DNA from: a virus
Length of the DNA stretch: 45,606 nucleotides
Strand: one strand, 5' to 3'
IMG/VR virus record: IMGVR_UViG_3300046314_000453
Location: 1-45,606 of that record
Position numbers and translations under genes: made by a program. The notes below the pieces were generated by a model that had not been told where the DNA came from, ran no database searches, and worked only from the letters and a program-made list of their open reading frames with translations. Positions 1 through 45,606 of this stretch are shown here, in pieces (the stretch's first letter is position 1; each line of letters begins with the position of its first letter).

Positions 1-17
1 CAAAGCACTCTAGCGAG

Positions 18-281
18 GTGGTCGACGAGCTTTTGAAGGCCGACCATATTGTTGACGCCACGAAAAAGGTAGAGACGCCGGAGTCCCGAGAAGCGTGGGC
101 TGCTTTCGAAAAGCTCGTAGAGGATTCGGAGCCCGAGGAGACGCCGGAGGAGGCTGCGGAGAGGTACGCGGATGAGTTTTGGGACGAGGAAGTCAATCAG
201 TATAACGAGCTGATGCGGGCTTGTGGTGTTAGCGGGTGGCTCGCCGGAGTCCGCTGGGCTGAAGAGAGGAGCAAGAAATGA
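18..281 (+). CDS. Hypothetical acidic protein, probably 5'-truncated by the window edge
   Basis: An 87-residue acidic protein rich in Glu and Asp; I do not recognise a family. The first available start is a GTG at 18, but the frame stays open to base 3 with no stop and no convincing ribosome binding site, so the true start is probably outside the window. Its stop overlaps the ATG of the next gene (ATGA at 278-281), so the two are translationally coupled. It is the first visible member of the + strand early operon. Confidence 0.6.
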   Translation: MVDELLKADHIVDATKKVETPESREAWAAFEKLVEDSEPEETPEEAAERYADEFWDEEVNQYNELMRACGVSGWLAGVRWAEERSKK

Positions 282-553
282 CCACCGAGACCACCGACTA
301 CCACACAATCTGCACGCCGCAAACAAGCAAAGCCGACCGCCGACTACTCGACATCGGTGACATATACTCCAACGCCGCAAAATGCCTATCCTGCGGAGAG
401 GTAGTACGCTCCAGAAACAGGCACGACTTCCGAATCTGCTCCTGTGGCACTCTTACCGTTGACGGCGGCAGTTGGTACGCAAAGCGAATCGGCGACCCGG
501 CGAAGTGGGAGAATATGGTGGTTTACTTTGATGATGCTAAGGAGGCAACGTGA
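278..553 (+). CDS. Small phage zinc-ribbon protein
   Basis: A 91-residue protein with a four-cysteine zinc ribbon: CLSC near residues 36-39 and CSCG near 54-57, joined by a basic RSRNRHDF segment and followed by a VDGG turn. Phage proteins with this layout (Cys-x2-Cys, SRHDF, Cys-x-Cys, VDGG) are common and of unknown function. It starts at ATG 278 inside the previous stop, and its own TGA overlaps the GTG of the next gene. The zinc ribbon is visible; a nucleic-acid-binding role is only a guess. Confidence 0.75.
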   Translation: MTTETTDYHTICTPQTSKADRRLLDIGDIYSNAAKCLSCGEVVRSRNRHDFRICSCGTLTVDGGSWYAKRIGDPAKWENMVVYFDDAKEAT

Positions 554-861
554 AACTAAGAGCAGCGACGAAGAAAGACGCAATGAAAGTACCGAAGGAA
601 AGACCATCGAGGCATCAAGAGCCCCCAGTAATTCCCGACCGCCAAAAGACTCACGGCGAATGGAAGTGGCAAGCAACAATGGACGAGGTAATAATGCAGT
701 CGTTTCACGCAAGCCCCAACTGGATAAGGTTATCGCCGAGTCAGAAGTCGGCCCTGCGGATGATATCGACGAAGCTCTCCCGCATTCTCGTTGGCGATGC
801 CAGCTTCAAAGACCACTGGGCCGACATTGCGGGCTATTGCGAGAGGGTGATTGAGCCGTGA
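550..861 (+). CDS. DUF6378-like phage protein
   Basis: A 103-residue protein starting at a GTG that overlaps the previous stop (GTGA). After a basic, probably disordered N-terminus of about 30 residues, residues 32-100 match the pattern I know from DUF6378 proteins: HGEW, a helix ending in SPNW, then a second helix with ALRMISTKLSRILVGD and a closing WADIAGY. This family is frequent in tailed-phage early regions and its function is unknown. Next to it is the tandem 98-aa pair. Confidence 0.7.
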   Translation: MKLRAATKKDAMKVPKERPSRHQEPPVIPDRQKTHGEWKWQATMDEVIMQSFHASPNWIRLSPSQKSALRMISTKLSRILVGDASFKDHWADIAGYCERVIEP

Positions 862-1154
862 CCCCAGACAGCCTTAACCCCGACAAGGTGCGGTACTACG
901 TTGAGAAAGGATTGCTTTCGAAACGCATCGACCAACAGCCCGAGAGATTACTGTCGGAGCTTGTGATGCCACCACGCACTATAGCGTTTGCCATACTTGA
1001 GGACTGCCGGCTATCGGATGTGTACAACGAGGAGATGGCTGAAGAGTTCGCGAAAGAGTTGCTCGTTAATCGCGAGTATTACCGAGTTACAATCAGGGCG
1101 AGCGAAGTGGACGAATGGGCTAGGGAATGGAGGTTTGATAGAGGGATATGCTGA
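858..1154 (+). CDS. Hypothetical protein, first copy of a tandem pair
   Basis: A 98-residue protein starting at GTG 858, overlapping the previous stop. It is clearly paralogous to the next gene: both carry VRYYV near residue 11, MPPRTIA or LPPRGIA near 38, the shared block AILEDCRLSDV near 45-56, and a closing VDEWA or VDGWA. I know no family for either. The duplication in direct head-to-tail order suggests unequal recombination or dosage; the copies have diverged to roughly half identical residues. Confidence 0.7.
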   Translation: MTPDSLNPDKVRYYVEKGLLSKRIDQQPERLLSELVMPPRTIAFAILEDCRLSDVYNEEMAEEFAKELLVNREYYRVTIRASEVDEWAREWRFDRGIC

Positions 1155-1444
1155 CTAACAGCCTCGACCCCAACCGTGTGCGGTACTACGTTCAGATAGG
1201 GTTAATCTTAAAACGTATCGACGAGACGGAGAGAATACTTGCAGACCTTGGGCTGCCACCACGGGGAATAGCCCTTGCGATACTGGAAGACTGTAGGCTT
1301 TCCGATGTGCACAATGAGGCGATGGCTGAAGAATTTACAAAAGAGCTGGGCGTTAGTGGCGAGTATCACAGGGTAACGATTACGGCGAAGGAAGTTGACG
1401 GATGGGCTTTTGCGTGGAGGTGCTATAAAGGCTATGACGACTAA
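1148..1444 (+). CDS. Hypothetical protein, second copy of a tandem pair
   Basis: A 98-residue paralogue of the gene just upstream, starting at ATG 1148 and overlapping its end by 7 bases. The shared core is AILEDCRLSDV followed by N-E-x-MAEEF and a Glu-Leu helix, so the fold must be the same. It is slightly more neutral than the first copy and ends KGYDD. No catalytic motif is visible. The following gene overlaps its end. Confidence 0.7.
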   Translation: MLTNSLDPNRVRYYVQIGLILKRIDETERILADLGLPPRGIALAILEDCRLSDVHNEAMAEEFTKELGVSGEYHRVTITAKEVDGWAFAWRCYKGYDD

Positions 1445-2048
1445 CGAAGAATACCAAGAGGCAATGAAAAAGCTGGAGGACTGGCACAAGTATACTGGGT
1501 ACGTTCAACCGCTGCTTGATACGATAAAAGGAAGGGTCGCATACCTCGAGGGCAAGGTGGCGAGGTATGAACGCCCAGAGTCAGGCCCCCATACTTACCG
1601 CGAGGAATTTTTCGTGCAAGCCGTCGATAACTTCGTTGAAGGTCTTACCACGACTAGTGATCAAGGTGGAGTCACTGTGGTCAAAAATCTGTCCTATCCA
1701 TTCCAGGCCATTTGCCCGAGTGCTATTCAAATCCAGGGACATCCAGAGACTCTGCTCGGTACAACGGCTAGTGAGAGTGGAAAGCTTGGTAGCGGTGATG
1801 CTGTTGAGGGCGGGCGGAGTAGCCATTACATTCCCTTGTATGATGGTAGGCTTCACGTCGATTATCTCAGGAAGCTCCTTGAGAGGATACGTCTTGACAC
1901 GGAGTGGGAGCGGAATCTCGCTTATGAACGTGACGAAGAGCAACTCACCGGGACAGGCTTTGAGCAGCTCGCACACTCTAAAAGAATCTGGCAGCTCGAT
2001 GCGGTGTGGGACTTTGTTAAGCGGTATAACGCGGCACTGGGGAAGTAA
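1434..2048 (+). CDS. Hypothetical protein, coding status uncertain in its middle
   Basis: About 204 residues from ATG 1434, which overlaps the end of the previous gene; an upstream ATG at 1395 is also in frame but lies deep inside that gene. The N-terminus is charged and helical (KKLEDWHKYTG), and the C-terminal 65 residues look like real protein (DYLRKLLERIRLDTEWERN, WDFVKRYNAALGK). The middle (about residues 60-130) has an odd composition, and long frames are also open on both strands there. No family recognised. A strong hairpin follows the stop. Confidence 0.5.
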   Translation: MTTNEEYQEAMKKLEDWHKYTGYVQPLLDTIKGRVAYLEGKVARYERPESGPHTYREEFFVQAVDNFVEGLTTTSDQGGVTVVKNLSYPFQAICPSAIQIQGHPETLLGTTASESGKLGSGDAVEGGRSSHYIPLYDGRLHVDYLRKLLERIRLDTEWERNLAYERDEEQLTGTGFEQLAHSKRIWQLDAVWDFVKRYNAALGK

Positions 2049-2060
2049 GAATAGTTTTTG

Positions 2061-2150
2061 AGCCTGAAAGCGGTGGGTGCCTCCGCTGCTTTCAGGCACT
2101 TTCGAACGTGTGGCCCCGAGCGTACAATTCGGGGCTTTAGAATGCTTTTT
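2061..2150 (+). terminator. Two consecutive hairpins ending the first + strand operon
   Basis: A 10-bp stem (GCCTGAAAGC at 2062-2071 with GCTTTCAGGC at 2088-2097) lies 13 bases after the stop of the preceding gene. A second 7-bp stem (GCCCCGA at 2113-2119 with TCGGGGC at 2129-2135) follows, with TTT and a T6 run at 2145-2150 downstream. The second hairpin is the more terminator-like. Together they separate this operon from the promoter at 2213. Confidence 0.55.
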
Positions 2151-2212
2151 TGCAGAATAAATGTAGGGTAAGTACCTGTAATCATTGGCGGCCTATTCCT
2201 AAGTAAAGAAAG

Positions 2213-2254
2213 TATTCTTTTCTGTTGACACTGATAGGCGTTTCGTGCGAATCT
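2213..2254 (+). promoter_or_regulatory. Promoter module, copy A
   Basis: TATTCTTTT at 2213-2221 precedes a perfect -35 box TTGACA at 2225-2230. The -10 box is poor: GAATCT at 2249-2254 with an 18-base spacer. The module recurs almost unchanged at 4230 (TATTCTTTT, two bases, GTTGACAC, then a related GTAG-G-TTCG spacer), which makes it more than a chance match. A 7-bp hairpin (GGTAGCG/CGCTACC, 2267-2285) lies between it and the gene at 2308. Confidence 0.55.
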
Positions 2255-2307
2255 TAATGAATAGAAGGTAGCGATTAACGCTACCGCGAATGATGAGGCA
2301 CAACAAA

Positions 2308-2556
2308 ATGACAACTACTCTTAACACACGAAAATACTCAGCACCAGAATACGACGGTTTCCAAACAGCCCCCGAGATACTTCAGGCAATCGAGACCGTA
2401 GCAGGTGACGATATTTTAGCCGATTCTGTCGCTCGCAAAATCTGGACAGCTCCAACACAGGAGCAAGCTAACGCAGTTTACAAGATTGCGTTTTCGTTCA
2501 CCGAGGAATCAGAGCTGTCTTGGGGAACTGAGAACGTTATCCGAATAGGAGTGTAA
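2308..2556 (+). CDS. Hypothetical small protein
   Basis: An 82-residue protein of unknown family. An in-frame ATG at 2290 exists, but ATG 2308 is preferred because TGAGG sits about 9 bases ahead of it. The sequence has TAPEILQAIETVAGDD and a C-terminal AFSFTEESELSWG. It stands alone behind promoter copy A and a leader hairpin, and is followed by a GGGGCTGAAAGGCCCC hairpin, so it appears to be a separately regulated early gene. Confidence 0.65.
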   Translation: MTTTLNTRKYSAPEYDGFQTAPEILQAIETVAGDDILADSVARKIWTAPTQEQANAVYKIAFSFTEESELSWGTENVIRIGV

Positions 2557-2596
2557 CGACTAAGAGGGGCTGAAAGGCCCCAATGCAGGAGGCAAA

Positions 2597-2686
2597 ATGA
2601 TTACCTACGAATTTCTAGAAGAGTTTACCCTAACCATCATCACGGGCCTCTGCCTGGTGTTGTTTGTTGTGGACAGGATGCTATGA
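2597..2686 (+). CDS. Tiny single-pass membrane protein (29 aa)
   Basis: A short gene with a strong ribosome binding site (AGGAGG at 2587-2592) five to six bases before ATG 2597. Residues 1-10 are acidic and polar, residues 11-25 form one hydrophobic helix (LTIITGLCLVLFVV), and the end is DRML. Its TGA overlaps the ATG of the next gene (ATGA), which supports real translation. Function unknown. Confidence 0.6.
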   Translation: MITYEFLEEFTLTIITGLCLVLFVVDRML

Positions 2687-2979
2687 CCACCCAAGGCCCC
2701 TCATCAGTCCCCCGCCACATCGCCTCTGCGATAGCCACCCTCACGATGCCCTCAAGGTTCGAGTGCTTCATTCGAGCTTACGGTGACGGCGAGAGGGCAC
2801 GATTTGAGTGGGAGGGCTCTCTTCCGCAAAGGGAAGAAACGAGAGATAGGGAGCAGGCTCAGAAGGCTATCGATTCCGCTCGGGCAGTGTGTGCCGAGAA
2901 CGGCTGGGAGTGGGGCGAGGTGGAGAAGTTGGCGAGAGAGTTATACCCGCAGTTGTTTAAGGAGGAGCGTGGAAAGTAG
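2683..2979 (+). CDS. Hypothetical protein
   Basis: A 98-residue protein starting at the ATGA overlap with the tiny membrane protein. It opens with Thr, Ser and Pro, continues with a short beta-like stretch (FECFIRAYGDGERARFEWEG), and ends in a charged helix (KAIDSARAVCAENGWEW then VEKLARELYPQLF). I do not recognise a family. The next gene starts inside its last codons. Confidence 0.65.
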   Translation: MTTQGPSSVPRHIASAIATLTMPSRFECFIRAYGDGERARFEWEGSLPQREETRDREQAQKAIDSARAVCAENGWEWGEVEKLARELYPQLFKEERGK

Positions 2980-3145
2980 GTGGATTAAATGCAGCGATAG
3001 GATGCCGGAGAAGCCTGGGTATTACCTAACGTGGGACGGCCATAGTCGTCATGTAACCATCTTTGCCGAGTATACAGGCTGGCTACGCCTTCCCAGCATC
3101 ACCCACTGGAGGCCCCTACCGGAGGCACTGATATGTACTCCGTAA
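2969..3145 (+). CDS. DUF551-like protein
   Basis: A 58-residue protein starting at GTG 2969 with AAGGAGG immediately upstream and overlapping the previous gene by 11 bases. It shows the DUF551 pattern: RWIKCSDRMPE at the start, GYYLTW, then ITHWRPLPEA near the end. DUF551 proteins are small phage and prophage proteins of unknown role. A related protein lies at 3988-4227, so the phage carries two divergent copies. Confidence 0.75.
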   Translation: MESRWIKCSDRMPEKPGYYLTWDGHSRHVTIFAEYTGWLRLPSITHWRPLPEALICTP

Positions 3146-3555
3146 GTCAGCTTGAAGACTTCGGTCTCTATCAACAATGGGGCGAGCAGCATAAGTACAA
3201 GCTCACGCCCGAAGGTAAATGGCTTACCGCCGACAGCAAAAATGCAGCTCTTGAAATGGCCCAGGAGGCCGCAGTCCGCAACCGAGACAAACTACGAACT
3301 GCGAGCCAACGATATGACGACGCGAACGCCCGAGAGTTAATCGAGTCACATGAGAAGTGGGGCGGGTTAACTGATGAGCAGTTAAGAACGATCATCGAGA
3401 GAGACGCCCGAGAGGCCAAGGCGTTGCAGAACAATCGTGAGATAATCGACGGCAGATATCGTAGGACCAGTGCAGCAACTGCCAACCAAGGAGCGAGAGA
3501 GTCGTTTGAAGTGGTGCAAAAAATGAAACGATACTTGGAGGCCCGTGTTCCATAA
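3133..3555 (+). CDS. Hypothetical charged helical protein
   Basis: A 140-residue protein from ATG 3133, with GGAGG about seven bases upstream; the start lies inside the end of the DUF551-like gene. It is mostly helical and charged (ALEMAQEAAVRNRDKL, LRTIIERDAREAKALQ, VVQKMKRYLEARVP). There is no Cys or recognisable motif. It overlaps the RadC-like gene downstream by 11 bases. Unknown family. Confidence 0.65.
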   Translation: MYSVSQLEDFGLYQQWGEQHKYKLTPEGKWLTADSKNAALEMAQEAAVRNRDKLRTASQRYDDANARELIESHEKWGGLTDEQLRTIIERDAREAKALQNNREIIDGRYRRTSAATANQGARESFEVVQKMKRYLEARVP

Positions 3556-3979
3556 CATCCCCACCGTAGTATTAAGAGAAGTCGTCGCCCAATACCGCCG
3601 CCCCATAGAGGCTCTAAAGATTGTCAGCGGTCAGGAGGAAGCAGCCCGCTATCTTCAAAAGATTGTGGACAGTAACCCACGAGAGCACTTTATAGTTCTG
3701 CACCTGGACGTTAAGAACCAAGTCGTGAGTTATAGTGTTACCGCCATCGGCACCCTCGATGCCTGCCTCGTACACCCCCGCGAGATTTTCCAGTCGGCGA
3801 TACTGGCAGGAGCTTCAAGTATTATTATCGGGCACAATCACCCCTCGGGAATATTGGAGCCATCGAGGGAAGATATCGCAGTGACGCGAAGGCTCAAAGA
3901 GGTTGGGGAGATACTGGGCATCAGGGTCGTCGATAGCTTGATTGTCGGGCAGGAAGGGTTTACCAGCATAATGCACTAA
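3545..3979 (+). CDS. radC: RadC/JAB (JAMM) domain protein
   Basis: A 144-residue protein starting at GTG 3545. Residues 23-140 form the JAB domain of the RadC family: a core strand EHFIVLHLDVKN, the conserved HPREIFQSAILAGA helix, and the zinc-binding JAMM signature GHNHPSG with PSREDI (His97, His99, Asp110). The N-terminal helix-hairpin-helix part of chromosomal RadC is absent, as in most phage and plasmid copies. The fold is that of a zinc-dependent protease or isopeptidase, but the biological role of RadC on mobile elements is unknown. Confidence 0.9.
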   Translation: MFHNIPTVVLREVVAQYRRPIEALKIVSGQEEAARYLQKIVDSNPREHFIVLHLDVKNQVVSYSVTAIGTLDACLVHPREIFQSAILAGASSIIIGHNHPSGILEPSREDIAVTRRLKEVGEILGIRVVDSLIVGQEGFTSIMH

Positions 3980-3987
3980 GGAGAGGC

Positions 3988-4227
3988 ATGAGAACAGAAA
4001 GCATAAGCGGCTGGATTGCCGCACACGACCACCTCCCCGGCTTCAACCGCATGGTAAAGATTAGCAGTCAGGCAAGAGGATGCCCAAAGATAACCGAGGT
4101 TAAGGCAGAAGAAGCTTCGCTTTCGCAGTGTGGTAACTGGCTTGTGTGGGGCTTCGATGCGGAGGGAAAGCGGGCAATCATTCGAGAGTACAACCTCTAT
4201 TTGATTACCCACTGGAGAGCGATTTAA
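3988..4227 (+). CDS. DUF551-like protein, second copy
   Basis: A 79-residue protein with the same overall pattern as the protein at 2969: GWIAAHDHLPG near the start, a central beta stretch, and LITHWRAI at the very end. The match to DUF551 is weaker than for the first copy, especially in the Pro-Leu-Pro end, which is missing. It follows the RadC gene by eight bases with AGGAGAGGC as binding site and is the last gene before promoter copy B. Confidence 0.6.
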   Translation: MRTESISGWIAAHDHLPGFNRMVKISSQARGCPKITEVKAEEASLSQCGNWLVWGFDAEGKRAIIREYNLYLITHWRAI

Positions 4228-4229
4228 CC

Positions 4230-4271
4230 TATTCTTTTTTGTTGACACGCGGTAGTGATTCGCGCTATTGT
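4230..4271 (+). promoter_or_regulatory. Promoter module, copy B
   Basis: TATTCTTTT begins at 4230, followed by a perfect TTGACA at 4242-4247 and TATTGT at 4266-4271 (18-base spacer), a reasonable -10 box. It is a near copy of the module at 2213 over about 40 bases, while the genes downstream are unrelated. Both modules begin right after a gene end, so each starts a new transcript. Confidence 0.65.
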
Positions 4272-4328
4272 CATTTTGTTGAGTGAGTCGAAAGCATTCA
4301 ACGAAACAAACGTTAACTTTGGAGGCAT

Positions 4329-4598
4329 ATGATAAATCCAGTCGAAGCAGCAAAGGCAATCAAAGCAGAGCTCAAAGCAAAGTATCCAACACGGAAATTT
4401 TCCGTACGAAGCGAACGCTTCTCAATGGGCAACTCGGTTAACGTGGTCTGTGATGAAGAGATTCTTGCACAGGTTCGCGACCTCATCGAGAAGTATGAGT
4501 ATGGAGCTTATGACGCTATGCAGGATCTAGCGTACTCAGTTCACAATCCCAACCTACCACAAGCCAAGTATGTATCTGCATACGTCTGGAGCAAGTAA
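4329..4598 (+). CDS. LPD29-like domain protein
   Basis: An 89-residue protein from ATG 4329 (GGAGG at 4320-4324). It matches the pattern of the LPD29 domain, known as a part of large polyvalent phage proteins: KAIKAELKAKYP, then KFSVRSERFSMGNSVNV, then YEYGAYDAMQD. Here the domain stands alone. Its function is unknown in all settings. It is the first gene behind promoter copy B and is followed by a GC-rich hairpin near 4610-4633. Confidence 0.7.
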   Translation: MINPVEAAKAIKAELKAKYPTRKFSVRSERFSMGNSVNVVCDEEILAQVRDLIEKYEYGAYDAMQDLAYSVHNPNLPQAKYVSAYVWSK

Positions 4599-4654
4599 CG
4601 GACTACCGCCGGGGGCTCGAAAGGCCCTCGGCCCTAAAGACTACAAGGCACACC

Positions 4655-4912
4655 ATGACAACCAAATACCCCGACCTGCAATACCATACCGAATCGGGCT
4701 ACCTGTTCGCCGAGCTACCGCCAGAGTGGAGCGAGCCGCTTTACTTTGATGACTATACCGATGTCCCCGAAGATACGGCCAAGGAGATTGCAGGCTGGCT
4801 TGAGCGACAAGGCCCCAATCTCACCATTCGATTCTACGAGGATGCGGACCCCACCGCCGCCGATGGTTCGCGAGATAACTATGTCTATTGGTTCACGAGG
4901 GCACAATCATGA
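4655..4912 (+). CDS. Hypothetical protein
   Basis: An 85-residue acidic protein from ATG 4655. It has two aromatic beta-like segments (GYLFAELPPEW, EPLYFDDY) and ends VYWFTRAQS. No family recognised. Its TGA overlaps the ATG of the zinc-binding protein downstream, so the two are coupled. Confidence 0.65.
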   Translation: MTTKYPDLQYHTESGYLFAELPPEWSEPLYFDDYTDVPEDTAKEIAGWLERQGPNLTIRFYEDADPTAADGSRDNYVYWFTRAQS

Positions 4913-5148
4913 GCATCTTTACCTGCAATGCCTGCCACCAAGATGTAGACTCCGACAACTTCCCCTACGAGCTCGTCAGGATTAACACCCGACAGCTTTG
5001 CATCGATGATAGACCAATCTGCGAAACGTGTTTGATGGAGTTGGTTGAGGCAGTCCGAGATGGGAGCGGGAAGGACTTTGAGTACTGGGACTGCATGAAG
5101 GATGAATACGTCTCGGTCTTGAAGCTGATTAACGAAAACAAACTTTAA
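4909..5148 (+). CDS. Small zinc-binding protein
   Basis: A 79-residue protein. ATG 4909 is chosen because it forms the ATGA overlap with the previous stop; an in-frame ATG at 4888 lies inside the upstream gene. It has two Cys pairs, CNACHQDV near residues 6-13 and CETC near residues 38-41, which suggest one treble-clef or zinc-ribbon site, and an acidic helical C-terminus. It is the last gene on the + strand. Confidence 0.7.
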   Translation: MSIFTCNACHQDVDSDNFPYELVRINTRQLCIDDRPICETCLMELVEAVRDGSGKDFEYWDCMKDEYVSVLKLINENKL

Positions 5149-5156
5149 CGACTACA

Positions 5157-5178
5157 GGGCTCCTTCGGGAGCCTTTTT
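5157..5178 (+). terminator. Intrinsic terminator of the + strand early region
   Basis: GGCTCC (5158-5163), a UUCG tetraloop (5164-5167) and GGAGCC (5168-5173), followed by a T5 run and a further T-rich stretch. It lies nine bases after the stop of the last + strand gene. It faces the convergent - strand operon whose last gene ends at 5210; on the - strand the hairpin has no T-run, so it acts one way. Confidence 0.9.
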
Positions 5179-5209
5179 CCTTTGTAACGCTATATAGCAC
5201 CGCCCTGAA

Positions 5210-6094
5210 TCACTTTGCCGGAACGGGTTCAAACAGGACTCGTTCCGCTTTATTACACCAAAAGAACCTGAGCCACCAAGCACCCAAGACGTGGGGACGG
5301 AACCCCATCTGGACGGCCCAACCTTCTGAGCCTTCTTTGATATCATCCTTGTAGGACGGTATCCCGAGGTGCAGCTGCTCGTCGTGGTAAACGTGCCCAT
5401 TTCTCCCGAGTCTCAACCTTGCAACTGTCTGATTGTAAAACGTGTGACTGTGGCCTGTCATGAGAATGTCGGCATCGGGAACGAAGGATGCTCTACGCTC
5501 ATGCGCGTTAAGGTTGGCCGACGCCTTTCCTGAGCTACTGCCGTGATGATAGTTGGCGATAACCTCAGATGACCGTCTACCGTCGTAGCAGAAGTTAAAC
5601 ATCAGAAAGCCGGAGTACCCGGCGTTGTGAATGCTAGAACCGGTTTTTGAATTCAACAGAGCGACTATCCGTTCCGTGATGTTTATTTCGGACCTCTTGA
5701 GGATAGAGGTCTCATGGTTACCCATCGCCAGGCCGATTATGTTGTGGGCATATGGCTCGAACCATTCCGCTGCACCCTCTGCGATGGCGTCAAAGTAATG
5801 GGGAACGTTATACTCTGACCGCATCGTTCCTTTTTCGCCCCGAGGATCGCTTCGCCCGTGTAAAATGTCAGCGAGGTCTCCGTTATCGAATACAGCCGCC
5901 CCCCGTTCTACCGCTTGATCGAGATGCTTCTTTTGCAATGCCCTATTGCTCTTCGGGCTATCCCAGTGGCGATCCGAAGACACGAGACACCACCACTCCC
6001 AGTCTTTTGATCTTGAGCATGGGACGTTAACTCTGAAGACGTTCTTACTTAGTCTGTCAGTTGTCCACGTTATCTTTTTGCTTCCGGTACCCAA
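5210..6094 (-). CDS. Calcineurin-like metallophosphoesterase
   Basis: The metal-binding motifs of the calcineurin-like phosphoesterase superfamily appear in order: SSDRHWD, DNGDLAD, GNHE, then a C-terminal GHSH. Phage members are usually about 250-300 residues, of unknown substrate (nucleotide, nucleic acid or phosphoprotein). The start is unclear. The frame is open to an ATG at 6211, but the part before about 6060 is the shifted frame of the peptidase gene, and no ATG follows. TTG 6094 keeps the family-like N-terminal segment (NVFRVNVP to WWCL); GTG 5983 is the alternative. It ends convergently with the early operon. Confidence 0.8.
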   Translation of the reverse strand: MGTGSKKITWTTDRLSKNVFRVNVPCSRSKDWEWWCLVSSDRHWDSPKSNRALQKKHLDQAVERGAAVFDNGDLADILHGRSDPRGEKGTMRSEYNVPHYFDAIAEGAAEWFEPYAHNIIGLAMGNHETSILKRSEINITERIVALLNSKTGSSIHNAGYSGFLMFNFCYDGRRSSEVIANYHHGSSSGKASANLNAHERRASFVPDADILMTGHSHTFYNQTVARLRLGRNGHVYHDEQLHLGIPSYKDDIKEGSEGWAVQMGFRPHVLGAWWLRFFWCNKAERVLFEPVPAK

Positions 6095-6338
6095 GCCGCC
6101 AGAGGATTTTGGTAAGGTCGGTTGCGACGGCTTCGATCCATTCTTCGCTTTTTGTCCAGTCGGACGCGTGGAGGATTTCGTGGATGGTCGTGTCGAGCGT
6201 TTGCTTCTCACTCAGTCCTTTTCGGATGCGGATAACCCGCCCAGGCTCGTTGGGGTCTTCGCAGTTGCCGAGGGTATTCTTTCCCAGATAGGGAACGAAC
6301 CGGACCTCATACCTTCTTCCCAAGATGGTGACATGCAT
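6057..6338 (-). CDS. Small HEXXH zinc metallopeptidase
   Basis: A 93-residue protein. After a beta hairpin-like N-terminus (ILGRRYEVRFVPYLG) comes a helix with TTIHEILHASDW, a gluzincin-type HEXXH site, and then a second helix with EEWIEAVATDLTKIL whose Glu residues could give the third ligand. Proteins of this size are common near integration or early genes of phages and have no assigned substrate. Cleavage of a repressor, as for ImmA, is possible but there is no repressor beside it. It overlaps the phosphoesterase start. Confidence 0.75.
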   Translation of the reverse strand: MHVTILGRRYEVRFVPYLGKNTLGNCEDPNEPGRVIRIRKGLSEKQTLDTTIHEILHASDWTKSEEWIEAVATDLTKILWRLGYRKQKDNVDN

Positions 6339-6429
6339 ACCCTGCCCTTGAGGCTAAGGGTAACACGAGACGGGGAGGGCCTGGCTAGTAGGGAAAGTTA
6401 CCCTTTCTTTTTCCACCCCCTGGACACTT

Positions 6430-6452
6430 GGCGACTCACAATCCGGGTCAGC
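6430..6452 (+). repeat. Direct repeat, left arm of attP
   Basis: A 23-base sequence beginning GGCGACTCAC and ending CCGGGTCAGC. It recurs at 6657-6679 in the same orientation with one difference (C to T at position 10). The two copies lie on either side of the tRNA-Asn segment, the usual layout of integrase or Xis arm-type binding sites around an attP core. An inverted pair (AAGGGTAAC at 6356-6364, GTTACCCTT at 6397-6405) lies just outside it. Confidence 0.75.
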
Positions 6453-6512
6453 AAAGGGCCGTACATGCTCGAATACGCAGGCACTGCCCCGCAACCCTTA
6501 TTTTCAGAAACG

Positions 6513-6538
6513 AAAAAAGCCCAGGAATTTCCTGAGCT
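6513..6538 (-). terminator. Bidirectional intrinsic terminator beside attP
   Basis: AGCTCAGGAA pairs with TTCCTGGGCT on the - strand (one G-U pair) and is followed by a T6 run read leftward. Read rightward, the complement is preceded by an A6 run and followed by a T-rich stretch. It lies about 30 bases beyond the 3' end of the tRNA-Asn segment and probably ends integrase transcription; in the host it would lie just downstream of the tRNA. Confidence 0.75.
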
Positions 6539-6565
6539 TTCTTGCCGGTGCGACCGGATGCTTAG

Positions 6566-6616
6566 CTCCCCCGGGTGGGCTCGAACCACCGACACACGGA
6601 TTAACAGTCCGTTGTG
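6566..6616 (-). other. attP: attP core: 3' part of a tRNA-Asn(GTT) gene
   Basis: Read on the - strand, this segment is the last two thirds of a bacterial tRNA-Asn: anticodon stem ACGGA, loop CTGTTAA with anticodon GTT (6603-6605), stem TCCGT, variable region, T arm GGTGG-TTCGAGC-CCACC, acceptor 3' strand CGGGGGA and discriminator G (6566). The matching 5' acceptor strand TCCCCCG and a normal D arm are absent upstream, so this is not a working tRNA gene. It lies between the 23-bp repeats, about 60 bases beyond the integrase stop. This is the classic attP design in which integration restores the host tRNA. Confidence 0.85.
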
Positions 6617-6656
6617 GCGTACCAAAAACTGAGGAAAAAGCAGTATAGCAGAGAAG

Positions 6657-6679
6657 GGCGACTCATAATCCGGGTCAGC
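6657..6679 (+). repeat. Direct repeat, right arm of attP
   Basis: The second copy of the 23-base repeat, with T in place of C at position 10. Its last five bases overlap the stop codon of the integrase gene (6675-6677). The two repeats are 227 bases apart, measured start to start, and bracket the tRNA-derived core. Same-orientation arms fit a heterobivalent tyrosine recombinase, but binding is inferred. Confidence 0.75.
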
Positions 6680-7778
6680 CTGTTTTTTTCGGATTTGTTG
6701 CCTTGCCGAACGCATCGCTTGAGATCATTAGGTAATGGTCTTCAGAGACTTGGACGCTATGGCCCACCCAAGATGACACGGCATGAGCAGGACAACCCAG
6801 GTCAATCATGTGCGTTTCGAAGCTACGACGAAGGGTTTGAAAAGCATCCTCCCACATATCCAGCCCCGCCTTCTCAACGATCTTTGGCAGCTTCCTCCGC
6901 ACGTTGGAGTACGAGGTTTCCACCACCAGGTCCCCCGTAGCGGCATCTTTAGCAGCAAGAAGTATCGGGAAGAGCTCCGCAACGATGGGGCAAACCCGCT
7001 CTTTGGTTTTGCCGGCGGCAATTCTAATGCTCTTCTTTTCCAGGTTGATGTCGGTCCAGGAAAGGGTGAACAGCTCCGATGGCACCCTAAGGCCCGCATA
7101 CCGCCCAAGGCCAACGATAACCCGCCAGGGTAGGCTAGGACATGCCTTGATAAGCTTAATCGCATCCTCGGGCGTTACATAGTGCCTGACCGATGCCGCT
7201 ACCGCCGTTGTCTTTAGCTTTCGGCAGGGGTTAACCTCAATCCACTCAAGGTCGCAGGCGTAATCAAAGAGCTGCTTAGCGTATCGGTTCAGGGTCCGGG
7301 CGTAGGCAAGGCTTCCACCGGTCTCGAATACCCAGGACTCAAACGCCGAAGCATCGGCTACGGTAAAGGACTCCACGGCTTTTGACTCCCCGAACTTCTC
7401 CACGAGCTTACCGAGGCTCTGACTCAGTTTACCAATGGACCTGTTCGCCAATGATGGGGTCTTCAATCTGGTAAACCGCTCAATGAGCATTTTTAGAGAG
7501 TGTTTTCCGTCGCCCTTTTTCGCCCTTGCCGCTGTTAACCCAATGGTAATCAGCCGATCAAGAAGAACGTCCCCGTCCGGTAGGCTGCCGAGCCATGAAG
7601 CCACTTCGCTATCCGGCGAGTTACCCGATAGTTTACAGGCAGCAAGGTGCTCCACTCTTCGTAGGATGGTTTCGGCTTGCTTCTTCGGGGTTCGCCCCAA
7701 TCTTATTTTTGGGCGAGCATTGCCGATCACAACCATTATCACCCGCAACCCGTCCGCACTTGTACTCAATGAGGCCAT
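6675..7778 (-). CDS. int: Tyrosine recombinase (phage integrase)
   Basis: A 367-residue tyrosine integrase. Start ATG 7778 is chosen because AAGGA lies eight bases upstream; the frame opens at 7826 but passes through a terminator hairpin. An N-terminal helical arm and SAM-like core-binding domain (about residues 80-180) precede the catalytic domain. Catalytic residues visible are Arg in GRYAGLRVPSE, Arg in FQTLRRS, His in WVGHS and Tyr in DHYL. The first box-II residue, usually His, is Gln, as in integrases I know from Planctomycetota. It should recombine the tRNA-Asn core just downstream with the host tRNA-Asn gene. Confidence 0.93.
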   Translation of the reverse strand: MASLSTSADGLRVIMVVIGNARPKIRLGRTPKKQAETILRRVEHLAACKLSGNSPDSEVASWLGSLPDGDVLLDRLITIGLTAARAKKGDGKHSLKMLIERFTRLKTPSLANRSIGKLSQSLGKLVEKFGESKAVESFTVADASAFESWVFETGGSLAYARTLNRYAKQLFDYACDLEWIEVNPCRKLKTTAVAASVRHYVTPEDAIKLIKACPSLPWRVIVGLGRYAGLRVPSELFTLSWTDINLEKKSIRIAAGKTKERVCPIVAELFPILLAAKDAATGDLVVETSYSNVRRKLPKIVEKAGLDMWEDAFQTLRRSFETHMIDLGCPAHAVSSWVGHSVQVSEDHYLMISSDAFGKATNPKKTG

Positions 7779-7795
7779 CTTGTTTTCCTTGGTTC

Positions 7796-7830
7796 GCAAA
7801 AAGAAATGCGGGCGGCAACTTGCCACCCGC
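7796..7830 (-). terminator. Intrinsic terminator upstream of the integrase
   Basis: On the - strand, GCGGGTGGCAA (7830-7820) and TTGCCGCCCGC (7818-7808) form an 11-bp stem with one G-U pair, of which the inner pairs must open for a loop, followed by ATTTCTTTTT. It separates the long relaxase-coupling-HTH operon from the integrase, whose binding site begins about 10 bases later. Integrase expression therefore needs read-through or antitermination. No promoter is evident in the remaining gap. Confidence 0.75.
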
Positions 7831-7858
7831 TTGAATGAACTTTAGGGCGTTACCCTTG

Positions 7859-8212
7859 CTAGGCAACGTACTGCTCTTCTTCGCAGTAGTTCAGCATCAC
7901 GTCATCAACCAACATCGAAGCAAGTTGTGCCGCGAGGCTTCTTTTGAAAAACTCTGCCTTATCGCGATAAGGCTGTGGGATCTGCTCATAATCGACCAGC
8001 CGCGAGAGCAGGAGGTCGCCTAGCCGCCCCTCGCTGACATGCTCCTTTAGCAGCTCATGGGCTTTGGCTGCCAAAATTCGAGCAAAGGTCATCTCGGGCA
8101 ATAGCCCCCGCTCTTCTGCCGCTTTCCATAGCTGTGCATGGTCCGCATGAATCTCATCGAGCCCTGCCTCAAATGCCGAGCGTACACCAATCCAATCAAT
8201 AATACTTGTCAT
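7859..8212 (-). CDS. Hypothetical protein, paralogue of the 8471-8905 product
   Basis: A 117-residue helical protein. Its start overlaps the HTH gene stop (ATGA). It shares a pattern with the protein on the other side of the HTH gene: W-x-x-V-x-x-x-F-x-x-GL-x-E near residues 7-20, and S-L-x-A-x-LAS-x-LV near residues 93-102. I know no family. The paired arrangement around an HTH protein suggests partners in one regulatory or DNA-processing complex. It is the last gene before the integrase terminator. Confidence 0.7.
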   Translation of the reverse strand: MTSIIDWIGVRSAFEAGLDEIHADHAQLWKAAEERGLLPEMTFARILAAKAHELLKEHVSEGRLGDLLLSRLVDYEQIPQPYRDKAEFFKRSLAAQLASMLVDDVMLNYCEEEQYVA

Positions 8213-8541
8213 CTCAAATCCCCTTTTGTCTCGCTGGTGATGTCAATGCCGTCCAAGGTCAGCGAGTCGTAACCTTGGGGGCATGGTGAATGAACTGTAT
8301 CTAATGAAGTCCGTGAGGCAATGAACGCCTCTAGTGCGCTTAGGCTGTAACGCTTACACGTTCCAATTCTGATGCAAGATATCTCTCCATCGTTAACCAA
8401 AGACCATAGCGTTCGCTCTGAGATGCTCAACAATCGAGCCGCATCCCTGCTACAAACCAGCAGCCGGTCATCAAATGATGTCGGTATCGCCGCACCCTGG
8501 GCATTGTTGCCGTCGGATTTGTTCGAGGTACTTTTCTTCAT
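8209..8541 (-). CDS. MerR/excisionase-type HTH protein
   Basis: A 110-residue protein. ATG 8541 is preferred over the in-frame start at 8598, which lies deeper inside the upstream gene. After a Ser/Asn-rich tail, residues 28-77 form an HTH_17-type winged helix: LVCSRDAARLLSISERTLW, then LVNDGEISCIRIG, and KRYSLSALEAFIA. Such proteins next to integrases are usually excisionases, here a candidate for binding the attP arms, and they often serve as regulators too. It is the only recognisable DNA-binding regulator in the window. Confidence 0.8.
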   Translation of the reverse strand: MKKSTSNKSDGNNAQGAAIPTSFDDRLLVCSRDAARLLSISERTLWSLVNDGEISCIRIGTCKRYSLSALEAFIASRTSLDTVHSPCPQGYDSLTLDGIDITSETKGDLR

Positions 8542-8905
8542 CGCTTGGATCTCCCATCTTGGTAAACTCAATAAGCCCCTCGACCAAAACACTCGCAAGA
8601 AACGCGCTCAGGCTTTGCCCTTTCATTCTGGCCCGAGTCTCATAGGTGGTCGGAAACCATCCAAAGTCGCAAAGCCTCGACTCGATTGCAAAGGCAATGT
8701 CATGCTCGTCTAGTACAACGTTGCCGCTCTTTGCAGCTATGACAACATTGCCGCTCTTCGTAGCGTCCCTCGACAACTTACGAGCCACAACAACGTCAAG
8801 CCGATACCCAAGGTCTTCGGCTACCTTGTTCCAGTGGGCTTTGTTCTCAAAGACTTCGCCCAGTCCAGAGTCAAAAACCTTTTGCACTTCAGTCCAGTTT
8901 GTCAT
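8471..8905 (-). CDS. Hypothetical protein, paralogue of the 7859-8212 product
   Basis: A 144-residue protein whose ATG overlaps the stop of the coupling ATPase (ATGA). Its helical pattern W-x-x-V-x-x-x-F-x-x-GL-x-E and its SLSAFLASVLVEGLI segment match the 117-residue protein downstream of the HTH gene. In addition it has a short tandem repeat (KSGNVV twice, about residues 50-64) and a C-terminal CPGC pair. The 3' end overlaps the HTH start by about 70 bases. Function unknown. Confidence 0.7.
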   Translation of the reverse strand: MTNWTEVQKVFDSGLGEVFENKAHWNKVAEDLGYRLDVVVARKLSRDATKSGNVVIAAKSGNVVLDEHDIAFAIESRLCDFGWFPTTYETRARMKGQSLSAFLASVLVEGLIEFTKMGDPSDEEKYLEQIRRQQCPGCGDTDII

Positions 8906-10191
8906 TTCAATGCCTCAATCATTTCGCTAGTAACGTGGATACCGAGACGACCGAGATCACCGACGGTCATTCGGGGTAATACTTGATCACTATCGGGCCG
9001 CAACGTTCTCGCTGCGGGCTCCTTACTCAGGGTGACATCATCCCGAAAGCGGCAATCAAACTTGCCCGACTCATCCGGGAAGTCGAAGTAGCCCTCGATG
9101 CGGTCCTTGGCGTAGTTTGCCTTCTTCAAACACTGCCGCAATTCATCCGGCAACACGTTGGGCCGCATCTTGACTGACTTATGCTTGTCATCAATCTGTT
9201 CAACGACCTCAACGGCCCCAAGGCAATCACTGGCAAACTTAGCGGTCTTAACGCCGTTAATCTTGAGGAACAGTTTGTAATCGGCAGCGGATAGGATTGT
9301 GTCGGTTCTTTCCTTGCCGAACCTCCCCTCCACCATCGATACTTCATGGGCGGTCAGGCAGGTGGAGATTCCACTCTTGGCTCCGCGTACGATGTTGTGC
9401 TCGATGCAGTCCAATGGCTGCAATGTTGCAAACTCATCAATATCGAAAAGCACAACTTCCTTGCTCTGCCGTGAGAGATACCGCGTTGAGGTATAATCGA
9501 ACAGGAACGCGAACACCTTATCCAACGATGCCGCGTATTCATCCGACCATTCCAATACCAATACTCCACTTTGTATGGGAAGCGTTATTCGCTTCTTGCA
9601 GGTCATATCGATAGCAGCAAAAACACCCAACGGCCCGAACCTTGAAACGAGCGTCACCTGGGTATCTCGCTTACTATCGTTACCGCCGAACACCCCATAA
9701 GGATTACCGAGATCAGCCGCTACGCTCAAAAGAGTTTGCAATGTAGGGTTGCACGTTATCCGCACGATGTCGGCAAGCAATGCTTTACCTGGTGCGAGCT
9801 TGTGCAACAACGCCGTGCAGTTCTCGATCATAAGCCTGCACATCGATTGAAAGAACTCGTCCTTTTGGTCTGCAATCGAAGGGCTCAATTTACTCGCAAG
9901 GAGCTGCCGCCCCGTAGCGGTGGTTATCATGCTCGCAAAATCAATCCCAACACCATCAGCGTATTTCGTGCTGACGGTGTATATCGGTGTCCCTTTCGGC
10001 GCTTTGTCGAGGTACCAGTCATACATCTCATGGGCATTGTCCAAGGTGTACACAATGGCACCACCGTTAACGTAGTCCCTACGGATACGCTTCAGCAGTG
10101 CCGACTTGCCACTTCTCGGGCTACCGAGGATGAGCACACGAAGCGGGCCATCGTTGGTGTTGAATGTGTGGTCTCCTAGTCTGATTTTCAT
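8902..10191 (-). CDS. TrwB/TraD-like coupling ATPase lacking a membrane anchor
   Basis: A 429-residue P-loop ATPase. Walker A is GSPRSGKS (residues 23-30) and Walker B is VVLFDIDEF (246-254). The region VLVLEWSDE to FATLQPLDCIEHNIVRGAKSG follows the order seen in type IV coupling proteins: a strand, a helix before Walker B, then DE(F/L)A-L and (G/A)xKxG. The two transmembrane helices usually found at the N-terminus of TrwB or TraD are missing; the protein begins directly with the RecA-like fold. Two small membrane proteins precede it in the operon, and a relaxase precedes those, so a DNA pump acting with the relaxase is the best reading. An FtsK-like or Zot-like ATPase is the alternative. Confidence 0.8.
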   Translation of the reverse strand: MKIRLGDHTFNTNDGPLRVLILGSPRSGKSALLKRIRRDYVNGGAIVYTLDNAHEMYDWYLDKAPKGTPIYTVSTKYADGVGIDFASMITTATGRQLLASKLSPSIADQKDEFFQSMCRLMIENCTALLHKLAPGKALLADIVRITCNPTLQTLLSVAADLGNPYGVFGGNDSKRDTQVTLVSRFGPLGVFAAIDMTCKKRITLPIQSGVLVLEWSDEYAASLDKVFAFLFDYTSTRYLSRQSKEVVLFDIDEFATLQPLDCIEHNIVRGAKSGISTCLTAHEVSMVEGRFGKERTDTILSAADYKLFLKINGVKTAKFASDCLGAVEVVEQIDDKHKSVKMRPNVLPDELRQCLKKANYAKDRIEGYFDFPDESGKFDCRFRDDVTLSKEPAARTLRPDSDQVLPRMTVGDLGRLGIHVTSEMIEALK

Positions 10192-10457
10192 AGCGGCCTA
10201 CCTCGGATGTTCTTATACTTCGGCATGTCGCCGATGATTACACCCCACACGAGAGCGCCAAAGATTGCGGATGCAATTCCAAAGTTGCGACTTTCGTTGT
10301 GGTCGAAACCGAACCAGCTGAAGGCTAGGTAAGCTGGAACGGTAAACACCGCTGCAACAAACGTCATGATGATCGCTCCAACAATCATCCTGAATAGCCA
10401 GTCAACGATGTATATGAAAGGGCTGATGAACAACGCCCAAAGGAATTTCAATATCAT
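10188..10457 (-). CDS. Small multi-pass membrane protein
   Basis: About 89 residues from ATG 10457; the frame is open further to 10532 but that would overlap the previous gene more. Three hydrophobic segments are visible, around residues 3-20, 24-50 and 60-78, and the C-terminus is basic (KYKNIRGRPL). Its TGA overlaps the ATG of the coupling ATPase. With the next membrane protein it lies exactly where a coupling protein would have its own anchor, which suggests it docks the ATPase on the inner membrane. No family recognised. Confidence 0.7.
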   Translation of the reverse strand: MILKFLWALFISPFIYIVDWLFRMIVGAIIMTFVAAVFTVPAYLAFSWFGFDHNESRNFGIASAIFGALVWGVIIGDMPKYKNIRGRPL

Positions 10458-10459
10458 CT

Positions 10460-10690
10460 TTAAGACCCTTTCTTCCTTGCGACATAAATACCGCAGCCCG
10501 TAGCGAAATATGCAATGGACCAGGAAAGCCACTCCGGTGGCTCCGCTCTACCAAAGCAAAGCACTACCGGAACCACTGCAATGAAGACTACGAACATCCC
10601 AACCTCTAGGACGACGAACGATAGTACGAGCCATCGCCACAGCGTGATTGCTGCGGACCTGCCGACCTTGTATAAGGCTTCTTTTTTCAT
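10460..10690 (-). CDS. Small two-pass membrane protein
   Basis: About 76 residues from ATG 10690, which overlaps the relaxase stop (ATGA); the frame upstream of this ATG lies inside the relaxase gene. A basic amphipathic N-terminus (KKEALYKVGRSA) is followed by a hydrophobic segment at about residues 18-46, a short loop with PPEW, a second segment at about 52-70, and a basic end. Two helices around a short loop match the topology of a coupling-protein anchor, so it may supply that anchor in trans. Confidence 0.7.
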   Translation of the reverse strand: MKKEALYKVGRSAAITLWRWLVLSFVVLEVGMFVVFIAVVPVVLCFGRAEPPEWLSWSIAYFATGCGIYVARKKGS

Positions 10691-11994
10691 AACGACTGAC
10701 CTCTTTTTTGCTCTTGCTTCTCCCACAACTTCGGGCCGATGACCTTCACCGACCACCCATGCTTTCTCGCCAGCATCCGTAGCTGGTCTTCTTGTTCTTC
10801 GGTCTTAATCGCCTTGCCGCGAATGATGACCTTGGTACCTTTTGGCAACGTTAACTTTGGAACCCTGGCCAACTTGAATGCCTTCTTGCCTATCGCGAGA
10901 GCGTGGTCCAATGAATCGCACTTTGTTCGTCGTATCGCTGTAATTGCTGCACGATGGCCGGTCATGGATGTTGGTTTGCTAACGTCCTCAACGAATTGAT
11001 CGAGGTTACGCACCCTGACCTTTTCCTGCCCTTGAGCTTTGACAATCGCCCAGGCTTTGACAGCCCGCACAAAAGGCTCCTTGATGAGGTCTTGATAAAT
11101 GCTTTGCCAAAAGCCCCTTGGTTGTTCGAGCTTCTGGGCCTGGCCGTCGTTGGCAAAAACCTTTGCCCACTTCTTTGATTCTTCGCGAATGTCGAGATTC
11201 TTTTGCTTCTTTGGTCGCGTATTCTTCAGGGCGTAGGCCAACGTCTTACCCTTTTTCGGCAGCTTCCTGCCCTTCTTAACCTCCTGTTCCTTGATGTACT
11301 CTATTGCCTTTTCTTTCCGCGCCGTTCGATTAAACTTATTCGTGATGCCCTTGGCGATTGCCTGCTCTGACTTATCATCGAAGTCCATTGCAAAGCCCGT
11401 AGCCTTTTCAAGGCTGCCGCAAAGGTCGATTTGCGTGATGCGATTGTCAGCCTTGATGTTGTGAAACGCGGGCCGAGCGTCCAACGTTCTTATCTGCTGT
11501 GTCTCTTTAACGATACACTTGTCAGCTATGAATACATGGACGTGGTACGATGCATGGCCTTCACGAGTCGAGGCGTGAACCATGCTCACAGCTAGAAGCT
11601 CGCACTCTTTCTTTACTGCACCACCTGCCCCAGTGCGGGCCGCTAATCTTTGCTCCAACCTATCAAGCAGCCTTTGCACCACTGGCTTGATGCCTTCATG
11701 CACCGCCTTTTGTTGTCCCTCCCAGGACATCATCGCCATGGCTTTGGATACCGAGGGCGATAGAAGAATTGTGGCCTCAAGGAAAGCCATCTTGTTTAGC
11801 TGAGCCGTCTTCGATATTGGCTCGCCATTGGGCATAAGCCCTTTCGAATACTGAATGATGTGAAATGGATCGGTAAAATCGATGCCTAGTTTGTCGGTGC
11901 CATCGGTGCCGAAAATGCCAAGCTGCAAAGCCTCTTTGATGACTTCTTTTTCTCGGAGGTATTTGCCATCGTTGTGGTTGTTGAGCTTGAGCAC
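10687..11994 (-). CDS. MobF/TrwC-like relaxase
   Basis: A 435-residue protein with the TrwC-type relaxase domain at residues 1-230. Visible are Tyr12 near the N-terminus (candidate nicking Tyr), a segment LLSPSVSKAM at the place of the family's FSAPKSVS, and the metal-binding histidines in VHASTREG (His140) and YHVH (His151, His153). The two or more N-terminal tyrosines of TrwC are reduced to one. A basic helical region follows, and the helicase half of TrwC (about 1000 residues) is absent. The start is GTG 11994, with no Shine-Dalgarno and only about 28 bases after the ncRNA terminator. Role: nicking at an oriT for transfer, or rolling-circle replication. Confidence 0.85.
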   Translation of the reverse strand: MLKLNNHNDGKYLREKEVIKEALQLGIFGTDGTDKLGIDFTDPFHIIQYSKGLMPNGEPISKTAQLNKMAFLEATILLSPSVSKAMAMMSWEGQQKAVHEGIKPVVQRLLDRLEQRLAARTGAGGAVKKECELLAVSMVHASTREGHASYHVHVFIADKCIVKETQQIRTLDARPAFHNIKADNRITQIDLCGSLEKATGFAMDFDDKSEQAIAKGITNKFNRTARKEKAIEYIKEQEVKKGRKLPKKGKTLAYALKNTRPKKQKNLDIREESKKWAKVFANDGQAQKLEQPRGFWQSIYQDLIKEPFVRAVKAWAIVKAQGQEKVRVRNLDQFVEDVSKPTSMTGHRAAITAIRRTKCDSLDHALAIGKKAFKLARVPKLTLPKGTKVIIRGKAIKTEEQEDQLRMLARKHGWSVKVIGPKLWEKQEQKRGQSL

Positions 11995-12021
11995 GGCATA
12001 GGGCTTTCAGGGTGGAAGAAC

Positions 12022-12870
12022 GAAAAAGGGGACTCCGTTCCCCAAGAACAATCAACGTGTCGAACTTTCGAGCACGTTTCGCACGTATGCCGAAACTGGC
12101 ATACCAGCAACACTGGCGAGCCCCCCAAGCCTTTCGCGTAAAACCATCCGGGTATCTTGCTCATTGTTCCATTCCTGGTAACACACTAAGCAAGCAAGCT
12201 ACCCACATCCTCCTAGGTGGTCTCTGTCCTACTGTCCGAATGACAATGCCCGACCGCTGCCTTGCAGTCTGACGACACGCTAAAACTGAGATGAACCTTT
12301 GGACTCCGCCCGTAGTCGCTAACAACCTCCTTTCTTTCATACGGTTGCGTTGTACACGAGACGCGCTTTACGACTCCCTAGAACCATTACGCCTGAGCGT
12401 GGGAGTCGCTCCCGAATTGATGCCGGACGTCATGCGGTAGTCATGTCGCTATTAGCAGTTACGCTAAGTGGCGAGCGAGTCACCACAAGGATTCCTCCCC
12501 GCGATACTCACCCCGCATCGTGCGGGCTTTCATCGACTCAACGAGCAAGCCACGATTACCGATCTCGCTCGTCCGATTCGCAATTTGGCACCATCTCTAT
12601 CCGCATTTACCCCAATGCCTTACGCTACTCACCACCGAGCGTCACCGCTTGATGGCTCCAGTTCAGGGCAAGGTAACGCTCTAAAGGCCCTCCCTCTAAA
12701 GCGTCCCCTCGTCACGGTCCTTCCGTGATTCGTCCGACACTCCATCGTCGCAACAAAATCCTGCACGGCTTTTATTTTCCTTGCACCCGCCGGGCACCTC
12801 TCGATGCAAACGGGCGCGACCTAAGTTTATGTTGATAGTTACGCGACACCTTGAGGATCGCACATCAAGG
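12022..12870 (-). ncRNA. Candidate giant structured phage RNA (GOLLD/ROOL-like)
   Basis: About 850 nt with no credible gene in an otherwise gapless genome. Read on the - strand it is packed with helices: 12849-12870 (6 bp); 12783-12817 (GCGCCCG/CGGGUGC enclosing GCAUC-GAGA-GGUGC); 12712-12728 (6 bp); 12675-12705 (13 bp); 12540-12573 (10 bp); 12512-12526; 12468-12486 (7 bp); 12452-12467; 12371-12408 (8 bp plus inner ACGC-UCAG-GCGU); 12085-12104 (7 bp); 12054-12078. GUCGCG (12847-12842) can pair long range with UGCGAC (12752-12747). Several helices use G-U pairs possible only on the - strand, and the RNA ends in an intrinsic terminator. Size and phage setting fit GOLLD or ROOL; family membership is unproven. 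An oriT with repeats is the alternative. Confidence 0.7.
12023..12043 (-). terminator. Intrinsic terminator at the 3' end of the ncRNA
   Basis: On the - strand, GGGGA (12043-12039), a six-base loop and TCCCC (12032-12028), followed directly by TTTTTCG. It ends the structured RNA and at the same time lies about 28 bases before the relaxase start, so the relaxase operon must depend on read-through or on a promoter inside the RNA region. Confidence 0.8.
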
Positions 12871-12872
12871 GG

Positions 12873-13469
12873 CTAACCGTACATCTTGGAAGCGACGGCC
12901 AGGACATTATGAGCATATAACCTACCCTCCGGCCCAAGGTCTTTGATGATGCCCTTGAGGGACTTTGCTTTATTCTTTGCGAGAAGGTTATCCACCCTCC
13001 CATAACCTTGGTTGTATGCGGTCAAAGCCAGCTCTTTGTCACCCTTGTAATAGTCGATAAGGTGCCTCAAATAAGCCGCCCCGATAAAGACATTCTGCCT
13101 GTGGTCGAATGGATTGTATCGACCACCTACGTTCAATCTCGCGTGCCACTCTCTGCCCGTCCCGTCAAGCAATTGAGATAGGCCCTTGGCCCCGACCGGA
13201 CTGACCGCGTTAGGATCTTTACCGCTCTCGATTCTCACAAGTGCATGCACTAGACTTCTAGGGATGCCCTGCTTATCTGCTGCCTGGTTGATAGCGGCAT
13301 CGATAATTGAAGGTGGTGCTTTCGGCTTAGTCCCCCACCCTCTCAGAAGGTCATACTTCGCCTTACCCGATGGCAGTTGCCCAACTCCAGAAACTCCAGA
13401 GTTGGGCGTCAGGAAGACGAAGCCGAGTAGTCCGGCTGCTATAAGTAAGCCGACATCCTCGGAGGCCAC
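12873..13469 (-). CDS. Soluble lytic transglycosylase (SLT/GH23), VirB1-like
   Basis: A 198-residue protein with an N-terminal hydrophobic signal or anchor segment (about residues 6-21), a linker, and an SLT domain from about residue 53. The catalytic Glu81 is in RIESGKDPNAVSP, followed by GAKGLSQLL and the closing YLRHLI and LTAYNQGYGRV motifs. It cuts peptidoglycan glycan strands in the periplasm. In conjugation systems VirB1 homologues open the wall for the transfer channel; in phages similar proteins act in DNA entry or lysis. The separate GH24 lysozyme at 16463 makes a lysis role less needed. Its start abuts the membrane protein stop. Confidence 0.88.
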   Translation of the reverse strand: MASEDVGLLIAAGLLGFVFLTPNSGVSGVGQLPSGKAKYDLLRGWGTKPKAPPSIIDAAINQAADKQGIPRSLVHALVRIESGKDPNAVSPVGAKGLSQLLDGTGREWHARLNVGGRYNPFDHRQNVFIGAAYLRHLIDYYKGDKELALTAYNQGYGRVDNLLAKNKAKSLKGIIKDLGPEGRLYAHNVLAVASKMYG

Positions 13470-13744
13470 TATTTACCCTTCCCTTGAGCAGCAGAAGCTT
13501 TGCCGCTGCTCATTGGGTCAACGCCCATCACCTGTGATTGAAACATGATGTAGCAGGTCACGAGGCCTGAAATCATGAATACGTGAATCACCGTGGTAAT
13601 TAGCCCCGATAGACTGAATATGTTGTCCTTCACTCGCGTCATCAGTGTTGGGCCATCTGACGAAAAGAGCTTCTTAGTAACTATGAAGATCAAAGCGCCT
13701 ACCGCTAGGGCTCCAATCAGTTCTTGTAGTGGTATAGTTCCCAT
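13469..13744 (-). CDS. Small two-pass membrane protein
   Basis: A 91-residue protein with hydrophobic segments at about residues 6-22 and 46-68 and a Gly/Ser/Ala/Lys-rich C-terminal tail. It starts at ATG 13744 with GGAGA upstream. Directly upstream of a transglycosylase, a holin is possible, and so is an envelope component related in position to VirB2/VirB3. The sequence does not decide. A leader hairpin (AGCCCAC/GTGGGCT, 13771-13809) lies in front of the gene. Confidence 0.65.
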   Translation of the reverse strand: MGTIPLQELIGALAVGALIFIVTKKLFSSDGPTLMTRVKDNIFSLSGLITTVIHVFMISGLVTCYIMFQSQVMGVDPMSSGKASAAQGKGK

Positions 13745-13819
13745 AATTCTTAATCTCCAAACGTAAGGTTAGCCCACCGCGCAATTGCGGAGCAACCACG
13801 AAGTGGGCTTGTTTAGTAT

Positions 13820-14089
13820 TTACGAGCCGTTAGCCTCGTCTGCTGTTGCTGCTGGCTCTGCCTGGGGACACCTCGAAGGCATCACATAGCAGATAATCGG
13901 CTTACCTGTCCTGTACGTTTCCTCCTTCACCTCTCTCTTGGTAACCGAACGATGCCCCACCGTGAGATGGAACTCTCCGAGCCCGTTCTGGTCCATCAAA
14001 GCACACCCCGACGTAGTCACCATAATCAGCCCGCAAACAATCGCCAAAAGTGCGTAGTGAATGAATGTATCCTTCTCAGCTATTCTCAT
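13820..14089 (-). CDS. Small outer-membrane-type lipoprotein
   Basis: About 89 residues from ATG 14089; an upstream in-frame ATG at 14116 would give a less regular signal peptide. The signal peptide has a hydrophobic core (YALLAIVCGLIMV) and a lipobox ending TTSGC, with Ala after the Cys. The mature part is short, contains two further Cys (ICYVMPSRC) that may form a disulphide, and ends in a low-complexity acidic tail. Next to the transglycosylase it could be a VirB7-like lipoprotein or an o-spanin; there is no family match. Confidence 0.7.
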   Translation of the reverse strand: MRIAEKDTFIHYALLAIVCGLIMVTTSGCALMDQNGLGEFHLTVGHRSVTKREVKEETYRTGKPIICYVMPSRCPQAEPAATADEANGS

Positions 14090-14116
14090 TTTAAAACCCT
14101 CCAAAAACCTAATCAA

Positions 14117-14335
14117 TTAAACGTTAACTAAACCATCGTTGCGGAACTCTTCTTTCACCGCCCTCAACTCCTCCATGAGAGCATCGAAAACCTGCATTGG
14201 CTTACACCCGCGAGCGTGCAGGTAATCCCAATGGATTCCCTGAAACGTATCGAGGTGCCGGCCCCACACGAGCATCGTTAGCTCGTTCATTCTCTTTTTC
14301 CACTCCTCAAGAGTGAGCTTGCTTCCCTTTTCCAT
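14117..14335 (-). CDS. Hypothetical small soluble protein
   Basis: A 72-residue charged helical protein (LTLEEWKKRMNELTMLVWG, then FDALMEELRAVKEEF). No signal peptide or membrane segment. It starts at ATG 14335 with a GGAGG-type site and lies between the 112-aa protein and the lipoprotein in the same operon. Unknown family. Confidence 0.65.
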   Translation of the reverse strand: MEKGSKLTLEEWKKRMNELTMLVWGRHLDTFQGIHWDYLHARGCKPMQVFDALMEELRAVKEEFRNDGLVNV

Positions 14336-14345
14336 CGTTGCCTCC

Positions 14346-14684
14346 TTACTCGTTATTCAAAACCGCGTGACTGTAACTCTGAGAATCCCGGTCATGCGGT
14401 ACCAGCTTCCAGCCCCCCACAACCGGCTTAAAGCCCTCTTTGTTCCAGGCCGGCGTATACCAATGCTCTGGCTCGTACAAGCTAACCAGGCCCACTATGC
14501 GGCCCGCAGGGGCGTATAGTGCTGGATACCTACAACCCCACTGCTCTTTCGTCACAAACGACTGAGCCTCTTTCAAGCTTTTGCCGTAGACCGCAGCCAA
14601 GAGGATGGCGGTACTGATTACCTCGTGCCGCTGCTTGTGTTCGTATGATGCGATTGCCGCTTTTTCCTGTGCAGTTAGTTTCAC
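14346..14684 (-). CDS. Hypothetical protein
   Basis: About 112 residues from GTG 14684, chosen because GGAGA precedes it by four bases; the frame is open up to 14774 but the upstream part carries promoter-like DNA. It begins with KLTAQEKAAIASYEHKQRHE, a helix, and continues with Trp/Tyr/Pro-rich segments (YEPEHWYTPAW). No family recognised. It is the first gene of the operon that leads through the lipoprotein and transglycosylase to the ncRNA. Confidence 0.6.
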   Translation of the reverse strand: MKLTAQEKAAIASYEHKQRHEVISTAILLAAVYGKSLKEAQSFVTKEQWGCRYPALYAPAGRIVGLVSLYEPEHWYTPAWNKEGFKPVVGGWKLVPHDRDSQSYSHAVLNNE

Positions 14685-14840
14685 GTTGTCTCCTGTCGTT
14701 TGCAGTCGCTTGCTGCCTGTATATAGAGATACGTCAAAAGCATCAAAGTGCTCAAGGTATTTGTTGCAACGCAAAAGAATAGTTGTCAGTTAGGAGCTAA
14801 CCGATTGAAATGACAATGCAATAGAAGGGGCTAACGCCGT

Positions 14841-15113
14841 TTATTTATCGGACAATTCGATGCTGAGGTAATCCCGAGCAAGAGAAAGCAGCCGCTTCCA
14901 TTGGGTATTGATGTAATCGAGCTCCTTTGAAACCTTGCCCTCAACATTGTCGGGAAGAGTTGGGAGAGCAACGTATAGAGCAGCAATGAGCATGTTCACG
15001 GCGAGAACAACACGCTTAATGTCGCCCTCGTACTTTGTGACGTACTTCGGCAGCAACGAGGAAATGAGTTTGGAGATGAGCTTGTCTTTGAGTCCGCCGA
15101 AGAATGTTCCCAT
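14841..15113 (-). CDS. Small membrane protein, holin candidate
   Basis: A 90-residue protein from ATG 15113. The N-terminus is amphipathic (FFGGLKDKLISKLISSLLP), a hydrophobic segment lies at about residues 34-52 (RVVLAVNMLIAALYVAL), and the C-terminus is charged. Its place just after the lysis block and its size fit a holin or holin-accessory protein, but there is only one clear transmembrane helix. Confidence 0.6.
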   Translation of the reverse strand: MGTFFGGLKDKLISKLISSLLPKYVTKYEGDIKRVVLAVNMLIAALYVALPTLPDNVEGKVSKELDYINTQWKRLLSLARDYLSIELSDK

Positions 15114-15125
15114 GGCTCTATAATG

Positions 15126-15335
15126 TCATTTCCAAATCGAGTGCACTAGTACCCCAGTACCCTGCCGGCACCACTCAAGAGGTCTGCCGGCCTCATCAAC
15201 CTCGGGTTTTTCGCACACCTGGGAGGGGACTGTCTCCCAATACTCAATATCGTAGTCATCCGGCATCAATGAGCAGGAGCCCGCATGAAGTGTCAGGTAA
15301 ATTAGCAAGAAAACTTTACTCGCCGACCACGCCAT
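15126..15335 (-). CDS. Small lipoprotein, possible o-spanin
   Basis: About 69 residues. Starts at 15335 or 15350 (both ATG) overlap the end of the secreted protein gene. A hydrophobic segment (VFLLIYLTLHAGSC) ends in a plausible lipobox with Cys, followed by SLMPDDYD. The mature part is short with two more Cys. A Pro-rich stretch typical of Rz1 is lacking, so spanin function rests on position in the lysis block only. Confidence 0.6.
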   Translation of the reverse strand: MAWSASKVFLLIYLTLHAGSCSLMPDDYDIEYWETVPSQVCEKPEVDEAGRPLEWCRQGTGVLVHSIWK

Positions 15336-16470
15336 TTCTGAAAAATCCATACCTTAGTAGTGGACTCAGGGGCCCGAAACAAGCTCCGCCCTCATGCAGT
15401 GTAATGAACTGTGACCGGTCAAAGATCTCCATCGGTGTGAGGTTGGTACCAGTCCCGCTATAGTAACGGTTACCACCTCCATCGAACGGACCGAAGAACC
15501 TTAGCGAGCCGACGAAGCTACCGCTCGGAAAGGAATGGATACTTACCGAGTCCCCGCGATAGGGTGTTATCCAAAGAGGCTTGTTCGCTCTGATGTCACC
15601 GATGGCTTTGTCATCAGCGAATTGCTTAAATAGTCGCGGTCGTTCAATCGCCCTGCACTCTGCCGCTTCAGGAACGATAGGCAATGGCTTGAGGTACTCA
15701 AATAAAGCTCTGAGGTGTTGCAGGCTAGGTGCTGCCCTTCTTGCGCGAGGGTCCACGAACGGCCCTGATGCGAGCCTTAGATTTAGAGTACGCGACCAGA
15801 TGAACCTAGTACAGTGAACGAAGTCCTGTAGAAATAGAGGAAGGTTAATGTCCTCAACACTATCGCCGTCTAAAGACACGTTGCATGGTGGTGGCACTCT
15901 CGCATTGATTCCATGCCGCTCTAGCTTGAAGCCCTTTGATGCGTTAACACCGCCGACTGGGTTCTCTACGATTACCGCCCAAGGGCAAGCCTGAGCGGCT
16001 ACACGAGCTTGTGCGCGAAAAGCCCTCTTAGAGAGGTTGTGCTCTAGTGTTGGTGACAATTCCAGGACGACACTCGGGAATTGGCTGAAGAGGTCGCAAT
16101 ACTTCCGTACTCTAGTATCAAGATGCCGCACGAGCTTAGGATCGTTTCGCTCCCAAGCACGAGAGAACCCCTGCTTACTGTAGCCGAAGTGTGGCTCGTA
16201 TCTTCCGAGCTGACCATTCCTTAACCCCGGCCCATTGAAAAAATGCGAACGCCAGGATTTCACCCGACCAGTAGCAAGTACCGCTCTAATCGGTCGCAGA
16301 GAGGTTCCGAACGTCCAATCAAGATTACCGCCAACAAAATCCGGTGGTATTAGCTCAACAGTATCCTTCAAGGGAAACCGTGGATGTTGCAATCCGAGAA
16401 GGTCAAGTCCAACGTCTTGAGCAAATGCCGACTGCACGAATAGGAATAGAGCCCAGAGTAGCTTACGCAT
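15316..16470 (-). CDS. Secreted protein of unknown function in the lysis block
   Basis: About 384 residues from ATG 16470, chosen because AGGAG lies about eight bases upstream and a clean Sec signal peptide follows (MRKLLWALFLFVQSAFAQ, cleavage after the second Ala-x-Ala-like site). The mature protein has no Cys-rich or repeat pattern; it contains HLDTRVRKYCDLFSQFP and a run of acidic and aromatic residues that could fit an alpha/beta barrel of hydrolase type. I do not recognise it. A phage protein exported to the periplasm between a lysozyme and a lipoprotein is likely involved in envelope breakdown or exclusion. Confidence 0.75.
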   Translation of the reverse strand: MRKLLWALFLFVQSAFAQDVGLDLLGLQHPRFPLKDTVELIPPDFVGGNLDWTFGTSLRPIRAVLATGRVKSWRSHFFNGPGLRNGQLGRYEPHFGYSKQGFSRAWERNDPKLVRHLDTRVRKYCDLFSQFPSVVLELSPTLEHNLSKRAFRAQARVAAQACPWAVIVENPVGGVNASKGFKLERHGINARVPPPCNVSLDGDSVEDINLPLFLQDFVHCTRFIWSRTLNLRLASGPFVDPRARRAAPSLQHLRALFEYLKPLPIVPEAAECRAIERPRLFKQFADDKAIGDIRANKPLWITPYRGDSVSIHSFPSGSFVGSLRFFGPFDGGGNRYYSGTGTNLTPMEIFDRSQFITLHEGGACFGPLSPLLRYGFFRNGVVGE

Positions 16471-16894
16471 AAGGAAACTCCTCACGACATATCATCGCAA
16501 TGACCCGTTCAGATCTCTCGCCGACCTGCTTTGCATACGCCGACTTCCGTATGCCGGCCTCGACTCCTGCCCAATCTTCCCGGAGCCCACATCGAAGGGT
16601 ATTACGGAAGGCGAGCATCCTTTGAAAGCCAAGATTGAACGCGAAGTTGACCCATCCCAGTCGCCGGTTATCGCTCCACTTCTCCCAGAGCCCTTTTCCG
16701 AAGATGGAGATGCAAGCCTTCTCCGCTGACTGAACATCTTCGGCGAGCATCTGATAGGCAGTAGTTTCAGTGATGCCGACATCAGAAAGATTTCGTCCTG
16801 CACCTATCGTGGTTTTCCCAGCAGTGCACAGATACGGCTTTAGCTTCAGTCCCTCATCTCTGACAAACATCTTACGGACCTTTAGAGTGTCCAT
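16463..16894 (-). CDS. GH24 lysozyme (endolysin) with E-C-T catalytic triad
   Basis: About 143 residues from ATG 16894, which directly follows the stop of the upstream gene; the longer frame to 17002 lies inside that gene. The T4-type muramidase core is clear: RDEGLKLKPYLCTAGKTTIGAG, with Glu14, Cys23 and Thr29 at the E-8-D/C-5-T spacing. The family most often has Asp in the middle position, but natural E-C-T forms exist. There is no signal peptide, so it needs a holin. It is the likely endolysin. Confidence 0.9.
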   Translation of the reverse strand: MDTLKVRKMFVRDEGLKLKPYLCTAGKTTIGAGRNLSDVGITETTAYQMLAEDVQSAEKACISIFGKGLWEKWSDNRRLGWVNFAFNLGFQRMLAFRNTLRCGLREDWAGVEAGIRKSAYAKQVGERSERVIAMICREEFPYA

Positions 16895-16895
16895 C

Positions 16896-17255
16896 CTACT
16901 TAGGGCTCTCGCCCGAGGCGTGTTGCTTTGTACTGATTTCGATTCCCAGCCAAGGAACTTTGAAGTCCATGTTGCTATTCTTGAGATCACCGAGGATGGC
17001 ATAAGCGGCCCCCAAAACCAGAAAGGCTATAAAGACGGTCATCGGAACTTGATTCTTGCCGGCTGCAAGCTTGGTCACTGTATCGAGCTGCTCGAAGAAC
17101 TGAGCTACCGTGGCCGTGTTGGATTCGATTCTTTTTAGAACTTCGTGATTGCCCACATGCGTAGTCTCCAGCCGAATAATGGCCGCATGAGTTTCCATCG
17201 TGAGCCTCAGCACTTCGCTCAATTGCTGCTGTTGAATCGGCGAGAGTTCGGTCAT
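16896..17255 (-). CDS. Coiled-coil protein with one membrane helix (XhlA-like layout)
   Basis: A 119-residue protein. Residues 1-68 are helical and heptad-like, residues 70-89 form one hydrophobic helix (VPMTVFIAFLVLGAAYAIL), and about 30 polar residues follow. The coiled coil plus membrane segment resembles XhlA-type haemolysin or holin-accessory proteins. It is immediately upstream of the lysozyme, so a role in lysis timing or as an i-spanin is reasonable; sequence evidence is limited to topology. Confidence 0.65.
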   Translation of the reverse strand: MTELSPIQQQQLSEVLRLTMETHAAIIRLETTHVGNHEVLKRIESNTATVAQFFEQLDTVTKLAAGKNQVPMTVFIAFLVLGAAYAILGDLKNSNMDFKVPWLGIEISTKQHASGESPK

Positions 17256-17315
17256 GCGTTAGTCCCCTGAGTATATGGACAGGGTAACACGGCATTATAG
17301 TAGTGCGGTATTAGG

Positions 17316-17795
17316 CTATTTAAGCCCCAGGAATCGAGCGAGTGTCAAAACCTTACTACCCAATATCTTGCCGGCAGTGCCCTCGCTATAAGACCCCGGC
17401 AGTGCAGTTGCCCACGGGTCACTACCACCCCCGCCTGTGTCAACAGTAAGGCTATTGGAACTAACGACCACGACGATTCTAACATTGTAGGCCCCGGTCG
17501 TACTGATAAATGGAGAACCACCGCCGTTAGAAAACAGGTTGCCAGTTACCGTGAGAGTGTGGTCGCTCTCGTCTGGCTTAATCACCCAACTATTCACGAC
17601 AAAGAAGTAGGGACTTACCACCTGACCGCTACCTATTGAATCGCCACCGATAGTTTCGAGTGCAATCGGCCACTTAGCGTTATCGCTCAACAGGAACCAC
17701 TCCTTCCACTCCTCGTAGAGGTCTTGAGCGTTGAAGGAAAAGACGCCGGCATCGACTGTAATTATTCTTGTTGCCCCGTCGAAAGTGAATGCCAT
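17316..17795 (-). CDS. Phage structural protein of the tail-fibre region
   Basis: A 159-residue beta-rich protein. It opens with AFTFDGATRIITVDAG and has LYEEWKEWFLLSDNAKWP, a motif seen in several tail-region proteins of this phage (compare SFLKEEWR in the 21304 gene), then Gly/Ser-rich beta segments. It is probably an adaptor or a small fibre component attached to the adhesins encoded upstream. No enzymatic motif. Confidence 0.65.
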   Translation of the reverse strand: MAFTFDGATRIITVDAGVFSFNAQDLYEEWKEWFLLSDNAKWPIALETIGGDSIGSGQVVSPYFFVVNSWVIKPDESDHTLTVTGNLFSNGGGSPFISTTGAYNVRIVVVVSSNSLTVDTGGGGSDPWATALPGSYSEGTAGKILGSKVLTLARFLGLK

Positions 17796-17802
17796 AAATA
17801 CT

Positions 17803-20619
17803 TTAGGGGTTTAGATATTGCCTATCTGTGAATTGTGACACAGGAATCGTCGCATCAGTAGTACCGCTATTCAGTCCCCATATATCAGCGGGCAGGAAGT
17901 TGAGGTGATTGATCATGATGTTAATCGTCGTGGAACCCTCAACATCAAAGGCAAACGAAGTGCCGCTACTGTCCGTGCCGGCCAGCTCAACATCGTTAAC
18001 CCCCGCACTGTCAGAATACACCCGCACTTCCGAATCTGTCTCAAGTCCAGTAAGGGTTATCGTCACGGTATCGAGAGGGTAGGCTACTGCATTCTGGTCA
18101 CTCGATGTTGTAACGGTATCAATTCTCAGATAAGTGATTGCGTTCGTTGCGGAAGTGGTTCCTGTGACTATTCGCACCTGCAACTTAACACCGTCAGCCG
18201 CTACAAGCCCCGACTCGAATGGTAGTTGATTGAAGACTAGAACCCCGGATACCGCCCCGGAATTAACAACGTTTACAACTACAGTCGTTGCATTTGTAAT
18301 GCTTGATACTCTTGCGTTGGTTCCAATGCCCGTTCCGAAAACATAATCACCAACTGCAACTCCGGTGGTTGAGGTCATTGTCACATTAGAAGATGCCGCT
18401 GATCCCCCCGCCCCAGTTCTCTTGTAGGCAAGATTTCGCCAAGATGCGTTGTACCCACTGCCGTCGTTCTTATCTATCTTGTAATAGATGTCGTGGTTAT
18501 TGGGGTTCGTTCCCGTGAACGTTGGCTGCGTTGCCGTTGCAGGAAGAAAGCTAGTAACCCCCTGCATGTAGTAGGGCAATGTAAAGACAATTTCATCGTT
18601 GGCCGTAGCCATGATGAGCTGTCCGGCTGAGGTGAACTTTGGCGTCCCCGCAATAACAGAATACGCCGAAGCTGATGGCTCTACCGATGTCTTCTCGTTC
18701 ATATGAATGACAAGCCGGCCTGCTGTAGTAGAGGTCCAAGCATCGCAGAAGTGCGTACCGTACACCGCAGTTTGACCAGTCACAGAATTAGTAAGTCTGC
18801 ACCCCTTGAACTGTCCATTCAGTACCGAGATGGCCTGAGAATCCGCACCATCACCCCAAACGCATTCGGCAAGAAATCGAGTGGTTGAATTTACCTGAGT
18901 CCCAAACAAACTTGTTCTAGTATTCTGGCAATAAACCCTTTGCACGCTAATATCGCTGCAAAGTCCATTCTCTTGCACAAGAACGCCGGTAGCATTAGCC
19001 GACCCGCAATCGTAGGGCGATGCCGCCGTTCCGATATTGCGAACTTTAATGCCTGAGCAATTCAGGCCGATGTTTACTATCGCAGTGTAGGGGTGAACGT
19101 TTGCGAGAGAGTCGTAATTTGCAAAGCCCGAAACGGTAATGTTGCTGCAAAAGGCGGTGATATCGAACGCAGAGACAGGTCCGACACTAGTAGTTGTCGT
19201 TCCTAGTCTGTCATAGTACTTCGTATTAGTGAGTGTCATGTCGCGAGAAGTGGTAATTAAAAACCTGCCATCTCCCGCTATGCAATCTGTCAAAGTGAAG
19301 TTCGATACACGAAGAAAGTTAAACGCTACTGGAGTTGTCGAAGCCTTTACCGCCGCTGAAATACACCTCACATTATCGAAATCAAACCCATCCATATCAG
19401 TGAATGAGCCAATAACCTGAGACGCCGACGCCATTGTTGGTCGCATGAAAATGCAATCCGTAATCGTACCGCCAGCAAAGCAGGTACTAATCACAAGCGG
19501 AGATCCAACCGCTGCAATGTTTGTTGCCGGAAGCCCCACATGGCACTCGGTGAGCACAACAGGCGATGCAATCTCTGAGAACGCCAGTTGCTCTAGAAAT
19601 GCACAGTTGGTAAGCGAAAGAGAATAAGCTTGTCCCGCATTGATGTAAAAACCAGAACAGATAACTTTATCAATGCTGATAGCACCCGATGTTGTTGTGG
19701 TTAGATCCCACCGTGTGGCCAAGGTGGCACTCAGGCTGTTGACGGCAAATGCTGCCGTGGCCGCCGATCCAATAATGATATTTGGGATTCTTACCTTTGC
19801 GCCCGTTGCCGGCAGATTAGCACAACTAGTACCGCCCGAAGTCGATCCGATATAAAGCACACCAGAAGCTGTGATGTGCACAACCTTCGACCTATCATCG
19901 GTAGTCGTTACCGGATAGTTTGTTGTTCCTATCTGCACACCGCAGTTAGGCCAGAACTCATAGACCCCCGAGCCGCTCGATGTTTCAATCCACACTCCAG
20001 GGTATTGGTCCGCCACTGGGAGCTGAATCGTCTGAGCCCTTGCCCCCGATATTGTATCGTCCAGCTCAAACCAATCGCCCGTCATCGATAGAGTGCCCAA
20101 TCGTGGCACTGTTATCGTCGTGGCCTCTTCCCCGACAATATGAATCCAGCCCTTTTTTCCGCCGGTGGATGAATTAACTACTGCTTTCACAACAGATGAA
20201 ACACTTAGGTTCTCATTGTCCTGAAAGGTCCCGGTCTTTGACCGAAGCTTAATATACCCCGCCGCAGACGTAGCACCACCAGAAGCCGACGCCGCAACAC
20301 CGTATCCAGTGAACCATCCGATAACCTCGCCAGTTGCTCCCGACGTGTCGCCGGTAAGAGTGCTGCCGGCTGCTGGAATTGTCGAGACCCCACCATCATA
20401 CTTAATCCACCAGACAGTCGTGCCGTCAATAAGACACGTCCCGCCAGTGGTTGACGAGATGGTGATATTGCCAATGACAGCAGCTTGCTGTGCCCACCTC
20501 ACATCAGAGTTGATCGTGAGCGTTGCCCCGGTGTCAATCGTGATGTCCTCGCCGTTGGCTAGGCCAGAGATTGCCGCATCATCGAAATTTCTGCTGGTAG
20601 AAATCGTTTGGTTAGCGAT
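17803..20619 (-). CDS. Large beta-helical tail adhesin, start codon displaced by a homing endonuclease
   Basis: The frame is open from base 20619 and gives about 938 residues. It starts with ANQTISTSRNFDDAAISGL, which looks like a true N-terminus, but the codon in front is ATC, not ATG, preceded by an in-frame stop and by GGAGG at the right distance. A GTG at 20502 would cut off 39 conserved-looking residues. The middle has many short T/S/G-rich beta repeats typical of right-handed beta-helix adhesins; the end (QYLNP) resembles the end of the 21304 product (NYLNP). It probably binds the host surface. See the finding on the endonuclease insertion. Confidence 0.8.
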   Translation of the reverse strand: MANQTISTSRNFDDAAISGLANGEDITIDTGATLTINSDVRWAQQAAVIGNITISSTTGGTCLIDGTTVWWIKYDGGVSTIPAAGSTLTGDTSGATGEVIGWFTGYGVAASASGGATSAAGYIKLRSKTGTFQDNENLSVSSVVKAVVNSSTGGKKGWIHIVGEEATTITVPRLGTLSMTGDWFELDDTISGARAQTIQLPVADQYPGVWIETSSGSGVYEFWPNCGVQIGTTNYPVTTTDDRSKVVHITASGVLYIGSTSGGTSCANLPATGAKVRIPNIIIGSAATAAFAVNSLSATLATRWDLTTTTSGAISIDKVICSGFYINAGQAYSLSLTNCAFLEQLAFSEIASPVVLTECHVGLPATNIAAVGSPLVISTCFAGGTITDCIFMRPTMASASQVIGSFTDMDGFDFDNVRCISAAVKASTTPVAFNFLRVSNFTLTDCIAGDGRFLITTSRDMTLTNTKYYDRLGTTTTSVGPVSAFDITAFCSNITVSGFANYDSLANVHPYTAIVNIGLNCSGIKVRNIGTAASPYDCGSANATGVLVQENGLCSDISVQRVYCQNTRTSLFGTQVNSTTRFLAECVWGDGADSQAISVLNGQFKGCRLTNSVTGQTAVYGTHFCDAWTSTTAGRLVIHMNEKTSVEPSASAYSVIAGTPKFTSAGQLIMATANDEIVFTLPYYMQGVTSFLPATATQPTFTGTNPNNHDIYYKIDKNDGSGYNASWRNLAYKRTGAGGSAASSNVTMTSTTGVAVGDYVFGTGIGTNARVSSITNATTVVVNVVNSGAVSGVLVFNQLPFESGLVAADGVKLQVRIVTGTTSATNAITYLRIDTVTTSSDQNAVAYPLDTVTITLTGLETDSEVRVYSDSAGVNDVELAGTDSSGTSFAFDVEGSTTINIMINHLNFLPADIWGLNSGTTDATIPVSQFTDRQYLNP

Positions 20620-21271
20620 TTAGGGCCTCCATTTCAGCATACTTCCATCTATATCCGCCACACGTATGCCTTCCCGACGTTCCTTTGAGTACGCGGCAAA
20701 TTGTACTTGGACTACGCCTTACGGACAAAGCTGCTTCCTCAAGGCTGTTAAAAATCGCTCCATCACTCCTAACTACGGAGCGTCTTTTTGATGCTGCAAT
20801 CTTTTCTCTAATCTCAGAAGAGTGCCTTATCGTACTCGACCATTGCCTTCTGAGTTCTTTTTCTTCTTGAGTCCATGGTCTTCGCTTACGAGGGATATAT
20901 GGAGTCTTACCCTTACGTCCAACTTTGTCATAGTATCGCTTTCGCGATTCTGACATTCGCGTTCTCGCCTCTTCGGAGTACTTGCCGCTCGCTCCCCCTT
21001 CTTTCAAGTTATAACCGCCAGGAGCGATGGTGTTGTAAAAGCGAATCCAGTATCTTTCTTTTGTATCAAGCTCTTCGTTTGTAGATGCAGAATCAATGAT
21101 CTCAAACGTGAAATTGTCTCGACCATATTTTAAGATGGCTGACTTAATTGCATTTCTCGCAGGACTCGACTTAGTAGAACAGTGGGATGACCATCGTCTT
21201 TTTATCAGCCCACGACATTGGCCAATGTACTTCTTGCCTGAAATTTTGTTCGTGATTGCATAGATGACCAT
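20612..21271 (-). CDS. GIY-YIG homing endonuclease with NUMOD-type DNA-binding tail
   Basis: A 219-residue protein. The GIY-YIG domain covers residues 1-90: VIYAITNKISGKKYIGQ, Arg in IKRRWSSH, and the Glu helix DTKERYWI with NTIAPGGYNL. Then come a NUMOD3-like segment (SEEARTRMSESRK) and an IENR1/NUMOD1-type helix-turn-helix near the end (SLEEAALSVRRSPSTICRVLKG). It is a free-standing selfish gene: no intron-sized flanks exist, with 32 bases before its ATG and none after its stop. It cuts DNA at an intronless site and sits exactly at the junction of two adhesin genes. Confidence 0.92.
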   Translation of the reverse strand: MVIYAITNKISGKKYIGQCRGLIKRRWSSHCSTKSSPARNAIKSAILKYGRDNFTFEIIDSASTNEELDTKERYWIRFYNTIAPGGYNLKEGGASGKYSEEARTRMSESRKRYYDKVGRKGKTPYIPRKRRPWTQEEKELRRQWSSTIRHSSEIREKIAASKRRSVVRSDGAIFNSLEEAALSVRRSPSTICRVLKGTSGRHTCGGYRWKYAEMEALNR

Positions 21272-21303
21272 ATGTCCTAACTAGGGATAACATATCGAAA
21301 CCA

Positions 21304-22932
21304 TTACGGATTCAAATAATTTCTCTCAATCGGGGCGACCAACGAAATCGCATTAGCTGTCGATCTCGTTAGTGTTCCAGTCGCGAGTACATATTGCGCT
21401 CCAGAGAGCCCGATGGCAACGGCTGTTAGTGGTGCGTCTTCCGCGTCCGACCCTGCACCGCGTTGAACGTTAGTGTCATATTCGTACCCAAACGAAACGC
21501 TCGATGCTGCACTCACTCTTCCACCCATGCAAACGTAGACCGTTCCACCAGTATCGGCAGTAGAACCTTCGTTTGCCGCGGTGTTGGCATACGTGAAAGT
21601 TGTTGCAGTCGGAACCGAGGCAACTTCAAATGTTCCGTTGTAGCTCGACCCGCCCACGCCTGATACTTCTACGATGTCACCAATCGCAAGCCCGTGCGAT
21701 GCCGATGTGGTAATCGTTGTAACATTACTGTTTCGCAGTCTGAATGTAGTTGAGTACGACTCACTGGACCTAGGAATGATTGCCGTTGCTGTACCGAAGT
21801 CTGCGCCGGTATTAGTCCCAGCATCATCATTGGTGAAGAACACTCGATAAACCGCATTGCTATCACCCGAAAGAGTTGAGCTGAAATTGAGCGTTAAGTT
21901 TGCAGTGTACGGGAATGTTCTCTCGGTATTGGTATTATCGAGAAACGTGATTCTGTTGATATCGGCAACTTGGAAGTCGTCGATATACACACCATTTCCA
22001 CCCGCCTCTGGGTTCGTTGCATACTTGGTCTTTAGAGTATCGCCCACGAACTCAAGTAGCTCAGGAGCAATCTTACCAACGAGCGAGCTGGCATCAGCAT
22101 CAATGTCGGTTGTTCTTCGGAGACTCCACTGAACGAACTCGTAAATCTGCTCTGCTGTTCCCGCGTTACCGTCGATGATGATACCGAAGTTACGAGAAAC
22201 ACCGCCGATTACTCTGGCCTGAGCTGAGTTGTAAAAGGTTATACTCATCCCATCGTATGGAGCAATGTCGGCCACGTTGTTAGAGTCGGCATCGATAGCA
22301 ACATCCGCTGCTGTAATCTTAATGTCGGCTGAAGTGGCGAGCGGAAAACGATAAACCTGGTAGGTCATCGTTGTTACACCGATTGCTGTGAGGTCAGAGG
22401 TTGCGTACTTGTCGCCTTGCTCTCTTGCGAAGAGCTTCATGTAGGAGCGAGTGTCAACGGGGCCGGTGCTGTTGTAAACCTGCACGGCTTGATTGACTAC
22501 GCCAGTGAGTACGAAGTTAGTGGTAGCAGCCCCCGAAACGGTCTGGTAGTAAACCTGCGTACCGGTCTCAAGAGAACCGAGAGTTACGACGCCGGCATAT
22601 TCTGCTGTGGTTGTTCCAGAGGCATTTACTTCTTGCCATCCGCCCGTTCTGATTAGCTGCCTTGTCGTAGTATCGTTCCAGTTCCATCCGTTATTCCGTG
22701 AGGATACACCGATCTGCATCGCCTCATCAGTAATCGGAGTCATCGGGAAGTCGTACTTAATCAGCGAGGCATCAGTTCTCCACTCTTCTTTCAAGAAAGA
22801 GTAAACCGCCTTGAGAGTAACGCCGTCAGTAGAAAGGTTGCCGGCAATAGCAAGATCGATAGTCTTTGCCGAAGTGTCGATGGTTACTTCAGTAGCTTGA
22901 TTTAAGAGATCCGGGTCGCTGATTAGTGCCAT
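21304..22932 (-). CDS. Tail-associated structural protein or adhesin
   Basis: A 542-residue beta-rich protein. Residues 1-300 include KAVYSFLKEEWR and an alpha/beta part (YEFVQWSLRRTTDID). Near the C-terminus is a compact Ig-like or SH3-like repeat (HGLAIGDIVEVSGVGGSSYN to FEVASVPTATTFTY), a domain common in phage adhesins. It ends NYLNP followed by TAATG, where the G and upstream AT appear to be the original start codon of the next gene. Its own start ATG 22932 is clear. Confidence 0.75.
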   Translation of the reverse strand: MALISDPDLLNQATEVTIDTSAKTIDLAIAGNLSTDGVTLKAVYSFLKEEWRTDASLIKYDFPMTPITDEAMQIGVSSRNNGWNWNDTTTRQLIRTGGWQEVNASGTTTAEYAGVVTLGSLETGTQVYYQTVSGAATTNFVLTGVVNQAVQVYNSTGPVDTRSYMKLFAREQGDKYATSDLTAIGVTTMTYQVYRFPLATSADIKITAADVAIDADSNNVADIAPYDGMSITFYNSAQARVIGGVSRNFGIIIDGNAGTAEQIYEFVQWSLRRTTDIDADASSLVGKIAPELLEFVGDTLKTKYATNPEAGGNGVYIDDFQVADINRITFLDNTNTERTFPYTANLTLNFSSTLSGDSNAVYRVFFTNDDAGTNTGADFGTATAIIPRSSESYSTTFRLRNSNVTTITTSASHGLAIGDIVEVSGVGGSSYNGTFEVASVPTATTFTYANTAANEGSTADTGGTVYVCMGGRVSAASSVSFGYEYDTNVQRGAGSDAEDAPLTAVAIGLSGAQYVLATGTLTRSTANAISLVAPIERNYLNP

Positions 22933-22935
22933 GGC

Positions 22936-23244
22936 TTATTCTGTTCCTTCTAGCGAAATAATATCCTCGTAGCTCTTCCCCAAAAGCCTTGCGAAGTTCC
23001 GAGTATCCACTTCATTCGATGCATAGGCACTTTGCTTTACGCCGTGCGGGTCGCCAACATCCCATCGTTCTGGGAACAGGCTCCATCCAGGGAAGTTGGG
23101 GAGCTTTTCATACTTTGCTTTCAAGGCAACAAGCTCAGGGGTCATCTCAACCATCTCGCCCTCGACCTTTCTGCGAATAGCAAAAAGCTTCTGCTTGAGT
23201 GCCCTTCTTTCGTTTCTTGCTTCTGCGTAGCTTAGTTCTGCCAT
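22936..23244 (-). CDS. Hypothetical small protein of the tail-fibre region
   Basis: A 102-residue protein with a charged N-terminal helix (SYAEARNERRALKQKLFAIRRK) and a Pro/Trp-containing second half (FPGWSLFPERWDVGDPHG). No family recognised. It is soluble and may be a chaperone for the neighbouring adhesin. It lies between the 23250 and 21304 genes with gaps of only a few bases. Confidence 0.65.
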   Translation of the reverse strand: MAELSYAEARNERRALKQKLFAIRRKVEGEMVEMTPELVALKAKYEKLPNFPGWSLFPERWDVGDPHGVKQSAYASNEVDTRNFARLLGKSYEDIISLEGTE

Positions 23245-23249
23245 GGTTG

Positions 23250-23693
23250 TTAGCTGTAAGTTAGGCTTGCTCGATTGTCCCAGATGTTGTCAAAAGCCTC
23301 ATCACCATCGGCGAAAAGTACGTTCCCCGACGCGTTAGTCATTCGCTTGATGCGCCAAACGGCAGAGGCCGCAGAGGCTCCAGGAGTAGAATACCCCAGA
23401 TAGGTGTAGGTCGTCACCTCGTCAATTCTTATCGTTTGCTCGCCTGAGCCCGGCTGCTCGTATATGACCATGAGGTCGTCGGCATCGTCCATCGCGGTGG
23501 TGTCATAGTCCAAGGTGAGAACGTTTGCTGCGAGTGCTCCGCCCTTCAATGGGGCATTGAACTGATAAATGATAACACCGTCGGTTAGGTTCGTTATGAG
23601 CTTAAAGCCTTCAATCGTCAAAGAGGGTAGCCCCGATATGGTTACGGTCCTTGCAGAGGCATCGAAGGTGTAGGAGCTCGATGCGACAATCAT
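23250..23693 (-). CDS. Phage tail-fibre-associated structural protein
   Basis: A 147-residue beta protein: SSYTFDASARTVTISGL at the start, a strand-rich middle with TLDYDTTAMDDADDLMVIYEQ, then an alpha-poor end. Its N-terminus follows the same pattern as the 17316 product (FTFDGATRIITV), so the two may share a domain. Its ATG overlaps the previous gene (ATGA). No enzymatic residues. Confidence 0.65.
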   Translation of the reverse strand: MIVASSSYTFDASARTVTISGLPSLTIEGFKLITNLTDGVIIYQFNAPLKGGALAANVLTLDYDTTAMDDADDLMVIYEQPGSGEQTIRIDEVTTYTYLGYSTPGASAASAVWRIKRMTNASGNVLFADGDEAFDNIWDNRASLTYS

Positions 23694-23986
23694 AGCGATA
23701 CCGCCATGGCTATGATTAGGTCTTCGTCCGAACCGCTACCTGCTGGTCCTTGAGCACCCTCTGGGCCTTGAGTGCCGACGGTCACAACGGAGATAGAGTC
23801 CTCGACAATCGCTACGGTATCGGTACTTGTTAGGGTGACAACACTAATAGCGTTAGACTCCGAAATGCTTATAGTTCCCGAATCCACCTCGATAACCGAA
23901 ACCACCGGGGTAGAGACAACGATAGTGCTCCCGGTAACAGTTACCGTAGAAACGTTATCGCTTTCGGTGACAACGGTATCGGTCAT
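23690..23986 (-). CDS. Val/Thr/Ser-rich repeat protein with collagen-like segment
   Basis: A 98-residue low-complexity protein: alternating V, T, S and D for about 70 residues, consistent with a narrow beta structure, then GPEGAQGPAGSG (collagen-like Gly-X-Y triplets), a DED cluster and a hydrophobic end. Collagen-like triplets are common in phage tail fibres as trimerisation rods. Probably a small fibre shaft or linker. Confidence 0.65.
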   Translation of the reverse strand: MTDTVVTESDNVSTVTVTGSTIVVSTPVVSVIEVDSGTISISESNAISVVTLTSTDTVAIVEDSISVVTVGTQGPEGAQGPAGSGSDEDLIIAMAVSL

Positions 23987-24337
23987 TTAGCGGGTTATCT
24001 CCCGAGCAACCGTAAAGTTGCCTTTCATGAGCTTCTTTACTCGACCAGCCCCCGAGATCAGCTCAAGGTCATACCGAAATATCCCAATGGGAAGTGCGGC
24101 CATATCAGTCGGAGAAACATCAAACGTTATTGTGCCGGCAACACCGCCCAATGAAATTCTAGAGTTCTCCGTGGTGCACTCAAGTAGTGTAGCAGTCGCG
24201 TCCTCCGACCGCCTTACCTGCATTCTTGCTGTATAGCCAGTTAGGTTGACTAGTGCCCCCGCCGCATCGGTCCACGTTAGAACCTTATCGAAGTTCTCTC
24301 CTTGCTCTATTTCAAGATCGTAAACCCCAGCACCCAT
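23987..24337 (-). CDS. Phage tail beta protein (BppU-like N-terminal fold)
   Basis: A 116-residue protein: VYDLEIEQGENFDKVLTWTDAAG, LTGYTARMQVR, then ITFDVSPTDMAAL and YDLELISGAGRVKKLMKGNF. This pattern (EQG-DF, LTGYTA-MQ-R, YDLEL, K-LMKG) is widespread in siphovirus and myovirus tail-fibre loci, where it is an uncharacterised small adaptor. It lies just downstream of the S74 fibre. Confidence 0.7.
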   Translation of the reverse strand: MGAGVYDLEIEQGENFDKVLTWTDAAGALVNLTGYTARMQVRRSEDATATLLECTTENSRISLGGVAGTITFDVSPTDMAALPIGIFRYDLELISGAGRVKKLMKGNFTVAREITR

Positions 24338-24344
24338 TGGCCTC

Positions 24345-25199
24345 CTATACGTTCTCTAACGCTGCAACTCTAGCCTCAAGGATTTGAATCGACTTAACCA
24401 GCCGGCCAATGAGGAACGAAGCATCAACGCCCTGATAAATAGGGTCGCCCTCAGCGGTCACAGCATCCTTGGTCCCAGTTACCGCATGAGGCACAACCAT
24501 CGCTAGTTCATGGGCAATAAAGCCATCCGATAATTGCTCAGTCCCCTTCCACTTAAAACTCACCGGACGCATGGCGAGAACATCCTCAAGAGCACTGTCC
24601 CCCATCTCCTCAACATCCTCTTTAAGCCTGTGGTCAGAGGTGGTGTTGTAAGCAACGGCGGTGTTTGAGTTGTTGGTAATACTCCCCCGGAAGGTGCCGC
24701 CGGAGAGGAATCCGTGATACACCGCGCCGTTGACCGAGCCAGTATCGTTTGTACCGTACCCACCCACCGAGTTACCGTCAAAGTCGAGTGAGCTTAAAGC
24801 ACCATTCCGCTGTGTTGTGGTGTTGAAATAAGAAAGCCCAGACCCTGAGAACTGAGCCTGCTGCACGCCGTTCACAAGGATCTGGACTGACTGACCTGTT
24901 ACTGCATTGATCTCAGTGTTGTTTGACGAGTCAACCCTCATCACGTCCAATCCCGCATTGTCCGCAGCATTTCGCCATTGCAGCCACGCGGCATTGGCAA
25001 GAACTAAGTTAAGCGAAGTCCAGGCACTACCATTCCACTTCTGAAATACAAACTTGCTTGTCTCGTGCTGAATTGCTCCCGTGGGGACGTTAGTATCCCC
25101 CGAGAAATCCATCTTGGCACATGAGGCAACGAGCGCCCTAATTGTGGACAAAATACCAGAGTATAGAGAGGTGTTGGTTGGGTCATTAAAGCTGGTCAT
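24345..25199 (-). CDS. Tail fibre with C-terminal peptidase S74 chaperone
   Basis: A 284-residue protein. The last 95 residues are the intramolecular chaperone of endosialidase type: TSDHRLKEDVEEM with the catalytic Ser-Asp, MRPVSFKWKG, HELAMVVPHAVTG, and a C-terminal coiled coil (LVKSIQILEARVAALENV). This domain trimerises the fibre and cuts itself off. The N-terminal part is a short beta-rich shaft. It likely attaches to the J-like tail tip encoded just upstream. Confidence 0.85.
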   Translation of the reverse strand: MTSFNDPTNTSLYSGILSTIRALVASCAKMDFSGDTNVPTGAIQHETSKFVFQKWNGSAWTSLNLVLANAAWLQWRNAADNAGLDVMRVDSSNNTEINAVTGQSVQILVNGVQQAQFSGSGLSYFNTTTQRNGALSSLDFDGNSVGGYGTNDTGSVNGAVYHGFLSGGTFRGSITNNSNTAVAYNTTSDHRLKEDVEEMGDSALEDVLAMRPVSFKWKGTEQLSDGFIAHELAMVVPHAVTGTKDAVTAEGDPIYQGVDASFLIGRLVKSIQILEARVAALENV

Positions 25200-25215
25200 A
25201 TGTCACTATCCTATA

Positions 25216-28200
25216 TTACAAAACGGCTTGCACGCCACGCACGTTCCATCGCACATCACCGTTGGCCCTTGCCCCCGCTGAGTTAAACAAAAGAACCTTA
25301 AACGTTGTCGGGTTAGCTGTGTCTGTGAAGTCCACAACCGGCTTAAGCTCTGTTGTTCCTTGAGGGGTTACAACAATGGCCGACACGTCCAGAAAGCTCT
25401 TTGTAAAGCTAATGGTCGTACCACCCGAGTCAGCAGCAAGTACCGAAGAGGTTCCTGAGTCGGTTATCTCCTTGACCTGCACACTCAAAGTAACCTCGGT
25501 AACCACTACCCAATCGAGCGTAGTCTCGGGGGTGGCTGTAATAGTCAGCTTGAGATAGCGATAGTTCGACGGAGTGACTCTCCTAATGCCAACCTGCCCA
25601 TCAATCCAAGGGTCGCCCGATGTCTCTCTCCAAGAGACCATAGCCACGGTCTGAATGCCCGATCCAAAGGCTATGTAATCGAAGTTCACAACGGTCTGGG
25701 GGAGTACTTCGGTCATGTCGATAATGACCGACATGGTGCCCGTTAGGCCGTCATTAGGCTGAAGCCAATAGGTAAGGCCGATATCAATTAGGCCCTGCAC
25801 GGTCGTAACCATGTTGTCGATGAAATGGTCTTCAAACGTTTGGGCTGAGTCAGCCGGCATCCACACTGAGTCATCGGTGGTGGTGAATGTGGCTGTCCCC
25901 GAACCACCCGTTATAGGCTCTAAGTAGTACGAGTACGGGAAATCAATAAAGTCCTGAATCGTATCGAACCCATTCCCCACAAAATGCTGGTCCCAGGTTA
26001 GCTCTGAATTTGCCGCAGCTTCAATGGAGAACGTTTCGGCAGTGTAAAGACCGTTCGTAATACTTGCTGTTGAGAGGTCAGCACTGGGGTTAGCTCTAAG
26101 AGTAAAGTCCGGTGGTTCATAAATGCTGGCTGACACATCCCCTGTTGCCCCCTGATTCCCCGCAATATCGAAGGGAACCACTAAGTAAATATAGGTTCCC
26201 GAGAGTAACTCAACATATGTGGCAAATGTTCCGCTGGTCCTACCGACTTCAGTTAGGCTGTTGGTGTCCTGCCGAATTACGATGTAGTAATCCACGGGGA
26301 AGGTGGATGTAGCGGGGGGCTGCCACCGGATTAAAACGCTACTATCAATCTGACTGACTGAAACATTCTGAGGAGCAGAAGGGGCTGCTACCGTGAGATC
26401 CGAACTAAGATCGGTAGTTGAGTAGTTCCCCGTCGTGTCGACTGCCTTAATGCGGAATCTGTACGTGCCGGCCAGAAAGCTATCCTGATAAAACCTATCC
26501 GCAGTGACCCGAGCTAGAACGGCGCAATCTGCCCACGCTTGAGCCGTGGTCCCGTACCGTACCTCGTACTCCCTAACATCAAGGTCACTTACTTTGGTCC
26601 AACGAAACAGAAGCCCAAAGCCATCAATCACAGCAGTAAATACCGACATATTAGCGGGGGCTGCCGTTTTGCCGATAACCGTGTGCCCCGTTACCGTCAC
26701 CCAGCTACCCGTGGCGTTCATGGCAGAAACTGCCCTGATTCTCACGTCGTAGTTCTGGCCGTCCTGCACATCGAGAATGTAGGTATTTACGCTACTGCCG
26801 ATAACGCTAGTTGAATTCTGCCAATCGCTATCGACTGACCGCTTAAACTGAATCTCGTACCGCCCACCGTTAACCACGAAAGCGTCAGGCGAGGCCGTCC
26901 AGGATGCGTACAGGCGAGCGAATACGGTGCCGTCCTGCCTCACGTATAGGTAGTCCGTCCCCGACGCTAGAGAGAGCCCCGTGGGGTCCGATACGCTGTA
27001 CGGGTCCGGTAGGTTCGTATTCGGTGCAACGTCAAAAGTAGTCTCGTTCCCAGTGTTCCAATCGTAAACGCCCGCCGCCGTTTCTTGCAATGTTAGGCGA
27101 ACAGCAAAATAGGGGTTCCCTTGATTGTCTTGCTCAATCAACAACGCCGACCGCATGACTTCAAAGACTTTCGAGGACCATCCAAATCGGTCGTAGGTTA
27201 CTGCTACCCACTCGCCCGGTTCTGCTTGGTAGGCATCCATTCTTGCGGTAAACTCTACTAGTATTCCCTGCCTTGTTGCTTCAAGTTCAATCTTGGCAAT
27301 TCTCTGAGCTGTAGCTGCCGACCGAACCATTGAAAAAGTTAGGTCTTCGTAAATAACAGTACCGCCATCTTCAGTAACGTAGGTCGAGTTTCTTACCGCT
27401 GGAAAGTCAGACTCTTCTTGATCGTTTTGCGTAGAGACGAATGTTCCTCGAACCGCATTGAAGTTATCGGCACGAGGGGTCTTTGTAACAAGTTCAATAT
27501 CGCTAAGAATCATGTCGGCTGTAATCGTCAGAACAGTTGACGGCCTTGCTTTGCCAACTATGAGGCTGAACTTTCCTTCGACGTATGCAAGCCTCGCGTG
27601 CATTGCAGCTAGCATGTCTTCAATAACTACGCCCGGTGATGCGTCAGTGCCGAAATGAGTATTGATGAGATAGCGATTCTCGGTTCCTCCGCCGGCTAGA
27701 GCTATACTATCCTCGCAGTCGTTAACCGCCTGGTCCATTCGAGTCGCATTGAAATCAGAGTCTGCTAGTCCCAGCCCCCACCGAGTATTCCTCATGTAGT
27801 TGTAAAGAACGATTGCAGCGTTCTGAGCACCGGGGGAGTTTGTGTCAGTCCTCGGGTCGTTCATGTTGTATGGACCGTTCACCCGAAAGGTAATGTCTGG
27901 TACCCCGTCCTTGAAGACAGTTTCGTTCCACTTAAATCTGAAGTACACATGCGCGTGCCCTCGCTGCCTGTGATTGCTTGTCCACTTTGCGTTAACTGGG
28001 TTGAGATCGTCCGTACCATCGCCTACTGGTACGCTCAATGCCGACTGACCATCTGAGCCGTAGTTAATCTGCATCTTCACTAAGCCGGCAAAAGTACCAG
28101 TGCCAAGCACGAGCCCAGTCGGACGCGAGGTGAGCGATGTATCCCACGTCATTGCGATGTTATTGAAATACACATACTCGATGTAGTTAATCTCGTGAGC

Positions 28201-28509
28201 GGCGAGAGTAACAATCATGTGCAGGTAGAGATCTTTTTGATCCGCCGGGGCGCTCGTGTGAATGAATGTGATCGTTCCACCAATATCGACTTGCCCGAAG
28301 ACAATCTGCCAAGGAGTGTTAGTATCCGTGCCGGCTTGCTCTTTACCCCGTAGGTAGCGATTGAGGTCTCGACGCTTTCGCATCTTAGCGACACGTTGCC
28401 GAAGGCTGTTCTTATCCGTTGGAAGATTGCGCTTACTGAGGTACTTGAACGCCTGATCGTTCTCTGCCTTTGTAATAGGCCCGAGCCCAAGCCAATAATT
28501 ACCGGCCAT
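25216..28509 (-). CDS. J-like tail tip / host-specificity protein with FN3 domains
   Basis: About 1097 residues from ATG 28509, which has a GGGGGAGC site and overlaps the previous gene by 11 bases; the earlier in-frame ATG at 28587 lies inside that gene. The N-terminal 500 residues follow the lambda J pattern (LAAHEINYIEYVYFN, FNAVRGTFVSTQND, GEWVAVTYDRFGW). About four fibronectin type III modules follow (about 530-850), for example APQNVSVSQIDSSVLIRW and PVDYYIVIRQD, then a beta-sandwich tail. It forms the central tail tip and carries host binding. Confidence 0.88.
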   Translation of the reverse strand: MAGNYWLGLGPITKAENDQAFKYLSKRNLPTDKNSLRQRVAKMRKRRDLNRYLRGKEQAGTDTNTPWQIVFGQVDIGGTITFIHTSAPADQKDLYLHMIVTLAAHEINYIEYVYFNNIAMTWDTSLTSRPTGLVLGTGTFAGLVKMQINYGSDGQSALSVPVGDGTDDLNPVNAKWTSNHRQRGHAHVYFRFKWNETVFKDGVPDITFRVNGPYNMNDPRTDTNSPGAQNAAIVLYNYMRNTRWGLGLADSDFNATRMDQAVNDCEDSIALAGGGTENRYLINTHFGTDASPGVVIEDMLAAMHARLAYVEGKFSLIVGKARPSTVLTITADMILSDIELVTKTPRADNFNAVRGTFVSTQNDQEESDFPAVRNSTYVTEDGGTVIYEDLTFSMVRSAATAQRIAKIELEATRQGILVEFTARMDAYQAEPGEWVAVTYDRFGWSSKVFEVMRSALLIEQDNQGNPYFAVRLTLQETAAGVYDWNTGNETTFDVAPNTNLPDPYSVSDPTGLSLASGTDYLYVRQDGTVFARLYASWTASPDAFVVNGGRYEIQFKRSVDSDWQNSTSVIGSSVNTYILDVQDGQNYDVRIRAVSAMNATGSWVTVTGHTVIGKTAAPANMSVFTAVIDGFGLLFRWTKVSDLDVREYEVRYGTTAQAWADCAVLARVTADRFYQDSFLAGTYRFRIKAVDTTGNYSTTDLSSDLTVAAPSAPQNVSVSQIDSSVLIRWQPPATSTFPVDYYIVIRQDTNSLTEVGRTSGTFATYVELLSGTYIYLVVPFDIAGNQGATGDVSASIYEPPDFTLRANPSADLSTASITNGLYTAETFSIEAAANSELTWDQHFVGNGFDTIQDFIDFPYSYYLEPITGGSGTATFTTTDDSVWMPADSAQTFEDHFIDNMVTTVQGLIDIGLTYWLQPNDGLTGTMSVIIDMTEVLPQTVVNFDYIAFGSGIQTVAMVSWRETSGDPWIDGQVGIRRVTPSNYRYLKLTITATPETTLDWVVVTEVTLSVQVKEITDSGTSSVLAADSGGTTISFTKSFLDVSAIVVTPQGTTELKPVVDFTDTANPTTFKVLLFNSAGARANGDVRWNVRGVQAVL

Positions 28510-29137
28510 TGCTCCCCCTCTTTGGACTACCCTTGTTCGGAGTCGGCTTATTCTTATTGCCTTTGTTTTGCTTCTCTTTCTTTCCACCCCACTGACCGCT
28601 CCAATTCGATGCGGCCACTACATACTCAAAGCCCGTATCACCGGGGAAGATGTCCTGTTGTGAATCGTGGGTCCATCTCCCCTCGCGTGGCTTGTCCATA
28701 TCGACGAGAACAGATTCGTAGGTAAGACGAGCGACGGTCTGGTCCGCTGCTTCGCTTATTTCAGCGTGAGAGTAACCGCCTTGCCACCAGAGATATGGGT
28801 TAGCAATAACGCCGCCCGAGGAGTCAAGGAATCCGATGTACAGTCGGCCCATACCCCCCTGTTTTTGGTCGCTCAAGAGCAAGGAAACCAAAGCCGATGA
28901 AATACCAGAGAGAACAATCGTCATATCGACCGCTTCTAGCTCTCCTGTTTCATCACCGCCCTCGATACCGCTGAACCATCCATTACCGAGCCACGTTAAA
29001 CTGTCCCAAGTGAGATCTCCGTAACCGTTCCAAAGCCTTAGCGTGCTACTCGCGAAGTCACTAGAAAAGAAAACGATTGGCCGATTACTTGCCGCCGATG
29101 CTTCTGCAATGAATCCAGCAGTGAGGTTCCTCGGCAC
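28499..29137 (-). CDS. Tail tip hub protein (DUF2163-like pattern)
   Basis: About 212 residues. GTG 29137 is chosen because GGAGG lies about nine bases upstream and the previous stop ends at 29139; the ATG at 29161 is the alternative. The sequence FFSSDFASSTLRLWNGYGDLTW, IVLSGISSALVSLLL, RLYIGFLD and DKPREGRWTHDSQ, then PGDTGFEYV, follows a pattern of tail proteins that come just before the J gene. The C-terminus is a Lys/Asn-rich tail. It probably connects the tail tip complex to J. Confidence 0.75.
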   Translation of the reverse strand: MPRNLTAGFIAEASAASNRPIVFFSSDFASSTLRLWNGYGDLTWDSLTWLGNGWFSGIEGGDETGELEAVDMTIVLSGISSALVSLLLSDQKQGGMGRLYIGFLDSSGGVIANPYLWWQGGYSHAEISEAADQTVARLTYESVLVDMDKPREGRWTHDSQQDIFPGDTGFEYVVAASNWSGQWGGKKEKQNKGNKNKPTPNKGSPKRGSNGR

Positions 29138-29138
29138 G

Positions 29139-29753
29139 TTAAATCGCCTCCACTGCCGCAAACGATATGGAGTAAATTAACTCTCGGTCAAGCTCGTGAA
29201 TCTTAACCTCGGAATCAGCAAGCCTGAATAGTCCTACTGTGTTGCTTGTGATGATGGTCGCATTGTCCGCTGGGCTTTCTCTAAGGCGTGGCCAAATGTC
29301 GAGCGTAGTTTGCCCCGAGCCGTTAGTGTTGTGGTCGCTTAATACCTTGTAAAGCCTCTGCCCCACTTGAATGTAGTCACCCTTCTTTAGAATGTTTGTT
29401 GCGCTGTTAGTCCACCCATCAGTTGCAAGCGTGTTGCCCGTCTGACCGGCCCCGTTCACTAGTGGTGTACCAGTTGCTAGCCCCAGTGGTGTTTTGCCCA
29501 TCGGGTCACCCATGAGGAATGTGCCGTAGGTACCCATGAGTGAGGCGAGAAACGCCATCCAGGGTTCCACATCCGCTCTACTAACAGCTGCACCGACGGC
29601 CACTTCTGCCGACCATAGCTGCCCCTGATGCTGTTGGGCTTGTGTAGCAAACGTGAATGGGCTTCTCGTCATTCCGACCACGTTGAAGTTGGTCCAAGAG
29701 AATCGCTCAATGCCCACTGAAGTTGGAAGGGATAGAGGGTAGCTTATCGTCAT
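29139..29753 (-). CDS. Distal tail protein
   Basis: A 204-residue protein that begins with YPLSLPTSVGIERFSW and continues with a beta-rich body including VEPWMAFLASLMGTYGTFLMGDP, which is typical of the small tail protein placed between the tape measure and the tail hub in many siphoviruses. Its ATG overlaps the tape measure stop (ATGA). A Dit-like ring position is inferred from gene order. Confidence 0.7.
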   Translation of the reverse strand: MTISYPLSLPTSVGIERFSWTNFNVVGMTRSPFTFATQAQQHQGQLWSAEVAVGAAVSRADVEPWMAFLASLMGTYGTFLMGDPMGKTPLGLATGTPLVNGAGQTGNTLATDGWTNSATNILKKGDYIQVGQRLYKVLSDHNTNGSGQTTLDIWPRLRESPADNATIITSNTVGLFRLADSEVKIHELDRELIYSISFAAVEAI

Positions 29754-32701
29754 GTTGTCCTCCTCGCTCCTCTTCTCGCTGTTCTAGAAACGCTATCCAT
29801 CACCCGCCGCTCTGAAGAAACCAACGCACTGCGAATAGCTTTCTCTACTCCGGGCGTTGCCCCTCTTGCATCGATATTAATGACGTACCCACCGCCCCCG
29901 CCGCTAATACCGCCGAACATGTGCACGCCAAGCTTGCCGTTTCTGCGAGTGAGAGGCAATACGGCCTCTGGTCCGTTCTCGCCCATGAGTGCGCGGGTAG
30001 GGCCGTTAATGATGCCGCCTTTAGCGAGTGCAGTCTCTGGCTCTTCGGGCTCTTCAGTCTCTGGAGCCTTACCGCCTAGTGCTCTAGTGTTCGAGTTTAA
30101 CGCTGCTGTATTGTTATCAGTGCTTGCAGTGTTAGCAGAAATGCCATCGGTAATCTTCTTTCCAGAGTCGGTAAACTTAACCCCGAGAGCCTGCATGTCG
30201 GCAACAATACCGCCGGCTTCTCTATCCGATAGCTGCATTAACTCCCCGATGCTTGTTACACCGCGTTGCTTTAATGCTTTGAAGAACGCATCAACAGTAG
30301 CAGGGTCAAAGGTCTTAAGAAGCTCAACGCGAAGAGCATCAAAGCTCTTTATGCCGGCCTCGCCTGCCTCAACTGCAATATCCCTAATACTTTGAACAGC
30401 CTCAAAGCCTTTAGCACCCGAGCCCAAGAGGTTACTCATTGCCGTACCAAAAGCACCCACCGCAGTGAGTCCAGGCTTAAACGCTTCTGCTACACCTTGA
30501 ATCTGTGTTTCTATTTCAAGCCAGGTCTTATCACCCTTGAGCCCTATCTCTACTAGCTGCTTCTCTATTTCCTCAAACGAGAGCCCGAGCCGCTTAACCA
30601 TGTGGCGAGCGGAGTCGAGATTGAACTTGAGGTTCTCGCCCAGCATTGCGGCAATCTGACCGCCGACATCTTCAGTAATGCCGAGTAGATTCTTGAACGC
30701 TTCGCCTAGTCCAGAGAATGTTCCTTTGACCTTATCGGCCTGGCTGTTGAGATTGTCGGCCCACTTTGGGTCGTTGAACCTAGTAGTGGGGCCCTCAAGG
30801 AAACTGTTTAGCTTTGAAGACCCACCCTTTCCGTCGTAGACAGTAAATGCCCCCTTGGAATTGATATTGTCTTCCATGTAGTTGGCGAACTGGTGCCGAG
30901 CTTGGGTCTCTTTGTTTTGAGGCCCTCGCTTAAGAAATCCACCAACAAAGCCACCGACAAAATTACCTATCTGCCCACCAATCTGAGCACCCATTGGGCC
31001 GCCAAAGATTGCTCCAATCGTCGTGCCAGCCCCGCCACCTACTGCCGCACCCGTGCCTGAGTTGTCTCCGTTTGCCTTGTCTATAGCCTTCGCATCTTTG
31101 ATCGAGTTGAAAAGCTGCATGACAGTGGCAAATTCTGCCTGTACATTTTGGGAATTTTGCTCCCATTTACCACCGCCTCCGCCGAACGAGCCATCTTCCT
31201 GCCCTGGCCCTTGAATACCGGCCCCGTGAGCTTGATCGGTTGTGGTACCAGCTCCAAGAAAATTGTTCCCGCTCCCGTCGCTGAAGTATTCCCCGATTGC
31301 AGTAGCTAGGTCAGCAGCAAAACCGCCCGCTAGTTCCGCAAACGCTGGCGATAGATTAGGAATAATCGTTGAAAAAACATCCTGAAAAACATTTCCCCAG
31401 TTCTGAACATCTCGCTCTCTGTTTTGGGCAAGGTCTTTTTCAACCTTTAGTCGTGCGTTCTTCTCGTCCTCGACAATCTCTTTATTGAACTTGATCTTGT
31501 AGTCGGCTAGGTCTTTTGCGGCCTTCTCTTCCTTGTCCTGCTTGTCTTTAACAATTCGTGAGTTACTGGCTTTTGCAGGGGCTTCGCCTTTTGCTGGAGA
31601 TCCCCCCATCTGCACCCCAGGCAGTCCGGTAATGAAACTGTCGAAGTCGTCCTGCGACTTCAACTTGATTAGGATCTCTTTCTGCTTCTTTAGCTCTGCA
31701 AGCTTTTCAGTATACTGCTTATCGGCACCGGTGAACCAATCGCCAAAGCCATTATCTTTATTGCTGGCTATGCGAGAAACGTCTGCTTCAAGCTCAGCCA
31801 CCTTCTTGAGCTGCGCCTCCATCGGCTGAAGATTGCCCGTGATGGCGCGAAGACCCAATGCAAAATTATTGACCTGATCAACAACGCCCTGAAGAGTCGG
31901 CAGAGCCCCGGCAATGATTGAGATCATGCTGGAAACACTATCGCCTACTCCCTTCCAATCAATCTGGCGGATCGCTTCCGCTAGGTCGTTGTAAGTCTGA
32001 GTCAGTTGAGGATTGTCATTGATTGCAATGCTTACCTGACCGACGGCTTCCTGCATTGCAGCGGCAAAAGCCTGATGTCCTTGCGTCACCGACTCTGTGA
32101 GCGGTGCCATCTCCGCAGTGCGTTGTGCTAGCTGCTCCATGGCCGCTGCCATGTTCTGTGCTTTTGTTCCGCCCGCCTCTAGCTCAAACCCGAACTTCTT
32201 TAATGCTTCTGCCTTGCCCGACCCAATCGCCGCGATAAGATCATTTAGAACCGGAACAGTTTCTTGCCCCGTAGCATTAGCAAATTGGTTCGCGTACTTC
32301 GTAAGGTCGGCAAACTTGCTATTGAGATCTGGAATACCTCTTAACAGCCCAGCGTTAGCCGCTTGCATGAGGTCAAAAGCGTTAACGGTACCGAGCACCG
32401 CAGCTTGAGCCGACTTGATTGCACCCGCACTACCACCGAGTTTCTGAAAACTATCTGCTACATCACCGAGCTTATCGCCCTCTTCTGCCATGTTGCCAAT
32501 AGCAGCAGAGATATTACCGATGTTCTTTGCAAGGCCAATGGACAACTCCCGCCCGAGCCCCTCAAAGAACCCACGCATGACCATGTTCATCTTGCCGGTC
32601 GAGGCTTTCAGAATACTGGTCGCACCATCCATGTCTCTGGATAGGTTGGCAATGTTCGCCCTGATATCAATGAGGAGGTTATAGATTCCCTTATCCGCCA
32701 T
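29750..32701 (-). CDS. Tape measure protein
   Basis: A 983-residue protein, the second-longest in the window. Long helical regions (about 1-440 and 650-850), a hydrophobic Gly-rich stretch near residues 540-590 (GAAVGGGAGTTIGAIFGGPMG and following), and a basic end with ARRGARRTT. It starts with a good GGAGG site and overlaps the chaperone extension by 11 bases. Length sets tail length; at about 1.5 angstrom per residue this suggests a tail near 150 nm. The Lys-rich segment (about 395-430) is coiled coil. Confidence 0.92.
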   Translation of the reverse strand: MADKGIYNLLIDIRANIANLSRDMDGATSILKASTGKMNMVMRGFFEGLGRELSIGLAKNIGNISAAIGNMAEEGDKLGDVADSFQKLGGSAGAIKSAQAAVLGTVNAFDLMQAANAGLLRGIPDLNSKFADLTKYANQFANATGQETVPVLNDLIAAIGSGKAEALKKFGFELEAGGTKAQNMAAAMEQLAQRTAEMAPLTESVTQGHQAFAAAMQEAVGQVSIAINDNPQLTQTYNDLAEAIRQIDWKGVGDSVSSMISIIAGALPTLQGVVDQVNNFALGLRAITGNLQPMEAQLKKVAELEADVSRIASNKDNGFGDWFTGADKQYTEKLAELKKQKEILIKLKSQDDFDSFITGLPGVQMGGSPAKGEAPAKASNSRIVKDKQDKEEKAAKDLADYKIKFNKEIVEDEKNARLKVEKDLAQNRERDVQNWGNVFQDVFSTIIPNLSPAFAELAGGFAADLATAIGEYFSDGSGNNFLGAGTTTDQAHGAGIQGPGQEDGSFGGGGGKWEQNSQNVQAEFATVMQLFNSIKDAKAIDKANGDNSGTGAAVGGGAGTTIGAIFGGPMGAQIGGQIGNFVGGFVGGFLKRGPQNKETQARHQFANYMEDNINSKGAFTVYDGKGGSSKLNSFLEGPTTRFNDPKWADNLNSQADKVKGTFSGLGEAFKNLLGITEDVGGQIAAMLGENLKFNLDSARHMVKRLGLSFEEIEKQLVEIGLKGDKTWLEIETQIQGVAEAFKPGLTAVGAFGTAMSNLLGSGAKGFEAVQSIRDIAVEAGEAGIKSFDALRVELLKTFDPATVDAFFKALKQRGVTSIGELMQLSDREAGGIVADMQALGVKFTDSGKKITDGISANTASTDNNTAALNSNTRALGGKAPETEEPEEPETALAKGGIINGPTRALMGENGPEAVLPLTRRNGKLGVHMFGGISGGGGGYVINIDARGATPGVEKAIRSALVSSERRVMDSVSRTARRGARRTT

Positions 32702-33065
32702 GCTCCCCTCCTTGCGATGGTCGTTGAGGGAATGCGGCCTTTAGGTGCCGAAGGATTTCATCGCCCGACATCTCCTCTGTCTTAGCTTCCTCGCCCGTGT
32801 AGTTAGGCATGAACATCTGAGGAGTGAACGGTGGAGTTTTTTCAGAACGCACGGTATTAGCCATCGTGCTAGCAATGATGCCGGCCCTGAAGTCGAGCTG
32901 CATATTGTGCTGGTCAAATCGGTCAGACAGTGCAGAGAATTGCGCTGGCGTAAGAGCCCAAAATTGATCTTCCGTTAGCCCAAAATCGTACACGCCAATC
33001 GCCCACAACGTTAACCAGTCTAACGGTTCGTTTTCTTCATCGCCGCTTTTTACGCGGCGACGTCG
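32691..33065 (-). CDS. Tail assembly chaperone extension (T part, made by -1 frameshift)
   Basis: This frame has no strong start of its own (first candidate TTG 33008, without a good binding site) but is entered directly by a -1 shift from the upstream gene at 33071-33065. The joined product is about 229 residues, with RRRRVKSGDEENEPLDWLTLW at the junction followed by AIGVYDFGLTEDQFWALTPAQFSAL. The last pattern (DFWALTPAEF-AL-like) is typical of the lambda GpGT-type second part. The fusion keeps the tape measure soluble during tail assembly. Confidence 0.85.
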   Translation of the reverse strand, partial: RRRRVKSGDEENEPLDWLTLWAIGVYDFGLTEDQFWALTPAQFSALSDRFDQHNMQLDFRAGIIASTMANTVRSEKTPPFTPQMFMPNYTGEEAKTEEMSGDEILRHLKAAFPQRPSQGGEHGG

Positions 33066-33071
33066 TTTTTT
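33040..33071 (-). promoter_or_regulatory. Programmed -1 ribosomal frameshift site
   Basis: The canonical slippery heptamer A AAA AAC (33071-33065) is in the correct phase (GCA AAA AAC in frame 0). Four bases later a perfect 7-bp stem starts: TCGCCGC (33060-33054), loop GTAAAAA, GCGGCGA (33046-33040). The frame-0 stop TAA is inside the loop. A -1 slip leads straight into the frame at 33065-32691. All elements are visible. Confidence 0.9.
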
Positions 33072-33379
33072 GCGGACTCAGGAAGCTCAGCCTTTTTGAA
33101 CATCTCAGTAACAAGCTTGCGAACATCTTCGAGGTGCTTGCCTGTCATCAGTTCCGCAACTTCATCAATCGTCTTTCCGCTCTTCTCGCCACCGAGCGAT
33201 GCCCAGAGAAGCGTTACGAGGTCGAGTGCCGTAGGATTAACCCATGTCATCCCATCGAGCCCGCTCTTTCCGCTTGCTTTTTCAAATCTTACGAAAGTTG
33301 CAAAACTTGGAATGAGTTTGAATTGCTCATTACCAAGAGTTACAAACAACTCAGGAAGTGCTTGATCCGCGTTATCCAT
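33050..33379 (-). CDS. Tail assembly chaperone (G part)
   Basis: A 109-residue protein with the usual pattern of the first tail chaperone: LPELFVTLGNEQFKLIPSFATFVRFEKASGKS, then TALDLVTLLWASLGGE and an acidic helical end. It lies between tail tube and tape measure genes, as in lambda. Its 3' end contains the frameshift site, so two products are expected: this one and the G-T fusion. Confidence 0.88.
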   Translation of the reverse strand: MDNADQALPELFVTLGNEQFKLIPSFATFVRFEKASGKSGLDGMTWVNPTALDLVTLLWASLGGEKSGKTIDEVAELMTGKHLEDVRKLVTEMFKKAELPESAKNDVAA

Positions 33380-33388
33380 GTGCTCCTA

Positions 33389-33817
33389 TTATGTCCAGGC
33401 CGGCCAGCCGGTAACCTTAATTGTCACGTTGAGTGAGACCGCTTGCTCAAGCTCTGCCGATATCTCAGCACCAGTGATGATGCCAGAGAACGCCATTGTT
33501 ACTGTTGGGCTGAACTGAAACTCAAGCTTAAAGTTCTTTGTTGTCCCATCGTACATGTGATCGATGAACAACTGATGGCCAGTTCCAGCACCGTTCGGGA
33601 TGTAGTTTGCAGAGAACGAAAGGGTTCCAGCATCTCGCAACGTTGCTACAAACTCACGAACACCAGCACTGTCGAAAGAGGTTACATCAACCACACCGCC
33701 AGAGAGTGACGGGCCTCGAACGCCTTTTACTTCAGCGATTGCAGCAAAGACTTCAGGTCCGCCACCATCACCGATCTTAAGTACGCATTTTGATCCAGGC
33801 TTTGCACTAGTTGTCAT
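33389..33817 (-). CDS. Major tail (tube) protein, short copy
   Basis: A 142-residue tail tube protein: TTSAKPGSKCVLKIGDG, AAIAEVKGVRGPSLSGG, DVTSFDSAGVREFVATL, YIPNGAGTGHQLF and AEISAELEQAVSLNVTIKV. The order and spacing match the lambda V or HK97 tube family minus the Ig domain. It is a near copy of the C-terminal half of the upstream protein. Which copy forms the tube is not known. Confidence 0.85.
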   Translation of the reverse strand: MTTSAKPGSKCVLKIGDGGGPEVFAAIAEVKGVRGPSLSGGVVDVTSFDSAGVREFVATLRDAGTLSFSANYIPNGAGTGHQLFIDHMYDGTTKNFKLEFQFSPTVTMAFSGIITGAEISAELEQAVSLNVTIKVTGWPAWT

Positions 33818-33826
33818 TTATCCCCA

Positions 33827-34591
33827 TTAGAACCAAGTAGGCCATCCAGTAACTTTGATTGTCACGTTGAGCGAAACTGCTTGCTCAAGCTCTGCCGATA
33901 TTTCGGCACCGGTAACAATGCCGGAGAATATCATCTCGGTCTGCATTGTGTCGGTGAATGTGAATCTGAAATTGCGAGTCGTGCCGTCTTCAACGTCATC
34001 GATAAGGAGTTGATGCCCAGTACCTGCTCCGTTCGGTACATAATTGCACATGAAAGAAACCGTGCCGCTATCTCGTAGCGTTGCAATGAACTCTCGCACG
34101 CCGGCAGAGTCAAAAGAGGTTACGTCAATCACACCGCCCGAGAGAGCTGGACCGCGAAGCCCTTTTACTTCTGCTACTGTTGCGAAAGTCTCGCCTGCAA
34201 CACCACCAGTCAATGAAGCAGATCCGCCAGCGATTAGAATCCCAGTTCCCGCAGCAAGAGGGCGTGCGTCCCAGTTAGCTATGAAAACCGCATCGGCATA
34301 GAGTGCTGCAATGGCCTGATTAACTGTAGTTGTTGCAATACCACCGCCGTCAGTGGCGCTGTTGATTGTTACCGCCGAAGTGGTAACAACGATAGAGAAT
34401 GCTGTGCTCGTTCCCGATACAACGATAGAGCAAGTCTTAGAGTTACCAGCAGTGCCGGCAGTACCCCAATAGAGAATGAGGCCAGAAACCCCTGTTCCTA
34501 TTGTTCTCGACGCCCTGACCGCCGTGGTTACGGAGTCAGCTGCCCCTCTTGCAAATACGCATCTTGATCCAGTAACCGCGCTAGTCGTCAT
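33827..34591 (-). CDS. Major tail (tube) protein, long copy with an inserted domain
   Basis: A 254-residue paralogue of the gene just downstream. The first 15 residues and the last 125 match it (VDVTSFDSAGVREF in the short copy, IDVTSFDSAGVREF here; AELEQAVSLNVTIKVTGWP in both). Between them is an insertion of about 110 residues with SKTCSIVVSGTSTAFSIVV and NQAIAALYADAVF, a beta-alpha module that I know from other phage structural proteins. It may decorate the tube exterior or act as a minor tube subunit. Confidence 0.8.
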   Translation of the reverse strand: MTTSAVTGSRCVFARGAADSVTTAVRASRTIGTGVSGLILYWGTAGTAGNSKTCSIVVSGTSTAFSIVVTTSAVTINSATDGGGIATTTVNQAIAALYADAVFIANWDARPLAAGTGILIAGGSASLTGGVAGETFATVAEVKGLRGPALSGGVIDVTSFDSAGVREFIATLRDSGTVSFMCNYVPNGAGTGHQLLIDDVEDGTTRNFRFTFTDTMQTEMIFSGIVTGAEISAELEQAVSLNVTIKVTGWPTWF

Positions 34592-34618
34592 TCAGCCCCA
34601 TAAGAGATAGCAGTCAGT

Positions 34619-35008
34619 TTAGTAATACCAGAAACGAGCATTGCTCGAAACGTGGAAGATTTCTGTATCGCTGTCATACATATCGATAAAGCTCCACTCC
34701 AGAACGTTATCAATGGTGATATCGGAGTAGGTTCCCGAGTATCCGTGCAAAGCGGCCCTTACTTTCTCAGCCAGGTCTTTTGCGACCCCTGCCGACGATG
34801 CCCAAGTATCGATATTGATGACCGGATTGCGTAGCCCCGAATATCCCGTGAAGCTCTCTATCTGTGAGCCGTAACTTGTTTGATAGGAGATAGCCGGGAA
34901 GGTCACGTTATCGGGCATCTTGACCTGATAAATACGAGTGCCGACCAGTGCAGATATGCCGGCAGTATTGGCTAGAATGTTGTAAATTGCTTGCTCAATC
35001 GTTGCCAT
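34619..35008 (-). CDS. Tail completion protein (DUF3168)
   Basis: A 129-residue protein: EQAIYNILANTAGISALVGTRIYQ, FPAISYQTSYG, VINIDTWASSAGVAKDLAEKVRAAL. This is the DUF3168 pattern of the tail terminator that caps the tail tube and joins it to the head. Its position between the gp10-like protein and the tube genes agrees. Confidence 0.85.
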   Translation of the reverse strand: MATIEQAIYNILANTAGISALVGTRIYQVKMPDNVTFPAISYQTSYGSQIESFTGYSGLRNPVINIDTWASSAGVAKDLAEKVRAALHGYSGTYSDITIDNVLEWSFIDMYDSDTEIFHVSSNARFWYY

Positions 35009-35503
35009 TTACTTAGTTATTCCGAGCTTGGCTTCTTTCGCCTTAGCCTTTGCTATCCTCTTCTTAATTTCTGCGACAACTGACCGCTGCATAACGTCCA
35101 TTGCCCACTGGTAGTTCTTCTCGAAAGCCCTGCGAATGAACGGATTAGCAGGAACGTGCCCAATAGTTCTTCCGTTCTTACCGTGAGATTTAAGAACATG
35201 CCCGAACTCGACCATCTTGGCATAGAATGCACCTTTCACGCCCGCAGCAACTTGCCCCTTTTGAGGCCGCACCTTCTTTGCATGAAAGCTCTGCTTAAGG
35301 TATCCGGGTGCTAGCCCTTTGAACCTTCCGCCCCTTCTTTGAGCATCTTCGGGCGATGATATCGGGGCTTCTTGAGCAACAACGCCGGCCATGAGGTGAG
35401 CAGCTTCGAGTACTGACGCCCTTAATGCATTGGCTTCAATGTTACCGGGTAAGCCTTTTAGCTCGTCAAGTAACCCATCGAGCCCTTTAACGAAGTCATC
35501 CAT
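35009..35503 (-). CDS. HK97 gp10-like tail-completion protein
   Basis: A 164-residue protein with a helical start (GLDGLLDELKGLPGNIEANALRA), the HK97 gp10 core (APISSPED to GRFKGLAPGYLKQSF, AFYAKMVEFG) and PANPFIRRAFEKNY, and a basic tail. It belongs to the head-tail joining set. The GHVPANPF(I/L)R motif is typical. It overlaps the next gene by one base. Confidence 0.87.
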   Translation of the reverse strand: MDDFVKGLDGLLDELKGLPGNIEANALRASVLEAAHLMAGVVAQEAPISSPEDAQRRGGRFKGLAPGYLKQSFHAKKVRPQKGQVAAGVKGAFYAKMVEFGHVLKSHGKNGRTIGHVPANPFIRRAFEKNYQWAMDVMQRSVVAEIKKRIAKAKAKEAKLGITK

Positions 35504-35820
35504 CAGTAGACGACCTCCGCCGTGATATCGAGCTCCTCTTTGAAACCCAATTCAGCGAGTCCGGTTATCTTCCAGTTCAGGCCCGCATAAGAAAGTTGCA
35601 TCTCCGGCCCCACATCATCGCGGTACCAGATACGAAAGTTACTCACCCGAACCGAGTGCAAAGAATCGCTTTGGAACCTCTCATCCATTCTCAGCGGTCT
35701 CTCCTCCGCCCAAACAGAGGCCAAGGTAGACCACCCCGAAACAGCATCGCCCAGAGAATTAGTAACCGTCCTTTGCAGGATAGTTATCTTTCGATTCTTC
35801 TTCCCTGGATTGCTTGCCAT
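35503..35820 (-). CDS. Head-tail joining (head closure) protein
   Basis: A 105-residue protein: ITILQRTVTNSLGDAVSGWSTLASVWAEERPL, then RIWYRDDVGPEMQLSYAGLNWKITGLAELG. This is the SPP1 gp16 / phage head-tail joining family pattern (short beta barrel). It closes the connector channel. It follows the gp6-like gene by two bases. Confidence 0.87.
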   Translation of the reverse strand: MASNPGKKNRKITILQRTVTNSLGDAVSGWSTLASVWAEERPLRMDERFQSDSLHSVRVSNFRIWYRDDVGPEMQLSYAGLNWKITGLAELGFKEELDITAEVVY

Positions 35821-35822
35821 CC

Positions 35823-36407
35823 CTATGCGCTCCAGATCTTGTAAGAGTCCAGTGCATAGTTCAGGGTCTTGGGAACCTCCATTGCGGCCCCGCCCCCGAC
35901 TGTAACCGGAGCTCGATTCATAAAGAAATGCCCAGCGAGCATCATCACAATGAAGCGTAATCCCTCGGGAACATCCGAGTAAGATGCACCATAGCCCGCA
36001 GTAAAATTGACCTGCACGGCATTTGGCCTATAGTCTTCAGTTGCTGGATAGGTTGACGATGCCGTTAGGCCCACTCGCCCAAGGATTGAGGTAGCATCGA
36101 CGTGATAATTCGAGGATGCCCAAGTCGTCAGAGCATCCGAGGTGTCGTAGTACTGAACGCTCTGAACCGATACCAACGGGGCAATCGGAATCTCAATAAC
36201 CCCGCCAGTCGGAAAGTCTTTCAGCTCAAGCCGGAAAGTTCTGCTAATAAGCATCCTCCGGGTCTTTGTTTCGACGTAATTGATTGCCGCATTGGCGTAC
36301 ATCACCAATAAAGCATCCTCATCAGTAGTTGTGAGGCGAAGATGTGCTTTAAGTTCGGAGAGACTGACGGCGAGAGCGGCAGGGGAGGCTGTTTGAATCC
36401 AGGGCAT
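35823..36407 (-). CDS. HK97 gp6-like head-tail connector
   Basis: A 194-residue protein: LSELKAHLRLTTTDEDALLVMYANAAINYVETKTRR gives the helical gp6 core, followed by a beta region (FRLELKDFPTGGVIEIPIAP, PNAVQVNFTAGYGASYSDVPEGLRFIVMMLAGHFF). This matches gp6-like connectors, which form a ring below the portal. Its start is ATG 36407. Confidence 0.88.
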   Translation of the reverse strand: MPWIQTASPAALAVSLSELKAHLRLTTTDEDALLVMYANAAINYVETKTRRMLISRTFRLELKDFPTGGVIEIPIAPLVSVQSVQYYDTSDALTTWASSNYHVDATSILGRVGLTASSTYPATEDYRPNAVQVNFTAGYGASYSDVPEGLRFIVMMLAGHFFMNRAPVTVGGGAAMEVPKTLNYALDSYKIWSA

Positions 36408-36424
36408 GAGTCCCCATGAAAGTG

Positions 36425-36628
36425 TTAACGCTTAACGAGATGCAAGCGGCGTTCTGATGGAAAACGCACCATGTTTTCAACTGGCGGTGCGCTCGAAAGA
36501 ATCTCGACAAGCCCCTTCAACTGAAGGTCATAGGCTTCATCAATCTTTAATTCCACCTCCTGATGCGGCTGGATAACAACTCCAGCTCGCGTCAGGATAG
36601 GAAGCTCTTTCGAGCGCACTTTTATCAT
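36425..36628 (-). CDS. Hypothetical small head-region protein
   Basis: About 67 residues from ATG 36628, which follows the previous stop (36630) immediately; the longer frame to 36694 lies inside that gene. Basic ends surround a beta-like middle (GVVIQPHQEVELKIDEAYDLQLKGLVEIL). It is placed between the capsid-associated protein and the gp6-like connector. No family recognised. Confidence 0.65.
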   Translation of the reverse strand: MIKVRSKELPILTRAGVVIQPHQEVELKIDEAYDLQLKGLVEILSSAPPVENMVRFPSERRLHLVKR

Positions 36629-36629
36629 A

Positions 36630-37103
36630 CTATGACAGAGGGTCTGGCATTGATGTAGCCTGGTAGCGAGCACAAACGCCGAGGGCGATTGCACAAGCAG
36701 TCACAGGGTCATTAACGCCTTCTGTGAGCTTAAGAGCGAGGAACTGCTTCGTAGCTGGAAGCTTAGCCATCTCGACCTCAATCTCGTAGATCGTATCTTC
36801 GTTTGCTGTGGTTGTAAAACCAGCAGTTGTAGCGTCAGTAATCGAACCCATTACAGCAGAAGCGCCAGTCGTCTTTTTTCTGTACTTGAACTCAACAGCT
36901 TCAGCACTTGTTCCAGCTACATCAGTTGCAGCAAGAACAGTTACTACAGCAGTACCAGTGTTAGTGCCGGCAGTTGTAGCAGCCAAAAGGAACTCAACGC
37001 GGTCGAAGAGTTTTCCGTTGATATAGTCCCCCGCTGGGTTCGTGTTGTAACGATCCGCAGCAGGAGAGTGAGAGTTAATTATTGCGAAAGATTCAGAAAG
37101 CAT
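36630..37103 (-). CDS. Capsid-associated (decoration-type) protein
   Basis: A 157-residue beta-rich protein immediately downstream of the major capsid gene: DRVEFLLAATTAGTNTGTAVVTVL, AVEFKYRKKT, IYEIEVEMAKLPATKQFLALKLTEG, CARYQA. Many siphoviruses have a protein of this size and pattern (volunteer beta sandwich, ending in ARY) after the capsid gene. Head decoration is a positional inference. Confidence 0.65.
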   Translation of the reverse strand: MLSESFAIINSHSPAADRYNTNPAGDYINGKLFDRVEFLLAATTAGTNTGTAVVTVLAATDVAGTSAEAVEFKYRKKTTGASAVMGSITDATTAGFTTTANEDTIYEIEVEMAKLPATKQFLALKLTEGVNDPVTACAIALGVCARYQATSMPDPLS

Positions 37104-37155
37104 ATTTTCTCCATTATTAGCGAGGGAGGTTTTACCCTCCCCCGCCGTTATTCAG

Positions 37156-38511
37156 TTACGCACGAGTTGCAAGTGCTACATACGACCCAAGAGTGTCAGA
37201 ACCCTTGAACGGTGTGAGAACACTGCGCTCTGCTGGCTGTCCATCTGCCCGGTAAACAAACCGGAAAGCCGTCTCGCTCTTCTCGAACGCTACGTGGATG
37301 GACTGAGCTGCTTTGACTCCACCCTTATCGATCCAGAGGTACTTCTTAGGATTGATAAGCATGATATCGCCAACAGTTCCGAGGGCCGCACACTGCTCTA
37401 GTGCAAATGCTGGGACACCAAGGATTGTGCTTACTGGTACTGAGCCAGCAACAGAACCCGTGATACCACCCGGCAGGAACACTGGGTATGTGTTAGAACC
37501 AACAGTCAGAGAGAGGGTCATGAGTGCTGACTTAACGCCGGCATTGTAAACCCAAACTGCTGAACCCATATCCTCTTCGTGCAAGCGAGCAAACATCTTG
37601 GCAAGGTTGATTGCATTAAGAGTTGCAGCAGCCTGCCCCGCCTCTTTTGCTACCGAAACCAAGCCAGTTGCGTGCTGAAGAATACCGAGGGGCATTCCTG
37701 CTCCAGTTCCGTTGATTACAGCATCGTCAATCTTGAACCCGAACTCACGACCGAACGCACGAGTGATGAAGGCTTCCATTACTGGAGCATCTTCAATCAG
37801 TTCGTCTGTTAGGAAGCAAAGCCCTGTGAGCTTCTTAAGCTTCAACTCAATCTTACTGAGTTTTGACTTGCTCTTTGTGTAGGTATCAGCCTCACCTTCC
37901 CAATATGCCTGAATACCACCAGCACGAGAACCATCAGCACGAGAGGATTCGTCAACACTTGGGAAAGATATCCCGTTTGACTGAGAAGTGATGCCGTATC
38001 GATCAACTCGACCAGCCAACTTCCCTGTCTCGTATGCTTTCTCAAGAAGAACGTTCGACCCGTCCTGCTGAATCAAGTATCCGCCCTCAGCCATGATGGA
38101 CTCTTGGAGTCCGGTAGCTGCACGCATAATCTTGTTCGACAGTTCGAGCTTCTGAGCAACATCAGAGTTACGAAGTGTCATTGGCTCAACTGCAACACGC
38201 TTAACGGCCATGAGCTGCTCGCCCAAAGAACCCCAAACTTTGCAGTTACCGTTCTCATCTTCGCCCTCAGAGCGAGTAACTTCAGTGTGAAGTGCCTTCT
38301 TAGTAGGCTTAACTCTCTCTTGGTTCTCTTTAGCGAGCTTCTCAGCACGAGCGATGCTTCGCTTTACTGTCTCAAGCTCTACTTCAAGAGTATCGAAATC
38401 CTTTGCTTCATCCTCAGAAACATTACGCTTCTCTTTCTTTGCGAGGTCTGAAATCGCGTTCATGCGCTCCAGAATCTCGCTATATCTTGATTGCAACAGT
38501 TCTAAATCCAC
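37156..38511 (-). CDS. Major capsid protein, HK97 fold
   Basis: A 451-residue protein starting at GTG 38511 (GGGGA upstream). Residues 1-70 form a coiled-coil delta-domain (LEVELETVKRSIARAEKLAKEN), removed by the protease near about residue 90-115. The rest is the HK97 core: EGGYLIQQ, VDRYGITSQSNGISFP, LKLKKLTGLCFLTDELIEDAP, MPLGILQ, VPAFALEQC and FRFVYRADGQP. It builds the icosahedral shell. Downstream of the protease and portal, as usual. Confidence 0.95.
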   Translation of the reverse strand: MDLELLQSRYSEILERMNAISDLAKKEKRNVSEDEAKDFDTLEVELETVKRSIARAEKLAKENQERVKPTKKALHTEVTRSEGEDENGNCKVWGSLGEQLMAVKRVAVEPMTLRNSDVAQKLELSNKIMRAATGLQESIMAEGGYLIQQDGSNVLLEKAYETGKLAGRVDRYGITSQSNGISFPSVDESSRADGSRAGGIQAYWEGEADTYTKSKSKLSKIELKLKKLTGLCFLTDELIEDAPVMEAFITRAFGREFGFKIDDAVINGTGAGMPLGILQHATGLVSVAKEAGQAAATLNAINLAKMFARLHEEDMGSAVWVYNAGVKSALMTLSLTVGSNTYPVFLPGGITGSVAGSVPVSTILGVPAFALEQCAALGTVGDIMLINPKKYLWIDKGGVKAAQSIHVAFEKSETAFRFVYRADGQPAERSVLTPFKGSDTLGSYVALATRA

Positions 38512-38694
38512 AAATCCCCACGTATTATGCTAGACAATGCCATCCTTTCTCGGAAAGCAATAAATACAACGCTTCTATGTCGTTTGATTAGTAACGATGG
38601 ACGGCCATCGGGCCGCTGGAACGATACGAAGTAGGGCGTGGTTAGTTCGATGGAACTTCCGGGCGCTCTACCGCCTAAAAATAGAGTGCATCAG
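38512..38694 (-). promoter_or_regulatory. Structured leader of the capsid gene
   Basis: At 183 bases it is the longest gap in the structural operon. On the - strand it contains the hairpins CGGCC-CGAT-GGCCG and CTTTC-CGA-GAAAG and a CATAAT box about 25 bases before the GTG start. A clear -35 box is missing. A separate capsid promoter or an RNA processing/attenuation site is plausible. Capsid genes often need extra expression. Confidence 0.4.
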
Positions 38695-39327
38695 TTAGCG
38701 TTGAGCACGCAAGCACCGAACTTTAAGTTCGAAGATGCTAGGGTCATAAGAGATGACGATTGGAGCATCGGGCTCCTTGGCTTTTTCCCACTCTGAGCGG
38801 GCAAGCTTGTGCGATTCTTCGGCGGAACGAAGTCCGACTGATGTTTCTGAATAAGCCGGGAATAAAACCGGACCACATTCATGCAGAACTATCTCAGTGA
38901 TGACCCTTCGGTCCATCTCGCTTGCATCTTTTGCAAACGACCACTCTTGTTTTCGAATCTCGAACATGAATGACTGGCCTTGAACGTCGCCACGCCGAAT
39001 GTACTCGACAACATCGCGACCGACTTGAGTATCTGGAGGCTCAACCTCCATCCAAAGACCTTTTTCGTCTTCAGTCACTCGTAGAGTCCCGCCAGAGGTA
39101 GACCCGAGAACATAGTTAGGATCGTGATTGAACAGAGAAACAACACGCTGATTGGAATCAAGAGAACTTTTGAAAGCACCGCGAGCAATGGATTCCATGA
39201 ACCATCCCCCGATGTTGGCTTCGACATCAAATAGAGCAGCGTATCCCTGAATGACGGGGGCTTTGTCTTCTCTGGCTTCGAGCTTAACGCTCTCGGTTAT
39301 AGTTCTTCGCTCAACTTGCTGTTTCAT
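38695..39327 (-). CDS. HK97-type prohead protease
   Basis: A 210-residue protein of the S78/U35 herpesvirus-fold protease group: IQGYAALFDVEANIGGWFMESIARGAF, His in SLFNHDPNYVLG, Ser in VQGQSFMFEI, and then the strand following. It cuts the capsid delta domain and itself during maturation. The C-terminal 30 residues are basic and probably unstructured. It lies between portal and capsid genes. Confidence 0.93.
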   Translation of the reverse strand: MKQQVERRTITESVKLEAREDKAPVIQGYAALFDVEANIGGWFMESIARGAFKSSLDSNQRVVSLFNHDPNYVLGSTSGGTLRVTEDEKGLWMEVEPPDTQVGRDVVEYIRRGDVQGQSFMFEIRKQEWSFAKDASEMDRRVITEIVLHECGPVLFPAYSETSVGLRSAEESHKLARSEWEKAKEPDAPIVISYDPSIFELKVRCLRAQR

Positions 39328-39334
39328 GCTCTCC

Positions 39335-40948
39335 CTAACTATAGCTCAAGACCCTCTCGGTCCAACACCCGCCAATTTTGCCCTCATCCCTCTCGTACCC
39401 AAGGGCCGGATCTTTCATCCACTTCTCAACGCCCGCTCGAATCTCAGAAACGTACTGCTCGATGGGCTCTTTAATATCCCCGCCCACACCAGCGAGCTGG
39501 GTGTATCCGCTAAATATTTCAGAGAGGCATCCTTCCGCAAAACTTCGATGCTCATTGATGAACTCTTCGAACCAAGACCTGAATTCTTCACTGGTTTTTT
39601 TCTTCGCTGCACTCTTTATAGCTCCCGCCTCTTTGCGAATCACACGGGTCCAAGCTTCTTTGAGCGGGCCACGGAACGCTGCCCTAACTTTGTCATCTTC
39701 CTCGGTATCGTCCTCAACTTCGGGCTCTACTTTCACGGGCTCCTGTCCCTCTTGCCCCGCCGGCACCATGTTGAGCGGCGAAAGGTAGACATCACCCTCC
39801 GGCCCGATAGGATTCATGTTCTCTTTGGCTCTAATATCGTTAGCAGAGAGCCATCCCCACTGCCTGCCGGCTGTATAAGCCTGAGATCGGGCTGTCATAT
39901 CGCCTCTTAGTAGGCCATCGAGTAGGAATTCTGCGAAGAATTCACGGTCATCACCATCAAAAAAGTCCCTTGTTATGGCGTCTTCCCACATTCTGAACCA
40001 AGGAAGGAGGCAATAAGTGACGAATTCTTGGCCCTGCTGCTCGATATTTGAGAACGAAGACTTGGTTAAATCAGCCAACATATGGGGCGGAACGCGGTAA
40101 ATTCGGGCTATTTCCTCAATTTGGAAGCGTCTTTGCTCTAAAAACTGGGCATCTGCCTGCGGAATACCCATCGGCTTCCACTTCAATCCGGCTTCCAGTA
40201 CCGCTACTTTCTTCCCGCGATTCACTCCGCCGTGGAGCTCCTGCCAGGAGTTGCGTAAATTCGCCCTTGCCTCTTGCGACATCTCGCCCGACTCGTACTC
40301 CAGCACGCCAGCAGGAAAAGCCCCGCCTTCGAAGAAGTTAGTACCGAAACTCTCTAAGCTGAGCCCCATTTGTATCGCTTGCTTCGCTGCCGAGATAGGA
40401 CTCAAGCCTTCGAGCCCCGAATCACGATAACCTCTGAGGTGGAACACGTCTTCAGGCGCTAAAACAGCCTCGCCCCCGCCTTTTATTCGAACCTTATAGA
40501 CCAAGCCCGCTTCTGTAAGGTCAGGCTTCACTCTTGATGGGTGCAGCGGATGCAACTCGAGCACCTCGCCCGCCTTGTTTCTTAAAATCTGAGCGTACGC
40601 ATTGCCCCAAAGTAGCACGTGAGCCATGAGCATCTGACGAAACTCAACGCCCGACGTCTTCATGTTGTTGGGCTTGGTTCTCAAAACCTTAAAGAGAGGT
40701 AGGTTCGATGCTTTTTTCTTCTCTCTCTCGCCCACTCTTTGGTAAATGTTGAGCGGTACCGACGCCACGGTCTCTGAAATAATCTTTACGCAAGCAAAAA
40801 TCGCGCTGAAAGCTAGTGCGGATTCAGGAGTAACAGGCACTTGGTCGCCAAGATAGACGTATGACCCGCCTGAGAATGCGCTATCGTTAGTTACGGCAAC
40901 GCTTCGTTTGGTTGCTGTGAATGGAAGAGTTATCCCGAAGAGCTTCAT
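39335..40948 (-). CDS. Portal protein, HK97 family
   Basis: A 537-residue portal: FSAIFACVKIISETVASVPLNIY, GNAYAQILRNKAGEVLELHPLHPSRV, VFHLRGYRDSGLEGLSPI, FRFQIEEIARIYRVPPHMLAD-like (RRFQIEEIARIYRVPP), NIEQQGQEFVTYCL. After about residue 400 comes an acidic segment (VEPEVEDDTEEDDK) and a helical C-terminal extension of about 110 residues that is longer than in HK97 gp3. It forms the dodecameric DNA gate. It starts at ATG 40948. Confidence 0.94.
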   Translation of the reverse strand: MKLFGITLPFTATKRSVAVTNDSAFSGGSYVYLGDQVPVTPESALAFSAIFACVKIISETVASVPLNIYQRVGEREKKKASNLPLFKVLRTKPNNMKTSGVEFRQMLMAHVLLWGNAYAQILRNKAGEVLELHPLHPSRVKPDLTEAGLVYKVRIKGGGEAVLAPEDVFHLRGYRDSGLEGLSPISAAKQAIQMGLSLESFGTNFFEGGAFPAGVLEYESGEMSQEARANLRNSWQELHGGVNRGKKVAVLEAGLKWKPMGIPQADAQFLEQRRFQIEEIARIYRVPPHMLADLTKSSFSNIEQQGQEFVTYCLLPWFRMWEDAITRDFFDGDDREFFAEFLLDGLLRGDMTARSQAYTAGRQWGWLSANDIRAKENMNPIGPEGDVYLSPLNMVPAGQEGQEPVKVEPEVEDDTEEDDKVRAAFRGPLKEAWTRVIRKEAGAIKSAAKKKTSEEFRSWFEEFINEHRSFAEGCLSEIFSGYTQLAGVGGDIKEPIEQYVSEIRAGVEKWMKDPALGYERDEGKIGGCWTERVLSYS

Positions 40949-41011
40949 CCAGGGTTTTCGAAAATTAGGCTGTCAATCGTAAGCTTGCCACAAAAGATGG
41001 TGGCTCGATAC

Positions 41012-42685
41012 CTATAACACCGTGAGACCACGGGACTCGTAGGGGTTGACCACGTTTAGCCGAAGAGTTGCTCTACCAATTCCCATAATCATCGCCACCA
41101 CTCCATCAATTCGTTCTGCGCTCTTCTCTTTATCGGCCTTGACGTTTCCTGCCGGGTCCGATTTGACAGAAACGTTGTCGAACATCCACTTCAACACGGG
41201 GTTGCCATCATGCCTGAGCTTGGCACTCATAACTAAAGCCTCTGTTGCCTTCATGGGGGCTGAGAAACTTGCAAAACCTTGCCGCACTTCCATCACCTTG
41301 AGTCCGTCCTCCTCTTGTAGTTGCTGCAAGAGCTGAGTCGCATTCCACGGGTCGGCTGCAATCTCTCTAATCTTGTAAACTTTTGAGAGTTGATTGATCT
41401 TTTCTCGTAGAAACCGATAGTCAATCACGTTGCCAGGTGTTGCCTCGATGAAGTTCTGAGATATCCAAAGAGGATAAGGCACCCGGTCCCTACGAGCCCT
41501 TAGTTCTGCGTTCTCTTTAGGGACCCAGAAGAACGGAAGCACTCTATAACAATCATTCTCCCACGGGAAAACGAGCACAAACGCTGATAAGTCGGTAGTT
41601 GTAGAGAGATCTAGGCCCGCATAGCACTCTTTTCCGTACAGTTCCGAGGGGTCGAAGTCCTCTTTGCAAGCGTCCCACCGCTCAACTGGTATCCATTTTG
41701 AGCGGCTATTACACCAAATATTGAGGCGTTTTGTCTTAAAATTGTTCTGTGCAGCGGGTATTTCCTTCGCTTTATTAGCAAGATCTCGCAGTTCTTCTAT
41801 GTTTACTGACACCCCGAGGTTCGGATTGCTCTTAATCCATAAGGATTCATCGAGCCAGTTATCACCTTCGTCTTGTGTGTAGATCAGCGGGAAGTATGCA
41901 TCATCATCCCTGATACCTTTTAGTACCTGCTCGCCGTGGTGTCTGAACTCTAGGGCGATAGAGTCACTAGTGTTGATACCGGCAGTGGTAATCATCCACA
42001 TCATGGGCTGCTCGCGGGCTCCCATACCTGTCTCGATAACGTCAACCACACCACGATTGCGATGGGCATGAACTTCATCGATCAAGCCGGCTGAAGGCGA
42101 GAGACCATCGAGTGTGTTGAAGTCTGCCGATAGGGGTTCAAACTTTGAGAAGCTATCAGGCACGGATAGGTTGTTGCGAAACGCCTGCACCATACGCGAG
42201 AGAAAGGGGGAGGTCTTAACCATCCTCTCTGCTGCGGTATGAATTATCTTCGCTTGGTCTCTAGTTGTTGCAGCGCTGTAGACCTGAGCACCGGCCTCGC
42301 CATCAGCGATTAGAAAGTAAAGCCCGAGGCCAGCAGTCCAACTTGATTTTCCATTTTTTCGGGCCACCTCAATGTAGGCTCTTCTGAATCGCCTGACATG
42401 AGTATCTTTTCGCTTCCACCCGAACGGAACCCAGAGTGCAAACTGTTGCCAGTCCTCAAGCTCTATCTTTTGCCCAGCCCACTTACCCTCGATGTGGTTG
42501 CAGAACTGAAAGAAGTCGATAACCCTTTGAGCTGCATCAGAGTCGAAGTAATACGAGAAGTCTTCGTTCGCAAGATCGCGAACATGCCGCTCAACCGCTA
42601 GGCGAACAAACTCACAGACGAGAATCCGACCGCCAATGACATCATCAATGTATCGCTCTGCCGGATGGCGTTTATTTTTTGCCAC
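41012..42685 (-). CDS. terL: Terminase large subunit
   Basis: A 557-residue packaging motor. ATPase: Walker A ARKNGKSS (residues 108-115), Walker B LIDE (201-204) in SAGLIDEVHAHRNR, and the coupling motif ITTAGI. Nuclease: GLDLSTTTDLSAF with the first catalytic Asp, and RIDGVVAMIMGIG near the end. The pattern is that of HK97-like terminases, which cut at cos sites or by headful. It overlaps the small subunit by 14 bases. Confidence 0.95.
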   Translation of the reverse strand: MAKNKRHPAERYIDDVIGGRILVCEFVRLAVERHVRDLANEDFSYYFDSDAAQRVIDFFQFCNHIEGKWAGQKIELEDWQQFALWVPFGWKRKDTHVRRFRRAYIEVARKNGKSSWTAGLGLYFLIADGEAGAQVYSAATTRDQAKIIHTAAERMVKTSPFLSRMVQAFRNNLSVPDSFSKFEPLSADFNTLDGLSPSAGLIDEVHAHRNRGVVDVIETGMGAREQPMMWMITTAGINTSDSIALEFRHHGEQVLKGIRDDDAYFPLIYTQDEGDNWLDESLWIKSNPNLGVSVNIEELRDLANKAKEIPAAQNNFKTKRLNIWCNSRSKWIPVERWDACKEDFDPSELYGKECYAGLDLSTTTDLSAFVLVFPWENDCYRVLPFFWVPKENAELRARRDRVPYPLWISQNFIEATPGNVIDYRFLREKINQLSKVYKIREIAADPWNATQLLQQLQEEDGLKVMEVRQGFASFSAPMKATEALVMSAKLRHDGNPVLKWMFDNVSVKSDPAGNVKADKEKSAERIDGVVAMIMGIGRATLRLNVVNPYESRGLTVL

Positions 42686-43139
42686 TCATGTATTTAGAGA
42701 ATGCGTCTTCCTCGCCCTCGGATGCCTTGGCTATTAGTCGCGCCCGACTGCAAGGTGTCATACCGTATTCTGTGATGAATTGCCGAACGAAAGCGAGGAA
42801 CTGAGCGGAGTGGATGGCGTATGGATTCCTTTCCGCACCGCCCCCCTTGCTCTTAATGACTCGCCCATACTTGTTCATTTCTTTATGGGCAATCTTGACC
42901 TCGGCTAGTGCTTGAGAGAGTGCAACGATACCGAGCTTGTCGGCCTCTGTTGCTACTTTCATGCCCGTCAGGAGTTTGACTACCTCGCGATAAAATCCCT
43001 TAGCGTCTTCGTGTAGCCAGTCTGGTGGCTCATCAAAATCAGAAAGCAATGGGCTCTCTGGCGTGTCTGGCATAGGACGCTTGCCAGGATTCCCCGATAG
43101 CAGTTTGAGCGGTGGTGGTGTTGGCTTACGACCCTTCAT
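42672..43139 (-). CDS. terS: Terminase small subunit (P27 family)
   Basis: A 155-residue protein: MKGRKPTPPPLKLLSGNPGKRP at the N-terminus, PDWLHEDAKGFYREVVKLL, DKLGIVALSQALAEVKIAHKEM, NPYAIHSAQFLAFVRQFITEYGMTP SRARL. These are the marks of the P27 family that recognises packaging sites. It overlaps the upstream gene by four bases (ATGA). Confidence 0.92.
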   Translation of the reverse strand: MKGRKPTPPPLKLLSGNPGKRPMPDTPESPLLSDFDEPPDWLHEDAKGFYREVVKLLTGMKVATEADKLGIVALSQALAEVKIAHKEMNKYGRVIKSKGGGAERNPYAIHSAQFLAFVRQFITEYGMTPCSRARLIAKASEGEEDAFSKYMSGKK

Positions 43140-43570
43140 GCTTCTCCAAAATATTCACAAGCAAATTGAAAGTTACGGCAGGTTAGAAACGATCTATCCC
43201 TTTCAGGGAACATTGACACCGCCGACAGGTCAGAGAATGGAAGCTCCTCGGCTCCCTCAATTATTAGCGTATCCCCCGTGCATGCCCTCTTCGAGCACGT
43301 TGCCCCCTCTTTTACCCTAACTGGGAAGTGTAGGTTCTTTGCCCATACATACGGTGAAGCCACGCCGCAGAAATACACGATAGCGTTTTCAGGGTACTCC
43401 ATCGGAATATCTGCGTTGACCTTCATCTGCAATCCAACCTGCTTGAGGTACTTACCTTCAAGGCACCGCGCACAATGCTGCGAGCTATCAAAACCCTCAA
43501 CTGTCTTTGCCCAAAAGTATTTCCATCCACGCAAAGAGGAATTCTCTGATTCGATTCTTATAGTAGGCAT
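43136..43570 (-). CDS. Cys-rich protein of unknown function
   Basis: A 144-residue protein with nine Cys, including CARC near residue 33, CSKRAC near residue 92 and two more near the end (TCRNFQFAC). The middle is beta-like (NAIVYFCGVASPYVWAKNLHFPV). It may hold one or two structural zinc ions. Its ATG lies inside the last codons of the methyltransferase fusion gene, so they are coupled. It may be a partner in modification or protection of the DNA end; no family known to me. Confidence 0.7.
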   Translation of the reverse strand: MPTIRIESENSSLRGWKYFWAKTVEGFDSSQHCARCLEGKYLKQVGLQMKVNADIPMEYPENAIVYFCGVASPYVWAKNLHFPVRVKEGATCSKRACTGDTLIIEGAEELPFSDLSAVSMFPERDRSFLTCRNFQFACEYFGEA

Positions 43571-44961
43571 AACAAAGCTTCCTTGATATCTTGGTCCCTT
43601 CCTAGCGTTCGACCCGACTTACTAACCTTCATGTTAAACTCTCGCTCAAGTGATGCGCCCAAAACTTCTGCATCAATGGATCTCACCGTATTCTTAACGT
43701 GGCACTGCCACCCCGTACTGTGCTCCGCTCCTAACTTGACCACGCTTAGCTTTCGCCTGTCGCAGATTCGCTCAACGTCTTGCTTGGAATGGAACTTCTG
43801 ATAGAACCAACTGCCTTTCCTATACAGTGCTGTTAGTCCGTTGTTGTCCAAGAATTCAATGTCTCTTTTTGCGCTGACTCTCTTGGTCGTCTTTGCTATT
43901 GACTCAACTCTTTCTTTCGATCTTCCGGAGAAGAAAATATCGCCCCCCGGCTTACAAAACCCTTGAAGGCAATTAAGCACATCATCCTCTGCCTGTTGAC
44001 TATCAACTGAATTTAACACGTAGTCACAGATTACCGCATCGTATCTTCCATGGGCCTTAATAGTTTTGATGACTTGATCGACCATTCGATTAACCTCGCC
44101 TACATCAATTGACTGAGTGCCGGCTGCTCTTCTAAAGAACTCCAGTTCTTGAACGTAGTACCCCTGTGACTTTAATCGCTTTGCGTAATCACCTTGCCCG
44201 CACCCGAAGTCCAAAAGCCTGCCGCCCGGGTTAGCCTTGAGCCATGGGATTGCATATACATCATAGGTTGGAGACTTGTTTTGCTTTCCTGATGGACCGT
44301 CGCGAAGCCTTAGCATCTGAGCGAACGTTTGGATGTATGTATCCCTTGGTAATTTGTCGTAATTGAATACCCCGTACTGAGCCGACAAGCACTCCCTAGC
44401 CTGACGCTCCACGCTTTTCTTAACAACGTAGACCAATAAAGGCTTGTTCATTGTCTTGCAGGCTAAGGCGTACTGAGCTGCGTGAAAGATTCGGCCATCC
44501 TCCCCACACACTGCCGCACCCCAGAGCCCATACTTAGTGACCAGATACATTATTTGCTGCCGGATTGGAGCCCCGCTTGAGCGAAGATTCCCCTTGATGG
44601 CCTCTGGCTGAATGACCACGTACCCTGACGCATCGAGCGGTAACGTTACTGAGGCTGCTTCATCACCGAGGTCTAGGTCTGTGCCGTTGTGAAGCTGATT
44701 GAACCTGACCTCATCATAGAGACTAGCGTCAGAGGACAAGAGGAACACGGGGGCTGTTGATGCACCTAGGGAGCGGAGGGCTCTTGCTCTTTGATGCCCG
44801 GCTACTATCGTTTTGTTTCTAGCTATGATCGGCTTGACGCACCCGATGGTTTGAAGCGATGCCTTTAGTCGCTCAATGGCAGAGTCATCGATGAATCGAG
44901 GGTTGTATTCAGCACCCGCGAGCTTGCTTATGTCGTAGTCGAGATGAAGGCCCTTGATCAT
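43558..44961 (-). CDS. ParB-domain and SAM methyltransferase fusion
   Basis: A 467-residue protein. Residues 1-95 form a ParB/Srx-like domain (IDDSAIERLKASLQTIGCVKPII, IVAGHQRARALRSLG). A linker of about 100 residues with VVIQPEAIKG follows, and from about residue 215 a class I methyltransferase: LLDFGCGQGDYAKRL (SAM site), YDAVICDYVLNSVDSQ, CKPGGDIFFSG. There is no DPPY/NPPY motif, so the target is not clearly an amino group in DNA; a nucleotide, tRNA or protein target is possible. Such fusions occur near terminase genes of other phages. Stop and start overlaps with both neighbours indicate an operon. Confidence 0.85.
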   Translation of the reverse strand: MIKGLHLDYDISKLAGAEYNPRFIDDSAIERLKASLQTIGCVKPIIARNKTIVAGHQRARALRSLGASTAPVFLLSSDASLYDEVRFNQLHNGTDLDLGDEAASVTLPLDASGYVVIQPEAIKGNLRSSGAPIRQQIMYLVTKYGLWGAAVCGEDGRIFHAAQYALACKTMNKPLLVYVVKKSVERQARECLSAQYGVFNYDKLPRDTYIQTFAQMLRLRDGPSGKQNKSPTYDVYAIPWLKANPGGRLLDFGCGQGDYAKRLKSQGYYVQELEFFRRAAGTQSIDVGEVNRMVDQVIKTIKAHGRYDAVICDYVLNSVDSQQAEDDVLNCLQGFCKPGGDIFFSGRSKERVESIAKTTKRVSAKRDIEFLDNNGLTALYRKGSWFYQKFHSKQDVERICDRRKLSVVKLGAEHSTGWQCHVKNTVRSIDAEVLGASLEREFNMKVSKSGRTLGRDQDIKEALLCLL

Positions 44962-45575
44962 TCTGCATCTATCTTGCGAAGAAGGTAACCACCAAAGCCA
45001 AAGAAGCTCCCCGTCTCTTGAACGTACCCGTCAATACATTCCTGTAGTCCGTTCATTTCATCAACTTCAAGGGGGACTCTGTTTTTCCCAATTACTAAGT
45101 AACTAATATCGCATCCGCCGCTCTCCTCTGATGTCGGCGCTATTGGTTCGAGATCGTCCGGGGCTCTCATGATGGTCGCTAACTCACCTTCATTAAAGGC
45201 GAGCAATCCTAGATCCATCCCAGTTTCTTGCAGCTCTTCGATTTCAATTTTCAATAGGTCTAGATCCCAACCAGAATTGAGCGGTATCTTGTTGTCAGCA
45301 ATAGCTAGGGCTTTAGCCTGAGCATCGGTTAGGTAGTCAAGCACGAGGCACGGCACTTTAGTCATCCCAAGCATTTGCGCTGCTAGTACTCGACCATGGC
45401 CGGCAATGATGGTCTTGTCTTCTTTGACTAGCACCGGATTAGTGAAACCGAACTCCCGAATACTTGCAGCGATCTGAGATACTTGCGATTCAGTATGCGT
45501 TCTGGTGTTTCTTGCGTAGGGAATCAAACTGTCCGTGCTTATCTGCTCAATCTGTGTCGTTCTATCCTTGCCCAT
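44958..45575 (-). CDS. ParB-like nuclease domain protein
   Basis: About 205 residues from ATG 45575 (TTG 45584 is the alternative; GAGG lies close to both). Residues 10-110 form a ParB/Srx domain: LIPYARNTRTHTESQVSQIAASIREFGFTNPVLV, IIAGHGRVLAAQMLGMTKVPCLV, ALAIADNKIPLNSGWD. In phages this domain is usually fused to an adenine methylase; here the methylase is missing and an unrelated 60-residue end is present. It could guide the neighbouring fusion protein to its site. Its end overlaps the next gene (ATGA). Confidence 0.85.
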   Translation of the reverse strand: MGKDRTTQIEQISTDSLIPYARNTRTHTESQVSQIAASIREFGFTNPVLVKEDKTIIAGHGRVLAAQMLGMTKVPCLVLDYLTDAQAKALAIADNKIPLNSGWDLDLLKIEIEELQETGMDLGLLAFNEGELATIMRAPDDLEPIAPTSEESGGCDISYLVIGKNRVPLEVDEMNGLQECIDGYVQETGSFFGFGGYLLRKIDAE

Positions 45576-45606
45576 ATTCCTCAAAAGTTCAAAACACCCA
45601 ATTATG

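Follow-up and report, generated by a model that had tools for sequence, protein, structure and literature searches.

A conserved giant structured RNA of a probable new family beside the lysis genes of a rare tailed-phage lineage

We describe a giant structured RNA encoded on the minus strand of a tailed phage, at positions 12022-12872 of the window (the whole stretch of DNA analyzed here, an IMG/VR virus record of 45,606 bases); that a conserved RNA of this kind exists at this site we regard as close to certain. It is best regarded as representing a new family among the large 'ornate' phage RNAs, and not as a member of GOLLD or ROOL. As judged from its sequences, the family would comprise RNAs of about 730-860 nt carried by a rare lineage of tailed phages. 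The broader statement, that this is an uncatalogued family of large structured non-coding RNA that is made late and acts in trans, is in our view probable when any step of oligomerization is left aside. The window RNA and its homologue in a second phage have in common a long-range closing helix, covarying hairpins, three fixed GNRA tetraloops, and invariant unpaired motifs, and both sit directly 3' of a lytic transglycosylase gene, where the lysis module ends. The giant RNAs of phages are elaborate and abundant, and to our knowledge no function is known for any of them; a family that lies outside Rfam, is supported by covariation, and adjoins a lysis module without tRNA neighbours provides an independent case for the features that such RNAs have in common.

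Results

The genes of the window lie on the minus strand nearly throughout, in the order terminase, portal, S78 protease, HK97-type capsid, tail tube, tail proteins, phage lysozyme, and SLT transglycosylase, followed by a TrwC-like relaxase, a TraD/TrwB-like coupling protein, and a tyrosine integrase. The RNA region is 3' of the tail fibre, phage lysozyme, and SLT genes, within some 880 bases without a convincing gene that separate the conserved upstream neighbour, the SLT lytic transglycosylase (12873-13469, minus strand; Pfam PF01464, E 2e-24), from the relaxase (10687-11994, minus strand; PF08751, E 3e-19). The end of the transglycosylase ORF at 12873 and the start of the relaxase ORF at 11994 agree with the boundaries of the RNA, which run from the transglycosylase stop to the T-run of a terminator, both ends being approximate. 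A scan finds no promoter near the window RNA, and the gap between the transglycosylase stop and the RNA leaves no room for one.

The sense strand of 12022-12872 contains 11-15 stops per frame, with a longest open frame of at most 68 codons; antisense open frames reach 109 codons, but the homologue does not have them, and no protein frame is common to the two RNAs. Folding of the minus strand of 12015-12872 gives a minimum free energy of -349.4 kcal/mol, where dinucleotide shuffles average -305.3 +/- 6.4 (z -6.9), while the plus strand gives z -2.5. In the predicted fold a stacked long-range helix closes a single domain, after which come two hairpins and then the terminator. Further minus-strand stretches of 850 nt, sampled along the phage, range from z +1.1 to -3.2 save two, one of which overlaps the RNA region and the other of which, at 36000-36848, reaches z -5.7; the single-sequence score of the RNA is thus unusual and not unique, and it is the comparative test that decides. 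As a separate observation, 150 bases at 36450-36599 on the minus strand, among the head genes, fold with z -6.0 (none of 200 shuffles was as stable), and may be either a further structured element or coding sequence with unusual structure.

Searching with the terminase brought up a second phage, IMGVR_UViG_3300034200_001057; the two terminases are 79% identical, and the record of this phage matches the window RNA region at the DNA level with E 3e-9. The homologous RNA (L013:9290-10036, minus strand; own fold z -6.3) lies directly 3' of an SLT transglycosylase with 41% identity to that of the window, and the two RNAs are 53.5% identical in a MAFFT alignment and 62.5% in a structure-aware one. 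A further contig, IMGVR_UViG_3300046313_000435, repeats the window sequence across the RNA region at 100% identity and adds no information, so that the comparison draws on two independent RNA sequences from three contigs. The upstream neighbour, the transglycosylase, is constant in both phages and the downstream neighbour differs: 3' of the second-phage RNA come a 243-aa ORF, a 145-aa ORF, a DUF932 gene, and, further on, an HTH gene on the plus strand. The relaxase of this phage is not adjacent to the RNA; it lies about 3.5 kb downstream, behind other genes, one of them on the opposite strand.

RNAalifold applied to the plain MAFFT alignment yields 156 pairs, of which 43 are changed on both sides. 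The consensus-fold energy of the minus strand stands at z -10.5 relative to 60 shuffles of columns within conservation classes, versus z -2.8 for the opposite strand under the same scheme. The count of two-sided changes, 43 against a shuffle mean of 29.8 and a maximum of 41, is less telling than the energy, since every shuffled alignment was allowed to refold into its own optimum. As negative controls from the same phage pair, two stretches of the terminase gene, the coupling-protein (T4CP) gene, and the transglycosylase gene gave z between -0.8 and +0.3, against -9.3 for the RNA. The structure-aware alignment contains 187 pairs, with 55 two-sided changes kept, 19 one-sided, and 1 broken; it was built with the folds, so these pair counts favour structure, and the 3' third is less certain. 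When one phage was folded alone and its pairs were read across a sequence-only alignment, which is an unbiased test, 61-68% of the RNA pairs were kept, and only 36-44% once partners had been displaced by 1-3 columns; for the comparably diverged T4CP and SLT genes retention was 41-46%, no higher than after displacement. G-U pairs occupy 60 of the 374 pair cells.

These results confirm and strengthen the observation of the first-pass annotation, which had read about 850 bases without a convincing gene as a structured RNA of the minus strand and had named covariation as its own test: the stop-rich sense frames and the strand asymmetry, in single-sequence and consensus folds alike, agree with it, covariation is present by energy, two-sided changes, and unbiased pair retention across the two sequences, and the homologues keep no common protein frame.

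Individual helices, all on the minus strand, follow the same pattern. The 5' strand of the closing helix, UCGCGUAACUAUC (12834-12846), pairs with its 3' strand, GAUGGUUUUACGCGA (12134-12148), at P > 0.9; GAUGGUUUU is identical in the second phage, which also retains UCGC/GCGA and AYYAUC/GAUGGU. The stacked long-range helix joins 12857-12819 with 12122-12218, most segments having P of about 0.9. Three hairpins carry conserved tetraloops on stems of changed sequence. In the hairpin at 12783-12817 the GAGA loop (12799-12802) is constant and four of the five apical pairs show two-sided changes (GCAUC-GAGA-GGUGC in the window, AUAGG-GAGA-CUUAU in the second phage); a two-part stem at 12610-12668 (16 pairs, 4 two-sided changes) is capped by a conserved GUGA (12642-12645), the stem of its hairpin 12656-12631 differing in sequence between the phages; and the hairpin at 12479-12507 bears a GGAA loop (12492-12495) on 12 pairs with 3 two-sided changes, 5 one-sided, and none broken. 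The long-range helix and the GNRA-type ends seen in the first pass, the former offered there only as possible, are accordingly both present in the homologue too.

Two-sided changes also occur in the hairpin UCACGG-AAGGA-CCGUGA at 12712-12728 (2 of 6 pairs), in a long hairpin at 12669-12711 (6 of 17), at 12452-12467, where UUAGC/GCUAA corresponds to GAGUC/GACUC in the second phage (4 of 5), and at 12370-12409, where GCGACUCCC/GGGAGUCGU corresponds to CCUUCUCUU/GAGAGAAGG (4 of 9). The motif GCGACGAUGGAGYGUCG at 12735-12751, on the 5' side of a junction or internal loop, is identical in both phages except for Y, and the likewise conserved YCAAUUCGGGA lies at 12410-12431 together with the 3' strand of a long-range helix (12731-12740/12420-12429; 4 two-sided changes) that reads GUGUCGGACG/CGUCCGGCAU in the window and GCGUCGAUUG/CAAUCGCCGU in the second phage; the former motif and UCAAUUCGGGA face each other across this helix, invariant apart from Y. 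Sequence comparison of the two phages adds the conserved motif AGGAGGAUG at 12204-12214. Among the unpaired columns we found no convincing conserved pseudoknot or kissing loop. The terminator of the first pass stands in the window, where a scan places a terminator-like hairpin GGGGA/UCCCC followed by UUUUU at 12028-12043, but the scan finds none 3' of the second-phage RNA.

Against known RNAs, Rfam 15 at gathering score reveals nothing beyond chance in the whole window, and cmscan of the RNA region and its homologue against all 4227 families returns no family at E <= 5 or E <= 10. The GOLLD (RF02032; E <= 10) and ROOL (RF03087) models, applied directly, match neither phage record, while the published ROOL of plasmid pMP118 is found with the same tools over the full model at 130.4 bits (E 1.5e-28); this positive control was a ROOL alone, and the Rfam GOLLD model spans only 416 positions. 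Neither the window nor the second-phage stretches examined contain a tRNA gene according to ARAGORN. GOLLD resembles the window RNA in being about 800 nt long, phage-borne, rich in GNRA-capped hairpins, and likely expressed late; unlike it, GOLLD is often, though not always, near tRNA genes, and a correspondence in helix order is not established. ROOL, of phages and plasmids, is likewise a giant ornate RNA. OLE, raiA, HEARO, and the other large bacterial RNAs of Rfam are also large and structured, and none matches at E <= 5. The size class of GOLLD and ROOL suggested in the first pass is right, and of the three options it left (one of these two, a distant relative, or a new class) membership has failed in the model searches and the new class is the best supported.

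A further likeness is to an RNA of about 800 nt in ICP1, which is the most abundant transcript of that phage and lies beside the lysis cluster without tRNAs (PMC7567579). It is similar in length to the window RNA, adjoins lysis genes, and has no tRNAs near it; its locus (L170:4098-5108, minus strand) matches no Rfam family at gathering score. There is no sequence similarity or common motif between the two, and we claim no homology. The ICP1 RNA may itself be another uncatalogued giant RNA.

Further members were sought with short motifs or with a 149-position model built from the two sequences, on samples of genomes. With both RNAs as blastn queries, the phage and plasmid collections gave no match; motif scans of IMG/VR and GTDB genomes gave no third member; a covariance-model search of the whole records of 30 TerL relatives returned only the known homologue; and the model search of 369 Gammaproteobacteria, 399 Burkholderiales, and 385 Alphaproteobacteria genomes yielded no accepted member. 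The other motif-scan matches in IMG/VR and GTDB were dismissed as chance by nhmmer, the covariance model, and coding context, and one weak genome match was rejected as lying inside an ORF with the other RNA motifs absent nearby. More distant members of the family may exist.

Discussion

Gene order suggests that expression is likely late, at the end of the lysis operon. The RNA would be made as the 3' end of the lysis or late transcript, because no room for a promoter is left between the transglycosylase and the RNA, and would then be released as a stable RNA. Since the gene behind it differs between the phages, it would act in trans as a structural RNA and not as the leader of a downstream gene; on the evidence of the two gene arrangements we hold trans action to be very probable. 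Fixed GNRA loops on variable stems are the pattern that would be expected of A-minor docking sites, within or between molecules. Folding through GNRA and A-minor contacts could give a compact unit that assembles with its own copies into an RNA particle, by analogy with GOLLD, which rises during lysis and forms a 14-mer cage, and ROOL, which forms an 8-mer (PMC12286853). Such self-assembly is the most likely mode of action, although we put it forward tentatively: no conserved pseudoknot or kissing loop was found, so nothing in this analysis shows oligomerization. A bolder proposal, and a doubtful one, is that the RNA belongs to a third, independent class of phage RNAs, which has no sequence relationship to GOLLD or ROOL and whose members assemble themselves into RNA-only particles at lysis. 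If it is true, RNA cages arose or diverged repeatedly in phages. The two diverged natural sequences, of about 730-860 nt, make the question of whether other giant phage RNAs form cages directly testable.

Instead of forming an RNA-only particle, the RNA might be the scaffold of a ribonucleoprotein such as a late phage machine, for example as a packaging-motor RNA like phi29 pRNA or through binding to lysis or host proteins. Its late position would suit this role, and the large conserved unpaired motifs GACGAUGGAG, UCAAUUCGGGA, and AGGAGGAUG could be protein sites; however, the transglycosylase alone remains as a neighbour, with no other partner gene, and phi29 pRNA is far smaller than the window RNA, so we consider a scaffold rather unlikely. 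It is improbable that we are looking at a remote GOLLD or ROOL that is invisible to the Rfam models and works by the same cage. The shared size class, phage origin, richness in GNRA loops, and place at the end of the late genes would fit such kinship, as would, for GOLLD, the short Rfam model and a 5' half that is known to vary (PMC12286853), but neither homologue gives a match even at E 5-10 or with single models, the ROOL used as a control reaches 130 bits across its entire model, and the tRNA genes that often accompany GOLLD are missing from the window and the examined parts of the second phage.

Readings that tie the RNA to the relaxase fare worse. The first-pass annotation took it for the leader of a relaxase operon, and the window terminator, which stops about 30 bases before the relaxase start, would suit a cis-acting leader or attenuator; yet the second phage has other genes next, and the conserved neighbour is upstream and not downstream, which argues that the RNA ends a late or lysis transcript and makes a leader very unlikely. 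Relaxase and coupling-protein genes close by, and inverted repeats of the sort typical of oriT regions, might equally suggest that the conserved hairpins serve at the DNA level, for instance as an oriT for the relaxase or a packaging site. The fold is strand-specific, however (z -10.5 versus -2.8), G-U pairs are frequent in it, and the element stays with the transglycosylase while the second-phage relaxase is kilobases off; we give a DNA element scarcely any credence. As for a hidden or decayed protein gene, the antisense open frames are countered by strong covariation between homologues that lack a common frame, and the idea is barely conceivable. A structured RNA that acts in trans at the end of the late genes is the reading we retain.

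Apart from the RNA, genes for a relaxase and a TraD/TrwB-like coupling protein occur in both phages next to one for a tyrosine integrase (window 8902-11994, minus strand; L013:2796-5742), and it is unusual for a tailed phage to have conjugation-type DNA-transfer genes of its own. The window relaxase has no tblastn match in the phage collection or plasmids, nor the second-phage coupling protein in the phage collection, and PHROGs gives no match for relaxase and coupling protein. A coupling-protein search of phages and 398 Pseudomonadota genomes was likewise without a match. The second-phage relaxase (L013:4435-5742) has no Pfam match, yet it aligns over its full length to the window relaxase at 31% identity, and Y12 and an HxH pair are common to the two. 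Upstream of the terminase, the minus strand of window 43558-45584 encodes a ParB-like nuclease and a ParB-methyltransferase fusion.
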